Under the pieces are notes generated by a model. That model worked only from the letters and a program-made list of their open reading frames with translations. It did no database searches and was not told the origin of the DNA. DNA of 64,000 bases from Streptomyces violaceusniger Tu 4113 (GTDB lineage: Bacteria > Actinomycetota > Actinomycetes > Streptomycetales > Streptomycetaceae), in the NCBI RefSeq assembly GCF_000147815.2, contig NC_015957.1, positions 7,564,001 through 7,628,000 of the forward strand, written 5' to 3'. Of the stretch, positions 1-64,000 are shown piece after piece (position 1 is the stretch's first letter; each line of letters starts with the position of its first letter). The position numbers were made by a program, and so were the translations under genes.

Positions 1-189
1 GTCCGTGATCACCTGGCCCGGATCGTGGCCGCCGGTGCGCTGTCGTCCTCCGGCCAGCGCGTCACCGAAGGCACTGGTCAGCGCGGTCACCTCCGCCAGA
101 TCGGCCAGCAGCCGGGCCCCGGCATGCGAAACGACACCTCGCCCGTCGGGCGTTACGGACAGCCTCGAACGAGACGTTGTAGAGCTCAC
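1..189 (-). pseudogene. IS1380-type transposase, N-terminal part (runs off the left edge)
   Basis: Reading leftward from a GTG at 189 there is an open frame of 63 codons that reaches position 1. The peptide starts VSSTTSRSRLSV and continues SHAGARLLADLAEVTALT, which I recognise as the conserved N-terminus of IS1380-family DDE transposases of actinomycetes. The rest of the gene lies outside the window, so I cannot tell whether the element is intact. The 107 bp upstream of the start (190-296) is part of the IS end, because a similar stretch recurs at 1610-1745. Confidence 0.7.
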
Positions 190-296
190 GTGAAACTGCC
201 CCCGGCTGCGGCGCTTTGATCCTCGACAACTCGGATCATCGCAGCTCAGGGCGCACTTCTGCGTTCCGGTATCAAGATCCGGACTTACTCGGTGAA
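162..296. repeat. IS1380-type end, copy 1 of a 135-bp direct repeat
   Basis: The segment 162-296 (transposase start plus leader) is matched by 1610-1745 with about 85 percent identity by eye and a one-base length difference. Similarity stops abruptly at both edges, just after GGTGAA on the right. This fits the outer end of an insertion sequence. Confidence 0.75.
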
Positions 297-420
297 ACTG
301 GTCGAGATCGAGCAGGCCCACGCCTGACCCGCGCCGCTGATCCGCCCGGCCCTGCTGCGCGATCGGCAAGGTGTTGAAATCCGGATGATGCGAAAGGAAC
401 AGGGGCGCTAGCGTGCGCGT

Positions 421-1422
421 ATGGATCTTGAACCTGGAAAGACCGTGCCCGCCGTTCCCGTTCCTCTCGATGCCGAACTTCAGGTCGCTTATGACGCCTA
501 CCTGGCGGAGGAACCGGACTTGGCGCCGATGAGTCTCGAGAAGCTGTCGGTGATCCGCGCGGAGGTCGACGCCGCAGTGGCGGCGCTCGAGGACCTCAGC
601 CATGGCGGGCGCTTCACCGTCCTCCAGCCTTCGGTGCCCGGCCTGGACGGCGCCCCCGAGATCCCGCTGCTGGTGTGCACACCCTCCGGCGCGCCCGCAT
701 CGCGGCCGGCGCTCTACTTCATACACGGCGGCGGCTTCTACTGTAGCGATCACCGCACCGGGCTCGACCAGATACTCGAGACGGCCGAGCGGTTCGGGGC
801 CACGCTGATCTCGGTCGGCTACCGGCTCGCGCCCGAGCACCCCTACCCCGCCCAGATCAACGACGCTTACGCCGGTCTGCTGTGGGTCGCCGACCACGCG
901 GACGAGCTCGGCATCGACTCGGAACGCATCGTCGTCACGGGCTTCAGCGCCGGCGGCGCCCTCAGCGCCGCGCTCGCTTTGACCGTGCGCGACAAGGGCG
1001 GTCCCCGCCTGCTCGGCCAGCTGCTGATTGCCCCGCTGCTCGACGACCGCAACGACAGCGCCTCGGCCCTGCAGATGGACGACGTCGAACTCTTCGACCG
1101 CAGCCGCAACGGGTTCGCCTGGAGCTCGCTGCTCGGCGACGCCCAGGGCGGAGCTGACGTGCCGGAGTACGCTGCGCCCGCCCGCGCCACCGACCTGGCC
1201 GGCCTGCCGCCCACATTCCTCGACGTCGGCTCCGCCGAGTGCCTGCGCGATGAGATCCTCGCCTACGCCGACCGGATCTGGCAGGCTGGCGGCGAAGCCG
1301 AGCTGCACGTGTGGCCCGGCGGAATCCACGGTTTCGACAGGAAAGCCCCCGAGGCGCGAATCAGCAAGGCCGCTGTCGCGGCACGCCGCAACTGGCTGGA
1401 GCACCTTCTCGCCACCAACTGA
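421..1422 (+). CDS. alpha/beta hydrolase, hormone-sensitive-lipase family esterase
   Basis: A 333-residue cytoplasmic esterase/lipase of the alpha/beta hydrolase fold-3 (HSL) family. It shows the oxyanion-hole HGGG motif at residues 102-105, the YRLAPEHPYP stretch, and the nucleophile elbow GFSAGG with Ser176. The acid is probably in the SAECLRDE region and the catalytic His in GGIHGF near the C-terminus. No signal peptide is visible. It probably hydrolyses short-chain esters; the natural substrate is unknown. The gene stands alone between two IS1380-type end copies, so it may have arrived with or been bracketed by IS material. The ATG at 421 is the first in frame; only a weak RBS (GGGGCG) lies upstream. 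Confidence 0.85.
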   Translation: MDLEPGKTVPAVPVPLDAELQVAYDAYLAEEPDLAPMSLEKLSVIRAEVDAAVAALEDLSHGGRFTVLQPSVPGLDGAPEIPLLVCTPSGAPASRPALYFIHGGGFYCSDHRTGLDQILETAERFGATLISVGYRLAPEHPYPAQINDAYAGLLWVADHADELGIDSERIVVTGFSAGGALSAALALTVRDKGGPRLLGQLLIAPLLDDRNDSASALQMDDVELFDRSRNGFAWSSLLGDAQGGADVPEYAAPARATDLAGLPPTFLDVGSAECLRDEILAYADRIWQAGGEAELHVWPGGIHGFDRKAPEARISKAAVAARRNWLEHLLATN

Positions 1423-1609
1423 CGGTCTCCTCCGGCGGTAGTCGGTCGCGGGATGGACAACGTGCCGGCCAGGCGTCCCATAGCAACGAGGTCGAGGAAC
1501 CTTGCGACGGAACTCAGGCGGATAGCTGCGTGACACGGAGCCCTCCCAAGGTTCTGGACCAACAAGTGTCCAGCATCCCGGCTCCGTCAAACCCCGAGCG
1601 CATTAGACG

Positions 1610-1745
1610 GCCTCGAACGAGACGTTGTGGAGTTCACGTGGCAAGTGCTCCCAGCTGCGATGCTTTGATCTTCGACAAGTCGGATCATCACAGCTCAGGG
1701 AGCACTTCTGCGTTCCGACATCAAGATCCGGACTTGCCTGGTGAA
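1610..1745. mobile_element. IS1380-type end remnant, copy 2
   Basis: This matches 162-296. On the minus strand a GTG codon begins VNSTTSRSRPS, equivalent to VSSTTSRSRLS of copy 1. Similarity ends after about 11 codons and the frame soon meets a stop. It is therefore a truncated solo IS end, not a working element. Confidence 0.65.
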
Positions 1746-2123
1746 CGCGTCAGGTTAGAAACTCTTATGCGAAATGTCCTCGGTAATTTCGGGGTACTCC
1801 CGGATACAGCCCGCCGGGCGGTTTCGGGGTTACGGATATCAGGGCATTCTGACGGGTCTCCCGAACTTGAGCGGTGTACGCGGCTGGCGGTGCTGACCTG
1901 TCGTCGCGATGTTGACTCACGGTGGGCGGGGAACACCGGAACGAAAATCGGCGCTACGGCCAGCCGCTGTCCCGTTTCATTTGATCTTGCCGCCGAACGG
2001 CGTTGTGACCTGCGGATATGCAAAGTCGAGTGAGACGTCGAAGTCTCCTCGTCTCACTTGATGTTGTCGGCGAGGCGCGTTTCCACCCTCGCCGGTCGAC
2101 AGACGGCAGCGCGCTGACCTGGA

Positions 2124-2179
2124 CTGTCTCACCCGACCTTGTCCCTGACACGCGAACTGGACAAGGTCGGGTGAGACAG
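2124..2179. repeat. 21-bp perfect inverted repeat, 14-nt spacer
   Basis: Arms at 2124-2144 and 2159-2179 are exact reverse complements, each containing CTGTCTCACCCGACC. A run of Ts does not follow on either strand, so it does not look like a simple intrinsic terminator. The arms contain the GTCTCAC motif that recurs nearby. Confidence 0.85.
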
Positions 2180-2504
2180 ATGCAAGGTCTCGCGAGACGG
2201 GACAGCCGCCGGGCGTTCCCCGGCCACGGGTGTCACGCACGGTTATTCTCATAAATGTTCGTCTGTGAGAGTTCTGCGAGAGTCCCCGGAGTGATCACGT
2301 TTCCGCAGGTCGCCGTTCGCGAAAGCCCTCTCGAAACCCGCATGTTGTGCGAGGCACTTCTGAGAGAATCCCGGCATGGATCTCACGCCCGATCGGGCCG
2401 CATCGGGGTCTGAGGAACATCCATGTCAGATCGTGCGCTAAGCCTCCGTCGGCCCTGGTCGGCGGCTGACGGAGCATCGGCCCCAGGCATCCGCTGAAGT
2501 CTTC

Positions 2505-2597
2505 CCACAGATAACACCCTAATATCTACGGTAGTTTGATCCGTCACCTGCGGTGACGCGCTCCGGGCGCTACGTGAAGCGGCCCTGTTATCTGTGG
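2505..2597. repeat. 12-bp inverted repeat flanking the recombinase promoter region
   Basis: CCACAGATAACA at 2505-2516 is mirrored by TGTTATCTGTGG at 2586-2597, ending 13 bp before the recombinase start codon. Between them is a smaller palindrome CGTCACC-TGC-GGTGACG (2542-2558). Spaced arms beside a tyrosine recombinase gene could be arm or core binding sites, or an autoregulatory operator. Confidence 0.6.
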
Positions 2598-2610
2598 CAA
2601 AGGGGAAGCG

Positions 2611-3586
2611 GTGCCCACCGTCCTACAACTGCCGGCCGGTAAGGCCCTCACCGTCCGCGCGGCGGCCGACGTGTTCCTCGACTCGCTCGGCAACCCGAAC
2701 ACCGTCCGGAACTACGGGATCGGGGTCGGGAAGACCGTCGAACGCCTCGGTGAGGGTCGGCCGCTGTCGACGGTCGCAGACGACGAGATCGGTGAGACCC
2801 TGGAACTGCTGTGGGGCACCTCCTCGGTGAACACCTGGAACGCCCGCCGCGCGGCGGTGATGTCCTGGCTGGGATGGTGCGGCGAGCGCGGTTATGACGG
2901 CCCGGCGGTCCCAGGCCTGGGCGAAGCGGCTGGCAGTGCCCGACTCCGAGACCCCGGCTCGCTCGAAGATGGCGATCGACCGGCTCATCGCCCGGCGCGA
3001 GGTGCACCTGCGGGAAAAGACGCTGTGGCGGATGCTCTACGAGACCGTCGCACGCTCCGACGAGATCCTGGGGGTGAACATCGAGGAGCTGGACTTCGCC
3101 GGACGCCGCTGCCCGGTCAAGGCCAAGGGCGCCCGGACCAAAGCCCGCCGTCGCGGCCAGGCCCGCGATGACTTCATGCTGGAGACCGTCTACTGGGATG
3201 CCGGCACGGCCCGGCTCCTGCCCCGCCTGCTGAAGGACCGTACGCGCGGGCCGGTGTTCGTCACGCACCGCCGTCCCGGACCCGGCAAAGTCGTCAGCCC
3301 CCGCGACGTGTGTCCGGACACCGGGCTGGCCCGGCTGTCGTACGGGCAGGCCCGCGCGCTACTGGATCAGCACACCGCCCTGCGCGGCCCGGGGACCGGC
3401 TGGGGCCTGCACGAGTATCGCCACTCCGGCCTCAGCCACCTCGGCGAGCAGGGCGCCTCGCTGCTGATGCTGATGGCGAAGTCTCGGCATCAGAAGCCGG
3501 AGAACGTCCGCCGCTACTTCAAGCCCTCCCCGGAAGCGATCTCCGAACTCACCAGCCTGCTCGCCCCGGGCGACAGCCGCCGCTGA
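2611..3586 (+). pseudogene. tyrosine recombinase (phage-integrase family), frameshifted
   Basis: Two overlapping frames together encode one XerD/integrase-like protein. The first starts at GTG 2611 after AGGGGAAG and carries the SAM-like N-terminal domain (VRAAADVFLDSLGNPNTVRNY). Around 2905-2920 the continuation moves to the +1-shifted frame, where [17 protein letters not shown] leads into the catalytic domain. There I see the first Arg in [28 protein letters not shown] for the HxxR box, SRHQ in place of the usual SGH(T), and Tyr in RRYFKPS. One extra base in the GTCCCAGGCC stretch explains the shift. Either the gene is decayed or the base is a sequencing error. The ends of the mobile element it served are not evident. 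Confidence 0.75.
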
Positions 3587-3635
3587 GCACCAGCCCTGCT
3601 GCGGCCGAGGCGACGGCCATGGGGTGAGGGAGATG

Positions 3636-4397
3636 TCAGCCTTGGCGGCTGGGGAGCATGGCCAGGGCCTGGGAGCGCTTTGCGACGAGGTCGTCGTAGG
3701 TGCCGTCGCGCTCGGCCCAGCGGAGCGCGAGAACCCGCTCGACCAGGACCTCGTCAGGGGTGGGGTTCTGCGAGAGCAACTGCATGACCTCGGCGGCGAA
3801 GTCGTCAAGCGGCAGTGCCTGCGGGTTCACTTTCTCCTGTCCTGCCGTGGCGACGGCCGGGGGGACGAGCTCGACGACGCTGACGCCGGTGCCGTCCAGT
3901 TGCGCGCGCAGTGCCTCGGAGTAGGCGTGCACCGCAGCTTTCGAGGCGGCGTAGGTGGGCATGGGCGGGAACGGCAGGAAGGCGATGCCGGAGGTGACGG
4001 TGACGAAGGTGCCGGCGCCGCGTTGGACCAAGTGCGGGGTGAAGGCGTCGACGACCCTGATGGTGCCGACCAGGTTGGTGTCGATCGTCGTCTGCGCCGC
4101 CTCGAAGTGCACCGGGTCGCGCAGGTCCTCCAAGAGCATGACGCCCGACATGATCACCACGGTGTCCAGCTCGGGGTACCGGACGAGTACGGCGTCGCGG
4201 GCACGTGCGACGGAGGCACCGTCGGTGACATCGATGCCGAATGTGCCGATGCCTTCGTCGGAGAGTTCCGAGAGCGCCTCTGCGCTGCGACCGCCGACGG
4301 CCACGGCGCTGCCCGCTGCGGTGAACCGCCGGGCCAGTTCCCGGCCGATGCCGGACGTTCCGCCGACGATGAAAACGGTGCGGTTGGAGAGATCCAC
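3636..4397 (-). CDS. short-chain dehydrogenase/reductase (DltE-like SDR)
   Basis: A 253-residue classical SDR oxidoreductase. It has the Rossmann dinucleotide motif GGTSGIG at 12-18, a GGRS stretch at 35-38 consistent with NADP preference, Asn108, Ser136, and the catalytic pair Tyr149 and Lys153 in TYAASK. The substrate cannot be read from sequence. It is divergent from the MmyB-type regulator at 4588 with a 190-bp shared promoter region. This arrangement is common in Streptomyces, where the regulator controls the neighbouring SDR. The ATG at 4397 is preceded by GGAAG. Confidence 0.9.
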   Translation of the reverse strand: MDLSNRTVFIVGGTSGIGRELARRFTAAGSAVAVGGRSAEALSELSDEGIGTFGIDVTDGASVARARDAVLVRYPELDTVVIMSGVMLLEDLRDPVHFEAAQTTIDTNLVGTIRVVDAFTPHLVQRGAGTFVTVTSGIAFLPFPPMPTYAASKAAVHAYSEALRAQLDGTGVSVVELVPPAVATAGQEKVNPQALPLDDFAAEVMQLLSQNPTPDEVLVERVLALRWAERDGTYDDLVAKRSQALAMLPSRQG

Positions 4398-4587
4398 GAG
4401 GTCTTCCCTTCAGTTTGGAGCACCCACGGCGTTCGGGCCCGCGGCGCCGTTCAGCGATGATCTCTGTCCTTCTCAAACAGTGATACCGCCAGTCTTGACC
4501 GGCTCCGCGGAGTGTGGCAGTGCCCCGGTCTTCCCTGGTCCTGCCAGGGCCCCCGCTGAGACGCACGCACCGCATTACGGTGGTGTT

Positions 4588-5460
4588 GTGAAGGATGAGG
4601 AATCGGACAACCAGCTCGGCAGCTACCTCCGCGCCCGGCGTGAGCTGATCTCCCCGGCGCAGGCAGGACTCCCGCCCGGCGGCAACCGCCGCGTACCCGG
4701 CCTGCGCCGTGAGGAAGTCGCCCTGCTCGCCGGAATCAGCCCCGACTACTACCTGCGCCTGGAACGGGGCCGCGACAAGAACCCCTCACCTCAGGTGCTC
4801 GAATCACTCGCGCGCGTCCTGAACCTCGACGACGTCGAGCGGACGTATCTGCTCGGCCTCGCGGCAGCACGCCCCAGGACACCGCGCCGCAAGCGACCCG
4901 AGCACGTACCGGCACGGGTGTACCAGCTCCTCGCCCACCTTCAGATCCCCGCGTTCGTCGAAGGACGCGCCTTCGACGTCCTGGCCTCCAACCCCATGGC
5001 CGTCGCCCTCTCCCCCCGTCTGCGACCCGGCGAGAACCGGCTCCTTTCCCTCCTCCTCGATCCCGAGGAACAGGCCTTCCACCAGGACTGGACGAAAGCC
5101 ACCGCCGACTTCATCGCCACCCTTCGCACTACCATCGGGGACGACACCGGCAACCCCCGGTTCGTCGAACTCGTCGGAGAGCTCGCACTGTCCAGCCAGC
5201 GGTTCCGCACCCTGTGGGCCCGACACGACGTCCGCAACCTCGACGGAGGCACCACCACCGTCCACCACCCCGTCGTCGGTGAACTACGGCTCCACCGCGA
5301 CAAACTCCCCATCGACGACGTCATCCTCGTTGTCTACTACCCCGACAAGGACAACGACAGCGACGAGAAGCTGCAACTTCTCGCCGCGCTCTCACACACC
5401 GAACCCACCGACACAGCACACAACAGGCCAGCAGACACCCCCCACCCGAAGACACCCTGA
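4588..5460 (+). CDS. XRE-family helix-turn-helix regulator with MmyB-like ligand-binding domain
   Basis: About 290 residues from GTG 4588. The open frame extends far upstream to 3955, but that part is antisense to the SDR gene and has no RBS, so I reject it. The N-terminal HTH spans roughly residues 35-80 (GLRREEVALLAGISPDYYLRLERG). The C-terminal half, with RLRPGENRLLSLLLDPEEQAFHQDW, is typical of the MmyB/PAS-like ligand-binding domain. Regulators of this class usually repress or activate a divergently transcribed oxidoreductase, here the SDR at 3636-4397. The C-terminal tail is Thr/Pro/His-rich and probably disordered. Confidence 0.88.
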   Translation: MKDEESDNQLGSYLRARRELISPAQAGLPPGGNRRVPGLRREEVALLAGISPDYYLRLERGRDKNPSPQVLESLARVLNLDDVERTYLLGLAAARPRTPRRKRPEHVPARVYQLLAHLQIPAFVEGRAFDVLASNPMAVALSPRLRPGENRLLSLLLDPEEQAFHQDWTKATADFIATLRTTIGDDTGNPRFVELVGELALSSQRFRTLWARHDVRNLDGGTTTVHHPVVGELRLHRDKLPIDDVILVVYYPDKDNDSDEKLQLLAALSHTEPTDTAHNRPADTPHPKTP

Positions 5461-5578
5461 CGAACACCGGCTGTCCGGCGCCACAGCCAGAACGGCCGCG
5501 CCACGATTTCCGCCATCCGCGGACCGCCTCGGCGCCCGGTCATTCGTCGTCGGTCGCGTCCGTGGAGCGCAGGGGCCG

Positions 5579-5586
5579 CAGGCCAC
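5579..5586. repeat. 8-bp target-site duplication, left copy (IS256-type element)
   Basis: CAGGCCAC at 5579-5586 is repeated at 6983-6990 on the other side of the element. Eight-base duplications are normal for IS256-family transposition. Confidence 0.85.
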
Positions 5587-6982
5587 GGGCGTGTACGGAA
5601 CTTTGTGTAAGTCCTCGATTTTCACTTGGGGTTGAGCCGGTCCTCGAAGAAGAGTGAGAACTGGTTCAGTGCCTTCTTCCAGTGTGCCGCGACGTGGTTG
5701 ACATCGCGCGCTCTGGGGGTGACCTGCTCACGGATGGCGAGGTAGAGCACCTTCAACGCGGCCTGCTCGGAGGGGAAGTGTCCGCGGTTGCGGGTGGCTT
5801 TCCGCAGCCGCGCGTTGATCGACTCGATCAGGTTCGTCGAGTAGACGACCTTCCTTATCTCCGGCGGGAAGGCGAGGTAGGGGGTGAATTCGCTCCACGC
5901 GGCCTGCCAGGTCCGCACGATCGCGGGATACCGCTGGCCCAGCTCGCCTGCGGTGAAGTCGGCGAGGGCCTGCTCGGCGGCCTGCTCGGTCGGGGCGGTG
6001 TAAATGGCCTTCAACTCCGTGACCAGCTTTGCGTGGTGCTGTTTGGAGGCGAATCTCAGCGAGGCACGGATCAAGTGGATCACGCATGTCTGAACGGTGG
6101 CTTTGGGCCAGGTCGCAGTGACCGCGTCGGGCAGGCCCTTCAGCCCGTCGCAGGCGACGATGCACACGTCCTCGACCCCGCGGTTACGGAGCTCGGACAG
6201 CACGGTCATCCAGGTCGTGGCGCCTTCGCCCTCGTCGCCGGCCCACAGGCCGAGCACGTCCTTGCAGCCGTCCATGTCCACCCCGACGGCCAGGTAGACC
6301 GGCCGGGAGGCCACGGATCCGGAGCGGATCTTCACCCACAGCGCGTCGATGTAGATGATCGGCCAGACCGCGTCCAGCGGTCTGTTCCGCCATGCGTCGA
6401 GCTCATCGGTGACAGCGTCGGTGACCTTGCTGATCAAGTCCGGTGAGACCTCGACGCCGTACATGCCGGCCAGGTGCGAGCGGATGTCGCGCACCGACAT
6501 GCCGCGTGCGTACAGCGACAGGACCTGCTCGTTGAAGCCCGCGAGCCGCCTGGCGTGCTTGGGCACCAACTGCGGTTCGAACGACCCGTCACGGTCCCTC
6601 GGAACGGCCAGTGTGACCGCCCCCGCATCGGTCAGCACCGTCTTGCGCGATGTGCCGTTGCGGCTGTTGCCCGAGCCGTGGCCCGCGGGATCGTGTTTCT
6701 CGTATCCGAGGTGGTCGGTCATCTCCGCGTCCAGGGCCCGCTCCAGCACGGCCCGGGTCACCTCGGTCAGCAGCCCGCCTTCACCCAGCAGGGCAGCACC
6801 CGAGGCGTCGGCGCGGTCCATCAACCGCTCGACGACCTCATCCACGAGCTCGTCCTCGACCGGTCCGACGGCCAGGATCTCGTTGTCGTTCATGTCCGTC
6901 CGTCCCGGCTGGTCAAAGGCCCAGGTCAGAGCCACGGCCAGCCTGCCACATCACGGACTTACACGATCTTTCAGACACGCTC
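5587..6982 (-). mobile_element. IS256-family insertion sequence, complete (1396 bp)
   Basis: The ends are 28-bp imperfect inverted repeats: left 5587-5614, right 6955-6982, about 21 of 28 matches, with inner GTGTAAGTCC exact in both. They are flanked by the 8-bp duplication CAGGCCAC (5579-5586 and 6983-6990). The single transposase gene fills the element. It is inserted in the last codons of a Tn3-family transposase. Confidence 0.88.
5622..6893 (-). CDS. IS256/mutator-family transposase
   Basis: About 423 residues from ATG 6893 (MNDNEILAVG); an in-frame alternative at 6935 would add 14 residues. Mutator-type features are visible: the zinc-finger-like NSRNGTSRKTVLTDAG region, the first catalytic Asp in IYIDALWVKIR, the second in VACDGLKGLPDA, the conserved CVIHLIRASLRFA box, and the C-terminal Glu region in TNLIESINARLRKATRNRGHFPSEQAA. 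The gene is full length without stops, and the element has good ends and a target duplication, so it may still be active. Confidence 0.93.
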   Translation of the reverse strand: MNDNEILAVGPVEDELVDEVVERLMDRADASGAALLGEGGLLTEVTRAVLERALDAEMTDHLGYEKHDPAGHGSGNSRNGTSRKTVLTDAGAVTLAVPRDRDGSFEPQLVPKHARRLAGFNEQVLSLYARGMSVRDIRSHLAGMYGVEVSPDLISKVTDAVTDELDAWRNRPLDAVWPIIYIDALWVKIRSGSVASRPVYLAVGVDMDGCKDVLGLWAGDEGEGATTWMTVLSELRNRGVEDVCIVACDGLKGLPDAVTATWPKATVQTCVIHLIRASLRFASKQHHAKLVTELKAIYTAPTEQAAEQALADFTAGELGQRYPAIVRTWQAAWSEFTPYLAFPPEIRKVVYSTNLIESINARLRKATRNRGHFPSEQAALKVLYLAIREQVTPRARDVNHVAAHWKKALNQFSLFFEDRLNPK

Positions 6983-7065
6983 CAGGCCACCGGGCAGGTC
7001 GGGGAGCTGGAAGGAGTAGCGGCCCAGCATGTTGATGTGATGGCGGACGAACGGGGAGAGGCGGG

Positions 7066-8264
7066 CCTGTGCCGTTCAGAAACGCGTCACTGCTGGTCAT
7101 GCCACGTACCTGTACTCATTGATCAGGCCACCAAGGACACGGGTCCGGAGCAGTCGTCGTGGGGTTTTCAGGTCGGTCAGCGGCGCCGTGTCGTGGTCGG
7201 CGAGGGGAGGTAGTTGCTCCCGGGCCTGATGCGGTCGATGTCCGTTGTAGTGTCCGGCGTAGGTGCTGAGAACACGGAGAGCGTGGCGCTCGCTCCAGAG
7301 CAACAGGTGGTCGAGGGGCTCGCGCCGCAGTGTCCCGATGACCCTTTCGCAGTGTGCGTTCATCCGCGGGGACTGCGGGGCGATCTTGACGGTTTCGATG
7401 CCCTCAGCTTCGAAGACGGCGTCGAAGGACTCGGTGTATTTGCCGTCCCGGTCGCGGATCAAGAAGCGCAACGACTCCAGGCGCACGCCCGACTCAAGAG
7501 CGAGGTTTCGGGCCTGCTGGGCTGTCCACTGTGCGGTCGGATGCGCGGTTACGCCAGCGATGTGGAGGCGGCGTGTGTCGTGCTCGAGGAAGACCAGCGC
7601 GTAGACCCGGCGAAGATCCACCAGGTCGATGTGCAGGAAGTCGCAGGCAATGATGGCTTCGGCCTGGGATGTCAGGAACTCGCGCCATGTCGGCCCGGCG
7701 CGGCGGGGAGCCGGGTCGACACCGGCGGCGGTCAAGATCTTCCAGACCGTGGAGGCGCCGATCCTGTGGCCCAGCCGGGCGAGCTCCCCCTGGATCCTGC
7801 GGCAACCCCAGCGCGGGTTCTCCCGTGCCAGCCGCAGCACCAACTCCTTCATGACTTCCGCTGTCGCTGGCCGACCCGACCTGCTCCGACACTCACTGTG
7901 GTCCCACGTGCGTGCAACGAGACGTCGATGCCAACCCAGCAACGTCCCTGGTGTCACAGGGAACACTTGCGCCCAGCGACGCCGGGGTAGCAGCGAGGAC
8001 AATGCCGCGAACCACAACCGGTCTGCCCACTGATACCGCACCGGCCTCGCAAGTTGCCTGCGCAGCACCGCGTTCTCGTGCCGGAGCACGAGCAACTCAG
8101 CGTCTCTGGACGTCTGCCGACGCAGCAACACCGCTGGGACCGAAAGAAGCTTCCTCGTGACCTCATACACCAGTGACACGATCACCCGGACATGGTCCCA
8201 GCGCGCCCGCTGATCCCGCCAGACCACCTACGACATGCAACGACGCATTTCTGAACGGCACAGG
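7066..8264 (-). mobile_element. DDE-integrase insertion sequence with 23-bp inverted ends
   Basis: The ends 7066-7088 and 8242-8264 are inverted repeats matching at 22 of 23 positions (CCTGTGCCGTTCAGAAACGCGTC on the left). Trimmed by two bases, the element begins TG and ends CA, as IS3-like elements do. There is no target duplication: Tn3-family tnpA lies on the left and an unrelated transposase fragment on the right. A deletion or recombination between IS copies probably made the junction. Confidence 0.75.
7097..8227 (-). CDS. IS transposase with integrase core (rve) domain
   Basis: A protein of up to 376 residues; the true start may be a GTG inside the first 15 codons (VIVSLVYEVTRKLL). The N-terminal region is helical (RHENAVLRRQLARP), followed by an HTH-like stretch (RWGCRRIQGELARLGHRIGASTVWKIL) and the retroviral-type integrase core. 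The DDE residues lie in CDFLHIDLVDLRR, RFLIRDRDGKYT and NAHCERVIGTLRRE. It is encoded as one frame, unlike most two-frame IS3 elements; I place it in the IS3/IS481 superfamily without naming a subgroup. Confidence 0.85.
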   Translation of the reverse strand: MVWRDQRARWDHVRVIVSLVYEVTRKLLSVPAVLLRRQTSRDAELLVLRHENAVLRRQLARPVRYQWADRLWFAALSSLLPRRRWAQVFPVTPGTLLGWHRRLVARTWDHSECRSRSGRPATAEVMKELVLRLARENPRWGCRRIQGELARLGHRIGASTVWKILTAAGVDPAPRRAGPTWREFLTSQAEAIIACDFLHIDLVDLRRVYALVFLEHDTRRLHIAGVTAHPTAQWTAQQARNLALESGVRLESLRFLIRDRDGKYTESFDAVFEAEGIETVKIAPQSPRMNAHCERVIGTLRREPLDHLLLWSERHALRVLSTYAGHYNGHRPHQAREQLPPLADHDTAPLTDLKTPRRLLRTRVLGGLINEYRYVA

Positions 8265-8510
8265 ATGCAAACCTGCCGGCGTGAACTGCCGGACCGGACG
8301 TTGATCTGGAATCAGAGGCAACTGCTCTACGCTCTGCGGGAGTTCGAACAGCTCTATCACTCTCATCGCGCCCACCAGGGCATCGCGAACGCCCGGCCGC
8401 CGCACCCGTTGCCCACGCCGATCAACGATCCGGAACAGAACACCGGCCCCGACATACGAAGACCCGACCGCCTCGGCGGCACCCTCCACGCATACCGGCA
8501 TACCCCATGA
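8265..8510 (+). pseudogene. C-terminal fragment of another integrase-type IS transposase
   Basis: Eighty-one codons starting exactly where the neighbouring IS ends read MQTCRRELPDRTLIWNQ, EFEQLYHSHRAHQGIANARP and RRPDRLGGTLHAY. This is the familiar C-terminus of actinomycete rve-type transposases, homologous in layout to the end of the IS protein beside it but clearly a different element. The first two thirds are missing, so it is a dead remnant. Confidence 0.75.
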
Positions 8511-9085
8511 CCTGCACGGATGGGATTTCCGGCAAGCCCTCGTCCGCTTGGCACACTATTTTTCGCCGAGAAACCCCCGCCGACTGTCTCGCCACAGCGC
8601 TCCAGAGCCGGATACGGCACTCGCGCCCTGGGAGTGACCTATCTGCCGGCGGACGCCAAGGGGTTTTGCCTCGCCTTGACGCAGGTCGCTCGCAACGACC
8701 AGGACGCCCGCGTGCGACCTGCCTGCGAAAACCGACTCAGCGACATCACCGACAGTCCCCCCATCCCTGTCGCATGGGGAGCGCGACTCCGTGCTCCCAC
8801 CCTGAAAGGAGGTCGAGAGCCGACAAGGGTCCTTATGCCTCTCGATGCAGAGAGCATCCGAATCGACCGGGTGACCCCAGGGGCCTACGGTTGCCGACGG
8901 CACACAGGGGCGCGGTACGGCACCGCACGTCTACCGGATCGGGTGACGGACAAACCGGGCGGCGTTGACACGTCTGCGAGTTGGGAGCACAAGGGCTCCC
9001 AGAGGGCTCCCACTTGCTCCCAGCCCGGAAACAGTTAAGGCCGCCCCCGCTACCCGCGGAAACGGCCTCCGACCTGCGAAAACGC
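8511..9085. other. non-coding boundary between IS zone and tRNA-Pro
   Basis: I see no credible gene; open frames of 170 codons or less here lack family features. Near the tRNA (8980-9030) the block GGGAGC/GCTCCC occurs four times in about 45 bp. Such short repeats may be arm sites of an integrative element, but nothing proves it. Confidence 0.5.
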
Positions 9086-9162
<77 letters not shown>

Positions 9163-9400
9163 GTGCTCGTTCGGCTTGGGCTTTCCCCTCGCCGACCGCG
9201 CATGAAGAACAATACCGCACCTCAGGGGGTGGCTGCTGCCACCCCAGGGTGAAGATCGGGAGTCCGGCGGGACCAGCCGGGGTGTTCACTCAGTGAGAGC
9301 GGATGGTTGCTCAGCGTTAGCCAGAGGGGGCGTGGGCTGCGGCGTTGGCGGGGAGGGGGGTACTTGACCTGAAGTTTGGTTTAAGTTGCACGCTCGGTCC

Positions 9401-10101
9401 ATGACCTTCACCGACGTTCACACCGCGCAGGGGTACGACGATCTTCCTCGGCTGATGAGCCTGATGACCGGGGACGAGAAGCACGGACCGGCCGCGACCT
9501 CGACGCTTGACGTGGTCTGGGTGCTCTACGACCGGTGCTGCGGGTCTCGCCGGAGGCGGTGGACGCTCCGGACCGGGATCGGTTTCTGCTGTCCAAGGGG
9601 CACGGGCCGATGGCGTACTACGCCGTGCTCGCCGCCAAGGGGTTCCTGCCCGAGTCGCTGCTGCCGGGGTTCGGGGGGTACGAGTCGCCGCTGGGGCACC
9701 ATCCGGATCGGGTGCTCGTACCGGGTGCCGAGATCAGCAGTGGCTCGCTCGGGCATGGGCTGCCGTTGGCCGTGGGGAGTGCGCTCGGGTTGCGGGCGCA
9801 GGGCCGTTCCGGGCCGGCGGTGTGGGTGCTCGTCGGCGACGCCGAGCTGGACGAGGGCAGCAATCACGAGGCGATCGCGTATGCGGGGGCCGTCGGGCTG
9901 GAGCGGTTGCACACGGTCGTTGTCGACAACGCCTCCGCCACCCATGGCCGGCCCGGGGGCATCGCCGCGCGCTTCGAGGCCGCGGGGTGGTCCACGGCGA
10001 GCGTGGACGGGCGTGATCACCAGGCGCTGTACGAGGCGTACACCGCGCCGCACCCGGGGCGGCCGCATGCCGTGGTGGCCCGGGTCGAGGCCAAGGTCTG
10101 A
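9401..10101 (+). pseudogene. transketolase, N-terminal (TPP-binding) subunit, one-base frameshift
   Basis: The start at ATG 9401 gives MTFTDVHTAQGYDDLPRLMS and runs to VVWVLYDR. The protein then continues in a different frame as VLRVSPEAVDAPDRDRFLLSKGHGP. At 9530-9540 the sequence has GACCGGTGCTG where one more G (GACCGGGTGCTG) would keep the frame. Downstream the TPP/Mg motif GDAELDEGSNHEA is intact, as is the LGHGLPLAVG region. Split transketolases of this type pair with a C-terminal subunit, which follows directly. The loss may be a sequencing slip in a G run or a genuine mutation. The complete protein would be about 233 residues. Confidence 0.8.
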
Positions 10102-10132
10102 TTCGTTTCCAGGGTGAGAGGAACTGTCTGCA

Positions 10133-11032
10133 ATGGACACCATGCGTGAGCGTTTCGCCGCCACCGTCTCCCGTCTTCTCGACGACGACCCCCGGCTGGC
10201 CGTCGTGCTGGCGGAGATCGGTAAGGACGGCTTCACGGACGCGGCCCGGGCGCATCCCGACCGGGTGATCAATGTCGGCATCCGCGAGCAGTTGCTGGTC
10301 GGCGCCGGCGGTGGACTGGCGCTGACCGGGATGCGGCCGATTCTGCACACCTTCGCCAGCTTTCTGGTCGAGCGGCCCTTTGAGCAGGTCAAGCTGGACT
10401 TCGGGCATCAGGGTGTGGGCGGGGTGCTGGTGAGCGCGGCCGGGTCGTACGACTGGCCCGCGGGCGGCTACACCCATATGGCTCCCGGCGATGTGGCCCT
10501 GCTGGACACGCTCGACGGCTGGACCATCCATGTGCCCGGCCATCCGGAGGAGGCCGAGACGCTGCTGCGGGACGCGGCCGCGGCCGGTGACGACTCGGTG
10601 TACGTACGGCTGTCGGCACACTCCAACTCCGCCCCGCGGGACATCGCCCCCGGCCGCTTCCTGACCGTACGGGAGGGGCGCGGCGGCGTGGTGATCGCGG
10701 TCGGGCCGATGCTCGACAGCGTGCTCACGGCCGTCGAGGGGCTGGATGTGACCGTGCTGTACGCCACGACGGTGCGGCCCTTCGACGAGCGGGCGTTGCG
10801 TGCGGGCGCGGGGGCCGGGGCGGCAGTCGATGTCGTGCTTGTCGAGCCGTATCTCGCGGGCACCTCGACCGCCGCCGTCAACGACGCGCTCGCCGATCGC
10901 CCGCATCGGGTGCTCGGCCTGGGCATCCCCCGGCGCGAGCTGCGCCGCTACGGCACGATCGACGAGCATCTCGCGAGGCAGGGGCTGGACCCGGCGTCGT
11001 TGCGGGAGCGCATCTCCGGCTTCCTGCGCTGA
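10133..11032 (+). CDS. transketolase, C-terminal (pyrimidine-binding) subunit
   Basis: A 299-residue partner of the preceding gene, 31 bp downstream and evidently co-transcribed. It holds the pyrimidine domain (LAVVLAEIGKDGF with the catalytic Glu, then VINVGIREQLLVGAGGGLAL) and the transketolase C-terminal domain (VVIAVGPMLDSVLTAVEGLDVTVLYATTVRPFD). Together the two subunits would transfer two-carbon ketol units as in the pentose phosphate or a specialised aminosugar pathway. In actinomycetes such split enzymes are often accessory to the main Tkt. GAGAGGAACTG precedes the ATG at 10133. Confidence 0.88.
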   Translation: MDTMRERFAATVSRLLDDDPRLAVVLAEIGKDGFTDAARAHPDRVINVGIREQLLVGAGGGLALTGMRPILHTFASFLVERPFEQVKLDFGHQGVGGVLVSAAGSYDWPAGGYTHMAPGDVALLDTLDGWTIHVPGHPEEAETLLRDAAAAGDDSVYVRLSAHSNSAPRDIAPGRFLTVREGRGGVVIAVGPMLDSVLTAVEGLDVTVLYATTVRPFDERALRAGAGAGAAVDVVLVEPYLAGTSTAAVNDALADRPHRVLGLGIPRRELRRYGTIDEHLARQGLDPASLRERISGFLR

Positions 11033-11067
11033 GGCGGTGGCTCCGCCGGGGCCGGGCCGCCCACGGT

Positions 11068-12018
11068 TCAGAGGTGCTTTTCCAGCCAGGTCAGCAGGTC
11101 CTGCTGGACCTCGTCCCGGTTGGTCTCGTTGAGGATCTCGTGCCGGGCCCCCTGGTATCCCTTCCAGCTCAGCTCCCGCGTGCCGCCGTAGCGGAAGTCC
11201 TCCAGGAGTTCGTAGACGAGCGTCATCCCCTGATTGCACGGGTCCTCGGTGCCCACCGCCAGATGCACCGGCAGCGCGGCCGGGATACGGGCCTGGTGGC
11301 GCGGGTCGTTGATCTTACGGACGCCATGGACCCAGTCCAGGCACAGCCCGGTGCTGAACGCGAAGCCGCACCGCTCGTCCGCCGCGTACGCGGCCACCTC
11401 CGCCGGATCGCGCGACAGCCACTCGAAGCCCGTCCGGTCCCGAAGGGAGTCGTACGGGTCGTTGAACGAGGCGAAGAGGGTCGGGGTGAAGGTGGAGGGG
11501 GCGGTCCGGCCCCGTTCCGCGATCTCCTGGGCGATGCCCTCCAGCGCCTCCTCGGTCTCGGTCCCCGGCAGGGAGCGGAAGGTCCCGGAGAGGATCAGCC
11601 CGGCCAGCTCCTCGCCGTACTCCTGGGCGCAGTCGCGGGCCAGCATCGAACCCATGCTGTGGCCGAGCAGGACCAGGGGCGCGCGAGGGTGCGCGGCCCG
11701 GGCGCGGTCGCCGACGGCACGCAGGTCCGAGACGATCGCCCGCCAACTGTCGCCCTCCTCGCCCACGACGCCGAAGCCGCCCGTCGACTCGGCGGTGGCT
11801 CCGTGGCCGCGGTGGTCCGAGGCGACCACCGCATAGCCGTGCGCGGCGAGGAAGCGGGCGAACCGGTCGTAGCGCCGGGCGTGTTCGGCGGCGCCATGGG
11901 CGATCTGGACGATCGCGCGCGGGGCGCCGTGCTCCGGCAGCCAGGTGTAGGTCGCGACCCGCACACCGTCGGGCGTGGGCAGATGGTCGGTGCGGTGGGT
12001 GATACCGCCGTCGGGCAT
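11068..12018 (-). CDS. monoacylglycerol-lipase-like alpha/beta hydrolase (serine aminopeptidase S33 family)
   Basis: A 316-residue hydrolase with an HGAAEH box at 41-46, DHRGHG at 69-74 and the nucleophile elbow GHSMGS at 119-124 (Ser121). The late Asp is likely in AVGTEDP and the His in QGARHEILNE. This layout is that of lysophospholipase/monoglyceride lipases (Hydrolase_4). No signal peptide is seen, so action on intracellular or membrane acylglycerols is inferred. It is convergent with the transketolase operon. The ATG at 12018 is preceded by an AGGAGATGAGACGGC leader with a good Shine-Dalgarno. Confidence 0.88.
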   Translation of the reverse strand: MPDGGITHRTDHLPTPDGVRVATYTWLPEHGAPRAIVQIAHGAAEHARRYDRFARFLAAHGYAVVASDHRGHGATAESTGGFGVVGEEGDSWRAIVSDLRAVGDRARAAHPRAPLVLLGHSMGSMLARDCAQEYGEELAGLILSGTFRSLPGTETEEALEGIAQEIAERGRTAPSTFTPTLFASFNDPYDSLRDRTGFEWLSRDPAEVAAYAADERCGFAFSTGLCLDWVHGVRKINDPRHQARIPAALPVHLAVGTEDPCNQGMTLVYELLEDFRYGGTRELSWKGYQGARHEILNETNRDEVQQDLLTWLEKHL

Positions 12019-12034
12019 GCCGTCTCATCTCCTG

Positions 12035-12135
12035 GTGCTCATCGATCTGGTGCACATCGATTTGGTGCTGGTCGGTCTGGTGCAAGTCGGTGTGTGCCTG
12101 TGCTGGTCGGTCTGCGTGTGAGTCGGTCTGGCGTG
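12035..12135. repeat. degenerate short tandem repeats (TCGGTCTGGTGC-like)
   Basis: The interval upstream of the lipase gene holds six or more imperfect copies of a 12-15 nt unit (GATCTGGTGC, GATTTGGTGC, GGTCTGGTGC and variants). It is a decayed simple repeat inside the 276-bp gap between divergent genes. Confidence 0.6.
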
Positions 12136-12294
12136 GACGGGTGCGGACGGAAGCCCACTCTCCCTTTGCCGGGCCCGCAAGCCAAGGGCATCGACGCGCT
12201 CTTGTCCTCCGGGGCGTGGCGGGTGTAACGATCAAGGGCTTGGTACCGCGTATCGACTCCTGATCCATGCAACTCCCTTGCTCCAGGAGGACCG

Positions 12295-15200
12295 TTGGAC
12301 ACGTATGACGCTTCGCTCTCCCCCGCCTCGGCAGCCGCCTCGGCCCTGTCGCGGCGGCGTTTTCTGCAGGCAGCCGCCGCGGGCACCGCCGCCGCCACCG
12401 CGGCCACGCTGCCCTTCGAGACGGCCGCCGCCGCACCGGCCCGGCCGGTCTCTCTCTCCTTCACCGCCGCCACCAACGGCGCCGCGACCCTCTCCCCGTC
12501 CGGCGACCGCATGATCGCCGAGGTCCAGAACGTCCTGTGGTCGGTCGCCCGTAAGGGTGGCGAGGCCGTACCGCTCACACCGGCCGATCTGGAGCCCACC
12601 CGGCCGGTCTACTCCCCCGATGGAAAGCTGCTGGCCGTCTGCGCCTACCGGGGCGGCGGATTCCATATCTGGACGCTGCGCCCCGACGGCTCCGGTTTGC
12701 GGCAGCGAACGGACGGCCCGTGGGACGACCGCGGTCCGGCCTGGTCGCCCGACGGCACCCGGATCGCCTTCGCCTCCGAGCGCGGCGGCGACCCCGTGGC
12801 GGGCAGCCCGTACCGGATCTGGGTGCTGGAGGTGGCCACCGGTGAGCTCACCCGGCTCACGGGCGCGGACGGGCAGGACGGGCCGCTCCAGGACGGCGCC
12901 TGGGAGGACTTCGACCCCACCTGGTCCGCGGACGGCGAGCGGGTGCTGTTCGTGCGCGGTGCGCTCGCCGGGACGACGCTGAACGCCCGTACGGTGGCCT
13001 CCGTACGGGCCGACGGCACCGGTCCGGTCACGGCCGAGCACACCGACCCCACCGCCGGCGCCCAGGTGATGACGCCGTCCGTGTCGGCGGACGGCCACCT
13101 CGCCTATCTGCGGACCACGGCCGCTCCCGCCGCCTCCTGCACGCTGGTCGTGGCCGGCGAGCCGGTGGCGATCACGGGAGATGTGCAGCCCGTGCCGCCC
13201 CGTTGGGTGTCACGGGACGAGCTGCTGCTCACCGTCAATGGGCGGTTCCGGGTGTTCCGGATGTCCCCGGCGGTACGCTCCGGCGCGGCCGGAAGCGATG
13301 AGAAATCCGACCGTAAGGGCGTCGCGTACGAGGAGATCCCCTTCTCCGCCACCCTCCCCATCGACCGGCCCCGGTATCGCGTCAAGCGGTACGACTTCGA
13401 TAGTGGCGGGGTGCGGCCGGTGCGCGGGCTGCATCTGCCCGCGCTCTCTCCTGACGGCCGTAAGGTGGCCTTCGCCGCCCTCAACTCCCTCTGGGTCGCC
13501 GATGTCTCCGGCGGCCGCGCCCCGCGCCGGGTCGTACGGGCGGCCCCCACCCGGTATCTGCTGGCCCCCACCTGGACGCCCGACGGGCGCGCCCTGGTGT
13601 ACGCCGACGACCGCGACGGGCTGCTGGCCGCGCGCCGCCGGGACCTCGCCTCGGGCGAGGAGACCGTGCTGGCCTCCGGGGGCAGGGTGCATCCGGCGCT
13701 CTCCCCCGACGGCAAGCGGATCGCCTGTGTCGACATGTCGGGAAACCTGGTTCTGCGCGATCTCGACGCCGGTACGGAACGGGTGCTCGCCGCGCCGATG
13801 GGCGCGGGCGGACTGCCCGGCCGACCGAGCTGGTCACCCGACGGGCGCTATGTCGCCCTGTGCGATCGCAACCGGCTGAACCAGCGGTTCCGCGAGGGCT
13901 ACAACCTGATCCGGGTGATCGACACCGACACCGGTACGGCCAGGCAGCATGCCGTCGCACCGCACACCTCCCTCTCCGACCGCTATGACTCCGGACCGGT
14001 CTGGTCCCCCGATGGCCGCCATATGGCGCTCATCGTCGAGTCCGCCCTGTGGCTGCTGCCGGTAAGGGCGGACGGCACCCCCGACGGCGCGCCGCGTCGG
14101 CTCACCGACGAGGCCGCCGACCACCCCTCCTGGTCCGGCGACTCCCGTCATGTCCTGTATCTGTCGGCGGGCCGACTGCGGCTGCTGGACGTCGAGCGCG
14201 GCACCGCCCGGACGGTCCGCGTCCCGCTGGACCACCGGCGCCCGCGCCCCGCGGACACCGTCGTCCACGCCGGACGGTTCTGGGACGGCACCGGAGGCGA
14301 CGGCGGCGGCGCCGGTCGTGACGGTGACGGCCGTAAGGACGCCACGGTCCGCGAGGACGTGGACATCGTGGTGCGCGGCGGACGCATCGCGGCCGTGGAG
14401 GCCCACCGGGCCGGGCGGCCCGCGAAACGGCGCGTCGACGCCTCCGACCGCACCGTCATCCCGGGGCTGTGGGACGCCCACACCCACCCGTGGCAGTACA
14501 CCTATGGCGGCCGTCAGACCGCCCTGCAGCTCGCCTACGGCATCACCACGGCCGTTTCCCTCGGCGGCTTCGCCTATGAGCAGGCGCGCCTCAGGGAGGC
14601 CGTCGCGGCGGGCGCGCTGGCCGGGCCGCGGCTGCTGGCCACCGGCGAGCTGCTGGACGGACCGCGCGTCGCCTACAGCATGGGCCGGGCGCATCGCACC
14701 CGGGACGGTCTGCGGCGCTCTTTGGATCGCGCTGCCGCCCTCGACTGGGACTTCGTCAAGACGTATGTCCGCGCACCGGGCTGGATCATGGAGGAGGCGG
14801 CCCGGTTCGCGCATGAGCGGCTCGGGGTGCGCACCGGCAGCCATCTGTGCTCACCGGGCATACAGCTCGGACAGGACCTGACGACGCATCTGCAGGCCAC
14901 CCAGCGGCTGGAGTACGGGCACGCCACGACGGCGTCCGGGCACTCCCAGCAGGACGTGGCGGAGATCTACACCGCGACCTCCGACTTCCGGCTCATCGCC
15001 ACGCCGTTCACGGCCTCGCCCCTGGTGGGCGCGGACCCCTCGCTGGCGGAGGACGAGCGGGTCACCCGGCTGATGCCGCCGTGGGACACCGCGCTCGTAC
15101 GGCAGCTCGCCGGGACGCCCCCGACGCCGGACCAACTGACCACGCTGGGCACCGAGATCGGGGTCTACCGGCGGATTCTGGCCGAGGGCGGGGTGGTGGC

Positions 15201-15594
15201 CCTGGGGACGGACCAGCCGCTGGTGCCGGTGGGCCTCCATCTGCATCTGGCCCTGCGCGCCCTGCACCGCTTCGGGCTGTCGCCGCAGGAGGCGCTGCGC
15301 ACGGCGACCATCCTCCCGGCGCGGGCCTTCGGTGCCGAGCGCGATCTGGGGACCCTGGAGGTCGGCAAGCTGGCGGATCTGACGGTCGTGGACGGCGATC
15401 CCTTCACGGACTTCGACTCGCTGGTACGGACGGTGTCGGTGCTGCGGGGCGGGGTGCCGTACGAGCAGCGCGAGCTGGTCGAGTCCTTCCCGGGGGCCGG
15501 TGCCGCGGCGGCACCGCACGGGCGGTCGGCGGATGAGTGGCTGGAGGTGGGGCGGCTGTTGCGGCGCGACTCCTGCTGCGCTGTGGAGGGCTGA
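12295..15594 (+). CDS. Tat-exported beta-propeller amidohydrolase
   Basis: A 1099-residue protein from TTG 12295, chosen because AGGAGG sits at 12285-12290. The twin-arginine signal is SRRRFL at 19-24 followed by an Ala-rich hydrophobic stretch, so folded export by the TatAC system encoded at 32-33.6 kb is expected. Residues about 55-640 are WD40/TolB-like propeller repeats (SPDGKLLAV, SWSPDGRYVAL and relatives). From about 650 an amidohydrolase domain begins, with the metal-binding HTH at 729-731, later His in GSHLCSPG and EYGHATT, and Asp in LGTDQPLVP. It ends with the GTLEVGKLADLTVVDGDPF signature. It probably hydrolyses a cyclic amide or peptide outside the membrane; the substrate is unknown. 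Confidence 0.88.
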   Translation: MDTYDASLSPASAAASALSRRRFLQAAAAGTAAATAATLPFETAAAAPARPVSLSFTAATNGAATLSPSGDRMIAEVQNVLWSVARKGGEAVPLTPADLEPTRPVYSPDGKLLAVCAYRGGGFHIWTLRPDGSGLRQRTDGPWDDRGPAWSPDGTRIAFASERGGDPVAGSPYRIWVLEVATGELTRLTGADGQDGPLQDGAWEDFDPTWSADGERVLFVRGALAGTTLNARTVASVRADGTGPVTAEHTDPTAGAQVMTPSVSADGHLAYLRTTAAPAASCTLVVAGEPVAITGDVQPVPPRWVSRDELLLTVNGRFRVFRMSPAVRSGAAGSDEKSDRKGVAYEEIPFSATLPIDRPRYRVKRYDFDSGGVRPVRGLHLPALSPDGRKVAFAALNSLWVADVSGGRAPRRVVRAAPTRYLLAPTWTPDGRALVYADDRDGLLAARRRDLASGEETVLASGGRVHPALSPDGKRIACVDMSGNLVLRDLDAGTERVLAAPMGAGGLPGRPSWSPDGRYVALCDRNRLNQRFREGYNLIRVIDTDTGTARQHAVAPHTSLSDRYDSGPVWSPDGRHMALIVESALWLLPVRADGTPDGAPRRLTDEAADHPSWSGDSRHVLYLSAGRLRLLDVERGTARTVRVPLDHRRPRPADTVVHAGRFWDGTGGDGGGAGRDGDGRKDATVREDVDIVVRGGRIAAVEAHRAGRPAKRRVDASDRTVIPGLWDAHTHPWQYTYGGRQTALQLAYGITTAVSLGGFAYEQARLREAVAAGALAGPRLLATGELLDGPRVAYSMGRAHRTRDGLRRSLDRAAALDWDFVKTYVRAPGWIMEEAARFAHERLGVRTGSHLCSPGIQLGQDLTTHLQATQRLEYGHATTASGHSQQDVAEIYTATSDFRLIATPFTASPLVGADPSLAEDERVTRLMPPWDTALVRQLAGTPPTPDQLTTLGTEIGVYRRILAEGGVVALGTDQPLVPVGLHLHLALRALHRFGLSPQEALRTATILPARAFGAERDLGTLEVGKLADLTVVDGDPFTDFDSLVRTVSVLRGGVPYEQRELVESFPGAGAAAAPHGRSADEWLEVGRLLRRDSCCAVEG

Positions 15595-15605
15595 GGATGC
15601 TGAGC

Positions 15606-15641
15606 GGGGTGGGGCGGGGGCTCCGGTCCCCGGCCCGCCCC
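15606..15641. terminator. GC-rich hairpin between convergent genes
   Basis: Arms 15606-15619 and 15628-15641 (GGGGTGGGGCGGGG / CCCCGGCCCGCCCC) pair with two mismatches, one of them a possible wobble. The hairpin lies between the stop codons at 15594 (plus) and 15712 (minus), so it could terminate both genes. Three 13-nt CGGAGCCGGGG-type tandem units follow up to 15705. Confidence 0.55.
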
Positions 15642-15711
15642 GCCAGGTTCCAGCACTTGGGCGGCGGAGCCGGGGGCCGGAGCCGGGGATCGGAGCCGGG
15701 GGCCGAGACGG

Positions 15712-17379
15712 TCACCGGGGGACGTCGAGCCTGGCCAGGGAGCCCGTTTCCAGGGCGCACCACAGGGCGCCGCCGTACGGGGCGATGCCGTGCGGTTCGC
15801 AGTCGGCTCGGGGCAGGTCGTACGCCGTGATCCGGCCGTCGGTGGTGACGCGTCCGACCCCGCCACGGCCCCATTCGGTGAACCACAGCGCCCCGTCGGG
15901 GCCGTGGGTGATGGCGTGCGGCCGCGCCGCGCGGTCGGGCAGCGGGTACTCGGTGACGGTGCCGTCCACCGTGATGCGGCCGATCTGCCCCGCGCCGATC
16001 TCGGTGAACCACAGGGCGCCGTCCGGCCCTTGGGCGATGCCCACCGGCGCGGCGGCCTCGGTCGGCAGGGGGTGGGCGGTCGTCACGCCGTCCATGGCGA
16101 TCCGGCCGATGGCGTTGCCCTGGTTGAGGGTGAACCACATCGCGCCGTCGGGCCCCGCCGCCAACGCGGACGGGAAGGCTCCGGGCGCGGGGTACTCGGT
16201 GATCTCGCCGTCCATGGTGATCCGCCCGATGCGGTCGGCGCCCGACAGCGTGAACCACATGGCCCCGTCCGGGCCCGCGGCGATCCCGTACGGGCCGCCG
16301 TCGGCGGTCGGCGGTTCGTAGGAGGAGGCCGTGCCGCCCATGGTGATCCGGCCGATGCGGTGGGTGCCGTACTCGGTGAACCACAGGGCGCCGTCGGGCC
16401 CTTGGGCGATCACCGTCGGCTTGGCTCCCACGGGGTGGACGGTGATCCCGCCGTCCACGTCCCTGCGGCCGATCGCGCCCTGGTGGACCAGGGTGAACCA
16501 CAAGGCGCCGTCGGGGCCGCCGGTGAGCGCGTAGGGCCCCGCGTCCGGCTCGCTGACGGTGCAGACGCGGACCGGGTCGGCGAGCCACCGGCCGATCCGG
16601 TCCAGCAGCACCTCGCCCGGCTCGGACAGATGGAAGGCGTGCGGCATGTCCGCGTACTCCTCCAGGCGCACGCTCACCCCGGCGGCGTCGGCCGCCTCGG
16701 CGAAGCGGCGGGCGTCGTCCAGGAGCACCTCATCCGTGCCGACGGCGATCAGCAGCGGCGGCAGCCCGCGCGGATCCCCGTACAGCGGCGACTGCGGGGC
16801 CTGGTCGGCGGGCGCGCCGGCCAGGTACTGGGCGCGTATGGAGCCGAGGGCGGCCCGGTTCATGACGTCCTTACCGTCGTTGGCGGCAAGCGACGCACCG
16901 GTAAGGGCGAAATCGGTGACGGGTGAGACCGCGACCGCGGCACCGGGCCGCGGACCGCCGGTCCGCCCGATCTCCAGCAGGGCGGACAGCACCAGTGTGG
17001 CCCCGGCCGACTCACCGGCGAGTACGACCTCGGCGGCGGGGACGCCCTCGTCCAGCACGCTTCGCCAGGCGGCCAGGACGTCCTCGAGCGCCGCGGGATA
17101 GGGGTGTTCGGGCGCCAGCCGGTAGTCCACCCGCAGGGCGGGGCGTCCGGTGGCCTTCGACAGCCGATAGGCCATCACCCGCTCGGCCTCGGGCGTGGTG
17201 TGGGCGAACCCGCCGCCGTGCACATAGATCACCGCGCCGCCCCGGGCGCCTGACGCGCAAACCCAGTCGCCGCGCACCTCGGCGTCGTCCGGGAGCGGGG
17301 CGGCGATCAGGGCGTCGGCGCGGTCGCGGACCGCTTGGACCGCCTCGGGCTCCGCGGGAACGGCGATGACGTTCAGCAA
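15712..17379 (-). CDS. alpha/beta hydrolase fused to a virginiamycin-B-lyase-like propeller
   Basis: The start is TTG 17379 because GGAGGA lies four bases upstream; a longer frame reaches 17430 without an RBS. In the 555-residue product, residues 1-280 are an HSL-type esterase: HGGG 54-57, YRLAPEHPYP 87-96, GESAG with Ser124, Asp in AVGTDEVLLDD, His in MPHAFHL. From about 285 to the end there are six GPDGA(L/M)WFT blades plus a seventh degenerate one (GGALWCALETG). This is the signature of streptogramin B lyase (Vgb), which linearises type-B streptogramins through a C-O bond elimination. No signal peptide is visible. Such a fusion might both de-esterify and linearise cyclic depsipeptides, but lyase activity of the propeller is only inferred. 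Confidence 0.85.
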   Translation of the reverse strand: MLNVIAVPAEPEAVQAVRDRADALIAAPLPDDAEVRGDWVCASGARGGAVIYVHGGGFAHTTPEAERVMAYRLSKATGRPALRVDYRLAPEHPYPAALEDVLAAWRSVLDEGVPAAEVVLAGESAGATLVLSALLEIGRTGGPRPGAAVAVSPVTDFALTGASLAANDGKDVMNRAALGSIRAQYLAGAPADQAPQSPLYGDPRGLPPLLIAVGTDEVLLDDARRFAEAADAAGVSVRLEEYADMPHAFHLSEPGEVLLDRIGRWLADPVRVCTVSEPDAGPYALTGGPDGALWFTLVHQGAIGRRDVDGGITVHPVGAKPTVIAQGPDGALWFTEYGTHRIGRITMGGTASSYEPPTADGGPYGIAAGPDGAMWFTLSGADRIGRITMDGEITEYPAPGAFPSALAAGPDGAMWFTLNQGNAIGRIAMDGVTTAHPLPTEAAAPVGIAQGPDGALWFTEIGAGQIGRITVDGTVTEYPLPDRAARPHAITHGPDGALWFTEWGRGGVGRVTTDGRITAYDLPRADCEPHGIAPYGGALWCALETGSLARLDVPR

Positions 17380-17521
17380 GGGTCCTCCGTCGTGGTGGGG
17401 GTGGTCAGGATTCGCGAGGGTCGAGATCAACTCCCGCAGGGAGAATTACTATGCGCGACCAGCGCGAGGAGGCCACGGCCGTCGCTCTCAGCCGTCCCCC
17501 TGGGACGTGAGCGCGCCGCCG

Positions 17522-18259
17522 TCAGCGCGCCGCCGTCAGCGCGGCCGTAAGGGCGGCGGGCGCCTCGGCCAGCGAGGGGCCGTACCAGGTGAGGTGACGG
17601 CCGCTGACCAGGGCCGCCGGGAGGCCGGGGAACGCCTCGGGGCCGTCGTCGGCCGTGAAGCGGTACGGCTCGTCGGGCAGCACCACCAGATCCGCGTCCC
17701 GCGCCGTCAACTCCTGGATCGGGATGCGGGGATAGCGCTCGGGATGCGTGCTGTAGAGGTGCCGTACGCCCAGCCGGGCCAGGACGTCACCGGCGAAGGT
17801 GTCCCGGCCCAGCACCATCCACGGACGCCGCCACACCGGTACGACGGCGTTCCGCGCCGGGTCACTGGCCGTGACGTCCGCCCAGGCGGCCTCGGCCGCA
17901 TCCAGCCAGTCGGGCCGGGCCAGTCCGCAGCCGCGCATCAGGACCCGCTCCAGCTCGGTGAACGCCTGGTCCAGGGTGCGCACTTCGGTCACCAGGACCT
18001 CGAGACCGACGGCGCGCAGCGCGGCGAGGTCGGAGGGGCGGTTCTCCTCCTCGTTGGCGATCACGAGGTCCGGTGCGAGGGCGGCGATCCGGGCGGTGTC
18101 GGGGTTCTTGGTGCCGCCGATGCGCTCCGCGGCGAGGCCGGGCGGATGGGTGCACCAGTCGGTCACCCCGGCCAGCAGCTCCGGCGCGGTGGCGGCGACG
18201 GCCTCGGTGAGCGAGGGCACGAGGGACACCACGCTTCGTACGGGGGTGCGAGGGCTCAT
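17522..18259 (-). CDS. BtuF-like helical-backbone metal/cobalamin-binding protein
   Basis: A 245-residue protein of the periplasmic-binding fold with a helical backbone. VVSLVPSLTEAVAATAPELLAGVTDWCTHPP near the N-terminus is the standard opening of BtuF/FepB-type cobalamin and siderophore receptors, followed by APDLVIANEEENR and a second lobe with GRDTFAGDVLARLG. No signal peptide or lipobox is present from ATG 18259, so this may be a cytoplasmic variant of the family. A longer frame to 18598 would read through the tandem repeat array and is rejected. No transporter subunits are adjacent. Confidence 0.82.
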   Translation of the reverse strand: MSPRTPVRSVVSLVPSLTEAVAATAPELLAGVTDWCTHPPGLAAERIGGTKNPDTARIAALAPDLVIANEEENRPSDLAALRAVGLEVLVTEVRTLDQAFTELERVLMRGCGLARPDWLDAAEAAWADVTASDPARNAVVPVWRRPWMVLGRDTFAGDVLARLGVRHLYSTHPERYPRIPIQELTARDADLVVLPDEPYRFTADDGPEAFPGLPAALVSGRHLTWYGPSLAEAPAALTAALTAAR

Positions 18260-18301
18260 CGCTCCACCGTACGACGCGACCGGTCGGGCGATTCCGGCAA
18301 C

Positions 18302-18509
18302 GCCGGATGCGAGCCGTAAGGGCCCCGTACGAGCCGTAAGGCCCGGATGCGAGCCGTAAGGCGCCCGCGTACGAGCCGTAAGGCCCGGATGCGAGCCGTA
18401 AGGCGCCCGCGTACGAGCCGTAAGGCCCGGATGCGAGCCGTAAGGCGCCCGCGTACGAGCCGTAAGGCCCGGATGCGAGCCGTAAGGCGCCCGCGTACGA
18501 GCCTTACCG
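18302..18509. repeat. 42-bp tandem repeat array, about five units
   Basis: Units start at 18302 (40 bp), 18342, 18384, 18426 and 18468. Each contains two copies of GAGCCGTAAGG, once after CCCGGATGC and once after CGCCCGCGTAC. The middle three units appear identical and the last ends in a variant (GAGCCTTACC). Decayed copies of the same motif continue to 18596. There are no unique spacers, so it is not CRISPR. The array lies directly after the Ro gene stop and upstream of the BtuF-like gene. Confidence 0.92.
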
Positions 18510-18598
18510 GCCCCGCCACATACCCGTACGGCCCCCGCACGAGCCGTACGGTCCACGCCGCATCCATACCGCCCCCGCACGAGCCGTAAGGTCCGCAC

Positions 18599-20275
18599 CT
18601 ACACCGCCTCCCCCAGCGCCTCCCACGGCCAGGCGGCCCGGCCACCGCGGTCGCCGCTGCCACCCCGGTCGCCGCCACTGCCCCGGTCGCCCGCCGACAG
18701 CAGCCCGACCATCGTGAACAGCTTGTCGCTGAAGCCGCCGATCTCGTACCGGTTCGGCCGGCCGGTGTCGATGGACGTGGCCGCGTAGCCGGTGGTGTTG
18801 ACGCCGAACACCGGCACCCGCGCCGGGACGGCCTCCGAGACCGGTGCGGACCGGCCGCCGCGCGCAGGGGCGAACGCCTGCATATCCGAGACGATCACCA
18901 CCCGGTCGTGGCCGCGGTAGGCAGCCCGCAGCGCCGCCCCCGTCTCGGTGCCATGCCCGACCTCGCCGATCCGCGCGCAGAATCCCTCGATGTCGCGGAG
19001 CACCGAACCACCCGGGGTCAGCCGGTGGCCGAAGTGCCCGGAGGCGAAGCCGACCAGGTCCACCTGGCAGCCGCGGTGCGCGAGCGCGACCCCGAAGAGC
19101 GCGCCGATGTCCACATGGCGCACCTGGGAGCGGCCCGAGACCGGCGCCTGCATGGAGCCGGAGGTGTCCACGAGCACGAGGGTGCGGCCCGGCAGCGCCG
19201 GGACGGCCGCCGTGGCCGCGGTCAGCGCCCGGTCCAGGGCGTGGCCCCAGCGCAGGGACGGCGCGGCCCGGTACGCGGACAGGAAGCGATACGGGAACTG
19301 ACGGGAGCGGGCCACCTCCGCCGGGTCGGCCAGCCGTGCCGCGATCCGCTCGGCGACCGCGTCCGGCAGCCCGGCCTCGTCGAGGTTGCGCAGATTGCGC
19401 AGCAGCGCCATGTAGCCCATCGAGGGCAGCACGGCCTGCCAGGCCACGGCGTCCATCGGCCCCTGCAGCCAGCCCGCGAGCGCCTCCCAGGTCATCCCGG
19501 CGGTGCGGAGCGCTTCGGCGGCGTCCGGCCGCTCCAGCACGGCGCGGCGCTCCCACTGCGGCAGGGCGGTCAGCCGGGCGCGGGCGCGCAGGGCGCGCAG
19601 CGAGACCGGGGGCGCGGCGTCCCGGTGGTGGCGGCGGTCGATGGCGTGCCGGAACAGCTCGCTCTGCCACGGCTTTTCGGGATCAGGGGCGGCGTGCACC
19701 AGCTCCAGGACGTCGGCGAAGCGGAAGCCGTGGCTTTCGGTGTCGTGCTTGAGCAGCGAGCGCTCGGTGTAGAGGCGGCGGGCGGCGTCGGCGAGGCCGC
19801 GCTTGACCGGCTTGGGCAGGGCGCGGCCGTGCTGGGCGGTCCAGTGGGCGAGGAACTCACCGGGCTCGTCGGCGCGCAGACACGCGGCGTCGACGATGCG
19901 GCGGTTGCCGCCGTGCAGCCCGGCCGCGAGACGTGCCGCGACGGCCTCGGCGGCGGCGACCAGCGACGCGGTGCGCATCTGGGCCTCGCCGCGCAGCCAG
20001 GTGATGAACCGCGCGGTCCAGTCGGCGTCCTCGACGGCGACGGCGCGGACGAGGGTGCGGAAGCGGTCGTCGCGGTCGCCGGAGGACTCGTAGAAGGTCT
20101 GCTCGCCGACCATGTTCACCACGGCCAGCAGCACCAGCTCGGACTTGCTGTCGCGGGTGACGGCGGCGCCGCCCTCATAGGTGGTCGTGGTGGTCGTCGT
20201 GGCCGTGGTGGCCGTCGTGGCCGTGCTGGCCGTCGTGGCCGTGGCGCGCCGGATGGCGCGGTTGAACTTCGTCAT
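18599..20275 (-). CDS. rsr: Ro60/Rsr-like RNA-binding protein (TROVE plus vWA domain)
   Basis: A 558-residue orthologue of the Ro autoantigen. Residues about 30-340 form the TROVE HEAT-repeat ring (SKSELVLLAVVNMVGEQTFYES, then FITWLRGEAQMRTASLVAAAEAV). From about 360 there is a von Willebrand A domain with MIDAS residues DTSGSM at 370-375 and IVSDMQ later. Bacterial Ro proteins bind Y RNAs and tether them to exoribonucleases for stress-time rRNA and RNA turnover. The N-terminus carries a Thr/Ala-rich low-complexity tract encoded by GTC/GTG-type trinucleotide runs (20180-20245). A Gly/Asp-Arg repeat (GDRGSGGDRGG) precedes the C-terminus. The family is certain, and a candidate Y RNA lies upstream on the same strand. 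Confidence 0.9.
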   Translation of the reverse strand: MTKFNRAIRRATATTASTATTATTATTTTTTTYEGGAAVTRDSKSELVLLAVVNMVGEQTFYESSGDRDDRFRTLVRAVAVEDADWTARFITWLRGEAQMRTASLVAAAEAVAARLAAGLHGGNRRIVDAACLRADEPGEFLAHWTAQHGRALPKPVKRGLADAARRLYTERSLLKHDTESHGFRFADVLELVHAAPDPEKPWQSELFRHAIDRRHHRDAAPPVSLRALRARARLTALPQWERRAVLERPDAAEALRTAGMTWEALAGWLQGPMDAVAWQAVLPSMGYMALLRNLRNLDEAGLPDAVAERIAARLADPAEVARSRQFPYRFLSAYRAAPSLRWGHALDRALTAATAAVPALPGRTLVLVDTSGSMQAPVSGRSQVRHVDIGALFGVALAHRGCQVDLVGFASGHFGHRLTPGGSVLRDIEGFCARIGEVGHGTETGAALRAAYRGHDRVVIVSDMQAFAPARGGRSAPVSEAVPARVPVFGVNTTGYAATSIDTGRPNRYEIGGFSDKLFTMVGLLSAGDRGSGGDRGGSGDRGGRAAWPWEALGEAV

Positions 20276-20421
20276 GCGGTCATGCCTCTCCCCCGAGTGG
20301 GCATAGGAGGGAGGCGGCGCACCGGTGCGTCGGCAGCGCCTGAGGTCGAAAGTGGGCGGCGGACTGTTCTGGGAAAGGAAGTAACCGCGGCCCGCGCACC
20401 AGGCGCTCCGATGCCATGCGC

Positions 20422-20540
20422 GCGCCTCCCGAGATCAGAGTCGACGACGGTACGTTTCCCACCCCGCGTCAGCGGGGTGTTTCAGGAATCGAACCCAAAT
20501 CGACCGAAGTAACCGTCGTCTTCGCACCGGGAGGTGCGTT
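20422..20540 (-). ncRNA. candidate Y RNA (YrlA-like, with tRNA-type T-arm)
   Basis: Read on the minus strand this segment folds into the Y RNA architecture. The terminal stem GCACCTCCCG (20537-20528) pairs with CGGGAGGCGC (20431-20422) with one mismatch. An asymmetric internal loop includes GCGAA on the 5' side. The inner stem GACGACGGT (20520-20512) pairs exactly with ACCGTCGTC (20451-20443). Beyond it lies a T-arm mimic, stem TTGGG/CCTGA around the 7-nt loop TTCGATT (20498-20482), and a hairpin ACCCCGC-TGAC-GCGGGGT (20478-20461). A possible -10 hexamer TACTGT (20556-20551) would start the RNA near 20543. It lies 147 bp upstream of the Ro gene in the same orientation, the usual place for Y RNA genes in bacteria. 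Expression is inferred, not shown. Confidence 0.65.
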
Positions 20541-20613
20541 CACGGATACGACAGTAGGGGCCGGTTCCTCGGCCGTCATCCGGTTTTCTCCGCCCCGAGG
20601 ACCGCAGACCACA

Positions 20614-20651
20614 ACACCGCGGCCCGGAGCGGGTGCTCCGGGCCGCGGTGT
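20614..20651 (-). terminator. 17-bp perfect hairpin after the betaine transporter operon
   Basis: Arms 20614-20630 and 20635-20651 pair without a mismatch around GGGT. The hairpin is 45 bp past the stop codon of the permease/binding-protein gene (20696), so it most likely ends that minus-strand operon and insulates the Y RNA/Ro unit. Confidence 0.8.
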
Positions 20652-20695
20652 GTGCGTGGTGCCTGCGGTGGGTCAGCAGACCACCTGGTGGCAGG

Positions 20696-23314
20696 TCAGG
20701 GAGCCACCGGCGCCATCTTGTCGACGATGCCGGGATGGGCGTCCATCCACTTCTGGGCGCCCTCCTCCTCGTTGCCCTTACCGGCGTCCTGGATGGCCGC
20801 CTCCAGGCTTCCGAGTTCCTTCTCGGTCATGTGCCACTTCTTCAGCCACCCGTTGAACTCGGGGAACTTCTTCGGGAAGGACTTGTTGGCGAGCGTGTGG
20901 AGCTGGTTGCTGGCCCCGAACGCCTTCTTCGGGTCGGCCAGCTTGGTGAGCTTGTACTTGCTGTACGCCCAGTGCGGGGACCACAGAACGACGGCCACCG
21001 GCTCCTTCTTGGCGTACGAGCGCTCCAGCTCGGCCAGCATCGCCGGCGAGGAGCCGTCACTGACCTTGTACTCCTTGTCCAGACCGTACTCCTTGAGCAC
21101 ATTGCCCTTCAGGAGCTTCATCTCGCCGGTCCCGGGCTCGATACCGATGATCTTGCCGCCGAAGGTGCTGGCCTTCCCCTTGAGGTCGGCGAGCGACTTC
21201 ACGTCCTTGACGTAGGACGGCACGGCGATCTCCAGGGAGGTCTTGTCGTACCACGACCCGACGTCGACCAGGTTCTTCTTGTATCTGTCCCAGTACTGTT
21301 TCTGGGCGACCGGTAGCCAGCCGTCGAACTCGACATCGACCTGTCCGGTGCTCATTCCGGTGAACATGGAGCCGACGTCGTACTGCTTGATCGACGGCTT
21401 GTAGCCACGCCGCTCGAGGACGTTCTTCCACAGGTAGGTGGTGGCGATGTCCTCGTCCCACGGGAAGTAGCCGATCTTCGGCGCGGCTCCGGCGTCCTTG
21501 CCCTTCTGCTCGCCGCCGGGCACCGGGGCCAGCTTGTTGACCAGGCTGGGGTTCTTCTTGAGCCAGGCGCGCACGCCCTCCTGCTCCTTGCCCTTACCGG
21601 CGTCCTGGATCGCCGCCTCCAGGCTGGTGAGCTGCTTCTCGTCCAGCTTGAAGTCCTTCATCCACTTGGCGACCTGCGGGTTGTCCTTGGAGAAGCCCTT
21701 GCGCGCCAGGGAGTCGATGCGGTCGCCCTTGCCGAAGGCGCCCTTGGTGTCCTTCAGCTTGATGAGGTCGTACTTGTTGTACGCCCAGTGCGGGGACCAC
21801 AAGGTGACCGCGATCGGCTCCTTCTTGGCGTAGGAGCGGTCGAGCTGGGAGAGCATGGCCGCGGTGGAGCCCTTGACGAGGGAGAAGTTCTTGTTCAGGC
21901 CGTAGCCCGGCATGACCTTGTCCTGCATCAGCTTCATCTCACCGGCACCGGGCTCGATGCCGACGATCTTCTTCTTGAAGGTGCCGGACTTCTTCTCCAG
22001 GTCCTCCAGGGTCTTGACGCCCTTGACGTACGAGGGCACCGCGACCTCCAGGGAGGTGGGGCCGTACCAGGAGCCGAGGTTCTCCAGCTTGTCCTTGTAC
22101 TTCGCCCAGTACGAGGCGTGGGTGGTGGGCAGCCAGGAGTCCGTCTCGAAGTCGATGTTGCCCGCTGCCATACCGGTGTACAGCGCTCCGACGTCGTACG
22201 ACTGGACCTTGGGCTTGAAGCCGCGCTGCTCCAGGAGCTCCTTCCACAAGAAGGTGGAGGCGACGCCCTCGTCCCAGTTGATGTAGCCGATGTTGACCGA
22301 CTGGCCCTTGCCGACGTTGGCAGAAACCTCGGGTCCCTTGTCGTCGCCGCCGAACATGCTCATGCCACCGGCGACGAGGGCCAGGACGACGACGCCGACC
22401 ATGGCGACGGAGGTCGCGGGGCGCCAGTGCAGCACCTTGAGGCCGCTGAGCGCCTTGGCCTTCTCCTTGGCCAGCGCACGGCGGGCCAGCGGGGAGACGC
22501 GCTGGTTGAGCGCGCTGGTCATCCGGTCCAGGTACATGGCCAGGATGACGACCGCGATACCGCCCTCGAAGCCCATGGCGACGTCGACGGAGCTGATCGC
22601 CTGGAAGACGGTGGAGCCCAGGCCCTCGGCGCCGACCATGCCGGCGATGACGACCATGGACAGCGCCAGCATGATCACCTGGTTGACGCCCGCCATGATG
22701 GTGGGCAGGGCCAGCGGGAACTGGACGCGCAGGAGAGTGCGGCGCGGATGGGTGCCGAAGGCGTCTGCCGCCTCGACCAGCTCCGCATCCACCTGCCGGA
22801 TGCCCAGTTCCGTCATGCGGACGCCCGGGGGCATCGAGAAGATGACGGTGGCGACGACGCCGGGGACCACCCCGAGGCCGAAGAAGAAGATGCCGGGGAT
22901 CAGGTAGACGAAGGCGGGCATCGTCTGCATGAAGTCCAGCACCGGGCGGATCACGGCGCTCACCGCGCGGTTGCGCGAGGCCCAGATGCCCAGCGGCACC
23001 GCGAACACGATGGTGATCACACCGGCGACCAGCACCAGTGCGAGGGTGTTCATCGCCTCGCCCCACAACTCGATCGAGTCGATGAGGGCGAATCCCAGGA
23101 AGGCGAGCACGGCGGGCAGCAGCCCGCGCAGCCACCAGGCGAGCAGCGCCAGGATGCCCGCGAACAGCAGCGGCTCGGGGCCGCTGAGCACGGTGTTCAG
23201 CCCGTCGTACATGCCCTGGACGACGCTGGAGATGAAATCGAAGAGCCAGCTCAGATTGTCTCGGAGCCAGTTGACGCCGGAGTTGATCCAGTCGCCGAGC
23301 TGAAGCCTAGGCAC
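20696..23314 (-). CDS. glycine betaine/proline-type ABC permease fused to two substrate-binding domains
   Basis: An 872-residue membrane protein. Residues 1-330 are a ProW/OpuAB-type permease with several hydrophobic spans and the EAA-like loop (VEAADAFGTHPRRTLLRVQFPLALPTIMAGVNQ). After a last transmembrane helix near 315-335 come two tandem OpuAC-type binding domains, about 345-600 and 610-872. Each contains YVKGVKTLEDL / YVKDVKSLADL, GIEPGAGEMK / GIEPGTGEMK, SYAKKEPIAVTLWSPHWAY / SYAKKEPVAVVLWSPHWAY and EAAIQDAGKG. The conserved Trp-rich stretches match betaine-binding aromatic cages. The ATG overlaps the end of the ATPase gene by 8 bp, implying coupled translation. Fused permease/binding proteins are known (OpuABC); a tandem pair of binding domains is less usual. 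Confidence 0.9.
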   Translation of the reverse strand: MPRLQLGDWINSGVNWLRDNLSWLFDFISSVVQGMYDGLNTVLSGPEPLLFAGILALLAWWLRGLLPAVLAFLGFALIDSIELWGEAMNTLALVLVAGVITIVFAVPLGIWASRNRAVSAVIRPVLDFMQTMPAFVYLIPGIFFFGLGVVPGVVATVIFSMPPGVRMTELGIRQVDAELVEAADAFGTHPRRTLLRVQFPLALPTIMAGVNQVIMLALSMVVIAGMVGAEGLGSTVFQAISSVDVAMGFEGGIAVVILAMYLDRMTSALNQRVSPLARRALAKEKAKALSGLKVLHWRPATSVAMVGVVVLALVAGGMSMFGGDDKGPEVSANVGKGQSVNIGYINWDEGVASTFLWKELLEQRGFKPKVQSYDVGALYTGMAAGNIDFETDSWLPTTHASYWAKYKDKLENLGSWYGPTSLEVAVPSYVKGVKTLEDLEKKSGTFKKKIVGIEPGAGEMKLMQDKVMPGYGLNKNFSLVKGSTAAMLSQLDRSYAKKEPIAVTLWSPHWAYNKYDLIKLKDTKGAFGKGDRIDSLARKGFSKDNPQVAKWMKDFKLDEKQLTSLEAAIQDAGKGKEQEGVRAWLKKNPSLVNKLAPVPGGEQKGKDAGAAPKIGYFPWDEDIATTYLWKNVLERRGYKPSIKQYDVGSMFTGMSTGQVDVEFDGWLPVAQKQYWDRYKKNLVDVGSWYDKTSLEIAVPSYVKDVKSLADLKGKASTFGGKIIGIEPGTGEMKLLKGNVLKEYGLDKEYKVSDGSSPAMLAELERSYAKKEPVAVVLWSPHWAYSKYKLTKLADPKKAFGASNQLHTLANKSFPKKFPEFNGWLKKWHMTEKELGSLEAAIQDAGKGNEEEGAQKWMDAHPGIVDKMAPVAP

Positions 23315-24455
23315 CGGTGATCACCTTCTTGACGGCCTGGGGCGCGTCCGGGGTGTCACCGGCCGGCGGCCGCGCGCCGTCGGGTCCGGCGTCCGGCTCG
23401 CCGAGGACGGCGAGCAGCCGGGCGCGGGTGACGACGCCGACGAGCGCGCCGTCGTCGTCGGTGACGGCGACCGCGACCCCGCTCAGCGAGCAGGGCCGGA
23501 ACAGCTCGATGATCGGCGTGCTCTCGGGGACGGTGGCGGGGGCGGCCGCCAGCACGTCCTGCTCGGTGCGGAGCGTGGTGCCGTCGTCGGTCTTGCTGCC
23601 CAGCGCCTCGCTCGGTTCGGCCATGATCGCGCCGGCGGTGAGCACCCGGCTGCGGTCGACGTCCTGGGTGAAGGAGGCGACGTAGTCGTTGGCCGGGGTG
23701 ACCAGGATGTCCTCGGCGGTGCCGATCTGGACGATCTGGCCGTCGCGCATCACGGCGATACGGTCGCCGAGCCGCATGGCCTCGTTCAGGTCGTGGGTGA
23801 TGAAGACGATGGTCTTCTTGAGCCGCTTCTGCAGCTGGAGGAGCTGGTCCTGCATATCGCGCCGGATCAGCGGGTCGAGCGCGCTGAAGGACTCGTCCAT
23901 CAGCAGCATGTCGGCGTCGGTGGCCAGGGCGCGGGCGAGCCCGACGCGCTGCTGCATACCGCCGGAGAGCTCATCGGGCCAGGACTTCTCCCAGCCGGCC
24001 AGGCCCACCATCTCCAGCGCCTCGGTGGCCCGCCGGATGCGCTCCTCGCGCGGCACACCCTGCACCTCGAGGCCGTAGGCGGCGTTCTCCAGCACGCTGC
24101 GGTGCGGGAAGAGGGCGAAGTGCTGGAAGACCATGCTGATCTTGCGGGACCGCACCTCGCGCAGGTCCTTGGGGCTGAGCACGGTCAGGTCGTCGTCGTC
24201 GAAGAGCACGCGTCCCGCGGTCGGCTCCAGCAGCCCGTTCAGCATGCGCAGCAGCGTGGACTTACCGGATCCGGACAGACCCATGACGACGAAGATCTGA
24301 CCCTCCTCGACGGTGAAGGAGGCATCGATGACCGCTGCTGTCGTCCCGCTCGCGCGGAGCTCTTCACGGTCCGCGCCGCTCTCGAGCTGCGCCACCGCCT
24401 CATCGGGTCGTCTGCCGAACACCTTGTACAGGCGTTCGGCTCGCAATGTGGCCAC
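23307..24455 (-). CDS. glycine betaine/proline-type ABC transporter ATP-binding protein
   Basis: A 382-residue ATPase of the ProV/OpuAA class. The start is GTG 24455 after AGAGGT. Walker A is GLSGSGKST at 59-67, with signature LSGGMQQR, Walker B DMLLMDES and the switch His in [10 protein letters not shown]. The C-terminal third is a degenerate CBS-type regulatory module ([36 protein letters not shown]), which in this family senses ionic strength or nucleotides. It powers uptake of compatible solutes through the adjoining fused permease, presumably under osmotic stress. Confidence 0.92.
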
Positions 24456-24476
24456 ATGTACCTCTCAGATCGCACC

Positions 24477-24510
24477 AAAAAACGACCCGCCACCCCCGCC
24501 GGCGGGTCGT
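24477..24510 (-). promoter_or_regulatory. terminator-like hairpin with T-run in the transporter leader
   Basis: On the minus strand ACGACCCGCC (24510-24501) pairs perfectly with GGCGGGTCGT (24491-24482) and six Ts follow (24482-24477). The T-run is only about 20 nt before the ATPase start codon. This is the shape of an intrinsic terminator placed inside the 5' leader, as in attenuators and transcriptional riboswitches. Confidence 0.6.
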
Positions 24511-24613
24511 GGAGCGGCACGGCATCGGACCGCGGACCGCCGCAATAGTTGAAGTACTGAACGGGTTCGCTCCGGGGGCGCGCCTGCCCTGATCGGGTTG
24601 GCGTAAACCAAAC

Positions 24614-24629
24614 AGTGATCCAGCTCACA
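24614..24629. promoter_or_regulatory. GTGA-N6-TCAC palindrome (CRP-like site)
   Basis: The plus strand reads AGTGATCCAGCTCACA; on the minus strand this is TGTGA-GCTGGA-TCACT, the half-site spacing bound by CRP/FNR-type regulators. It lies between the divergent transporter and exonuclease genes. Function is inferred from the motif only. Confidence 0.4.
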
Positions 24630-24672
24630 TTATCCCAGGAGTTCTGTCCGACGGGTAGTGCATGATCGGGGG

Positions 24673-25620
24673 GTGACGCGACGCCTGATGCTCCTCGACA
24701 CCGCCTCCCTCTACTTCCGGGCCTATTTCGGGGTGCCGGATTCGGTCCGGGCCCCCGACGGCACCCCGGTGAACGCCGTGCGCGGGCTCCTCGACTTCAT
24801 CGCCCGACTCGTCCAGGATCACCGCCCGGACGACCTGGTGGCCTGCATGGACTTCGACTGGCGGCCGGCCTGGCGGGTCGCGCTGATCTCCACGTACAAG
24901 GCCCACCGGGTCGCCGAGGAGGCCCCGGAGGGCGCCGGGGTGGACCAGGAGGGCGCCGGGGTGGACCAGGAGGAGGTGCCGGACACCCTCTCCCCGCAGG
25001 TCCCGGTGATCGACGAGGTGCTCGACGCGATCGGCATCGCCCGGGTGGGCGCCGCGGACTACGAGGCCGACGATGTGATCGGCACGCTCACGGGCCGGGC
25101 GAGCGGCCCGGTCGACATCGTCACCGGCGACCGGGATCTGTTCCAGTTGGTGGACGACGAGCGCGGGGTGCGGGTCCTCTACCCCGTCAAGGGTGTGGGC
25201 ACGCTGCAACTGGTCGACGAGTCCTACGTACGCGAGAAGTACGGGGTCGACGGCCGGGGGTACGTGGATCTGGCGCTGCTGCGCGGCGACCCCAGCGACG
25301 GGCTGCCGGGGGTGCCCGGCGTCGGCGAGAAGACCGCCGCCAAGCTGCTGGCCGCCCATGGCGACCTGGCCGGGATCATGGCCGCTGTGGACGACCCCAC
25401 CGCCAAACTGACCCCGACCCAGCGCAAGCGGCTGGATGAGGCGCGGCCGTATATAGAGGTCGCCCCGAAGGTGGTGCGGGTCGCCTCGGATGTGGCGCTG
25501 CCGGCCTTCGATCCGGCGCTGCCGCGGTCACCGCGCGACCCCGGAGCCGTGGAGGCGCTGGCGGAACGGTGGGGATTGGGCGGATCTTTGCGCAGATTGC
25601 TGTCCACTCTCGAGGGGTGA
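24673..25620 (+). CDS. 5'-3' exonuclease / flap endonuclease (PolA N-terminal-domain type)
   Basis: About 315 residues from GTG 24673 (MTRRLMLLDTASLYFRAYFG); GTG 24658 would add five residues and neither has a strong RBS. It has the FEN metal-binding acidic residues in CMDFDWRP, YEADDVIGTL and TGDRDLFQLVDD, and the helix-hairpin segment GVPGVGEKTAAKLLAAHGDL that binds duplex DNA. It lacks a polymerase domain, as expected for the stand-alone paralogue kept by actinobacteria beside polA. A local duplication of VDQEGAG/VDQE occurs at residues 89-99. Confidence 0.88.
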   Translation: MTRRLMLLDTASLYFRAYFGVPDSVRAPDGTPVNAVRGLLDFIARLVQDHRPDDLVACMDFDWRPAWRVALISTYKAHRVAEEAPEGAGVDQEGAGVDQEEVPDTLSPQVPVIDEVLDAIGIARVGAADYEADDVIGTLTGRASGPVDIVTGDRDLFQLVDDERGVRVLYPVKGVGTLQLVDESYVREKYGVDGRGYVDLALLRGDPSDGLPGVPGVGEKTAAKLLAAHGDLAGIMAAVDDPTAKLTPTQRKRLDEARPYIEVAPKVVRVASDVALPAFDPALPRSPRDPGAVEALAERWGLGGSLRRLLSTLEG

Positions 25621-25624
25621 GCTG

Positions 25625-25643
25625 TTAGGTTAGGTAAACCTAA
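25625..25643. promoter_or_regulatory. DmdR/IdeR iron box
   Basis: The 19-bp site TTAGGTTAGGTAAACCTAA matches the consensus TTAGGTTAGGCTAACCTAA at 17 positions. It sits 24 bp before the siderophore-interacting protein gene. Iron-bound DmdR1 would repress there. Confidence 0.88.
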
Positions 25644-25666
25644 CTCTAGTTGATCAGGGAGGTGCC

Positions 25667-26548
25667 ATGGCGGACCGTCCGGCCCGTAAGACGCGCACGC
25701 CGCATCGCGCACAGGTGGTGCGCACCGACCGGCTGACTCCGCACATGGTGCGGGTCGTCCTGGGCGGCGACGGCCTCGCCGACTTCCACGTGGGCGAGTG
25801 GACCGATCACTACATCAAGCTGCTCTTCCCGACCGGGGGCGCCACCTACCCCGAGCCGTTCGACCTGGAGCGGATCCGCGCCGACTTCCCGCGCGAGCAG
25901 TGGCCGGTCACCCGGACGTACACGGTCCGGGCCTGGGATCCGGCGGCCCGGGAGCTGACGGTGGACTTCGTGACCCATGGCGACGAGGGGCTGGCCGGGC
26001 CGTGGGCCTCCCGGGTCCAGCCGGGCGAAGAGATCCACTTCATGGGGCCGGGCGGCGCCTACGCCCCGGGCGCCGAGGCCGACTGGCATCTGCTCGTGGG
26101 GGACGAGAGCGCGCTGCCCGCGATCGCCGCCGCGCTGGAGCGGCTCACCGACAGCCGGGCGGGCGGCGCGGCCGAGGTGCCGGTGCACGCGTTCATCGAG
26201 GTGGCGGACGAGGCGGAGCAGCTCAAGCTCACCGTGCCCGAGGGGGCCCGGGTGAGCTGGCTACACCGGGGCGCCGCACCGGTCGGCGAGGCGCTGGTGG
26301 CGGCCGTCCGGGGGCTGGAGTTCCCGCCCGGGCAGGTGCACGCCTTCGTCCACGGCGAGGCGGGCTTCGTGAAGGAGATCCGCCGCCATCTGCGCCTCGG
26401 GCACCAGATCCCGCGCGAGTGGCTGTCCATCTCCGGCTACTGGCGGCGCGGCCATGACGAGGACGGCTGGCAGGCCTCGAAGCGGGAGTGGAACCAGCAG
26501 GTCGAGGCGGAGCAGGAGAAGTCGGGGCCCGAGGAGGCCGCGGCGTAG
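25667..26548 (+). CDS. siderophore-interacting protein (ferric-siderophore reductase, ViuB/SIP family)
   Basis: A 293-residue flavoprotein of the ferredoxin-reductase superfamily. The FAD-binding barrel carries TRTYTVRAWDP near residue 83 and the phosphate loop MGPGGAY. The C-terminal NAD(P)-like SIP domain has LLVGDESALPAIAAALERL and the terminal GYWRRGHDEDGWQASKREW signature. It releases iron from imported ferric siderophores in the cytoplasm by reduction. AGGGAGG precedes the ATG at 25667, and the iron box immediately upstream indicates induction when iron is scarce. Confidence 0.93.
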   Translation: MADRPARKTRTPHRAQVVRTDRLTPHMVRVVLGGDGLADFHVGEWTDHYIKLLFPTGGATYPEPFDLERIRADFPREQWPVTRTYTVRAWDPAARELTVDFVTHGDEGLAGPWASRVQPGEEIHFMGPGGAYAPGAEADWHLLVGDESALPAIAAALERLTDSRAGGAAEVPVHAFIEVADEAEQLKLTVPEGARVSWLHRGAAPVGEALVAAVRGLEFPPGQVHAFVHGEAGFVKEIRRHLRLGHQIPREWLSISGYWRRGHDEDGWQASKREWNQQVEAEQEKSGPEEAAA

Positions 26549-26572
26549 CGGACGCGACGCGTACGACCATCA

Positions 26573-26602
26573 GGCCCCGGCCGGGAGCATCCGGCCGGGG
26601 CC
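26573..26602 (+). terminator. intrinsic-type terminator after the siderophore-interacting protein gene
   Basis: GGCCCCGGCCGG (26573-26584) pairs perfectly with CCGGCCGGGGCC (26591-26602) around GAGCAT, 25 bp after the stop codon. The remaining gap to 27055 holds no gene that I can recognise. Confidence 0.8.
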
Positions 26603-27055
26603 GTTGCGTGTTCCGGCCTCAGCGGGCACGGCGAAGTACCGGCGTCTATCCGGCGGCGGAGAGCGCACTCCGGCTCACAGAAGATGACCGTGGCGCCTTG
26701 ACATATGGTCACATGAGCTCCGCACACGCCTTTTTCGTACCTTCCGCACCTATCACTCTTTTGGTTCACTCACATCGAGCGAGAGTTCCGGCACCGCAGT
26801 AGATCTCGGCGCCGACCAGTTCTCTTCAGGACTCGCCCTGCTGCGGCCGGCACCCAGGCACGAGTCACTCTCAAGTCGCCATCACCGGTGATGCCGTCTC
26901 CGCTGAAGGCCGTGGCGTCCCGGGCCCGTGGGGTCCATCTCCCTCCCACCCCTCTGTACGGCGGAACCCGGTGCGGTCAACGGCCGCGTTGCCCATCCCT
27001 CCCGCTCCCGGCACACCCACACACCAGAGCAAGACGATCGAAGAGGAGCACGCTC

Positions 27056-27838
27056 ATGCCCATCACTTCCCTCACCCCCAGCCAGGGCACGATCGGCACC
27101 ACCGTCAGCATCAACGGCACGTCGCTGGGCACCACTGTCTCGGTGAACTTCGGCGGCGCTGTCGTCAGCCCGGCATCGGTCTCCAACACCCTGGTCACCT
27201 TCGTGGTTCCCTCCTCCGCGCCGTGCTCGGGTCAGGTCTCGGTCAGCACCAACCTGTCGAACGGAACCAAGACCAATGCGGTGCCGTTCTTCGTCATCGT
27301 GAGGCCGACGACCACGGGCCTGGGCGAGACATGTCTGCCGGCCGCCGGTGGTGCGCTCACAGTCTTCGGCTCCGGCTTCGCGTCCGGGGGCACCGTCAAC
27401 GTGGGCGCCCTCACCCCAGTCGCGTTCGCCGCCGGCGGCAACAACACCCAGGTCACCGTCACCGCCCCGGCTCACACCCCGGCCGGCTGCTTCGACACCC
27501 AGCAGGTCACGGTCACCACGGCCGGCGGCAGCGGCTCCGCGGGCGTCACCCTGATCGACTACTACAACGCGCCGAGTCTGGCCGCCGCCACACTGACCCC
27601 CGCCACGGGCCCGGCGGGGACCGAGACCACCATCTCCGGCGCCACCTGTCTCGTCGGCATCACCGACGTGACGTTCACCGACTCGGCGGCCACCGTCTTC
27701 GCGGGCCTGCCCTTCACGCCCATCGACGCCACCTCCATCGTCACCGCGGTGCCCGCCGCGGCGGCCGCGGGCGCCGGAGCCTTCACGGTCACCACATGTG
27801 GTGGTACGTCCGGCCCCGCCACTTTCACCGTCGCCTGA
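27056..27838 (+). CDS. IPT/TIG (immunoglobulin-like) repeat protein
   Basis: A 260-residue protein starting at ATG 27056 with GAGGAG at 27043-27048. The first domain is PITSLTPSQGTIGTTVSINGTSLG, with the S-P-x-x-G beginning typical of IPT/TIG folds. Two further Ig-like segments begin near TTTGLGETCLPAAGGALTVFGSGF and ATLTPATGPAGTETTISG. There are four Cys residues, unlike most TIG domains. No signal peptide, transmembrane span or sorting signal is visible. Function is unknown; it shares its fold and neighbourhood with the next gene, 157 bp downstream. Confidence 0.82.
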   Translation: MPITSLTPSQGTIGTTVSINGTSLGTTVSVNFGGAVVSPASVSNTLVTFVVPSSAPCSGQVSVSTNLSNGTKTNAVPFFVIVRPTTTGLGETCLPAAGGALTVFGSGFASGGTVNVGALTPVAFAAGGNNTQVTVTAPAHTPAGCFDTQQVTVTTAGGSGSAGVTLIDYYNAPSLAAATLTPATGPAGTETTISGATCLVGITDVTFTDSAATVFAGLPFTPIDATSIVTAVPAAAAAGAGAFTVTTCGGTSGPATFTVA

Positions 27839-27995
27839 TCCACCGACCGTGGCCGGGCAGGAACGACGCCCCGCACGGTCCCCGCACGGATCAACGCCGC
27901 ATGGCACACGCTGAGCGCCGATCCCCCGCGCCCTGGCCGACAGCCGCCGGCCAGGGCGCGGTCGTCCTCACGGCACAAGAAGGAGAACGAGCAGC

Positions 27996-29258
27996 ATGGC
28001 TCCCGTAGTGACCAGCGTGACTCCCTCTCAGGGCAATCCATCGGGGGGCACCCCCGTCACGATCAACGGTTCCGGTTTCATCGGCGCCACCGTGGTCAGG
28101 TTCGGCTCCAACCTGGCCACCAATGTGGTCGTTGTGAGCAATACGGAGATCACGGCCAGAACACCCGCGGGAAGCGGCACCGTGAAGGTGACGGTCACGG
28201 GACCGACGGGGACCAGCAACCAGAACGTGTTCTTCCTCTACGCGACGGTCGCGGCTCCGGTGCTCACCGCGCTCAGTCCGGCCTCGGGGCCCACCTCCGG
28301 CGGCAACACCGTCACCATCACCGGCACCAACCTCACCGGGGCCACCCAAGTCCTCTTCGGTGCCACCCCCGCCACCATCCTCACCAACACCCCCACCCAA
28401 ATCACCGCCACCGCCCCCGCAGGCACCGGCACCACCAACGTCACCGTCACCACCCCAGCCGGCACCAGCAACCCCCTCACCTACACCTACGCCACAACCC
28501 CCGCACCCACCATCACCACCCTCAACCCCACCTCAGGACCCACCTCCGGCGGCAACACCGTCACCATCACCGGGACCGGTCTCTCAGGGGCCATCCAGGT
28601 GCTCTTCGGCGCCACTCCCGCCACCATCCTCACCAACACCCCCACCCAGATCACCGCCACCGCACCGGCGGGGCCACCGTCCGTGGTGAATGTGACCGTC
28701 ACCACGGCGGGGGGCACCAGCAATCCGGTGCCGTACGTCTATGTCGCCGCCCCGGTCGTCATCGGTGTGAGCCCACAGTTCGGTTCGGACACCGGCGGTA
28801 ACACCGTCACCATCACCGGCAGCAACCTGGCCCTGGCCAGTGCTGTCCACTTCGGCCCCAACCTCGCCACCGGCCTCACTGTGATCTCCGACAATCAGCT
28901 GACGGTGACCGCTCCCGCAGGAACCGGCACGGTCGTGGTCACCGTGACCACACCGGGCGGCACCAGCACTCTGGGCCCCGGGAGCCCCTACTACACCTAC
29001 CTCGGCGCTCCGGTCATCACTACGCTTGTCCCGAACCAGGGCTCGGAGTTGGGCGGCGACTCCGTGACGATCAACGGCTCCAACCTCACGTACACCGACT
29101 CCGTGACCTTCGGGGGAACCCCGGCCTCCTTCAGCGTGCTCTCGGACGCCCTGGCCGTGGCGACGACGCCGGCCCACGCGGCCGGAACGGTCAATGTCCA
29201 GCTCCACACCCCCGCGGGCAACAGCAACACCCTCCCCTTCACCTACGACCCGGCCTGA
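27996..29258 (+). CDS. multi-IPT/TIG repeat protein
   Basis: 420 residues made of five consecutive IPT/TIG domains of about 80-85 residues, each opening V(T/L)xLxPxxGPTSGGNTVTITGTNL-like and closing VTVTTPGGTSN-like. The ATG at 27996 follows AAGGAGAACGAGC. Domains two and three are near-identical at the DNA level, indicating a recent duplication of about 249 bp. Part of this stretch (28360-28570) is strikingly C-rich and G-poor on the coding strand. No export signal is visible. TIG repeats usually serve adhesion or glycan binding outside the cell or in phage-like particles; here no partner gene points to one use. Confidence 0.85.
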   Translation: MAPVVTSVTPSQGNPSGGTPVTINGSGFIGATVVRFGSNLATNVVVVSNTEITARTPAGSGTVKVTVTGPTGTSNQNVFFLYATVAAPVLTALSPASGPTSGGNTVTITGTNLTGATQVLFGATPATILTNTPTQITATAPAGTGTTNVTVTTPAGTSNPLTYTYATTPAPTITTLNPTSGPTSGGNTVTITGTGLSGAIQVLFGATPATILTNTPTQITATAPAGPPSVVNVTVTTAGGTSNPVPYVYVAAPVVIGVSPQFGSDTGGNTVTITGSNLALASAVHFGPNLATGLTVISDNQLTVTAPAGTGTVVVTVTTPGGTSTLGPGSPYYTYLGAPVITTLVPNQGSELGGDSVTINGSNLTYTDSVTFGGTPASFSVLSDALAVATTPAHAAGTVNVQLHTPAGNSNTLPFTYDPA

Positions 29259-29281
29259 GCCCACCGAAGTGAGCCACAGGC

Positions 29282-32104
29282 TCAGCCGACCGAGGAGTAC
29301 GCCACGACCCCGCGCAGCAGCCCGTCGACCGCGCGGCGGGCGTTCCGCGCCACCGTGCCCTCCGGGGCCGCCGCGGCGATCTGGCCGAGCACATCGATCA
29401 GTTGCTTGGTCCAGCGCACGAAGTCACCGGCCGGCATGTCGATTTCCCGCAGCACCTCATCCAGCCCATGGCCGGACGCCCAGCGGTAGGCGGCCCAGGC
29501 GAAGCCCAGGTCCGGCTCGCGCTGACCGACGCCCTCCGCCTGGTTGATCTTGTGCTCCTCCTCGAGAGCGTCCAGCCGCCCCCATATGCGGACCATCTCG
29601 CCCAGCGCGTCCTTGGCCCGGCCCGGGGGCAGTTTGGGCGGCAGCGCGTCATCGGCCGTCCGCGCCTCGTAGACGAGCGCGGAGGCGCAGGCCGCGAGCT
29701 CGGCGGGGGGCAGCCCCTCCCAGACGCCCTCGCGCAGGCATTCGCTGGCCAGCAGGTCCAGCTCGCCGTACAGCCGCGCCAGCCGCTTCCCCACGTCCGT
29801 GACCTCGTCGTCGCGCAGATAGCCGAGCTCGCTCAGCAGGGAGCAGATCCGGTCGAAGGTGCGGGCGATGGTGTTCGTACGGCCCTCGATGCGCCGCTCG
29901 AGCTGCCGGGTGTCGCGCAGCAACCGCTGGTAGCGCTCCCCCCAGCGGGCGTGGTCCTCGCGGTCGCTGCAGCCGTGGCAGGGGTGGGCGCGGATGGCCG
30001 CGCGCAGCCGGGCGATCTCGGTGTCGTCGGCGGCGGCCGAGCGCTCCTTACGGCGGCGCCCCACATCGTGGTGACCGGCCTTGGTGCGCAGCGCGGACGC
30101 CAGATCGCGGCGGGACTGCGGGCTGCGCGGATTGAACGACTTGGGGATCCGCATCCGGTCCAGCGGCTCGACCGGGACGGGGAAGTCGATCGACGCCAGC
30201 CGCTTGACCTGCCGCTCGGCGGTGAGCACCAGGGGCCGCGGCCCGTCGTGGTACTCCATGCCGCGGTGGCCGCCCACCCGCCCGGCGGGCAGCCCCGGGT
30301 CGAGCACCAGCGCGAGCCCGGCGAACTTGCCGGTGGGCACATGGATGACATCGCCGGGCCGGAGCTTCTCCAGGGCGACCGCGGCGGCCGCGCGCCGCTG
30401 GGCCGCGCCCTCCTTGGCCAGCTCGGTCTCGCGGTCCTTGAGCTCGCGGCGCAGCCGCGCGTACTCGTCGAAGTCGCCGAGATGGCAGGTCATGGAGGCG
30501 CGATAGCCCTCCAGCCCCTCCTCGTTGCGCTGCACCTGACGGGAGATGCCGACGACCGCCTTGTCGGCCTGGAACTGCGCGAAGGAGGTCTCCAGCAGCT
30601 CGCGCGAGCGGTGCCGCCCGAACTGGGAGACGAGGTTGACCGCCATGTTGTACGACGGCCTGAAGGAGGAGCGCAGCGGATACGTCCGGGTGCCGGCCAG
30701 CCCGGCGAGCGCCGCGGGGTCCATGGTGCGCTGCCACAGCACCACCGCATGGCCCTCGACATCGATACCGCGCCGCCCGGCCCGGCCGGTCAACTGGGTG
30801 TACTCACCGGGAGTGATGTCCGCGTGCTGCTCGCCGTTCCACTTGACGAGCTTCTCCAACACCACGGAACGGGCGGGCATGTTGATGCCGAGCGCGAGCG
30901 TCTCGGTGGCGAAGACGGCCTTGACCAGGCCGCGGACGAAGAGCTCCTCGACAACTTCCTTGAAGGTGGGGAGCATTCCGGCGTGGTGGGCCGCGATGCC
31001 GCGCTCCAGCCCCTCCAGCCATTCGAAGTACCCCAGCACATGGAGGTCTTCGTCGGGGATCCCGGCGGTGCGCTCCTCGACGAGGGCCCGCACCCGGGCA
31101 CGCGCCGCCTCGTCGTTGAGCCGCAGCCCCGCGTGGAGGCACTGCTGGACGGCGGCCTGGCAGCCGGCCCGGCTGAAGATGAAGGTGATGGCGGGGAGCA
31201 GCCCCTCGGAGTCGAGCCGGTCGATCACCTCGGCCCGGCCCGGGGTCCAGATCCGGCTGCGCTGACGGCGCTCGCGCTCCCGGTCGGCCTCGCGCATATT
31301 GCGCCCGCGGCGCTTGTCGCGGCCGAAGGTGGGGCGGCTGCTCTCCATCCGGGCCAGCCGGACGAGATCCGGGTTGACCTCGCGGCGCCCGCTCTGGTCG
31401 CCGTCCTGGCCGCTCTTCTCCTCGAACAGGTCGTACATCCGGCGCCCGGCCAGGACGTGCTGCCACAGCGGCACGGGGCGGTGCTCGGAGACGATGACCT
31501 CGGTGTCACCGCGGACGGTGTCGAGCCAGTCGCCGAACTCCTCGGCATTGGAAACCGTCGCGGAGAGTGACACCAGCGTCACCGACTCGGGGAGGTGGAT
31601 GATGACCTCCTCCCAGACGGCGCCGCGGAACCGGTCGGACAGGTAGTGGACCTCGTCCATCACCACATGGCCGAGGCCGAGCAGCGCCTGGGAGCCGGCA
31701 TAGAGCATGTTCCGCAGCACCTCGGTGGTCATCACGACCACCGGGGCGTCGGAATTGACGCTGTTGTCCCCGGTGAGCAGACCGACCTTGTCGGCGCCGT
31801 AGCGCTTCACCAGGTCGGCGTACTTCTGATTGGACAGCGCCTTGATGGGCGTGGTGTAGAAGCACTTGCGGCCCTGGGTCAGCGCCAGGTGGACGGCGAA
31901 CTCGCCCACGATGGTCTTGCCCGAGCCGGTGGGGGCGGCGACCAGCACGCCCTTGCCGGACTCCAGGGCCTTGCACGCCTCGATCTGGAAGGGATCCAGC
32001 TCGAAGTCGTACATCTCGCGGAAGGGGGCCAGCGCGGTGGCCTGCTCGGCGGCCCGGGCGCGGGACGCCGCATAGCGCTCGGCGGGAGATAGCTCGTCGG
32101 TCAT
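29282..32104 (-). CDS. helY: Ski2/Mtr4-like DEAD-box helicase HelY
   Basis: A 940-residue superfamily-2 helicase from ATG 32104. Motif I is APTGSGKT at 57-64, motif II DEVHYLSD near 150, motif III SLSATV, and motif VI QLTGRAGRRGID. The insertion and the helical C-terminal DSHCT region (ELGYLRDDEVTDVGKRLARLYGELDLLASE) identify the Ski2/HelY group. HelY is conserved beside tatAC and pafBC in actinobacteria. It is expected to unwind structured RNA in decay; its direct role is not established from sequence. It is convergent with the TIG gene, with only 23 bp between stops. Confidence 0.92.
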   Translation of the reverse strand: MTDELSPAERYAASRARAAEQATALAPFREMYDFELDPFQIEACKALESGKGVLVAAPTGSGKTIVGEFAVHLALTQGRKCFYTTPIKALSNQKYADLVKRYGADKVGLLTGDNSVNSDAPVVVMTTEVLRNMLYAGSQALLGLGHVVMDEVHYLSDRFRGAVWEEVIIHLPESVTLVSLSATVSNAEEFGDWLDTVRGDTEVIVSEHRPVPLWQHVLAGRRMYDLFEEKSGQDGDQSGRREVNPDLVRLARMESSRPTFGRDKRRGRNMREADRERERRQRSRIWTPGRAEVIDRLDSEGLLPAITFIFSRAGCQAAVQQCLHAGLRLNDEAARARVRALVEERTAGIPDEDLHVLGYFEWLEGLERGIAAHHAGMLPTFKEVVEELFVRGLVKAVFATETLALGINMPARSVVLEKLVKWNGEQHADITPGEYTQLTGRAGRRGIDVEGHAVVLWQRTMDPAALAGLAGTRTYPLRSSFRPSYNMAVNLVSQFGRHRSRELLETSFAQFQADKAVVGISRQVQRNEEGLEGYRASMTCHLGDFDEYARLRRELKDRETELAKEGAAQRRAAAAVALEKLRPGDVIHVPTGKFAGLALVLDPGLPAGRVGGHRGMEYHDGPRPLVLTAERQVKRLASIDFPVPVEPLDRMRIPKSFNPRSPQSRRDLASALRTKAGHHDVGRRRKERSAAADDTEIARLRAAIRAHPCHGCSDREDHARWGERYQRLLRDTRQLERRIEGRTNTIARTFDRICSLLSELGYLRDDEVTDVGKRLARLYGELDLLASECLREGVWEGLPPAELAACASALVYEARTADDALPPKLPPGRAKDALGEMVRIWGRLDALEEEHKINQAEGVGQREPDLGFAWAAYRWASGHGLDEVLREIDMPAGDFVRWTKQLIDVLGQIAAAAPEGTVARNARRAVDGLLRGVVAYSSVG

Positions 32105-32251
32105 CGTATCTACGAGCCTACCGGCCACCTCCGACAGCGCACGCGATCTTTATCGGGCTTTGTTCGGCCGGCCGGGGCTTTGTTCGGCGCGCCCGGCCGG
32201 GACGGGGCCGTGGACGGCTGCCCCGCCCGTGCCAGGAGCGGCTACGGACGG

Positions 32252-33217
32252 CTAGGTGACGTCGTCGTAGCCGTTGCGCCGGGGGGTGCCGCCGGAGTCG
32301 TCCCCGTCGGTGAGCTCCGGCCTGGCGCTGGGCGCGGCGACGGCCTCGGGGGTCAGATCCAGCTCGGACGCCTCGTCGTCGCTCAGGCCGAAGTCCGGGT
32401 CGGCGGCCCGGCGGCGCGCCTTGCGCCGGTCGTTGGCCAGGGCGACACCGACGGCACCGAAGTAGAGCACGGTGACCGGCCCGGCCAGGGCGAACATGCC
32501 GATCGGGTCGGTGCTGGGGGTGGCGATGGCGCCGAAGACCGTGATGCCCATGATCATGGCGCGCCACCAGCCGAGCATCCGTCGTCCGGTGAGGATGCCG
32601 GTGAAGTTCAGCAGGATCAGCAGCAGCGGAAGCTCGAAGGCGAGCCCGAAGACGAGGACCATCCGGGACAGCAGATCGAGGAAGTCGTCCAGCGGAAGGA
32701 GGTTGTTGGCCCCCTCCGGGGTGAAGCCGATAAGGACCTTGGCGCTGGTCGGAAGGATCATGTACGCGAAGTACGCGCCGGCGACGAAGAGCGGTACGCC
32801 GAGCCCGACGAAGAACAGGCCGTACTTCTTCTCGTTGCGGTGCAGCCCGGGCGCGAGGAAGGCCCAGAGCTGGTAGAGCCAGATCGGGGTGGCGACCACC
32901 AGCCCGGTCGTGAAGGAGACCTTCAGCATGATCGTGAACGGCGACAGCAGACCGTTCACGGTGAAGTAGGCGCAGTCGTGCCCCTTACTCCCCTGGCCCG
33001 AGAGATCGGACAGCGAGACCCCGCCACAGCCGACGGCGTCCAGCACCGGCTGCATCAGGAATTTGGCGATGTCCATGTAGAAGAACATCGCGACGATCGT
33101 GACCACGCAGATCGCCAGGACCGACTTGAGCAACCGGTTGCGCAGCTCACGCAGGTGCTCAGCCAGGGGCATCCGCCCCTCGGGGTCCTTCTCCTTCGTG
33201 CGGGCAGACTTGAGCAA
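32252..33217 (-). CDS. tatC: Sec-independent translocase subunit TatC
   Basis: A 321-residue membrane protein with six hydrophobic spans and the TatC N-terminal sequence MPLAEHLRELRNRLLKS that recognises twin-arginine signal peptides, plus FxxPGLHRNEKKY in the first cytoplasmic loop. The acidic C-terminal extension of about 60 residues (DFGLSDDEASELDLTPE) is common in actinobacteria. It forms the export receptor with TatA encoded immediately upstream, and the amidohydrolase at 12295 carries a matching Tat signal. Confidence 0.95.
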   Translation of the reverse strand: MLKSARTKEKDPEGRMPLAEHLRELRNRLLKSVLAICVVTIVAMFFYMDIAKFLMQPVLDAVGCGGVSLSDLSGQGSKGHDCAYFTVNGLLSPFTIMLKVSFTTGLVVATPIWLYQLWAFLAPGLHRNEKKYGLFFVGLGVPLFVAGAYFAYMILPTSAKVLIGFTPEGANNLLPLDDFLDLLSRMVLVFGLAFELPLLLILLNFTGILTGRRMLGWWRAMIMGITVFGAIATPSTDPIGMFALAGPVTVLYFGAVGVALANDRRKARRRAADPDFGLSDDEASELDLTPEAVAAPSARPELTDGDDSGGTPRRNGYDDVT

Positions 33218-33280
33218 CCCACGTCCTCATCTCGTGCGTCCGGTGGCGGCCTTCCAATGCCGCCTTCAAGTGGCCCTGGG

Positions 33281-33574
33281 TCAGCGCTTGGTGGTGTCGC
33301 TCGGCTCCGACACCGGACGCGAGCTGGTCACGTCTCCGGGCGCGGCCTGGATCGTACGGTGGGTGGACTCGTCCTGGCCGGGCTGGGGCGGGTCGGCCGG
33401 CGTGGTCTGCTGCTGCTGACCATCCGCCTTCATGGCCTTCGCCTCGCTCTTGAGGATCCGGGCCGACTTGCCCAGCGAGCGGGCCATGTCCGGAAGCTTC
33501 TTGGCACCGAACAGCAGCAGCACGACGACAAGGATGAGGAGAATCTCGGGAACGCCGATCTTTCCGAACAGCAT
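33281..33574 (-). CDS. tatA: Sec-independent translocase subunit TatA
   Basis: A 97-residue protein from ATG 33574 after GAAGGAAG. It begins with one transmembrane helix ([15 protein letters not shown]), followed by the [23 protein letters not shown] amphipathic helix that defines TatA/E. The tail is Gln/Pro-rich and disordered. It is the first gene of the tatAC pair, 63 bp before tatC. Confidence 0.95.
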
Positions 33575-33821
33575 AAGCGTCTTCCTTCTCACCGAGGCGG
33601 CTGGGGGTGGGGCTGCCCGACCGGTCGGACAGGTGTCCGGCAGCCGTGCTGTCTGCGATCGTAGCGCGCAGGGGTAAACCGGAGGCAATCCCCGTGCGGA
33701 CTCCGGGTTGCGACCCTCCGCCTCGCTACCAGGGCCGCGAAATCTCAGCGTACCCCGCTTGGCTGCGGCGCAGCAGAGCGCCCATCACCTGCGGGCCCCA
33801 CTCCTGGAGCGGGGCGAGCTC

Positions 33822-34025
33822 TCACTCGCGACGCAGAGCGTCCACCGTTGACCCCAGCGGAGCCGAGGCCCGCTCCAGGTCCTCGGCGGCCCGGGTGATC
33901 CGCTGCGAGCTGTCCGACACCTGCCGGGCCAGCCCGCGGACCTCCGCGTAGACCCGCGCCGAGAGCACGGCGAGTACGGCGATTCCGCAGAAGGCGAGGG
34001 CGAGGGCGAGCATCGGCCAGAGCAT
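33822..34025 (-). CDS. small single-span membrane protein
   Basis: 67 residues from ATG 34025. The N-terminal hydrophobic helix (MLALALAFCGIAVLAVL) is followed by an amphipathic helix of about 40 residues (ARQVSDSSQRITRAAEDLERA) that may form a coiled coil. I do not recognise a named family. The gene lies 10 bp after the zinc-ribbon gene and before tatA, so it belongs to the pafBC-tat gene string. Confidence 0.65.
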   Translation of the reverse strand: MLWPMLALALAFCGIAVLAVLSARVYAEVRGLARQVSDSSQRITRAAEDLERASAPLGSTVDALRRE

Positions 34026-34035
34026 GCGGCAGAGC

Positions 34036-34299
34036 CTAGACGGTGGAGTGCAGCCGCAGCGTGCGCACCCCGCCACCGGTGAGCAGCTCCACGATCCGCT
34101 CCCCCGCCGGTTTGCGCACCATGGTTCCGCAGTCGGGGCAGGTGAAGGAGTAGAAGGTGGTGCGGTCGCTGGCCCCGATGGCCAGCCGCAACGCGCCCGC
34201 GGCCAGCTCGAACCGGCCCCGGCACTCAGGACAGGCTGCCTTGAAGACAACCGAAGCGGCACTCCCCCGTGCGGTCACTGTGTGCGTCCCTTCACTCAC
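34036..34299 (-). CDS. small zinc-ribbon protein
   Basis: 87 residues from GTG 34299, overlapping the pafC stop by 8 bp (GTGAGTGA), so translation is probably coupled. Two CxxC knuckles, CPECRGRFEL and CPDCGTMV, are 34 residues apart and would bind one zinc. The product may bind nucleic acid or a protein partner; no function is known to me. The conserved link to pafBC suggests an accessory role in the same regulon. Confidence 0.75.
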   Translation of the reverse strand: MSEGTHTVTARGSAASVVFKAACPECRGRFELAAGALRLAIGASDRTTFYSFTCPDCGTMVRKPAGERIVELLTGGGVRTLRLHSTV

Positions 34300-35251
34300 C
34301 GTACGCCGCGAGCGCCTGCCGCGCCGCGTCCCGGGCACTGTCCGCGAGGCCCTGCGGCGAGACGATCCAGCCGTCCCTGCCCAGCCGCAGCGCCAGGCGC
34401 CGCAGCGAGCCGGGCTCGGGCGCGCGCAGGGTGATCCGGAGGCCGCCGTCGGGCAGCTCCTCCGCGCTGTCGTGCGGGTAGTACTCGGCGACCCAGCGCC
34501 CGCCGGGGCCGGTCTCGACGACCACCTCGGGGTCCTCGGCACCGGTCTGCACCAGCGCGGAGGACAGGTCCGACAGATCGCGCAGCTCGATGGGCGGCGG
34601 ATCGGACGCCTCGTCGAGCAGCTTGATCTCGACGACCCGGTCGAGCCGGAAGGTCCGCCGCGCCTCGGAGAGGCGGCACCACGCCTCCATGTACGTGCGG
34701 CCGACGGCGAAGAGCCGGATCGGGTCGACTTCGCGCTCGGTGATCTCGTCGCGCGCGGGCGAGTAGTAGCGCAGCCACAGCCTGCGGCGCTCGGAGATGG
34801 CACGGTCGACGTCGGCGAAGACGCCGCCCTCCGACTCGAAGATCACCGAGAGCCGGGAGCTGGCGCCCGCCACCTCGCCCGCCGCGGCCTCCAGCTTGGC
34901 GGTGGCCCGCAGCAGCGCCTCCCGGTCGCCCTCGCGCAGCCCGGGGAGGGTGGCGACGGCGCGGGCGGCGACCAGCAGCGCGGTGGCCTCGTCGGCCGCC
35001 AGCCGCAGCGGCTCGGCGACATCGTCGGGGTTGTGCCACCAGATCCGCTCCCCGTCGGTGTCGATGTCCAGCAGGTCGCCGCCGCGGAAGCTGGTGCCGC
35101 ACAGCGGCAGCACATCGAGGTCGCCGATCAGCTCGTCCTCGCTGATGCCGAAGGCCCGGGCGACATCGGCGACGCGGGCGCCGGGGCGCTCGCGCAGATA
35201 TGTCACCAGGGAGAGCATCCGCCGGGTCTGGTCAATGGCGTTTCCGGCCAT
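34292..35251 (-). CDS. pafC: WYL-domain transcriptional regulator PafC
   Basis: 319 residues: an N-terminal winged HTH (RMLSLVTYLRERPGARVADVARAFGISEDELIGDLDVL), a WYL domain around RRLWLRYYSPARDEITEREVDPIRLF, and a C-terminal WCX extension. With PafB it forms the heterodimeric activator that, in mycobacteria, switches on LexA-independent DNA-damage genes. It lies 19 bp downstream of pafB and is probably co-transcribed. Confidence 0.92.
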   Translation of the reverse strand: MAGNAIDQTRRMLSLVTYLRERPGARVADVARAFGISEDELIGDLDVLPLCGTSFRGGDLLDIDTDGERIWWHNPDDVAEPLRLAADEATALLVAARAVATLPGLREGDREALLRATAKLEAAAGEVAGASSRLSVIFESEGGVFADVDRAISERRRLWLRYYSPARDEITEREVDPIRLFAVGRTYMEAWCRLSEARRTFRLDRVVEIKLLDEASDPPPIELRDLSDLSSALVQTGAEDPEVVVETGPGGRWVAEYYPHDSAEELPDGGLRITLRAPEPGSLRRLALRLGRDGWIVSPQGLADSARDAARQALAAYGE

Positions 35252-35270
35252 GATGAAGTGATCCGTCCCC

Positions 35271-36236
35271 TCAACCCTTGGCTACCGCGCGCAGCCGGTC
35301 CACGACATCCGCCCGCAGTTCGTCGGGCCCCAGTACGACCACGTCCGGGCCGAACTCCACGAGCCAGGCGTCCAGGCCGTGCCCGTAGGGAATCTCCAGC
35401 TCGTCCCAGCCGTCGCCGGCCGCCTGGGCGGACAGCGCCTTCGCCCGCAGCGGATAGCCGTGGCCCGAGCGCAGCCTGATCCGGGCGGTGCCGGTGGCGG
35501 TCTCGCCCGCCCAGGTCTCCACGGTCTCCCGGACGGTGACGTGGTCGGGCACCTCGGCGGTGAACGCGTCGGACCGCAGCCGGACCCGGCCGGTGATCCG
35601 GGAGAGCCGGAAGACCCGCTCGGCGGCGCGCTCGCGGTCCCATCCGGCGAGATACCAGTGGCCGCGCCAGGACTCCAGGGTCCAGGGCTCGACCTGCCGC
35701 TGCTCGGGGCGCGCGGCGTTCGACTTGCGGTAGTCGAAGAGCACGGGGCGGCGGTCGCGGCAGGCGAGCATCAGCGGCTCGAAGGCGGCCTCATGGACCG
35801 GGATGCGCGGCTCCAGCGCGCTGTGCCCCGGGGTGTCGTACGGATCCTCGGCGACCGGCATCCCGGCGGCGCGCAGCTTCTGCAGTGCGCCGCTGGCGGC
35901 GCCCGCGAGCCGGGCCTGCTGCCAGACCTTGGCGGCGAGGCCGAGCGCGGCGGCCTCCTCGGCGTCGAGGGTGATCGGCGGGAGGCGGTTGCTGTCCCGG
36001 CGGGCGAGATAGCCGATCTCGCCGTCGAGGCCCTCCACCGTCTCGATGATCAGGCCGAGTTCGCGCAGGTCGTCCTTGTCGCGCTCGAACATGCGGTTGA
36101 ACGCTTCATCGTTCGCCGCGTCGGTCTGGAGGTACGCCTCTATGGAGCCCCGCAACTCCCGTTTGGTCAGCGGACGCCGCGTTCCCAGCAGGCACAGGGC
36201 CAGATTCATCAGCCGCTCGGCCTTGGCAATCGCCAT
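35271..36236 (-). CDS. pafB: WYL-domain transcriptional regulator PafB
   Basis: 321 residues: an HTH near the N-terminus (AERLMNLALCLLGTRRPLTKRELRGSIEAY), followed by the MFERDKDDLRELGLIIET segment, then a WYL domain with VLFDYRKSNAARPEQRQVEPW. It is the partner of PafC. Its own promoter is likely, because an intrinsic terminator separates it from the FKBP gene upstream. Confidence 0.92.
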   Translation of the reverse strand: MAIAKAERLMNLALCLLGTRRPLTKRELRGSIEAYLQTDAANDEAFNRMFERDKDDLRELGLIIETVEGLDGEIGYLARRDSNRLPPITLDAEEAAALGLAAKVWQQARLAGAASGALQKLRAAGMPVAEDPYDTPGHSALEPRIPVHEAAFEPLMLACRDRRPVLFDYRKSNAARPEQRQVEPWTLESWRGHWYLAGWDRERAAERVFRLSRITGRVRLRSDAFTAEVPDHVTVRETVETWAGETATGTARIRLRSGHGYPLRAKALSAQAAGDGWDELEIPYGHGLDAWLVEFGPDVVVLGPDELRADVVDRLRAVAKG

Positions 36237-36298
36237 CGACGCCCTTTCTTCGTGACCTTACGCACGTGACCGTACCGCTACCGGGACGCGCGGCAAAA

Positions 36299-36333
36299 GC
36301 CGAGGACCCCTGCCCATTGGCAGGAGCCCTCGG
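36299..36333 (-). terminator. intrinsic terminator after the small FKBP gene
   Basis: On the minus strand a 16-bp stem with two mismatches (GCCGAGGGCTCCTGCC / GGCAGGGGTCCTCGGC) is followed by TTTT. It separates the FKBP gene from pafB. Confidence 0.8.
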
Positions 36334-36350
36334 CGCGATGGACCGCCGTC

Positions 36351-36725
36351 TCAGACGGAGACCAGATCGCAGACGAAGATCAGTGTCTCGCCCGGCTTGA
36401 TCCGGCCGCCGCCGGCGCCCCGGTCGCCGTAACCGAGGTGCGGCGGGACGATGAGCTGCCGGCGTCCGCCGACCTTCATCCCCTGGAGTCCCTGGTCCCA
36501 GCCGGAGATGACCTGGCCGACGCCGAGCTGGATCCGCAGCGGGGTGCCGCGGTTGTAGCTCGCGTCGAACTCCTCACCTGTGCTGAAGGAGACGCCCACA
36601 TAGTGCACGGCGATGTTGTCGCCGGCCTTGGCCGCGGGCCCGTCGCCCTCCCAGATCTCCTTGATCTCCAGCTCGGCCGGCGGCTCGCCGCCCGGGAAGT
36701 CGACCTCGGGCTTCTCGATGCTCAC
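36351..36725 (-). CDS. FKBP-type peptidyl-prolyl cis-trans isomerase (cytoplasmic)
   Basis: 124 residues from GTG 36725, chosen for AAGGAGC just upstream. It is a single FKBP domain with VHYVGVSFSTGEEFDASYNRG, the active-site stretch VISGWDQGLQGMKVGGRRQLIVPPHLGYGDRG, and a terminal ETLIFVCDLVSV. It catalyses proline isomerisation and would bind FK506- or rapamycin-type macrolides. It is adjacent to a two-domain lipoprotein paralogue; both sit between pafA and pafB, as in other actinomycetes. Confidence 0.93.
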   Translation of the reverse strand: MSIEKPEVDFPGGEPPAELEIKEIWEGDGPAAKAGDNIAVHYVGVSFSTGEEFDASYNRGTPLRIQLGVGQVISGWDQGLQGMKVGGRRQLIVPPHLGYGDRGAGGGRIKPGETLIFVCDLVSV

Positions 36726-36764
36726 GAAATTGCTCCTTGTGACGTTGTGGGCAACCCGCACAGG

Positions 36765-37760
36765 CTACAGAACTGTCAGGATGTCCACGGAGAACACCAG
36801 CGTGGAGTTGGCGGGGATGCCCTTCTGGGCCGCCTTGCCGTAGCCCAGGTCCGGGGGCACGACGACCAGCACCCGGCTGCCGACCTTCTTGCCGGTGAGC
36901 CCCTGCGACCAGCCCTTGACGACCTGCTGCAGCGAGAACTGGGCCAGCTCACCGCGCTTGTAGGTGGAGTCGAACTCCTTGCCGCCGTCCCACAGCACGC
37001 CCTTGTACTGGACGAGCAGCGCGTCGGTCTTCTTGACCTCCTGGCCGTCACCCTCGATGACGTATTCGGAGACCAGCTTCTTCGGCGCGGACTTCTTGGG
37101 GATGGTGATGGTGGGCGCCTTGCCGTCGGTGTTGGTGGACACCTTGGGCAGGTCGGGATTGGTCTGCTCCACCTTGCGGCCCTTGGCCGAGCTCTTGGCG
37201 TTGAAGGCATTCACGAGGTCGATGACGAAGACCAGCGTGTCGGTTCCCTTGATACCGGCCTGCGGCTGGCCCTGCTTGCCGTAGGCGTACGCGGGCGGGA
37301 CGGCCAGCTCCAGCCGGCTGCCGAGGTTCCGGCCCAGCAGGCCCTGGTCCCAGCCCGGGAGGACCTGGCCCTTGCCGATCGGGAAGGCGGCGGTCTTCTT
37401 CTTGTCGAAGGTGTTGTCGATGACCTTACCGGTGTCCCAGATCTGCGCCAGGTAGTTGATCTGGACCCAATCGCCCTTGACCGTCTTCCTGCCGTCCCCC
37501 TGGCTGATCGTCTTGACCGCGAGATCGTGCGGCGGCTTACCCGTACCCTTGGCGACCTTCGGCTTCTCACCGAACTTCTTACCGGCGGTAATGGGCGGCA
37601 CCGGTCCGGAAACGATCTTGCCGCTGGGGGCCGGTGAGGGGCTCTGGCTCGTCGGCTCCTGTGACGGCTTGGTCTTGTCGGACCCTGATTTGTCGTCACC
37701 ACAGCCCGCGAGTGTCAGCAGGCCCGCGGGCACGGCAAGGAGTACGGAGCGTCGGCGCAC
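36765..37760 (-). CDS. FKBP-type isomerase lipoprotein with two FKBP domains
   Basis: 331 residues. A lipoprotein signal with lipobox LAGC (Cys20) anchors it to the outer face of the membrane, followed by a Ser/Pro/Lys linker. Domain 1 (about 85-190) contains VLPGWDQGLLGRNLGSRLELAVPPAYAYG, and domain 2 (about 220-331) VVKGWSQGLTGKKVGSRVLVVVPPDLGYG. It probably assists folding of secreted proteins. The distance of 39 bp to the cytoplasmic FKBP gene suggests one transcript. Confidence 0.92.
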   Translation of the reverse strand: MRRRSVLLAVPAGLLTLAGCGDDKSGSDKTKPSQEPTSQSPSPAPSGKIVSGPVPPITAGKKFGEKPKVAKGTGKPPHDLAVKTISQGDGRKTVKGDWVQINYLAQIWDTGKVIDNTFDKKKTAAFPIGKGQVLPGWDQGLLGRNLGSRLELAVPPAYAYGKQGQPQAGIKGTDTLVFVIDLVNAFNAKSSAKGRKVEQTNPDLPKVSTNTDGKAPTITIPKKSAPKKLVSEYVIEGDGQEVKKTDALLVQYKGVLWDGGKEFDSTYKRGELAQFSLQQVVKGWSQGLTGKKVGSRVLVVVPPDLGYGKAAQKGIPANSTLVFSVDILTVL

Positions 37761-37816
37761 GGAGTCCTCGTTAAGTAGATCTTGCGATGGCCAATGCGCG
37801 CCACTCTACGACGTGG

Positions 37817-37851
37817 CTCGGGCCCCGTCCGGAGAACGCACGGGGCCCGAG
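37817..37851 (-). terminator. hairpin after pafA
   Basis: CTCGGGCCCCGT (37817-37828) and ACGGGGCCCGAG (37840-37851) are perfect 12-bp complements, 23 bp past the pafA stop. The T-run is weak, as usual in Streptomyces. Confidence 0.7.
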
Positions 37852-37873
37852 GGCAAGGTAAGCCGTACGCCGG

Positions 37874-39235
37874 TCACATACCGGCGATGAGTTTCTCCAC
37901 CCGGTCGTCGACCGAACGGAACGGGTCCTTGCACAGCACGGTGCGCTGTGCCTGGTCATTGAGCTTCAGGTGTACCCAGTCGACGGTGAAGTCGCGGCGC
38001 TGCTCCTGGGCCCGGCGGATGAAGTCGCCGCGCAGCCGGGCGCGGGTGGTCTGCGGTGGCACCGACTTGCCCTCGAAGATTTTCAAGTCGTTGCAGACCC
38101 GGGCCGCCTGACCCCGCTTCTCCAGCAGGTAGTAGAGGCCGCGGCGGCGGTGGATGTCGTGGTAGGCGAGGTCTATCTGGGCGATCCGCGGATGGGACAT
38201 GGTGATGTTGTTCTTGGCTCGGTACCGCTCGATGAGCTTGTACTTCATCACCCAGTCGATCTCGGTGCCGATCCGGTCGAGCTCCTCCGTGCGGATCGCG
38301 TCCAGGGTGCGGCCCCACAGCTCGAGGACGCGCTCGACCATGCCGGTGCGGATGCCGCGGCGCTCGCAGAAGTCGACGGCCTTCTCGTAGTACTCCTGCT
38401 GCACTTCCAGGGCGGACGCCTCGCGCCCGCTGGCGAGCCGCACCTTGCGCTGCCCGGTGATGTCATGGCTGACCTCGCGGATGGCCCGGATGGGGTTCTC
38501 CAGGGTCAGGTCACGCATCACGGTGCCCGCCTCGATCATGCGGAGCACCAGATCGGTGGCGCCGACCTTGAGCAGCATGGTGGTCTCGGACATGTTGGAG
38601 TCGCCCACGATGACATGCAGCCGGCGGTAGCGCTCGGCGTCGGCGTGGGGTTCGTCGCGGGTGTTGATGATCGGCCGGGAGCGGGTCGTCGCGGAGCTGA
38701 CGCCCTCCCAGATGTGCTCGGCGCGCTGGCTGACGCAGTAGACGGCGCCACGCGGGGTCTGGAGCACCTTGCCCGCACCGCACAGAAGCTGCCGTGTCAC
38801 CAGGAACGGGATGAGAATGTCGGCGAGCCGGGAGAACTCGCCGTGCCGTGCCACCAGATAGTTCTCGTGGCAGCCGTAGGAGTTGCCCGCGGAGTCGGTG
38901 TTGTTCTTGAAGAGATAGACGTCGCCCGCGATTCCCTCCTCGTGCAGGCGACGCTCCGCGTCCACGAGCAGACCCTCGAGAATGCGCTCGCCTGCCTTGT
39001 CGTGGGTGACCAGCTCGGTCACGTTGTCACACTCGGGGGTTGCGTATTCCGGGTGCGAGCCCACGTCGAGATAGAGGCGGGCGCCGTTGCGCAGGAAGAC
39101 ATTGCTGCTGCGGCCCCAGGAGACGACACGGCGGAAGAGGTAGCGCGCCACTTCGTCAGGAGACAACCGGCGCTGTCCCCTGAATGTGCACGTGACGCCG
39201 TACTCGTTCTCCAGCCCGAAAATGCGGCGGTCCAT
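37874..39235 (-). CDS. pafA: Pup-protein ligase PafA
   Basis: A 453-residue carboxylate-amine ligase of the glutamine-synthetase-like fold. The N-terminal [13 protein letters not shown] holds the ATP/Mg-binding Glu. The stretch [21 protein letters not shown] and the motif [26 protein letters not shown] are shared with Dop but lack Dop's early insert. PafA activates the C-terminal Glu of deamidated Pup with ATP and joins it to substrate lysines, marking proteins for the ARC-20S proteasome. It is separated from the prc cluster by an MFS/LacI pair. Confidence 0.95.
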
Positions 39236-39244
39236 GCCTGAACA

Positions 39245-40528
39245 TTACGCCTGATGGCGTGCTCTGAAACCGGGTTCGACGGCACGGTTGCGATCATTTT
39301 CCGCGCGGGGTTCATCCGGTGTTGGGTGAACGGTCGGCCGGACGACGGGGCGTGGCCCGTCCAGGAGGAACCGCTGGGCGGCCAGCAGCACCGCCAGCGC
39401 GGCCACTCCACCGGCCGCGGGCACCGCGAATCCGGGGGCCACTCCGCCGAGCTGGACCGTGGGCCCCGCCACGGCGGTGCCGACCGCGTTGCCCACCACG
39501 AACGTGGTCACCAGCCAGGAGAACGCCTCGGTGACCGTGCCGGTGGGCGCGTGACGGTCCACGACGACGAACGCGCAGGCCAGCGCCGGAGCCAGGAACA
39601 CCCCCGCCACCCCGGCGAGGACGGTCATCATGACGACGCCCGGCACCAGCATGAGCGGCAGATAGCCGAGCGCCAGCGCGGCCACCAGCAGCCGCAGCCG
39701 CCGTTCGGGCGCGCCGGGCCAGGTGCGGCCGCCGTAGACGATGCCGCCGGCCAGCGCGCCCACGCCGAGGGCGGAGAGCAGCGCGCTGGAGACCACGCCG
39801 CCGCCGTGCTCGTCGGCGTACGCCACCGCGGCCACCGCGATCGCGCCGAGGGCGAGCCCGATGAAGAAGAACGACCCGAGCAGCACCAGCAGCCCGGGCG
39901 AGCGCAGCGCGCCCAGCCAGTGCGCCTCGCGCGGCGCCGAGCGCCACTGCCGCGACGGCCGCGAGACCACGACCCAGAGCGCGCCCGCGACCCCGATGGC
40001 GTTGATGACCAGCAGCGCGGCCGCCTCGGACCACACGGCCACGCTCAGGGTGACCAGCAGCGGGCCGACGGCGAACATCACCTCCTGGGCCACGGCGTCC
40101 AGCGCGTACGCCGCGTGCACCTGGTCCTCGCGCCGCAGCACCGCGGGCCACAGCGCCCGCAGCCCGCCCTCCAGCGGCGGGGTGAACAGCCCGGCGATCA
40201 GCATCGCGGCGTACGCCACGGGCAGCGGGTCGAGCCCGACGACGGCGAACAGGACCATCCCGAGCGCGGAGGCCACGGCGGCGGGGAGCATCACCCAGGT
40301 CTGGCCGAAGCGGTCCACGGCCCGGCCCAGCAGCGGCTGGCCCACCGCGTTGGCCACGCCGTAGACGGCCGACAGGCCCCCGGCGAGGGCGTAGCTGCCG
40401 CCCTCGGCACGGGAGAAGAGCAGCACGGCGAGGGCGGCGGTGGCGTTCGGGAGCCGTCCCAGCAGTGTGCCGATGAGCAGCCGTGCCGCGTGCGGGGTGC
40501 GCAGCAGTTCCCCGTAGCCAGCCGCCAT
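39245..40528 (-). CDS. MFS transporter
   Basis: 427 residues with about twelve hydrophobic spans. It opens with LLRTPHAARLLIGTLLGRLPNATAALAVLLFSRAEGG and has the MFS loop 2-3 motif in GQPLLGRAVDRFGQTWV. It looks like a drug- or metabolite-type efflux carrier (MFS_1); substrate unknown. It is divergent from the LacI-type regulator, with a shared 140-bp promoter region containing a strong palindrome, so repression by that regulator is plausible. Confidence 0.85.
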   Translation of the reverse strand: MAAGYGELLRTPHAARLLIGTLLGRLPNATAALAVLLFSRAEGGSYALAGGLSAVYGVANAVGQPLLGRAVDRFGQTWVMLPAAVASALGMVLFAVVGLDPLPVAYAAMLIAGLFTPPLEGGLRALWPAVLRREDQVHAAYALDAVAQEVMFAVGPLLVTLSVAVWSEAAALLVINAIGVAGALWVVVSRPSRQWRSAPREAHWLGALRSPGLLVLLGSFFFIGLALGAIAVAAVAYADEHGGGVVSSALLSALGVGALAGGIVYGGRTWPGAPERRLRLLVAALALGYLPLMLVPGVVMMTVLAGVAGVFLAPALACAFVVVDRHAPTGTVTEAFSWLVTTFVVGNAVGTAVAGPTVQLGGVAPGFAVPAAGGVAALAVLLAAQRFLLDGPRPVVRPTVHPTPDEPRAENDRNRAVEPGFRARHQA

Positions 40529-40638
40529 TGTCTGCCCCTTCCTTGCCAGGTCCGCTTCAGGTCCTGCTTCAGGTCCTGCGGATTCCTGCGGGTTGTCGCG
40601 AATGCGTCGCGAGTGCGTCGCGGGTCGTGTGTGAAGTT

Positions 40639-40667
40639 GTACGTATAACTGCCAGCGTCATACGTAC
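40639..40667. promoter_or_regulatory. palindromic operator candidate between MFS and LacI genes
   Basis: GTACGTAT (40639-40646) and ATACGTAC (40660-40667) are perfect inverted arms 13 bp apart. The second arm ends one base before the presumed start codon of the regulator gene. TATAAC inside the spacer may be a -10 element. Confidence 0.55.
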
Positions 40668-40668
40668 C

Positions 40669-42513
40669 ATGGCCGCCACCGCGGGTCCACTCGCGGGCCG
40701 AAATGAGCAGCCGGCGGCGGGACGCACGGCTGCGGAGGGAGCGGAGGCGATGGTGGCGAGCGCGGACCGCGCCCACGCGGCGGACGGGGCCGCCGGGAAA
40801 GGTTCCCGGGGAACCGGCCGGACGGGTGAGTCCGCGCGGCGCGAGAGCCCGGGCGGCGGCGGGACGGCCGCTCGCCCGGCGGACACGGCGGCCGCGGGCC
40901 TAGGGAGCGGGGCGACCGCGAGCCCAGGGAGCGGGGCGACCGCGGGCCCAGGGAGCGGGGCGACCGCGGGCCCAGGGAGCGGGGCGACCGCGGGCCCAGG
41001 GAGCGGGGCGACCGCGGGCCCAGGGAGCGGGGCGACCGCGGGCCCAGGGAGCGGGGCGACCGCGAGCCCAGGGAGCGGGGCGACCGCGAGCCCAGGGAGC
41101 GGGGCGACCGCGAGCCCAGGGAGCGGGACGACCGCGAGCCCAGGGAGCGGGACGACCGCGAGCCCAGGGAGCGGGACGACCGCGAGCCCAGGGAGCGGGA
41201 CGACCGCGAGCCCAGGGAGCGGGACGACCGCGAGCCCAGGGAGCGGGACGACCGCGAGCCCAGGGAGCGGGACGACCGCGAGCCCAGGGAGCGGGACGAC
41301 CGCGGGCCCAGGGAGCGGGACGACCGCGGGCCCAGGGAGCGGGGCGACCGCGGGCCCAGGGAGCGGGGCGACCGCGGGCCCAGGGAGCGGGGCGACCGCG
41401 GGCCCAGGGAGCGGGGCGACCGCGGGCCCAGGGAGCGGGGCGACCGCGGGCCCAGGGGCCGGGGCTGCCGCGGGCCCGGGCGGCGCGGCGGCCGCGGGGC
41501 GGCCGGGCGCGGGACGGGCGACGAGCCGGGATGTGGCGCGGCTGGCGGGCGTGTCCCAGGCGACCGTGTCCCTGGTGCTCGGCGAGAAGTGGCCCGGACG
41601 GGTCTCAGAGCGCACCGTGGAGGCCGTACGGGTCGCCGCGCGCGATCTCGGCTACCGCCCCAACCTCGCGGCCCGCAGCCTCCGTCTGGGCCGCACCAGG
41701 ACCGTGCTCATGGTGGTGCCCGCCCTGACGACCGAGTTCTTCGCCCGCGTCTACACCGGCGCCGAGCGGGTCGCCGCCGACCACGGCTTCGGGGTGGTGC
41801 TCTATCCGTCCCCCGAGGGCGTGGGCCCGGCCCGGGACCCGTTCGACTCGGCGCGGGCCTCGCTCGACGGGGTGATCGCCTCCTCCATGGCGGCCGACGC
41901 GCTGGCCGTGGTGCGCGGCGGCGGGCTGCCGCTGGTGATGCTCGACAGCGATCCGGATGACGCGGCCGCGGCGGCCACCGTCAACCTCGACATCGCGGAC
42001 GGGGCGCGGCAGGCGGCGGGGCATCTGCTGGCGCTCGGGCACCGCCGGGTGGCCCATCTCGCGGCGGCGGTGGGCTCCTGGACCTTCCAGGTCCGCGCCC
42101 GGGCCCTGGCGGAGGCGATGGACGAGGTCCCCGGCACCTCGTTGGGCATCGAACCGGCGGGGCTGACCGTCGAAGGGGGCCGCCGGGCCGCCGAACGCGT
42201 CCTGGCCCGCCCCGGGCCCCGGCCGACCGCGCTCGTCTGCGACGACGACATCCTGGCCGCGGGCGCCTGCAAAGCGGCCCGGCGGCTGGGGCTGCGAATC
42301 CCGGACGACATCTCGGTGACCGGCTTCGACGATCTGGCGCTGGCCACGGCGGTGGAACCGGAGCTGACCACGGTGCGGCTCCCGGCGGAGGCGGTGGGGG
42401 CGGCCGGTATGCGGGCTCTGATGACGCTCATGGACGGCGAGACGCCCCGGGACACCGTGCTGCCCGTCGAGCTGATCCCCCGGGGCTCCACGGCCCCTCC
42501 CCCACGGTCCTGA
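40669..42513 (+). CDS. LacI-family regulator with a long repetitive N-terminal extension
   Basis: 614 residues if translation starts at ATG 40669; in-frame starts inside the extension cannot be excluded. Residues 79-262 are 23 units of the octapeptide GSG(A/T)TA(G/S)P. The LacI HTH begins at 285 (TSRDVARLAGVSQATVSLVLGEK), followed by the hinge helix region GYRPNLAARSL and a periplasmic-binding-type effector domain (VLMVVPALTTEFFARVYTGAERVA to FDDLALATAVEPELTTVRLP). The core is normal; the extension is extraordinary for this family. It probably controls the divergent MFS gene and itself. The effector is unknown. Confidence 0.82.
   Translation: MAATAGPLAGRNEQPAAGRTAAEGAEAMVASADRAHAADGAAGKGSRGTGRTGESARRESPGGGGTAARPADTAAAGLGSGATASPGSGATAGPGSGATAGPGSGATAGPGSGATAGPGSGATAGPGSGATASPGSGATASPGSGATASPGSGTTASPGSGTTASPGSGTTASPGSGTTASPGSGTTASPGSGTTASPGSGTTASPGSGTTAGPGSGTTAGPGSGATAGPGSGATAGPGSGATAGPGSGATAGPGSGATAGPGAGAAAGPGGAAAAGRPGAGRATSRDVARLAGVSQATVSLVLGEKWPGRVSERTVEAVRVAARDLGYRPNLAARSLRLGRTRTVLMVVPALTTEFFARVYTGAERVAADHGFGVVLYPSPEGVGPARDPFDSARASLDGVIASSMAADALAVVRGGGLPLVMLDSDPDDAAAAATVNLDIADGARQAAGHLLALGHRRVAHLAAAVGSWTFQVRARALAEAMDEVPGTSLGIEPAGLTVEGGRRAAERVLARPGPRPTALVCDDDILAAGACKAARRLGLRIPDDISVTGFDDLALATAVEPELTTVRLPAEAVGAAGMRALMTLMDGETPRDTVLPVELIPRGSTAPPPRS
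40903..41454. repeat. 24-bp minisatellite, 23 in-frame units
   Basis: The unit GGGAGCGGGGCGACCGCG plus GGCCCA is repeated without indels for 552 bp. Variants occur in blocks: 1 ATASP, 5 ATAGP, 3 ATASP, 7 TTASP, 2 TTAGP, 5 ATAGP. This is the pattern left by successive unit duplications. The G-runs could form G-quadruplexes. Both strands stay open through the array. Confidence 0.95.
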
Positions 42514-42607
42514 CCGCCCTCGGGGCCACCGCTCCGCCCGTCGTGCGGCCTGGGTGCGGGGGCCGTGTGGGCTCGTCGACCCGCCCCGTGCGGCCCCCTA
42601 CGCAACG

Positions 42608-42643
42608 TCGCCGCCGCCCCGGGTGGGCCCGGGGCGGCGGCGA
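42608..42643. terminator. 16-bp perfect hairpin between lacI-type gene and prcA
   Basis: Arms 42608-42623 (TCGCCGCCGCCCCGGG) and 42628-42643 pair without mismatch around TGGG. It lies between converging stops at 42513 and 42672 and can serve both directions. Confidence 0.8.
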
Positions 42644-42671
42644 TACGGAGAAACGAACGGCAGGGGCCGGG

Positions 42672-43445
42672 TCAGTCCTCGGACTCCGAGGTGGACTCCT
42701 CGGCCCCCTCGGAGTCGGACGACTCCTCCGAGTCCGCCGCGCCCTCTCCCGACTCCAGGAGCCGGGAGAGCTGGCCGCCCAGGACGCGCTTGAACTTGCG
42801 CTTCTGGGGCCGGTGGCGGTCCAGGACCGCCACCTCGAGCTGCTCGGCGGTGAGGCTGCGCTCCCCGCCGTTGTTGTCGCGGGAGAGCGAGTCGACAGCC
42901 AGCTTGAGGGCCTCGGCGAGGGTCATGCCGTCCCGGTGACGCTGGTCGAGATAGCTGCTGATCTGGTCGGCGTTGCCACCGACGGCGACCGAGCCGTGCT
43001 CGTCCACGATGGAGCCGTCGTGCGGAAGGCGGTAGATCTGGTCGTCCTCGGGGCCCTCCCCGACCTCGGCGACGATCAGCTCGACCTCGTACGGCTTCTC
43101 GGCGGCGCTGGAGAAGATCGTGCCCAGGGTCTGTGCGTAGACATTCGCCAGCCCGCGGGCCGTGACATCCTCACGGTCATAGGTATAGCCACGCAGATCG
43201 GCGTAACGGACACCGCCGATGCGCAGATTCTCGAATTCGTTGTACTTACCGACCGCCGCGAAGGCGATCCGGTCATAGATCTCGCTGACCTTGTGCAGCG
43301 CGCGGGACGGGTTCTCCGCAACGAAGACGATGCCGTCGGCGTACTGCAGCACGACCACGCTGCGGCCGCGTGCGATGCCCTTACGGGCGTACTCGGCGCG
43401 GTCGGCCATGGCCTGCTGAGGAGAAACATAGAACGGCGTCGTCAC
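42672..43445 (-). CDS. prcA: proteasome subunit alpha
   Basis: 257 residues starting [29 protein letters not shown], the gated N-terminus of actinobacterial 20S alpha subunits. It then has [17 protein letters not shown] and the [26 protein letters not shown] helix. The acidic Ser/Glu-rich tail is disordered. Seven copies cap each end of the PrcB rings and dock with ARC. It lies 53 bp after prcB, hence one operon. Confidence 0.95.
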
Positions 43446-43498
43446 CGGCTGTCCGTCCCTTCTGTCAATGGCGAATGCATTCCGGCTGGACCGTCCTC

Positions 43499-44344
43499 TC
43501 AGAGAAGGGCGGCGCGGGGGCCGTCCGGCTCTTCGAGGCGCCGTTCATGGATGGCACGGGCGAGCTCGGACACCTCGTCCTCGCCGAACCTCTTGAAACC
43601 GTCCTCGGTGATGGAGGTGATGATCGGGTAAATACGGCGGGCGAGATCCGGCCCTCCGGTGGCCGAATCCTCGTCGGCGGCGTCATAGAGCGCCTGGAGC
43701 ACGGCGGTGGCGGCCTGCTCCTCGGTCAAATCCTGGCGATAGAGCTTCTTGAGCGCGCCCCGGGCGAACATCGAGCCCGAGCCGGTGGCGGCGAAGCCGC
43801 GCTCCTCCGAACGCCCCCCGGTCACGTCGTAGGAGAAGATGCGGCCCTTCTCCCGGTCGACGTCCCACCCCGCGAAGAGCGGGACCACGGCGAGGCCCTG
43901 CATCGCCATGCCGAGGTTGCCGCGGATCATGGTCGACAGCCTGTTCGCCTTGCCTTCGAGTGAGAGAACGGTGCCCTCGACCTTCTCGAAGTGCTCCAGC
44001 TCGAGCTGGAAGAGCTTGACCATCTCCACGGCGATACCGGCGGTCCCCGCGATCCCGACGGCCGAATACTCGTCGGCGGGGAAGACCTTCTCGATGTCAC
44101 GCTGCGCGATGACATTGCCCATGGTGGCGCGGCGGTCACCGGCGAGCACCACACCGCCGGGGAAGCTCACCGCCACGATGGTGGTGCCGTGGGGGGCCTC
44201 GATGGCGCCCTGCACCGGGGGCAGCGGACGGTTCCCCGGAAGCAGCTCGGGCGAGCGCTCGCCCAGGAAGTCCATGAACGATGAGGAGCCGGGCGTCAGG
44301 AAGGCAGCCGGCAGACGCCCTGTGCTACGAGTGTTGGCTTCCAC
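43499..44344 (-). CDS. prcB: proteasome subunit beta (N-terminal Thr hydrolase)
   Basis: 281 residues. A 53-residue propeptide ends at APHG and autocatalysis would expose Thr54 ([21 protein letters not shown]). The conserved Asp and Lys of the catalytic site are in this stretch. The mature protein of about 228 residues forms the proteolytic heptamer rings with PrcA. A hairpin (44406-44442) precedes the gene after pup. Confidence 0.95.
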
Positions 44345-44405
44345 ACGTTTCCTTCCACCAGATCTTGAAATACTGCACGGACCATACCCCTGGCCATGGA
44401 AGTCA

Positions 44406-44442
44406 TCCGTCCTGCGCCTCCTTCGCGGGGACGCAGGACGGA
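44406..44442. terminator. hairpin between pup and prcB
   Basis: TCCGTCCTGCG (44406-44416) and CGCAGGACGGA (44432-44442) pair perfectly, 12 bp past the pup stop and 62 bp before the prcB start. It could partly terminate transcription or stabilise the pup mRNA, which would help make Pup in excess over proteasome subunits. Confidence 0.65.
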
Positions 44443-44453
44443 GGAGACGCGCT

Positions 44454-44672
44454 TTACTGCCCGCCCTTCTGGACGAACGACCTCACGAAGTCCTCCGCGT
44501 TCTCCTCGAGCACGTCGTCGATCTCGTCCAGCACGGAGTCGACGTCGTCGGAGAGCTTCTCCTGCCGCTCCTTCAGGTCGTCCGCGGCCTGCGCGTCCTC
44601 CGCCTGCTCCTCGACCTCTTCGGTCGAGCGCGACGCCTTCTGCTGACCGCCGCCGGTGTCCTTGGTCGCCAT
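44454..44672 (-). CDS. pup: prokaryotic ubiquitin-like protein Pup
   Basis: 72 residues from ATG 44672 ([12 protein letters not shown]). It is intrinsically disordered and rich in Glu/Asp/Gln. The C-terminal half is [29 protein letters not shown], binding the ARC coiled coil. The chain ends GGQ, so Dop must deamidate the terminal Gln to Glu before PafA can ligate it. It is followed by prcB and preceded by dop on the same strand. Confidence 0.97.
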
Positions 44673-44807
44673 ATCCCTCACCCCGCTCGGTTCGCCCGCT
44701 GATTCGATCGGTCTCAAGATCAGACCCTACAAGCCGGGTCCGACATCGGCCTCCCACTTGCTACAACGTACGGAGGCCACCTCGATGATTCCCGGCTCAA
44801 GGGCATT

Positions 44808-46319
44808 TCAGCCGCCGGACAGCACCCGGACCAGGTCCTCGGCCGTGCGGCAGCGGTCCAGCAGTTCCTTGACGTGGTTGCGGGTGCCGCGCAGCGGCTC
44901 CAGCGTGGGGACCCGTTGCAGAGAGTCACGGCCCGGCAGATCGAAGATCACCGAGTCCCAGGAGGCCGCGGCGACGTCGTCCGCGTACTGCTCCAGGCAG
45001 CGGCCGCGGAAGTAGGCGCGGGTGTCCTCCGGGGGCTTGTTCTGGGCGCGGGCGACCTCCTGGTCGTCCAGCAGCCGCTTCATCTTGCCGCGCGCCGCCA
45101 GCCGGTTGTACAGGCCCTTGTCGGGGCGCACGTCGGCGTACTGCAGGTCCACCAGGTGGAGCCGGGCCGCGTCCCATTCCAGGGTGTCACGGCGGCGGTA
45201 GCCCTCCAGCAGCTCCCGCTTGGCGATCCAGTCCAGCTCGCCGGACAGGCTCATGGGATCGCGCTCCAGCCGGTTCAGCACGTCCTCCCAGCGGGTCAGG
45301 ACGTCCCGGGTCTGCTCGTCGGCGTCCGCTCCGTAGCGGTCCTCGACGTATTTGCGGGCGAGCTCGAAGTACTCCATCTGGAGCTGCACCGCGGTCAGCG
45401 TCCGGCCGCTGCGCAGGGTGATCAGACGGCGCAGCGTCGGGTCGTGCGAGACCTGGTGCAGGGTACGCACCGGCTGGTCCACCGCGAGGTCCACGGCGAT
45501 GAAGCCGTCCTCGATCATCGACAGCACCAGGGCGGTGGTGCCCAGCTTGAGGTAGGTCGAGAGCTCGGAGAGGTTGGCGTCCCCGATGATCACGTGGAGC
45601 CGGCGGTACTTCTCGGCGTCGGCGTGCGGCTCGTCGCGGGTGTTGATGATCGGGCGCTTGAGCGTGGTCTCCAGGCCGACCTCGACCTCGAAGTAGTCGG
45701 CCCGCTGGCTGATCTGGAAGCCGTGCTCATGGCCGTCCTGGCCGATGCCGACGCGGCCGGCGCCGGTGACGACCTGGCGGGAGACGAAGAAGGGCGTCAG
45801 GTGACGCACGATGTCCGAGAAGGCGGTCTCCCGCTTCATCAGGTAGTTCTCATGCGTGCCGTAGGAGGCGCCCTTGTTGTCGGTGTTGTTCTTGTAGAGG
45901 TGAATGAGCTGGCCGCCGGGCAGCTCGGCGGCGCGCAGCGCGGCCTCGGCCATGATGCGCTCGCCCGCCTTGTCCCAGAGCACCGCGTCCCGGGGGTTGG
46001 TGACCTCGGGGGCCGAGTACTCGGGGTGGGCGTGGTCCACATAGAGCCGTGCGCCGTTGGTGAGGATCACATTGGCCAGGCCGATGTCCTCGTCCGTGAG
46101 CTGGCTGGAGTCTGCGGAATCGCGCGCGAGGTCGAAGCCGCGGGCGTCCCGCAGCGGGTTCTCCTCCTCGAAGTCCCAGCGGGCGCGACGCGCCCGGTGC
46201 ATCGCCGCCGCGTAGGCGTTGACGACCTGGGACGAGGTGAGCATGGCATTGGCGTTCGGGTGCCCGGGGACGGAGATCCCGTACTCCGTCTCGATACCCA
46301 TTACGCGCCGTACGGTCAT
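44808..46319 (-). CDS. dop: Pup deamidase/depupylase Dop
   Basis: 503 residues beginning [27 protein letters not shown]. The Dop-specific loop [36 protein letters not shown] is present and distinguishes it from PafA. The shared active-site segment is [23 protein letters not shown]. Dop converts Pup-Gln to Pup-Glu and also removes Pup from substrates, using ATP as cofactor. It lies 135 bp upstream of pup. Confidence 0.95.
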
Positions 46320-46530
46320 GCGGCCCTCCTTGCCCGGCGCCGCCCCCGGCTGGGGTCGGCGCTCAAGTACCGCTGCGCTCCCGGTCCATATGCGGCCCCC
46401 GATCCCCCGTGCCGCGATCGTGCGGTACCGAAGAGCCTAGAACGGCCAAGCGGTGCTGCGGAGATCATTTCAGTCATTGCTCCGGTCGGGCTCGTAGGAC
46501 TCATACGAGGAATGCGGTCCGAAAAGCGCA

Positions 46531-46570
46531 TCCGGCTGCGGATGCCCCGTCCAGGACATCCGCAGCCGGA
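46531..46570 (-). terminator. hairpin after arc
   Basis: TCCGGCTGCGGATG (46531-46544) and CATCCGCAGCCGGA (46557-46570) are perfect 14-bp complements, starting 8 bp past the arc stop. It would separate the ATPase transcript from dop-pup-prcBA. Confidence 0.75.
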
Positions 46571-46578
46571 CTGCGGTG

Positions 46579-48345
46579 TTACAGGTACTGACCAGTGTTC
46601 GCCACCGTGTCGATGGAGCGTCCCGTGTCCGCGCCCTGCTTTCCGGTGACCAGGGTGCGGATGTAGACGATCCGCTCGCCCTTCTTGCCGGAGATCCGGG
46701 CCCAGTCGTCCGGGTTCGTGGTGTTCGGCAGGTCCTCGTTCTCCTTGAACTCGTCCACGCAGGCGGCGAGCAGATGGGAGACGCGAAGGCCCTTCTGGCT
46801 GTGGTCCAGGAAGTCCTTGATCGCCATCTTCTTGGCGCGGTCCACAATGTTCTGGATCATGGCGCCGGAGTTGAAGTCCTTGAAGTAGAGGACTTCCTTG
46901 TCGCCATTGGCGTAGGTGACCTCCAGGAAGCGGTTCTCCTCGGACTCGGTGTACATCTGCTCGACCACCGACTGGATCATTCCGCCGATCGCGGCCTTGG
47001 GCGACTGGCCGTGCTCGGTGAGGTCGTCCGTGTGGATCGGCAGGGACTCCGTCAGGTACTTCGAGAAGATGTCCTTGGCGGCCTCGGCGTCCGGACGCTC
47101 GATCTTGATCTTCACATCGAGGCGGCCGGGGCGCAGGATCGCCGGGTCGATCATGTCCTCACGGTTGGAGGCACCGATCACGATCACGTTCTCCAGGCCC
47201 TCCACACCGTCGATCTCGGAGAGCAGCTGGGGGACGATGGTGTTCTCCACGTCCGAGCTGACCCCGGAGCCACGGGTGCGGAAGAGGGAGTCCATCTCAT
47301 CGAAGAAGACGATGACGGGCGTGCCCTCGCTGGCCTTCTCCCGAGCCCGCTGGAAGACCAGCCGGATGTGCCGCTCCGTCTCACCGACGTACTTGTTGAG
47401 CAGCTCGGGACCCTTGATGTTGAGGAAGAAGCTCTTCCCCGCGGGCTTGCCGGTCACCTCGGCGACCTTCTTGGCAAGGGAGTTGGCCACGGCCTTGGCG
47501 ATCAGCGTCTTGCCGCAGCCGGGCGGGCCGTACAGCAGCACACCCTTGGGCGGCCGCAGTTCGTGCTCCTTGAAGAGGTCGGGGTAGAGGTAGGGGAGCT
47601 CGACCGCGTCGCGGATCAGCTCGATCTGGTTTCCCAGACCGCCGATCTTTGTGTAGTCGATGTCCGGAACCTCTTCGAGGACGAGCTCCTCGACCTCGCT
47701 CTTCGGAACGACCTCGTAGACATAGCCGGACCGGGACTCGAGCAGCAGGGCGTCACCGGGGCGGATGGTGGTGTGCAGCAGCGGCTCTGCCAGCCGCACC
47801 ACCCGCTCCTCGTCGGTGTGCCCGATCACCAGGGCGCGCTCGCCGTCCTCAAGGATCTCCTTGAGGGTGACGATGTCCCCGGCGCGCTCGAACTCCATGG
47901 CCTCGACCACATTGAGCGCCTCGTTGAGCATGACCTCCTGGCCGCGCTTGAGATCGTCGAGCTCGACGCTTGGGCTGACATTCACCCGGAGTTTACGGCC
48001 CCCGGTGAAGATGTCGGCCGTACCGTCCTCGTTCGCCTGCAGAAAGGCTCCGAAACCGGCCGGCGGCTGGGCAAGCCGGTCGACCTCCTCCTTGAGGGCC
48101 ACGATCTGGTCGCGGGCCTCACGGAGTGTGTTCGCGAGCCGCTCATTCTGTGCGGAGACTCCCGCCAGATTGGTCTGCAGCTCGACGATCCGCTCTTCGA
48201 GAATCCTCGTATGACGCGGAGAGTCGGCGAGCTTGCGGCGCAGGACGGCGATTTCCTGCTCGAGATAGGCAACCTGGCCGGCAGGGTCGTCAGACCCCCG
48301 CCCGGGCCGGATGCCGCGGTTGATGTCGTCGTCGTGGGCTGCCAC
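46579..48345 (-). CDS. arc: proteasome-associated AAA ATPase ARC (Mpa)
   Basis: 588 residues from GTG 48345, chosen because GGAGGTGAGG lies just upstream (in-frame starts at 48354 and 48363 are possible). An N-terminal coiled coil ([20 protein letters not shown] to [14 protein letters not shown]) captures Pup. Two OB domains follow, then the AAA module with Walker A GPPGCGKT, Walker [12 protein letters not shown] and the arginine finger in [10 protein letters not shown]. The C-terminus GQYL is the tail that opens the PrcA gate. It unfolds pupylated proteins for PrcBA. Confidence 0.96.
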
Positions 48346-48602
48346 GGTCCTCACCTCCTCCAAGGGGAGCTGGACGCTTCCTGACCCTACCTGGGCCGGT
48401 GCGGGTTGAAACCCCTAGATCACAAACCCGGTCGGCGTGTGTCCGATCTTCACCCTTGCGCACTCCCTCACACCAGCCGAATACCCACCCAACAACATCG
48501 GAAAGCGACCGGTTGTATCGTCGAGGTCGTCAACACCCGTCAGGGCTGGCGATATTTAGACACTGTTGAATGGCGTATCGAAGGAACAGCAGGGGGCACA
48601 CC

Positions 48603-48893
48603 GTGCGGAACGAGGAGCTCGGCGATCTTGAAGTGTGGATTGACCAGGACCTGTGCACCGGCGACGGCATCTGCGCCCAGTACGCTCCCGAGGTCTTCGA
48701 ACTCGACATTGACGGTCTAGCGTACGTCAAGAGCGCCGACGATGAGCTGCTACAGGAGAAGGGTGCCACCACTCCGGTCCCCCTGACCCTGCTCACCGAG
48801 GTCAAGGATTCCGCCAAGGAGTGCCCCGGCGACTGCATCCATGTACGCCGCGTCACGGACCGGATCGAGGTCTACGGCCCCGACGCGGAGTGA
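48603..48893 (+). CDS. ferredoxin (single iron-sulfur cluster)
   Basis: 96 residues from GTG 48603; ATG 48570 is in frame but lacks an RBS. The cluster ligands appear as CTGDGICAQYAPEVFE and CPGDC, with Gly/Asp in place of one Cys of the first CxxCxxC. A 3Fe-4S or modified 4Fe-4S cluster is therefore expected, as in ferredoxins that serve cytochromes P450. No P450 or reductase is nearby. The gene is divergent from arc, a neighbourhood that recurs in Streptomyces. Confidence 0.88.
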   Translation: MRNEELGDLEVWIDQDLCTGDGICAQYAPEVFELDIDGLAYVKSADDELLQEKGATTPVPLTLLTEVKDSAKECPGDCIHVRRVTDRIEVYGPDAE

Positions 48894-48911
48894 CACTCCG
48901 CGAGTAACCGA

Positions 48912-49556
48912 TCACACACTCCCCGGGACCGGCAGCGCCTTCAGGACGAACCTGCCGTCCCGCCACCGCCAGTTGACCTTGCGCTGCTGATCCGGACAGC
49001 ACCGCGGCACCTTGGCCGACGAGTATCCGAGCAAGGTGGCCGAAACCGTCTTTCCGCGCACCGCGAAATCGGTGACGCTCATCCCTTCCTTCGGGTCCAC
49101 AAACGTGGCCACCACGCGGGGCGCGGCGCCCGCGCGGGCCGGCTGGGAGAGCACATACACGCCACTGGGCGGGGTGCCGAACGCCGTCGCGCAGCGCACC
49201 ACGACGGCTGTCTCCGGCCGCCCGTCGCCGTCCAGGTCCGCCGAGGCCCGGTCGATGACATCGGGCCTGGCCCGCCCGCAGTCCATCGGATAGTCCGCGG
49301 CGCGGGGATCGGGGGCCTTGGCCGCCGGAAGCCCCCCGGCACGCGGGGCGGAGGCGGCGGTGGACGTGGTGGCCTTGGCGTCGGAGGGCTGGAAGAACGA
49401 CCCCCCGGCGATGACGGCGGCCACGGCGGCCGCGGTCGCGACCCAGTGCACCGGACGGGGATGGGTGTGCGCGAGATCCGGGCCCAGAGGCTGCACGCGG
49501 GATGACTCCAGGTAAGGGCTGAGGCGGGAGATGCCCCGCATCGTGCCACATCTCAC
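48912..49556 (-). CDS. hypothetical membrane-anchored secreted protein
   Basis: Up to 214 residues; a later ATG (49541) would remove five. One hydrophobic segment (HWVATAAAVAAVIAGGSFF) near residue 40 is followed by an Ala/Thr/Pro linker. The exported domain contains ADLDGDGRPETAVVVRC, resembling an FG-GAP/EF-hand-like calcium loop, and CCPDQQRKVNWRW. I do not recognise a named family. Confidence 0.72.
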   Translation of the reverse strand: MRCGTMRGISRLSPYLESSRVQPLGPDLAHTHPRPVHWVATAAAVAAVIAGGSFFQPSDAKATTSTAASAPRAGGLPAAKAPDPRAADYPMDCGRARPDVIDRASADLDGDGRPETAVVVRCATAFGTPPSGVYVLSQPARAGAAPRVVATFVDPKEGMSVTDFAVRGKTVSATLLGYSSAKVPRCCPDQQRKVNWRWRDGRFVLKALPVPGSV

Positions 49557-49559
49557 AGG

Positions 49560-49602
49560 GGCGCGGCCACCGCCCTCGCACAGGGAATTCGGTGGCCGCG
49601 CC
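49560..49602 (-). terminator. hairpin after trmI
   Basis: GGCGCGGCCACC (49560-49571) and GGTGGCCGCGCC (49591-49602) pair perfectly over 12 bp, 36 bp past the trmI stop. Confidence 0.6.
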
Positions 49603-49637
49603 GAGCCGTTGTGGTGCCGGTGTCCGTCAGGCGGCCG

Positions 49638-50603
49638 TCAGGCGTCGCCGGACGGGGTGTCCTGGCCGCCGGAAGCACTCCGGCCGCCTCCCGAGGCGTC
49701 GGCGGCTCCGGTGTCCTTCGCGGTTCCCCAGCCCACGTAGTCCTCGCCGTAGGCGCCCTTGGCGGGCCGGCGGCGGCGCATCGGGGGCTCCACACCGTCC
49801 GCGAGCCGGCGGGCGGTGAGCAGGAAGCCGGTGTGGCCGATCATGCGGTGGTCGGGCCGTACGGCCAGGCCCTCGACATGCCAGGTGCGGACCATGGTCT
49901 CCCAGGCCGACGGCTCGTTGAAGGTGCCGTGCTCGCGGATGCACTCCACGGTGCGGGCGAGCTGGGTGGTGGTGGCGACGTACGCGCACAGGATGCCGCC
50001 GGGAACGAGCGCCTTGGACACCGGCTCCAGGCACTCCCAGGGGGCGAGCATGTCCAGGATCACGCGGTCCACCTCGGTGTCGCTGAGGTTGTCCTGGAGG
50101 TCGCCGACGGTGAGCCGCCAGGCGGGGTGCGGGGCGCCGAAGTAGCGCTCGACGTTCTGGGCGGCGATCTCGGCGAAGTCGGCCCGGCGCTCGTAGGAGT
50201 GCAGCATGCCCTGGTCGCCGATGGCCCGCAGCAGAAACATGGAGAGCGAGCCGGAGCCGACGCCCGCCTCGACGACACGTGCGCCGGGGAAGATGTCGGC
50301 CATCGCCAGGATCTGCCCCGCGTCCTTGGGGTAGACCACGGCGGCACCGCGTGGCATGGACAGGACATAGTCGGGGAGCAGGGGGCGCAGCGCGAGATAC
50401 GCGACGTTTCCCGTGGTACGCACGACGGTTCCCTCTGGGGCACCGATCAGCTCGTCATGGGGGAAGGATCCCTTGTGGGTGTGGAAGTTCTTCCCGGCCT
50501 CGAGCGTGAAGGTGTAGTGGCGTCCCTTGGGGTCGGTGAGCTGGACCTGGTCCCCGACCTGGAAGGGCCCGCGACGGCGGGCGGCACCGGTCGGTTCGGA
50601 CAT
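49638..50603 (-). CDS. trmI: tRNA (adenine-58-N1)-methyltransferase TrmI
   Basis: 321 residues. An N-terminal OB-like domain (GPFQVGDQVQLTDPKGRHYTFTLEAGKNFHTHKG) is followed by a class I SAM methyltransferase with motif I VVEAGVGSGSLSMFLLRA and DRVILDMLAPWE as motif IV. It forms m1A58 in the T-loop of tRNAs, as a homotetramer in bacteria. The Gly/Ser-rich tail is disordered. In actinobacteria trmI is a regular neighbour of arc and dop. Confidence 0.92.
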   Translation of the reverse strand: MSEPTGAARRRGPFQVGDQVQLTDPKGRHYTFTLEAGKNFHTHKGSFPHDELIGAPEGTVVRTTGNVAYLALRPLLPDYVLSMPRGAAVVYPKDAGQILAMADIFPGARVVEAGVGSGSLSMFLLRAIGDQGMLHSYERRADFAEIAAQNVERYFGAPHPAWRLTVGDLQDNLSDTEVDRVILDMLAPWECLEPVSKALVPGGILCAYVATTTQLARTVECIREHGTFNEPSAWETMVRTWHVEGLAVRPDHRMIGHTGFLLTARRLADGVEPPMRRRRPAKGAYGEDYVGWGTAKDTGAADASGGGRSASGGQDTPSGDA

Positions 50604-50652
50604 GTGAACAGCCTACCGGGCACTTCACCCTGCCCGGACCACACCGGGGTCC

Positions 50653-51903
50653 TCAGGAGGGGCCCGCGGGCGTCCTGGCCATGGCCGCCACGAAGGCGCG
50701 CTCGACGTCGGCCGTGGAGAGCACCCCGTAGATCTCGCCGCTCTCCTCCACCACCAGGTACTCGGTGGCGGGGGTGGCCCGCAGGGTGTCCAGCAGTTCC
50801 TCGCCGGTGAGCTCGGCGGAGACCCGCATACCGTCCTTGAGATCCTGGGCGAGACCGCTGACCGCGACCCAGGGGCGGCGGTGCTCGGGGATCCCCACGA
50901 TGGCGGCCTCGCGCACCACGGCGGTCGGGGTGCCGTGGCCGTCCACCACGACCAGGGCGCGGGCCCCGGCCTCGTTCGCCCGGCGCAGCGCCTCCGAGAG
51001 CGGGGTGTCGGCCGCCACGGGGACGGCGCGCCGGGTGAGCGTACGAGCGCGCAGGTCCGGCAGCCGCTCCCGCAGCCGGGCCATCCGCAGGCTGTTGCCC
51101 GCGCCGGTCCAGATGATGGCGGCCATTATGGCGGCCAGCAACGCGTCGGTGAGCGAATCGACGCTGCCGAAGCTCTGGGGCTCGTCGCCGAGCCCGCCCG
51201 CCTGGGTCAGCAGCGGCAGGCCGACGAGCACCGCGACGGCGAGCGCGCGGCCGCTCCAGGCGGCGGCGACGGTACCGGTCATCGGCCTGCCGCTGATCTT
51301 CCAGACGACGGCGCGCAGCATCCGCCCGCCGTCCAGCGGCAGCCCCGGCAGCAGATTGAACGCGGCCACGATCAGGTTGGAGATCATCAGCCCGCCGATC
51401 AGCACCCCGGGCACCGTGCCGGGCTCCACGACCAGCATGCCCAGGTAGAACACGCCCGAGAGGACCAGGGAGAGCAGCGGGCCGACGAAGGCGAGCACGA
51501 ACTCCCGGCCGGGGGTCTCGGTCTCCTTCTCGATCTCCGAGACACCGCCGAAGAACTGGAGCTGGATCCGGCGCACCGGCAGCTTGAAGCGGAGCGCGGC
51601 CACGGTGTGGGCGAGCTCGTGCACCAGCACCGAGGCATAGAAGGCCACCGCGAAGAAGAGCGAGACCAGATAGCGGGCGGCCCCGAGCTCGGGCAGCACC
51701 CGGTCGAGCTGACCGCCGAAGACCCAGGTGATGAGGGCGGCGACCAGGAACCAGCTGGGCGAGACGTACACGGGCACGCCGAACGGGCGGCCCATGAGAA
51801 TGCCGCCGCCCGCCTCGCGTGGGCGCGGCTGTTTACCGCCCTCGGGCTCGGTCGTGCGGTCCGATTCCCCGTTGTCGGACTGCCGCTGCCCGCTGTTGTC
51901 CAC
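50653..51903 (-). CDS. M50 (site-2-type) membrane metalloprotease with two CBS domains
   Basis: 416 residues from GTG 51903 (VDNSGQRQSDNG) after AGGGGAC; the frame upstream to 52122 overlaps the RecB-type gene and is rejected. The zinc site is HELAH in the second hydrophobic span, and the third ligand is the Asp in NLLPGLPLDGG. A cytoplasmic pair of CBS motifs follows (RRAVPVAADTPLSEALRRANEAGARALVVV; EYLVVEESGEIYGVLSTADVERAF), probably an adenosine-nucleotide sensor. It cleaves membrane proteins within the bilayer; substrates are unknown. Confidence 0.9.
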   Translation of the reverse strand: MDNSGQRQSDNGESDRTTEPEGGKQPRPREAGGGILMGRPFGVPVYVSPSWFLVAALITWVFGGQLDRVLPELGAARYLVSLFFAVAFYASVLVHELAHTVAALRFKLPVRRIQLQFFGGVSEIEKETETPGREFVLAFVGPLLSLVLSGVFYLGMLVVEPGTVPGVLIGGLMISNLIVAAFNLLPGLPLDGGRMLRAVVWKISGRPMTGTVAAAWSGRALAVAVLVGLPLLTQAGGLGDEPQSFGSVDSLTDALLAAIMAAIIWTGAGNSLRMARLRERLPDLRARTLTRRAVPVAADTPLSEALRRANEAGARALVVVDGHGTPTAVVREAAIVGIPEHRRPWVAVSGLAQDLKDGMRVSAELTGEELLDTLRATPATEYLVVEESGEIYGVLSTADVERAFVAAMARTPAGPS

Positions 51904-52031
51904 GGTGTCCCCTCGTCGGATGCTCGGTCGCACCCCTCTTTTGATACGGTCCCCACGATCATGCAGTGCGAGGGGCTCGGACGTCGATGGTATGCGTCCG
52001 GCTGTCAGTGGCGGGTCGTAGGGTCTTCGCC

Positions 52032-52937
52032 ATGGGAACCACCACGGGAACCACCACCGGGAAGGCCGAACCGTCGGACGGGCCGCCGAAGTCCGGCCGC
52101 GCCGCCTCGTTGTCACCGTCACGGGCGGCCGATTTCATGCGGTGCCCGCTGCTGTACCGCTTCCGAGTGATCGACAAATTGCCGGAGAAGCCCAGCGCGG
52201 CGGCCACCCGCGGCACGGTGGTCCACGCGGTGCTGGAGCGGCTCTTCGACGCCCCGGCCGCCGAGCGCACCTCGCCGCGGGCCCGGGCGATGGTGCCGGG
52301 CGAGTGGGATCGGCTGCTGGCGGCCAAGCCTGAGCTGGCGGAGCTGTTCCAGGAGGAGGACGGCGCTCCGGCGCCGGACCGGCTGGCCGAGTGGCTGACG
52401 GGGGCTCAGGCGCTGGTGGACCAGTGGTTCTCGCTGGAGGACCCGACGCGTCTGGAGCCCGCGGAGCGGGAGCTGTTCGTGGAGACGGAGCTCGAATCCG
52501 GGCTGCGGCTGCGCGGAATCATCGACCGGATCGACATCGCTCCCACGGGTGATGTGCGGATCGTGGACTACAAGACCGGCAAGGCCCCCGCGCCGCAGTA
52601 CGCGGGCGAGGCCCTGTTCCAGATGAAGTTCTACGCGCTGGTGCTGTGGCGGCTGCGCGGGGTCATCCCGCGGCGGCTGCAGCTGGTCTATCTGGGCAGC
52701 GGCGATGTGCTGACGTACGACCCGGACGAGCGGGAGCTGCGGGCGGTGGAGCGCAAGGTGCTGGCCCTGTGGGAGGCGATCCGGCTGGCCACGGAGACCG
52801 GTGCGTTCGTACCCCGCCAGACCAGGTTGTGCGGCTGGTGCGATCACCAGGCGCACTGTCCGGAGTTCGGGGGTACGCCGCCGCCGTATCCGCTGGCGGT
52901 CGTGGACCGCCAGTCCGGCAGAATGGACGCGGTCTAG
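52032..52937 (+). CDS. RecB-family PD-(D/E)XK nuclease
   Basis: 301 residues from ATG 52032. It opens with a SLSPSRAADFMRCPLLYRFRVIDKLPE motif, then TRGTVVHAVLERLF, GIIDRIDIAPTGDVRIVDYKTGKAP (catalytic Asp and Lys) and QMKFYALVLWRL. The final LCGWCDHQAHCPEFG, together with the Cys of the first motif, fits the four-Cys iron-sulfur cage of AddB/Cas4-type nucleases. It is not linked to CRISPR genes here; a role in DNA repair is inferred. Confidence 0.88.
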   Translation: MGTTTGTTTGKAEPSDGPPKSGRAASLSPSRAADFMRCPLLYRFRVIDKLPEKPSAAATRGTVVHAVLERLFDAPAAERTSPRARAMVPGEWDRLLAAKPELAELFQEEDGAPAPDRLAEWLTGAQALVDQWFSLEDPTRLEPAERELFVETELESGLRLRGIIDRIDIAPTGDVRIVDYKTGKAPAPQYAGEALFQMKFYALVLWRLRGVIPRRLQLVYLGSGDVLTYDPDERELRAVERKVLALWEAIRLATETGAFVPRQTRLCGWCDHQAHCPEFGGTPPPYPLAVVDRQSGRMDAV

Positions 52938-52950
52938 CGAAGGAGTTCCC

Positions 52951-53622
52951 GTGGCGATCCGCGTCCTACTGGTCGATGACCAACCGCTGCTGCGCACCGG
53001 CTTCCGGATGATCCTCGAGGCGGAGCAGGATCTGGCGGTCGTCGGCGAGGCAGGGGACGGTCTGCAGGCCCTCGACCAGGTGCGGGCGCTGCAGCCCGAT
53101 GTGGTCCTGATGGACATCCGGATGCCGCGGATGGACGGCGTGGAGGCGACCCGCCAGATCACCGGTCCGGGGCGGGACGGCCCGGCCAAGGTGCTGGTGC
53201 TGACCACCTTCGACCTGGACGAGTACGTGGTGGAGGCGCTGCGCGCCGGGGCCAGCGGCTTTCTGCTGAAGGACGCGCCCGCCACCGAGCTGGTGCAGGC
53301 CATCCGCGTGGTGGCGGCGGGCGAGGCGATGCTGGCGCCCAGCATCACCCGCAGGCTGCTCGACAAGTACGCCGGGCATCTCCCCTCGGGCGAGGAGCCG
53401 GTGCCGGACACCCTGCACACCCTGACCGAGCGCGAGGTCGAGGTGCTGAAGCTGGTGGCCCGGGGGCTGTCCAACGCGGAGATCGCCGCGGATCTGTTCG
53501 TCAGCGAGACCACGGTCAAGACGCATGTGGGCCATGTGCTGACCAAGCTGGGGCTGCGCGACCGGGTGCAGGCCGCCGTGTACGCCTACGAGAGCGGCCT
53601 GGTCCGCCCCGGCGCGCAGTAG
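52951..53622 (+). CDS. NarL/LuxR-type two-component response regulator
   Basis: 223 residues from GTG 52951 after AAGGAG, 13 bp past the nuclease gene and so likely co-transcribed. The receiver domain has the acidic pair in LLVDDQPLLR, phospho-Asp in PDVVLMDIRMP and the Lys in LLKDAPATEL. The LuxR HTH is HTLTEREVEVLKLVARGLSNAEIAADLFVSETTVKTHVGHVL. No sensor kinase gene is adjacent, so the partner is unknown. Confidence 0.93.
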   Translation: MAIRVLLVDDQPLLRTGFRMILEAEQDLAVVGEAGDGLQALDQVRALQPDVVLMDIRMPRMDGVEATRQITGPGRDGPAKVLVLTTFDLDEYVVEALRAGASGFLLKDAPATELVQAIRVVAAGEAMLAPSITRRLLDKYAGHLPSGEEPVPDTLHTLTEREVEVLKLVARGLSNAEIAADLFVSETTVKTHVGHVLTKLGLRDRVQAAVYAYESGLVRPGAQ

Positions 53623-53640
53623 CGGCACCGGGACGGTGGT

Positions 53641-53688
53641 GGTACGGCGGGAGGCCCGGGGCGCGCGCCCTGGGCCTCCTGCCGTACC
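53641..53688. terminator. long bidirectional hairpin between convergent genes
   Basis: GGTACGGCGGGAGGCCC (53641-53657) pairs with GGGCCTCCTGCCGTACC (53672-53688) with one mismatch. It lies between the response regulator and the solute-binding protein, which converge here. The right arm runs into four tandem GCCGTACC units (53681-53712). Confidence 0.8.
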
Positions 53689-53733
53689 GCCGTACCGCCG
53701 TACCGCCGTACCGCCGTAAGGACGCCGTCCCCG

Positions 53734-55329
53734 TCAGCCGCCGGACGACTTGCCGATCTCCCAGAAGCGGAAGACCGTCGAGGAGTCGAGGGTCCACTGC
53801 AGCCCGGAGATGTCGTCCTGGGCCACCGCGTACTGCTTGCCCTGCCACAGCGGGAGCATCGGCACCTCGTCGGCGACGATGTCCTGGATCCGCTGGAAGT
53901 CGCCGACCGTGGCCTCGCGGCTGGGCTGCTCGGCGGTGGCGGGGATGAGCTGCGCGGACAGCCGCGGCGAGGTGTAGTGGTTGGCCAGGACATTGCCGGC
54001 GCCGAAGAACGGGGCGACGAAGTTGTCCGGGTCCGGGTAGTCGGGCACCCAGCCCTTCACATAGACGCCGTACTTCCCGCCGGCGACGCCCTTCTCGTAC
54101 GCGGCGACGTCCGCGCTCTTCACATCGACGTCGAACAGCCCGCTGGCGTTGAGCTGCGCGGCGATCTGGCGCAGGCCCGGGACGGTGCCGGGGCCGTAGC
54201 GTATCGGGGTGCCCCACAGCGTCAGCTTGACCTTGCCGGAGATGCCCTCGTCCCGCAGCGCCTGCTTGGCCTTCCCGGGCTGCGGGCGGTCGCCGTACTT
54301 GTCGTAGAAGGCGGTGTTGTGGCCGGTGATCCCGGCCGGGACCACCGAGTACAGCGGTTCGGCGGTGCGCTTGTAGACATCCCGCACCAGGGTGGAGCGG
54401 TCGATGAGGTACGCCATGGCCTTGCGCACGCCGAGCTTGCCCGCCACCGGGTCCTTCATGTTGAAGACCAGGTGCTGGACCTCGGCGCCGGTGCCCTCGA
54501 CCACGTTCAGGCTCTTGCCGCCGCCGAGGCTCTGCGCCTGGAGGTCGGCGAGGTCGCGCATGGCCAGCCCGCGGTAGGCGAGGTCCACGTCGCCCTTCTG
54601 CACGGCGGACTTCAGCCGCGCCTGCCCGCCGTGGAAGAACTTCAGGTTCAGCCCGGAGTTCTTCGGCCGGGCGGGCCCCCGGTAGCCGCCGTTGACGGAG
54701 AAGTCGGCCTCGTCCTTGGTGAAGGAGTCCAGCTTGTAGACGCCGGAGCCGACCGCCTTGTGGTCCGTGCGCAGCTTGTCGGCGGGGTATTCCTGGTGGT
54801 CGACGATGGACCCGGCGCCGGAGGCGATCTTCTGCGGGAAGGTCGCGTCGGAGTCCTTCAGATGGAAGACGACGGTCCGCTTGTCCGGGGTGTCGATGCT
54901 CCCGATGGAGGTGAGCATCAGCGCCGGACCGTTCGCGTCATTGATCCGCTTGGTGCGCTCGAAGGAGAACTTGACGTCCTCGGACGTGAGCGGATGACCG
55001 CCTGAGAACGTCAGGTCGTTCTGCAGCGTGCAGGAGTAGACCCGGCTGGCGTTGTCCTTGAAGGAGCACTTCTCCGCCGCCTCCGGCTGCGGTGTGGTGC
55101 TGCCCTTCGGGAAGCTCAGCAGGGACTGGAAGACGTTGTTGAACAGCAGCCAGGAGCCCGGGTCGTAGCCGGATGCCGGGTCGGTGGCGAGCACCTCGTC
55201 CGACATCCCCATGACCACGTGCTCGCCGCCGCCCGCCGCGTCGCCGTCCTCACTGCCGCATCCGGTGAGCAGGGCGGCGGCCAGTCCCGCGCCCAGGGGA
55301 GCTGCCAGCCACTGATCACGTTTCCTCAA
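53734..55329 (-). CDS. family-5 extracellular solute-binding lipoprotein (peptide/nickel type)
   Basis: 531 residues. A lipoprotein signal peptide with lipobox LLTGC (Cys24) is followed by the SBP_bac_5 fold: VMGMSDEVLATDPASGYDPGSW, LTFSGGHPLTSEDVKFSFERTKR, and a late FQRIQDIVADEVPMLPLWQGKQYAV. It should capture oligopeptides or similar solutes for an ABC importer whose permease and ATPase genes are not in the window. It is about 40 percent similar by eye to the next gene upstream, suggesting tandem duplication. Confidence 0.9.
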   Translation of the reverse strand: MRKRDQWLAAPLGAGLAAALLTGCGSEDGDAAGGGEHVVMGMSDEVLATDPASGYDPGSWLLFNNVFQSLLSFPKGSTTPQPEAAEKCSFKDNASRVYSCTLQNDLTFSGGHPLTSEDVKFSFERTKRINDANGPALMLTSIGSIDTPDKRTVVFHLKDSDATFPQKIASGAGSIVDHQEYPADKLRTDHKAVGSGVYKLDSFTKDEADFSVNGGYRGPARPKNSGLNLKFFHGGQARLKSAVQKGDVDLAYRGLAMRDLADLQAQSLGGGKSLNVVEGTGAEVQHLVFNMKDPVAGKLGVRKAMAYLIDRSTLVRDVYKRTAEPLYSVVPAGITGHNTAFYDKYGDRPQPGKAKQALRDEGISGKVKLTLWGTPIRYGPGTVPGLRQIAAQLNASGLFDVDVKSADVAAYEKGVAGGKYGVYVKGWVPDYPDPDNFVAPFFGAGNVLANHYTSPRLSAQLIPATAEQPSREATVGDFQRIQDIVADEVPMLPLWQGKQYAVAQDDISGLQWTLDSSTVFRFWEIGKSSGG

Positions 55330-55380
55330 CGGTCTTCCTCACACTTTCGTCGTTCCGTCCCTGACCCCCGTGGGTCGTTC

Positions 55381-56979
55381 TCAGTCGCCCTTGCCGAGCT
55401 CCCAGAGCTGGAGCATGGTCGAGGAGTCGAAGGCGTACTCGGCGCCGATGACGTTCTCGCGGGCGGCCACATAGGTGTTGCCCTGCCACAGCGGGAGATA
55501 GGGCACGTCGCTGGCGACGGCGTTCTGGATCGACTGGAAGTCCTTGTCGGCGAGGCTGCGCTGGGCCTCCTGCCGGGTCTTGGGGAGCAGCTCGTCCTGG
55601 ATGGTGCTGTTGCGGTAGGGCGAGTTGAGGAAGTTGTCCGTGGTGAGGAACGGCGCGGTGTAGCTGTCGGGGTCCGGGAAGTCGGGCAGCCAGCCCATCC
55701 CGGAGGCGGAGAACTGGCGCTTGATGAGCGCGGGGCGGAAGTCCCGCCACGGGTAGCCCTTGATCGTGACGGAGAAGAGGCCGCTGCGGTTGAGCTGCTT
55801 CTTCAGCTCCTTGAACTCCCCGGCCGTCTCCGGACCGTAGTGGTCGGTGGTGTAGGTCAGCGTGAGCTTCACGGGGGTGCTGATACCGGCGTCGCGCAGC
55901 ACGCTCTTGGCGACCGCGGGGTCCGGGTCGCCGTACTCGTTGTGAAACGAGTTGATATGCGAGGAGATGCTGGTGGGGATCATCGAGTAGAGCGGCTCGG
56001 CGGTCCGCTTGTACACATCGCGCACCAGCGCCTGGCGGTCCACGAGATGGGCGATGGCCTGCCGGACCGCCTTGTTTTTGACCGCCGGGTCCGAGGTGTT
56101 GAAGACCAGATAGCGGATGCCCTGCCCGGAGGACTCGAAGAGGCGCACGCCCTTGACGTCGCCCTTGTTGAGCTTGTCGATCTGGTCGGGCGAGAAGCCG
56201 CGGTGGACCACGTCGATGTCGCCCTTGACCAGGGCCTTCTCCATGGTCGAGGCGGAGTCGTAGAAACGCATCTCCGCCTTGTCGGCCTTGAGCTGGACAT
56301 CGCCCTTGTAGTGGGAGTTCTTGGTGAAGACGACCTTGACCAGCCGGTTGTCGCGCACCTCGGTCTTGGCGGAGTACGGGCCCGAGCCCGTCATCTCGAA
56401 CCCCTTGCGCAGCGCGTCCGGCTTGTAGACCTCGCTGTCCAGGATCGCGGCGGCCGGAGTGGTGAGCTTGGACGGGAAGGTCGCGTCCGGCTGCGAGAGG
56501 TGGATGACGATCTCGCGGTCGCTGGGGGTTTCGATCTTGTCCACGTTGGACAGCAGCGACTTGGTGCCGTTGGGGTCGTCGATGCGCAGCACGCGCTCGA
56601 GGGAGAACTTGACGTCCTCGGAGGTCAGGTCGTGACCGTTGGAGAACTTCAGCCCGCTGCGCAGCGTGCAGCGGTACTGCTCGCTCTGCCGGTCCTGGAA
56701 GCCGCACTTCTCGGCGGCGTCGGGTATCGGCTCGGTGCCGGAGCGCGGCAGTCTCATCAGCGTCTGGAAGGCGTTGTGCAGCACGCTCCAGGAGGCGAAG
56801 TCGTAGGCCAGGGCCGGGTCCAGCGGAGCGGGCGCCGCTTTCGACGCCTCTATGCGGTCCGTGCTGCCCAGGACGATCGCCTCACCGTCCGAGCCCGAGC
56901 CGTCGGTACCACCGCACGCGGCGAGCGTGGAGATCAGGAGGCCGGCCACAGCCGGCAGCACCAGCGACTTGCGCGTCAT
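55381..56979 (-). CDS. family-5 extracellular solute-binding lipoprotein, paralogue
   Basis: 532 residues from ATG 56979 (MTRKSLVLPAVAGLL). The lipobox is STLAAC, followed by GGTDGSGSDG. The SBP_bac_5 hallmarks are LKFSNGHDLTSEDVKFSLERVLR, DVYKRTAEPLYSMIP and FQSIQNAVASDVPYLPLWQG. The gene lies 51 bp upstream of its paralogue on the same strand. No permease is nearby, so both may be orphan receptors that use a distant transporter or act as sensors. Confidence 0.9.
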   Translation of the reverse strand: MTRKSLVLPAVAGLLISTLAACGGTDGSGSDGEAIVLGSTDRIEASKAAPAPLDPALAYDFASWSVLHNAFQTLMRLPRSGTEPIPDAAEKCGFQDRQSEQYRCTLRSGLKFSNGHDLTSEDVKFSLERVLRIDDPNGTKSLLSNVDKIETPSDREIVIHLSQPDATFPSKLTTPAAAILDSEVYKPDALRKGFEMTGSGPYSAKTEVRDNRLVKVVFTKNSHYKGDVQLKADKAEMRFYDSASTMEKALVKGDIDVVHRGFSPDQIDKLNKGDVKGVRLFESSGQGIRYLVFNTSDPAVKNKAVRQAIAHLVDRQALVRDVYKRTAEPLYSMIPTSISSHINSFHNEYGDPDPAVAKSVLRDAGISTPVKLTLTYTTDHYGPETAGEFKELKKQLNRSGLFSVTIKGYPWRDFRPALIKRQFSASGMGWLPDFPDPDSYTAPFLTTDNFLNSPYRNSTIQDELLPKTRQEAQRSLADKDFQSIQNAVASDVPYLPLWQGNTYVAARENVIGAEYAFDSSTMLQLWELGKGD

Positions 56980-57317
56980 TGTCGGGAGTCTCCCTGCCAT
57001 CGATCAACTACTCGCGACGAGATTAGTCCGCGACGCCGACCATGCTCAGACACAACGAAGTTGAGGCGATATCACGCCCCGATAACGAGCGGCCATCGAC
57101 CGATATCCGGACGCCGCCACGATTCGTATGGCATGCCACTAATCCGGACACATGGGTTCACCCAAATCGCATCAGACGGGACGCGCGACAGAGAAGCGCC
57201 CCATCCGCTCGCCACATGTGCAGTGATAAACATCACGTTCCCTTGTCGCCAACGGAACGTGAAAAGTGCGCCCGCGCTATTCAGTTTGCAATTTACAGAA
57301 ATACGCTCGGTGCGCGT
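56980..57317. other. intergenic region, promoter zone of the tandem binding proteins
   Basis: Noticeably richer in A+T than its surroundings, especially 57220-57310. I see no gene, RNA fold or repeat that I can support. The minus-strand promoter of the two solute-binding protein genes must lie here. Confidence 0.5.
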
Positions 57318-58019
57318 TCAGTGCATTGCGGTGACCAGAGTACGCAGAAATGAAAGATCGACTTCTTCGAGCGAACCGACGACCGTACGCCCCGCGGCGG
57401 GCTCGATCGGCACCACGGACGGCACCGCGACCACCCGGCACCCGGCCGCCTCCGCGGCCCGTACGCCCGTGTCGGTGTCCTCGATGACCACACACCGCCC
57501 CGGCTCGGCGGCCAGTCCGGCCGCGGCGAACAGATACGGGTCCGGATGCGGCTTGGTCCGCTCGACCTCGTCGCCCGCGACCGTCAGGGCGAAGTGCTCC
57601 GGGCCGAGCGAGTGCAGGACCCGGTCCATGACCCGCCGGTGGGAGGCGGAGACCAGGGCGGTGGGGATGGACTGCGCGGCCAGCTCGGTGAGCAGCCGGC
57701 GGGCGCCGGGCAGCATCGGCACACTGCCGTCGATCAGCTCGGTGAAGCGGCTGTTGAGCAGGCCGGTGAGCTCGGCGAGGGCGATCTCGGCGCCGGTGGC
57801 CTCGATCAGGAACTGGGCGCTGCGCGACATCGGGCCGCCGACGACGACCTGGCGGTACTCCTCGGCGAGCGCGTGACCGAGCTCGGCGAAGATGGCGACC
57901 TCCGCGTCCCACCAGATGCCCTCGGTGTCGACCAGGGTGCCGTCCATGTCGAGCAGAACGGCTTGCAGTGCCGAGCCTTCGGCCGTACGGGTATCGACGG
58001 CGGGGATGCTGCTGGTCAT
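57318..58019 (-). CDS. HAD-superfamily phosphatase (beta-phosphoglucomutase/phosphatase-like)
   Basis: 233 residues from ATG 58019 (MTSSIPAVDTRT). Motif I is VLLDMDGTLVDTE with both catalytic Asp residues, motif II the Ser in TALVSASHRRVM, motif III the Lys in DEVERTKPHPDPYLFAA, and motif IV VIEDTDTGVRAAEAAG. The helical cap between motifs I and II marks subfamily I. It probably dephosphorylates a sugar phosphate. The gene sits just downstream of metH on the same strand. Confidence 0.9.
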   Translation of the reverse strand: MTSSIPAVDTRTAEGSALQAVLLDMDGTLVDTEGIWWDAEVAIFAELGHALAEEYRQVVVGGPMSRSAQFLIEATGAEIALAELTGLLNSRFTELIDGSVPMLPGARRLLTELAAQSIPTALVSASHRRVMDRVLHSLGPEHFALTVAGDEVERTKPHPDPYLFAAAGLAAEPGRCVVIEDTDTGVRAAEAAGCRVVAVPSVVPIEPAAGRTVVGSLEEVDLSFLRTLVTAMH

Positions 58020-58168
58020 CCAAACACCTCCGGATAAGGGGCACGAAGGCCGGCCCCCTTCCACTGGCGGGAAGGCGACCGGCCTCTACCGGATCGACCA
58101 GTCTACGTCGCGTCGCGCCGACGCGCCTCGTGAGCACCGTAAGGCGGTCACGAACCGCCGCCGGAGGA

Positions 58169-61675
<3,507 letters not shown>

Positions 61676-61875
61676 GGATGTGCTCCCTGGAGTGCGACGG
61701 CTGTCGGCTTTGCGCCCTCCCTGGGGACGGCGCACCACGCCAGGGTAGCTGCCAGTGGTCATTTGACGATGGTCGTTCCATCAGCCGGGATGGGGCGCGG
61801 CCGGCCGGCCCTCGGCGGGCCCTTGATCGTCGACACATGGCCTTCCGGTACCGCGGGGTCGACATGGACCGATAG

Positions 61876-61893
61876 TGTTCAGCATTGTCGAAC
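61876..61893. promoter_or_regulatory. GylR operator candidate at its own promoter
   Basis: GTGTTCAGCATTGTCGAAC contains inverted GTTC/GAAC ends. The 12 bases GCATTGTCGAAC recur exactly before the glpF gene (62815-62826). Shared sites at gylR and the glycerol operon fit the known autoregulation of GylR in S. coelicolor. Confidence 0.55.
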
Positions 61894-61912
61894 CGCAGTC
61901 AGGAGGTTGGCG

Positions 61913-62677
61913 ATGGCCCGGAACATCCAGTCGCTGGAGCGCGCCGCCGCGATGCTACGCCTGCTCGCCGGTGGTGAGCGACGTCTGGGACTGTCCGACA
62001 TCGCCTCCACTCTGGGGCTGGCCAAGGGCACCGCGCACGGCATATTGCGCACGCTGCAGCAGGAGGGCTTCGTCGAGCAGGACGAGGCCTCCGGCCGCTA
62101 TCAGCTCGGCGCGGAGCTGCTGCGCCTGGGCAACAGCTATCTGGACGTGCACGAGCTGCGCGCCCGGGCCCTGGTGTGGACGGACGACCTGGCCCGTTCC
62201 AGCGGCGAGAGCGTGTACCTGGGCGTGGTGCACCAGCAGGGTGTGCTGATCGTCCACCATGTCTTCCGGCCGGACGACAGCCGTCAGGTGCTGGAGGTCG
62301 GCGCGATGCACCCGCTGCACTCCACGGCCCTGGGCAAGGTGCTCTCCGCATACGACCCGGTCGCCCACAGCGAGGTGACCGAGGCCGACCGTAAGGCGTT
62401 CACCCCCCGCACGGTGACCGGGGAGCGGGAGTTCGAGGGCGTGCTGGACCTGATCCGGGCGCGCGGCTGGGCCTCCGATGTGGAGGAGACCTGGGAGGGC
62501 GTGGCGTCGGTCGCGGCGCCCATCCACGACCGGCGCCGGCTGCCCGTGGGCGCGGTGGGGATCACGGGCGCGGTCGAGCGGGTGTGCGACGACGGGGAGC
62601 TGCGCTCGGAGCTCGTGGCCGCCGTACGGGACTGCGCCCGCGCCGTCTCCCGGGACCTGGGCGCCCTCCGTTTCTGA
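61913..62677 (+). CDS. gylR: IclR-family repressor of the glycerol operon
   Basis: 254 residues from ATG 61913, with AGGAGG at 61901-61906. The winged HTH is IQSLERAAAMLRLLAGGERRLGLSDIASTLGLAKGTAHGILRTLQQEGF. The IclR effector domain includes GVVHQQGVLIVHHV, MHPLHSTALGKVLSAY and GVASVAAPIHDRR. Its position before glpF and glpK matches gylR-gylCAB of Streptomyces, where GylR represses the operon until glycerol or glycerol-3-phosphate is present. Confidence 0.93.
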   Translation: MARNIQSLERAAAMLRLLAGGERRLGLSDIASTLGLAKGTAHGILRTLQQEGFVEQDEASGRYQLGAELLRLGNSYLDVHELRARALVWTDDLARSSGESVYLGVVHQQGVLIVHHVFRPDDSRQVLEVGAMHPLHSTALGKVLSAYDPVAHSEVTEADRKAFTPRTVTGEREFEGVLDLIRARGWASDVEETWEGVASVAAPIHDRRRLPVGAVGITGAVERVCDDGELRSELVAAVRDCARAVSRDLGALRF

Positions 62678-62816
62678 ATCGTGGCGACCCGCGCGGATCT
62701 GCCCCCATATCCCGGCATGACCTGCTTCATCACGGTTTCACATACGCGCGATTTTTCCTTCACACGACCCTTGACGGGGTCTTCGCCGTGAAGAAAACTG
62801 CCGTTCATCGGTCGGC

Positions 62817-62839
62817 ATTGTCGAACACCTGACGACAAT
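62817..62839. promoter_or_regulatory. inverted repeat operator before glpF
   Basis: ATTGTCG (62817-62823) and CGACAAT (62833-62839) are perfect inverted arms 9 bp apart in the promoter region of the glycerol operon, about 115 bp before the glpF start. The left arm shares its sequence with the site before gylR. Confidence 0.6.
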
Positions 62840-62953
62840 ATTCGCTATGGTGGACTCGCCGCGGGCCGACCAACGCCCTCCCACGAGGGCGCGGACCACC
62901 GGTGAGAACCCGGGGGTTCGCCTTCCCCTGGACGAAGGACAAAGGAGTCGCGG

Positions 62954-63748
62954 GTGTCCAGCTCCGACATCTTCATCGGCGAGACCATCGGTACCGCCGT
63001 ACTCATTCTGCTCGGCTGCGGTGTCGTCGCCGGCGTGATCTTGAAGCGATCCAAGGCGTTCGAGGCCGGGTGGGTCGCCATCACCCTCGGGTGGGGCTTC
63101 GCCGTGCTCACCGGCGCGTATATCTCGGCGCCTCTCTCGGGGGCCCATCTCAATCCGGCGGTGACGCTCGGCCTCGCCATCAAGGGCGGCATCGAGTGGA
63201 GCGATGTGCCCATCTACTTCCTCGGGCAGATGCTCGGCGCGGTGATCGGCGCGGCGCTGGTGTGGCTCGCCTACCTCGGCCACTTCCACGCCCATCTCAC
63301 CGACCGCGAGATCGTCGGCGGCCCGGGCGCCCAGGACACGGTGGCGGCGGACAAGCAGCAGGCCACCGACGCCGGCCCGGTGCTGGGCGTCTTCTCCACC
63401 GGCCCCGAGATCCGGAACGTCGCACAGAACCTGGCCACCGAGATCATCGCCACGGCCGTGCTGGTGCTCGCCATCCTCACCCAGGGGCTCAACGGCGACG
63501 GCAAGGGCCTGGGCGTCATCGGCATCATGATCACCGCCTTCGTGGTGGTCGGCATCGGCCTCTCGCTCGGCGGCCCGACCGGTTACGCCATCAACCCGGC
63601 GCGTGACCTCGGTCCCCGTATCGCCCACGCCCTCCTGCCGCTGCCCAACAAGGGCGGCTCGGACTGGGGCTATGCCTGGATCCCGGTCGTCGGCCCGCTC
63701 ATCGGCGGCGCCATCGCCGGCGGGATCTACGAGATCGCCTTCGCCTAG
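62954..63748 (+). CDS. glpF: glycerol facilitator (MIP/aquaglyceroporin)
   Basis: 264 residues from GTG 62954 ([24 protein letters not shown]) after AAAGGAGTCGCGG. It has six membrane spans and two half-helices with NPA motifs, [10 protein letters not shown] and [13 protein letters not shown]. Asp following the second NPAR marks a glycerol-conducting rather than strict water channel. It corresponds to gylC of Streptomyces and supplies substrate to the kinase encoded 33 bp downstream. Confidence 0.94.
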
Positions 63749-63781
63749 CCCACCCCACCACCCGCAGGAGAGCAGCAGATC

Positions 63782-64000
63782 ATGACCGACACCCACACCA
63801 CGAGCGCCTCGTCCCACGGCCAGGGCCCGTTCATCGCGGCCATCGACCAGGGCACCACCTCCAGCCGCTGCATCGTCTTCGACCGCGACGGCCGCATCGT
63901 CTCGGTGGACCAGAAGGAACACGAGCAGATCTTCCCCAAGCCCGGCTGGGTGGAGCACGACGCCACCGAGATCTGGGAGAACGTCAAGGAGGTCGTCGCC
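63782..64000 (+). CDS. glpK: glycerol kinase, N-terminal part (runs off the right edge)
   Basis: 73 codons are visible from ATG 63782 after AGGAGAGCAGCAG. The FGGY-kinase phosphate loop [16 protein letters not shown] near residue 20 and [16 protein letters not shown] are characteristic of glycerol kinase. The enzyme phosphorylates glycerol to sn-glycerol-3-phosphate. It is the second gene of the operon (gylA equivalent). Confidence 0.95.

Follow-up and report, generated by a model that had tools for sequence, protein, structure and literature searches.

Two tandem, very probable Y RNAs, one with a T-arm-only tRNA mimic, upstream of the Ro60 orthologue gene of Streptomyces violaceusniger Tu 4113

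In Deinococcus radiodurans and in Salmonella, access to the Ro ring is gated by the Y RNA that the Ro protein binds, and the YrlA family (RF02553) is also present in Mycobacterium smegmatis. Chen et al. 2014 (RNA 20:1715) reportedly describe over 250 species with Y RNAs, each species having at least one that carries a tRNA-like domain. No title among the literature matches listed concerned Streptomyces Y RNAs; Chen et al. 2014, which lay outside that scope, may well include actinobacterial examples. As set out in sections of PMC8394870 and PMC7790460, bacterial Y RNAs bind the Ro ring through their stem, and their cap forms the effector end. YrlA is described in sections of PMC8394870 as a stem joined to a domain with D-, T- and acceptor-like parts, which is modified by DusA and TruB and binds PNPase. 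Passages of PMC7790460 and PMC8394870 give the D. radiodurans Y RNA a tethering role in a complex with Rsr and PNPase (RYPER), and a passage of PMC7790460 names the Salmonella operon rsr-yrlBA-rtcBA.

Here, a 64,000-nucleotide stretch of the S. violaceusniger Tu 4113 genome (hereafter the window) was analyzed around its ro gene, following an earlier note that had placed a single candidate Y RNA (here Y1) directly upstream of that gene. The gene, a second element (Y2) and the parts of Y1 lie at the following window positions:

18599-20275, minus strand: Ro60/Rsr orthologue with TROVE and vWA domains, 558 aa (TROVE match, AlphaFold model, PDB matches)
20331-20411, minus strand: Y2, very probable short Y RNA without a tRNA-like arm (model R1, 69.8 bits, E 2.5e-14)
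20420-20539, minus strand: Y1, very probable T-arm-type Y RNA and the candidate of the earlier note (model R1, 70.3 bits, E 1.9e-14 in the window)
20422-20432, minus strand: 3' strand of the Y1 terminal (lower) stem (structure drawing)
20443-20451, minus strand: 3' strand of the Y1 inner stem (structure drawing, pair counts)
20460-20479, minus strand: GC hairpin of Y1 replacing acceptor and D arms (both-side changes at 4 of 8 pairs)
20481-20499, minus strand: tRNA-like T-arm of Y1, loop TTCGATT at 20487-20493 (structure, T-loop conservation, shuffled-cap test)
20512-20520, minus strand: 5' strand of the Y1 inner stem (structure drawing, pair counts)
20527-20537, minus strand: 5' strand of the Y1 terminal (lower) stem (structure drawing)

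The protein at 18599-20275, which the note had named as the Ro partner, proved to be a real orthologue. It scored 52.3 bits against TROVE (cut-off 23), its AlphaFold model (28 sequences) had a pLDDT of 81, and all 13 PDB fold matches at E <= 0.001 were Ro/TROVE structures, including 9kop, 9l5y, 2nvo and 1yvp (E 1.3e-14 to 1.1e-11), of which 2nvo is D. radiodurans Rsr and 1yvp a Ro-RNA complex. Residues D370, S372, S374, T443 and D464, presumably the metal-ion site (DxSxS, T, D), were invariant across the 28 sequences of alignment A6 (L064, L071, L075 and L093 dropped), and both the Ro fold and the ion-site residues are intact. The N-terminus of the window Ro contains an Ala/Thr-rich run (TATTASTATTATTATTTTTT, 20177-20248, minus strand), of which L003 and L004 have a shorter version, and short direct repeats around GAGCCGTAAGG were seen by eye at 18300-18600, just downstream of ro. 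Elsewhere in the window, Rfam identified a Streptomyces-metH RNA at 61673-61793 (minus strand, 101.6 bits).

The terminal stem of Y1 (20537-20527/20432-20422) spans 11 positions with one A.C mismatch and a closing G.U, and is followed by an inner stem of nine exact pairs (20520-20512/20451-20443), a T-arm stem of six pairs, two of them G.U, with a 7-nt loop (20499-20494/20486-20481), and a GC hairpin of eight pairs (20479-20472/20467-20460). The mismatch, the 9-bp exact inner stem, the loop TTCGATT and the hairpin are as the earlier note had drawn them, whereas it gave 10 bp for the terminal stem and 5 bp for the T-arm stem. Folding, which the note had suggested as a check, reproduced the drawing with a z of -4.5, ahead of 200/200 dinucleotide shuffles (131 nt, minus strand); the complement of the region gave a z of -5.7. 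The raw folding energy of Y1 was ordinary for DNA this rich in GC, ranking 89th among 640 sampled 120-nt stretches, so the element has to be judged by comparing it with relatives. The Y1 lower stem opened in a joint fold of Y1 with Y2 and the ro leader, and formation of the Y fold may therefore depend on processing or on Ro. A hairpin competing with this stem (GCACC-UCCC-GGUGC) rose from a probability of 0 for Y1 alone to ~1.0 with the leader included and, as a modeled structure, is counted within the strand exchange considered below.

Orthologues of Y1 were compared within the Ro clade of the window, which comprises 17 rows (SH-aLRT 100) of a quick tree of 66 of the 80 surveyed ro loci, seven named and seven Streptomyces loci being left out; rows L007, L015, L016 and L024 of this tree are apparently misframed and form a false branch that leaves the window clade unaffected. 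Pair counts (alignment A3) covered 16 of the 17 clade loci, excluding L046, which is without Y1. Using fixed-structure pair counts, the covariation score of Y1 was 0.126 compared to 0.074 after shuffling, with 0/500 shuffles as high, and 8 of 34 pairs had changed on both sides, these changes sitting in the inner stem, T-arm and hairpin. The lower stem is near-constant within the clade (no pair changed on both sides), and its covariation comes from the wider element set. The structure paired at 91% versus 42-50% for slid structures, although this comparison favours the true structure as drawn on the window's own row. In all 16 loci the T-loop reads TTCRAWT, and all 16 Y1 caps form at least 4 of 5 T-arm pairs (shuffled caps, mean 0.09 of 16). 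The cross-Streptomyces alignment proposed earlier therefore revealed both compensatory changes and the expected conserved T-arm loop. In S. endocoffeicus L046 (about 3860), Y1 and the promoter-like pair described below are missing and Y2 and ro are kept, reflecting either natural loss of Y1 or an assembly fault.

Sequence and structure comparisons support Y2, which the earlier note had overlooked, as a second tandem Y RNA. It starts 8 nt past Y1 on the minus strand and folds with a z of -2.7 (2/200 shuffles as good), and a second element is found in 15 of the 16 Y1-bearing clade loci. Model R1 was built from 41 of 53 listed short elements, with Y2 as a training row and Y1 not; in the 11.1-Mb genome it gave two matches at E <= 1 (150 loose-screen candidates scored), namely Y1 and Y2. 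Model R2 scores Y1 at 134 bits, having been trained on it. A 5'-core pattern occurred at 16 genome sites (22 with a reversed control), and R1 scored none of the 14 other sites. R1 also matched weakly at 32218-32291 (21 bits), which was taken as chance. Outside the window, a DNA similarity search with Y1 matched only the shared 5' arm, which led to recognition of the array. Ahead of Y1 lies a promoter-like pair, ATGACG-N17-TACTGT:

20574-20579, minus strand: -35-like ATGACG (sequence)
20551-20556, minus strand: -10-like TACTGT (promoter-like pair in 15/16 loci)

The pattern TGACG-N15-20-TANNNT was present in 15 of 16 clade loci, 17-21 nt ahead of the detected lower stem, compared to a shuffled mean of 0.014/16, a statistic computed on related loci with kinship ignored. 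The possible -10 element that had been pointed out earlier is the TACTGT at 20556-20551 and so belongs to a pair that is widely kept. An ECF-sigma promoter was dropped on spacing, by eye.

The region upstream of ro was then surveyed in 80 loci, of which 30 were from Streptomyces (the window included, and kept from matches in 84/150 genomes) and 50 were named actinobacterial loci. With a pairing-based detector, 79 of the 80 proved to carry one or more Y-like elements: 14 loci hold a single element, 40 hold two, 22 hold three and 3 hold four, and L082 holds none. Some of the 172 elements detected in total may be false. Array elements have in common a 5' strand ..CCC-GGTGCG..TACTTC and a 3' strand ..GATCTCGGG.., with variation, and tandem copies share the stem and differ in the cap. 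As a guard against circularity, 157 elements were picked with a sequence motif alone, ignoring pairing. Their 5-nt lower stem nevertheless paired 5/5 in 139 elements, versus 41 ± 4.6 with shuffled partners, using 23 different sequence combinations. Among the short Y RNAs (alignment A4), one inner-stem position (columns 24/63) was hypervariable and often mismatched, and a G.U ended the lower stem in 40/41 (columns 13/79).

Across 150 Streptomyces genomes, R1 matched 79 and TROVE 80, with both in 77, TROVE only in three, the Y RNA only in two and neither in 68 (Fisher p 2.6e-36); this value ignores kinship, comes from genome lists matched up by eye, and is based on a model whose 41 training elements were partly taken from the same genomes. 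Among the TROVE-only genomes, full-tRNA-type Y RNAs precede ro in G044 and G058 (by eye) and other sequence lies ahead of the ro start in G080, and in both Y-only genomes (G065, G124) a ro fragment lies beside the Y RNA. A further model, R3, matched 74 of the 150 genomes, none of them without ro or a ro fragment. Y-like RNA presence follows ro. On comparative evidence, Y1 is an RNA gene that is conserved, covaries and goes with ro in location as well as in presence or absence. The broad features of Y RNAs were observed for Y1 and Y2: they sit beside ro on the same strand, have a two-part stem with an internal loop and compensatory change, and co-occur with ro. Both are very probably Y RNAs, and covariation, location and co-occurrence speak for the earlier reading of Y1 as the RNA partner of this Ro protein, to which it would bind.

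Not all Y-like RNAs stand next to ro. Of the R1 matches located elsewhere, 14 were fetched, and in ten Streptomyces loci (L098-L105, L107, L109; element at about position 2000 each) a PriA-like ORF follows, with a MetK-like ORF ahead of the Y-like RNA in eight of these ten. Both ORFs are presumed names taken from protein motifs; for PriA there is further support in the resemblance to the TIGR00595 match of the same genome, which itself falls below the model cut-off. Four of the ten sites hold pairs by eye, the second member with a tRNA-like cap. In L106 and L108 the Y-like RNA is distant from ro and beside a gene that we take to be short-chain-dehydrogenase-like, and L097 and L110 hold orphan Y-like RNAs at two other sites. 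A Ro match was present in 56 phage records, of which four were fetched (L137-L140: Streptomyces phages GiJojo, pSt2308 and Quantum, and Arthrobacter phage Atuin), and all four have an R1 match near the Ro gene (best E per phage 2.8e-8 to 0.028). These phage-borne arrays are like the window in having Y-like elements near the Ro gene; unlike those of the window, the elements have diverged stems and in three of the four phages lie inside tRNA clusters.

The extent of tRNA mimicry differs between caps. A D-arm motif is present in 79 of the 172 elements, all 79 of which also form a T-arm of at least 4/5 pairs, and 31 of the 93 elements without the motif have a T-arm. A D-arm-motif cap occurs at 26 of the 27 loci in the main Streptomyces set; it is a circularly permuted tRNA mimic composed of a T-arm, a closed acceptor and a D-arm. 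In the Ro clade of the window, 16 of 17 rows are T-arm only and one has lost Y1, according to tree cap labels from the pairing-based detector, which misses some elements; by eye, L062 (labelled T-arm) and L058 (labelled none) each have a further tRNA-like RNA. The T-arm-plus-hairpin type stands beside a full-mimic RNA in Actinomadura L059, L062 and L078 (by eye). The last Y RNA of the array in L005, L008, L009, L016, L019, L021, L022, L027 and L028 has a D-arm TGTGGCGGAA...GAAGACGCGC, which we take to resemble that of tRNA-Leu, unlike the usual GTAGCTCA type. The Rfam YrlA model matched 9 of 13 loci tried (best E 1.1e-9), none reaching the gathering score (relatives at most 54.9 bits versus 69), and six further named loci and the four phage loci likewise gave no match at gathering. 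The non-matchers (the window, L003, L004 and L030) are without the full mimic. The YrlA covariance search proposed in the note returned no match to Y1 at E up to 5, and searching 20250-20750 with Rfam yielded 11 sub-threshold matches, none to YrlA and all at 20581-20719, outside Y1.

It is extremely unlikely that Y1 is a full YrlA RNA with an intact but divergent tRNA domain. RNAs at the same place in other Streptomyces do match RF02553 and have all three parts of the mimic (T-arm, D-arm and closed acceptor), but no D-arm motif was found in any ro-locus Y RNA of the 17 clade loci, and 4 of the 16 Y1 caps (36-39 nt) are too short to hold a D-arm. We rejected this reading on sequence, since the D-arm and acceptor mimic is absent from Y1 and Y2. 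The tRNA mimicry of Y1 that was pointed out earlier is confined to the T-arm (T-loop in 16/16 loci), the D-arm and acceptor both being absent in the clade, and because Y1 lacks these features and a match to the Rfam model it was not filed as YrlA; it is best classed among Y RNAs broadly defined, as a T-arm-only variant. The position of Y1 within the ro leader and the tRNA-like letters of its T-arm would also fit a structured leader or attenuator, or the remnant of a tRNA gene, with no role as a Ro partner. This is very unlikely, as no cloverleaf was found in Y1 by ARAGORN or Rfam, the tandem copies combine the same stem with different caps, and Y-like RNAs are also found far from ro and, among the 150 genomes, only where ro or a ro fragment is present.

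A third alternative, that the Y array also, or mainly, serves as a cis switch on ro translation, is a tentative one that we consider somewhat improbable. It involves three modeled features:

20415-20430, minus strand: Y1 3' arm and flank, predicted to pair with the ro leader (duplex -29.8 kcal/mol, 0/60 shuffles)
20308-20323, minus strand: predicted ro leader anti-arm GGTGCGCCGCCTCCCT (duplex with Y1 3' arm)
20285-20294, minus strand: GGGGGAGAGG, Shine-Dalgarno-like, ahead of ro (sequence; accessibility modeled)

Here, the 3' arm of a CTCCC-type Y RNA (in the window Y1, elsewhere in Streptomyces mostly the short Y RNA, among loci read) would pair with either its own 5' arm or the anti-arm, which otherwise covers the ro ribosome site. 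Ro binding to the folded Y RNA, or removal of the leader, would let the anti-arm close ro, and scarce Ro would leave it open. In 24 main-clade loci the arm-leader duplex averaged -24.3 kcal/mol versus -15.9 for shuffled leaders (sd of mean 0.41), with p<=0.05 in 20/24 and a mean beyond all 60 leader swaps (best -23.5). In 16 window-clade loci it averaged -25.5 versus -19.5 kcal/mol (0.54), with p<=0.05 in 11/16, but their own leader was not clearly better than swaps (best -25.6). No such pairing was seen for Y2 (-16.8 versus -18.2, 15 loci) or the first tRNA-type Y RNA (-6.7 versus -8.0, 18 loci). The modeled unpaired probability of the ro ribosome site in the main clade was 0.11 for the leader alone, 0.45 with the real array and 0.15 with shuffled arrays, the real array being higher in 21/23 loci (p 1.7e-6; the 23 of 27 loci that have both a G-run and a short Y RNA). 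The corresponding window-clade values were 0.13, 0.28 and 0.14, higher in 13/15 loci (p 0.012; 15 of 16 loci, with L057 and the Y1-less L046 out). All of these p-values are optimistic because the loci are related. This support is purely thermodynamic, and the anti-arm may instead be what is left of a degenerate Y 5' arm. An ungapped 12-nt arm-leader test was positive in the main clade (19/23), whereas it reached p<=0.05 in only 2/17 window-clade loci and gave no clear excess for the window clade pooled with other genera; the 11/16 above became significant when bulges were allowed. In G068 and in S. coffeae, a change that breaks the Y1 stem (columns 6/132) is answered by GTCTCC in the leader; however, GTCTCC also stands in S. 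albus subsp. chlorinus L052, whose arm is unchanged, which weakens that case. In silico, the CTCCC-type 3' arm opens the ro ribosome site, with a weaker effect in the window's clade, a possible strand-exchange switch, and the Y RNA pair may also help control the amount of ring protein.

Overall, the locus as a whole is best explained by tandem Y RNAs ahead of ro, with a stem for Ro and a cap as effector, a reading in which we have high confidence. Y1 and Y2 would be transcribed ahead of ro/rsr, and probably together with it given the 8-nt spacing from Y1 to Y2, and could then be processed out of the ro leader. The two-part stem (5' GGUGCG, UACUUC; 3' GAUCUCGGG-like) would be expected to attach to the outer face of the Ro ring and present the cap as an effector module, which is a T-arm beside a GC hairpin in Y1 and a small loop in Y2. 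By analogy with D. radiodurans and Salmonella, the Ro-bound Y RNA would gate access to the ring, and its tRNA-like part could serve as a tether for PNPase and as a substrate of TruB, for which a T-arm alone is enough in principle. The stripping to a T-arm across a whole Ro clade, with sister lineages that have the full mimic, makes it testable which tRNA part is needed. A self-sensing switch, in which one Y RNA per array (Y1 in the window) exchanges its 3' arm and free Ro lowers its own synthesis, would together with remote Y RNAs (e.g., before priA) and T-arm-only caps form a Ro regulon of exchangeable Y RNAs, an idea we find rather doubtful. The coupling of Y RNA and ro, the remote copies and the possible feedback on ro are open to experiment in Streptomyces, a soil genus with good genetics.

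Compared with known systems, the ro locus of the window is unlike Salmonella rsr-yrlBA-rtcBA in that ro is not beside rtcB (no RtcB linkage was found, the one RtcB match of the genome being about 7 Mb from the window's ro), and like it in having more than one probable Y RNA per ro locus. The likeness of Y1 to the Y RNA of RYPER would be one of described role, as a Ro-partner RNA. Salmonella YrlA (RF02553) and Y1 both lie beside ro and have a long end-paired stem with a T-arm in the cap; in Y1 this cap consists of the T-arm and a GC hairpin only, has no Rfam match, and is carried on a stem of the actinobacterial consensus.
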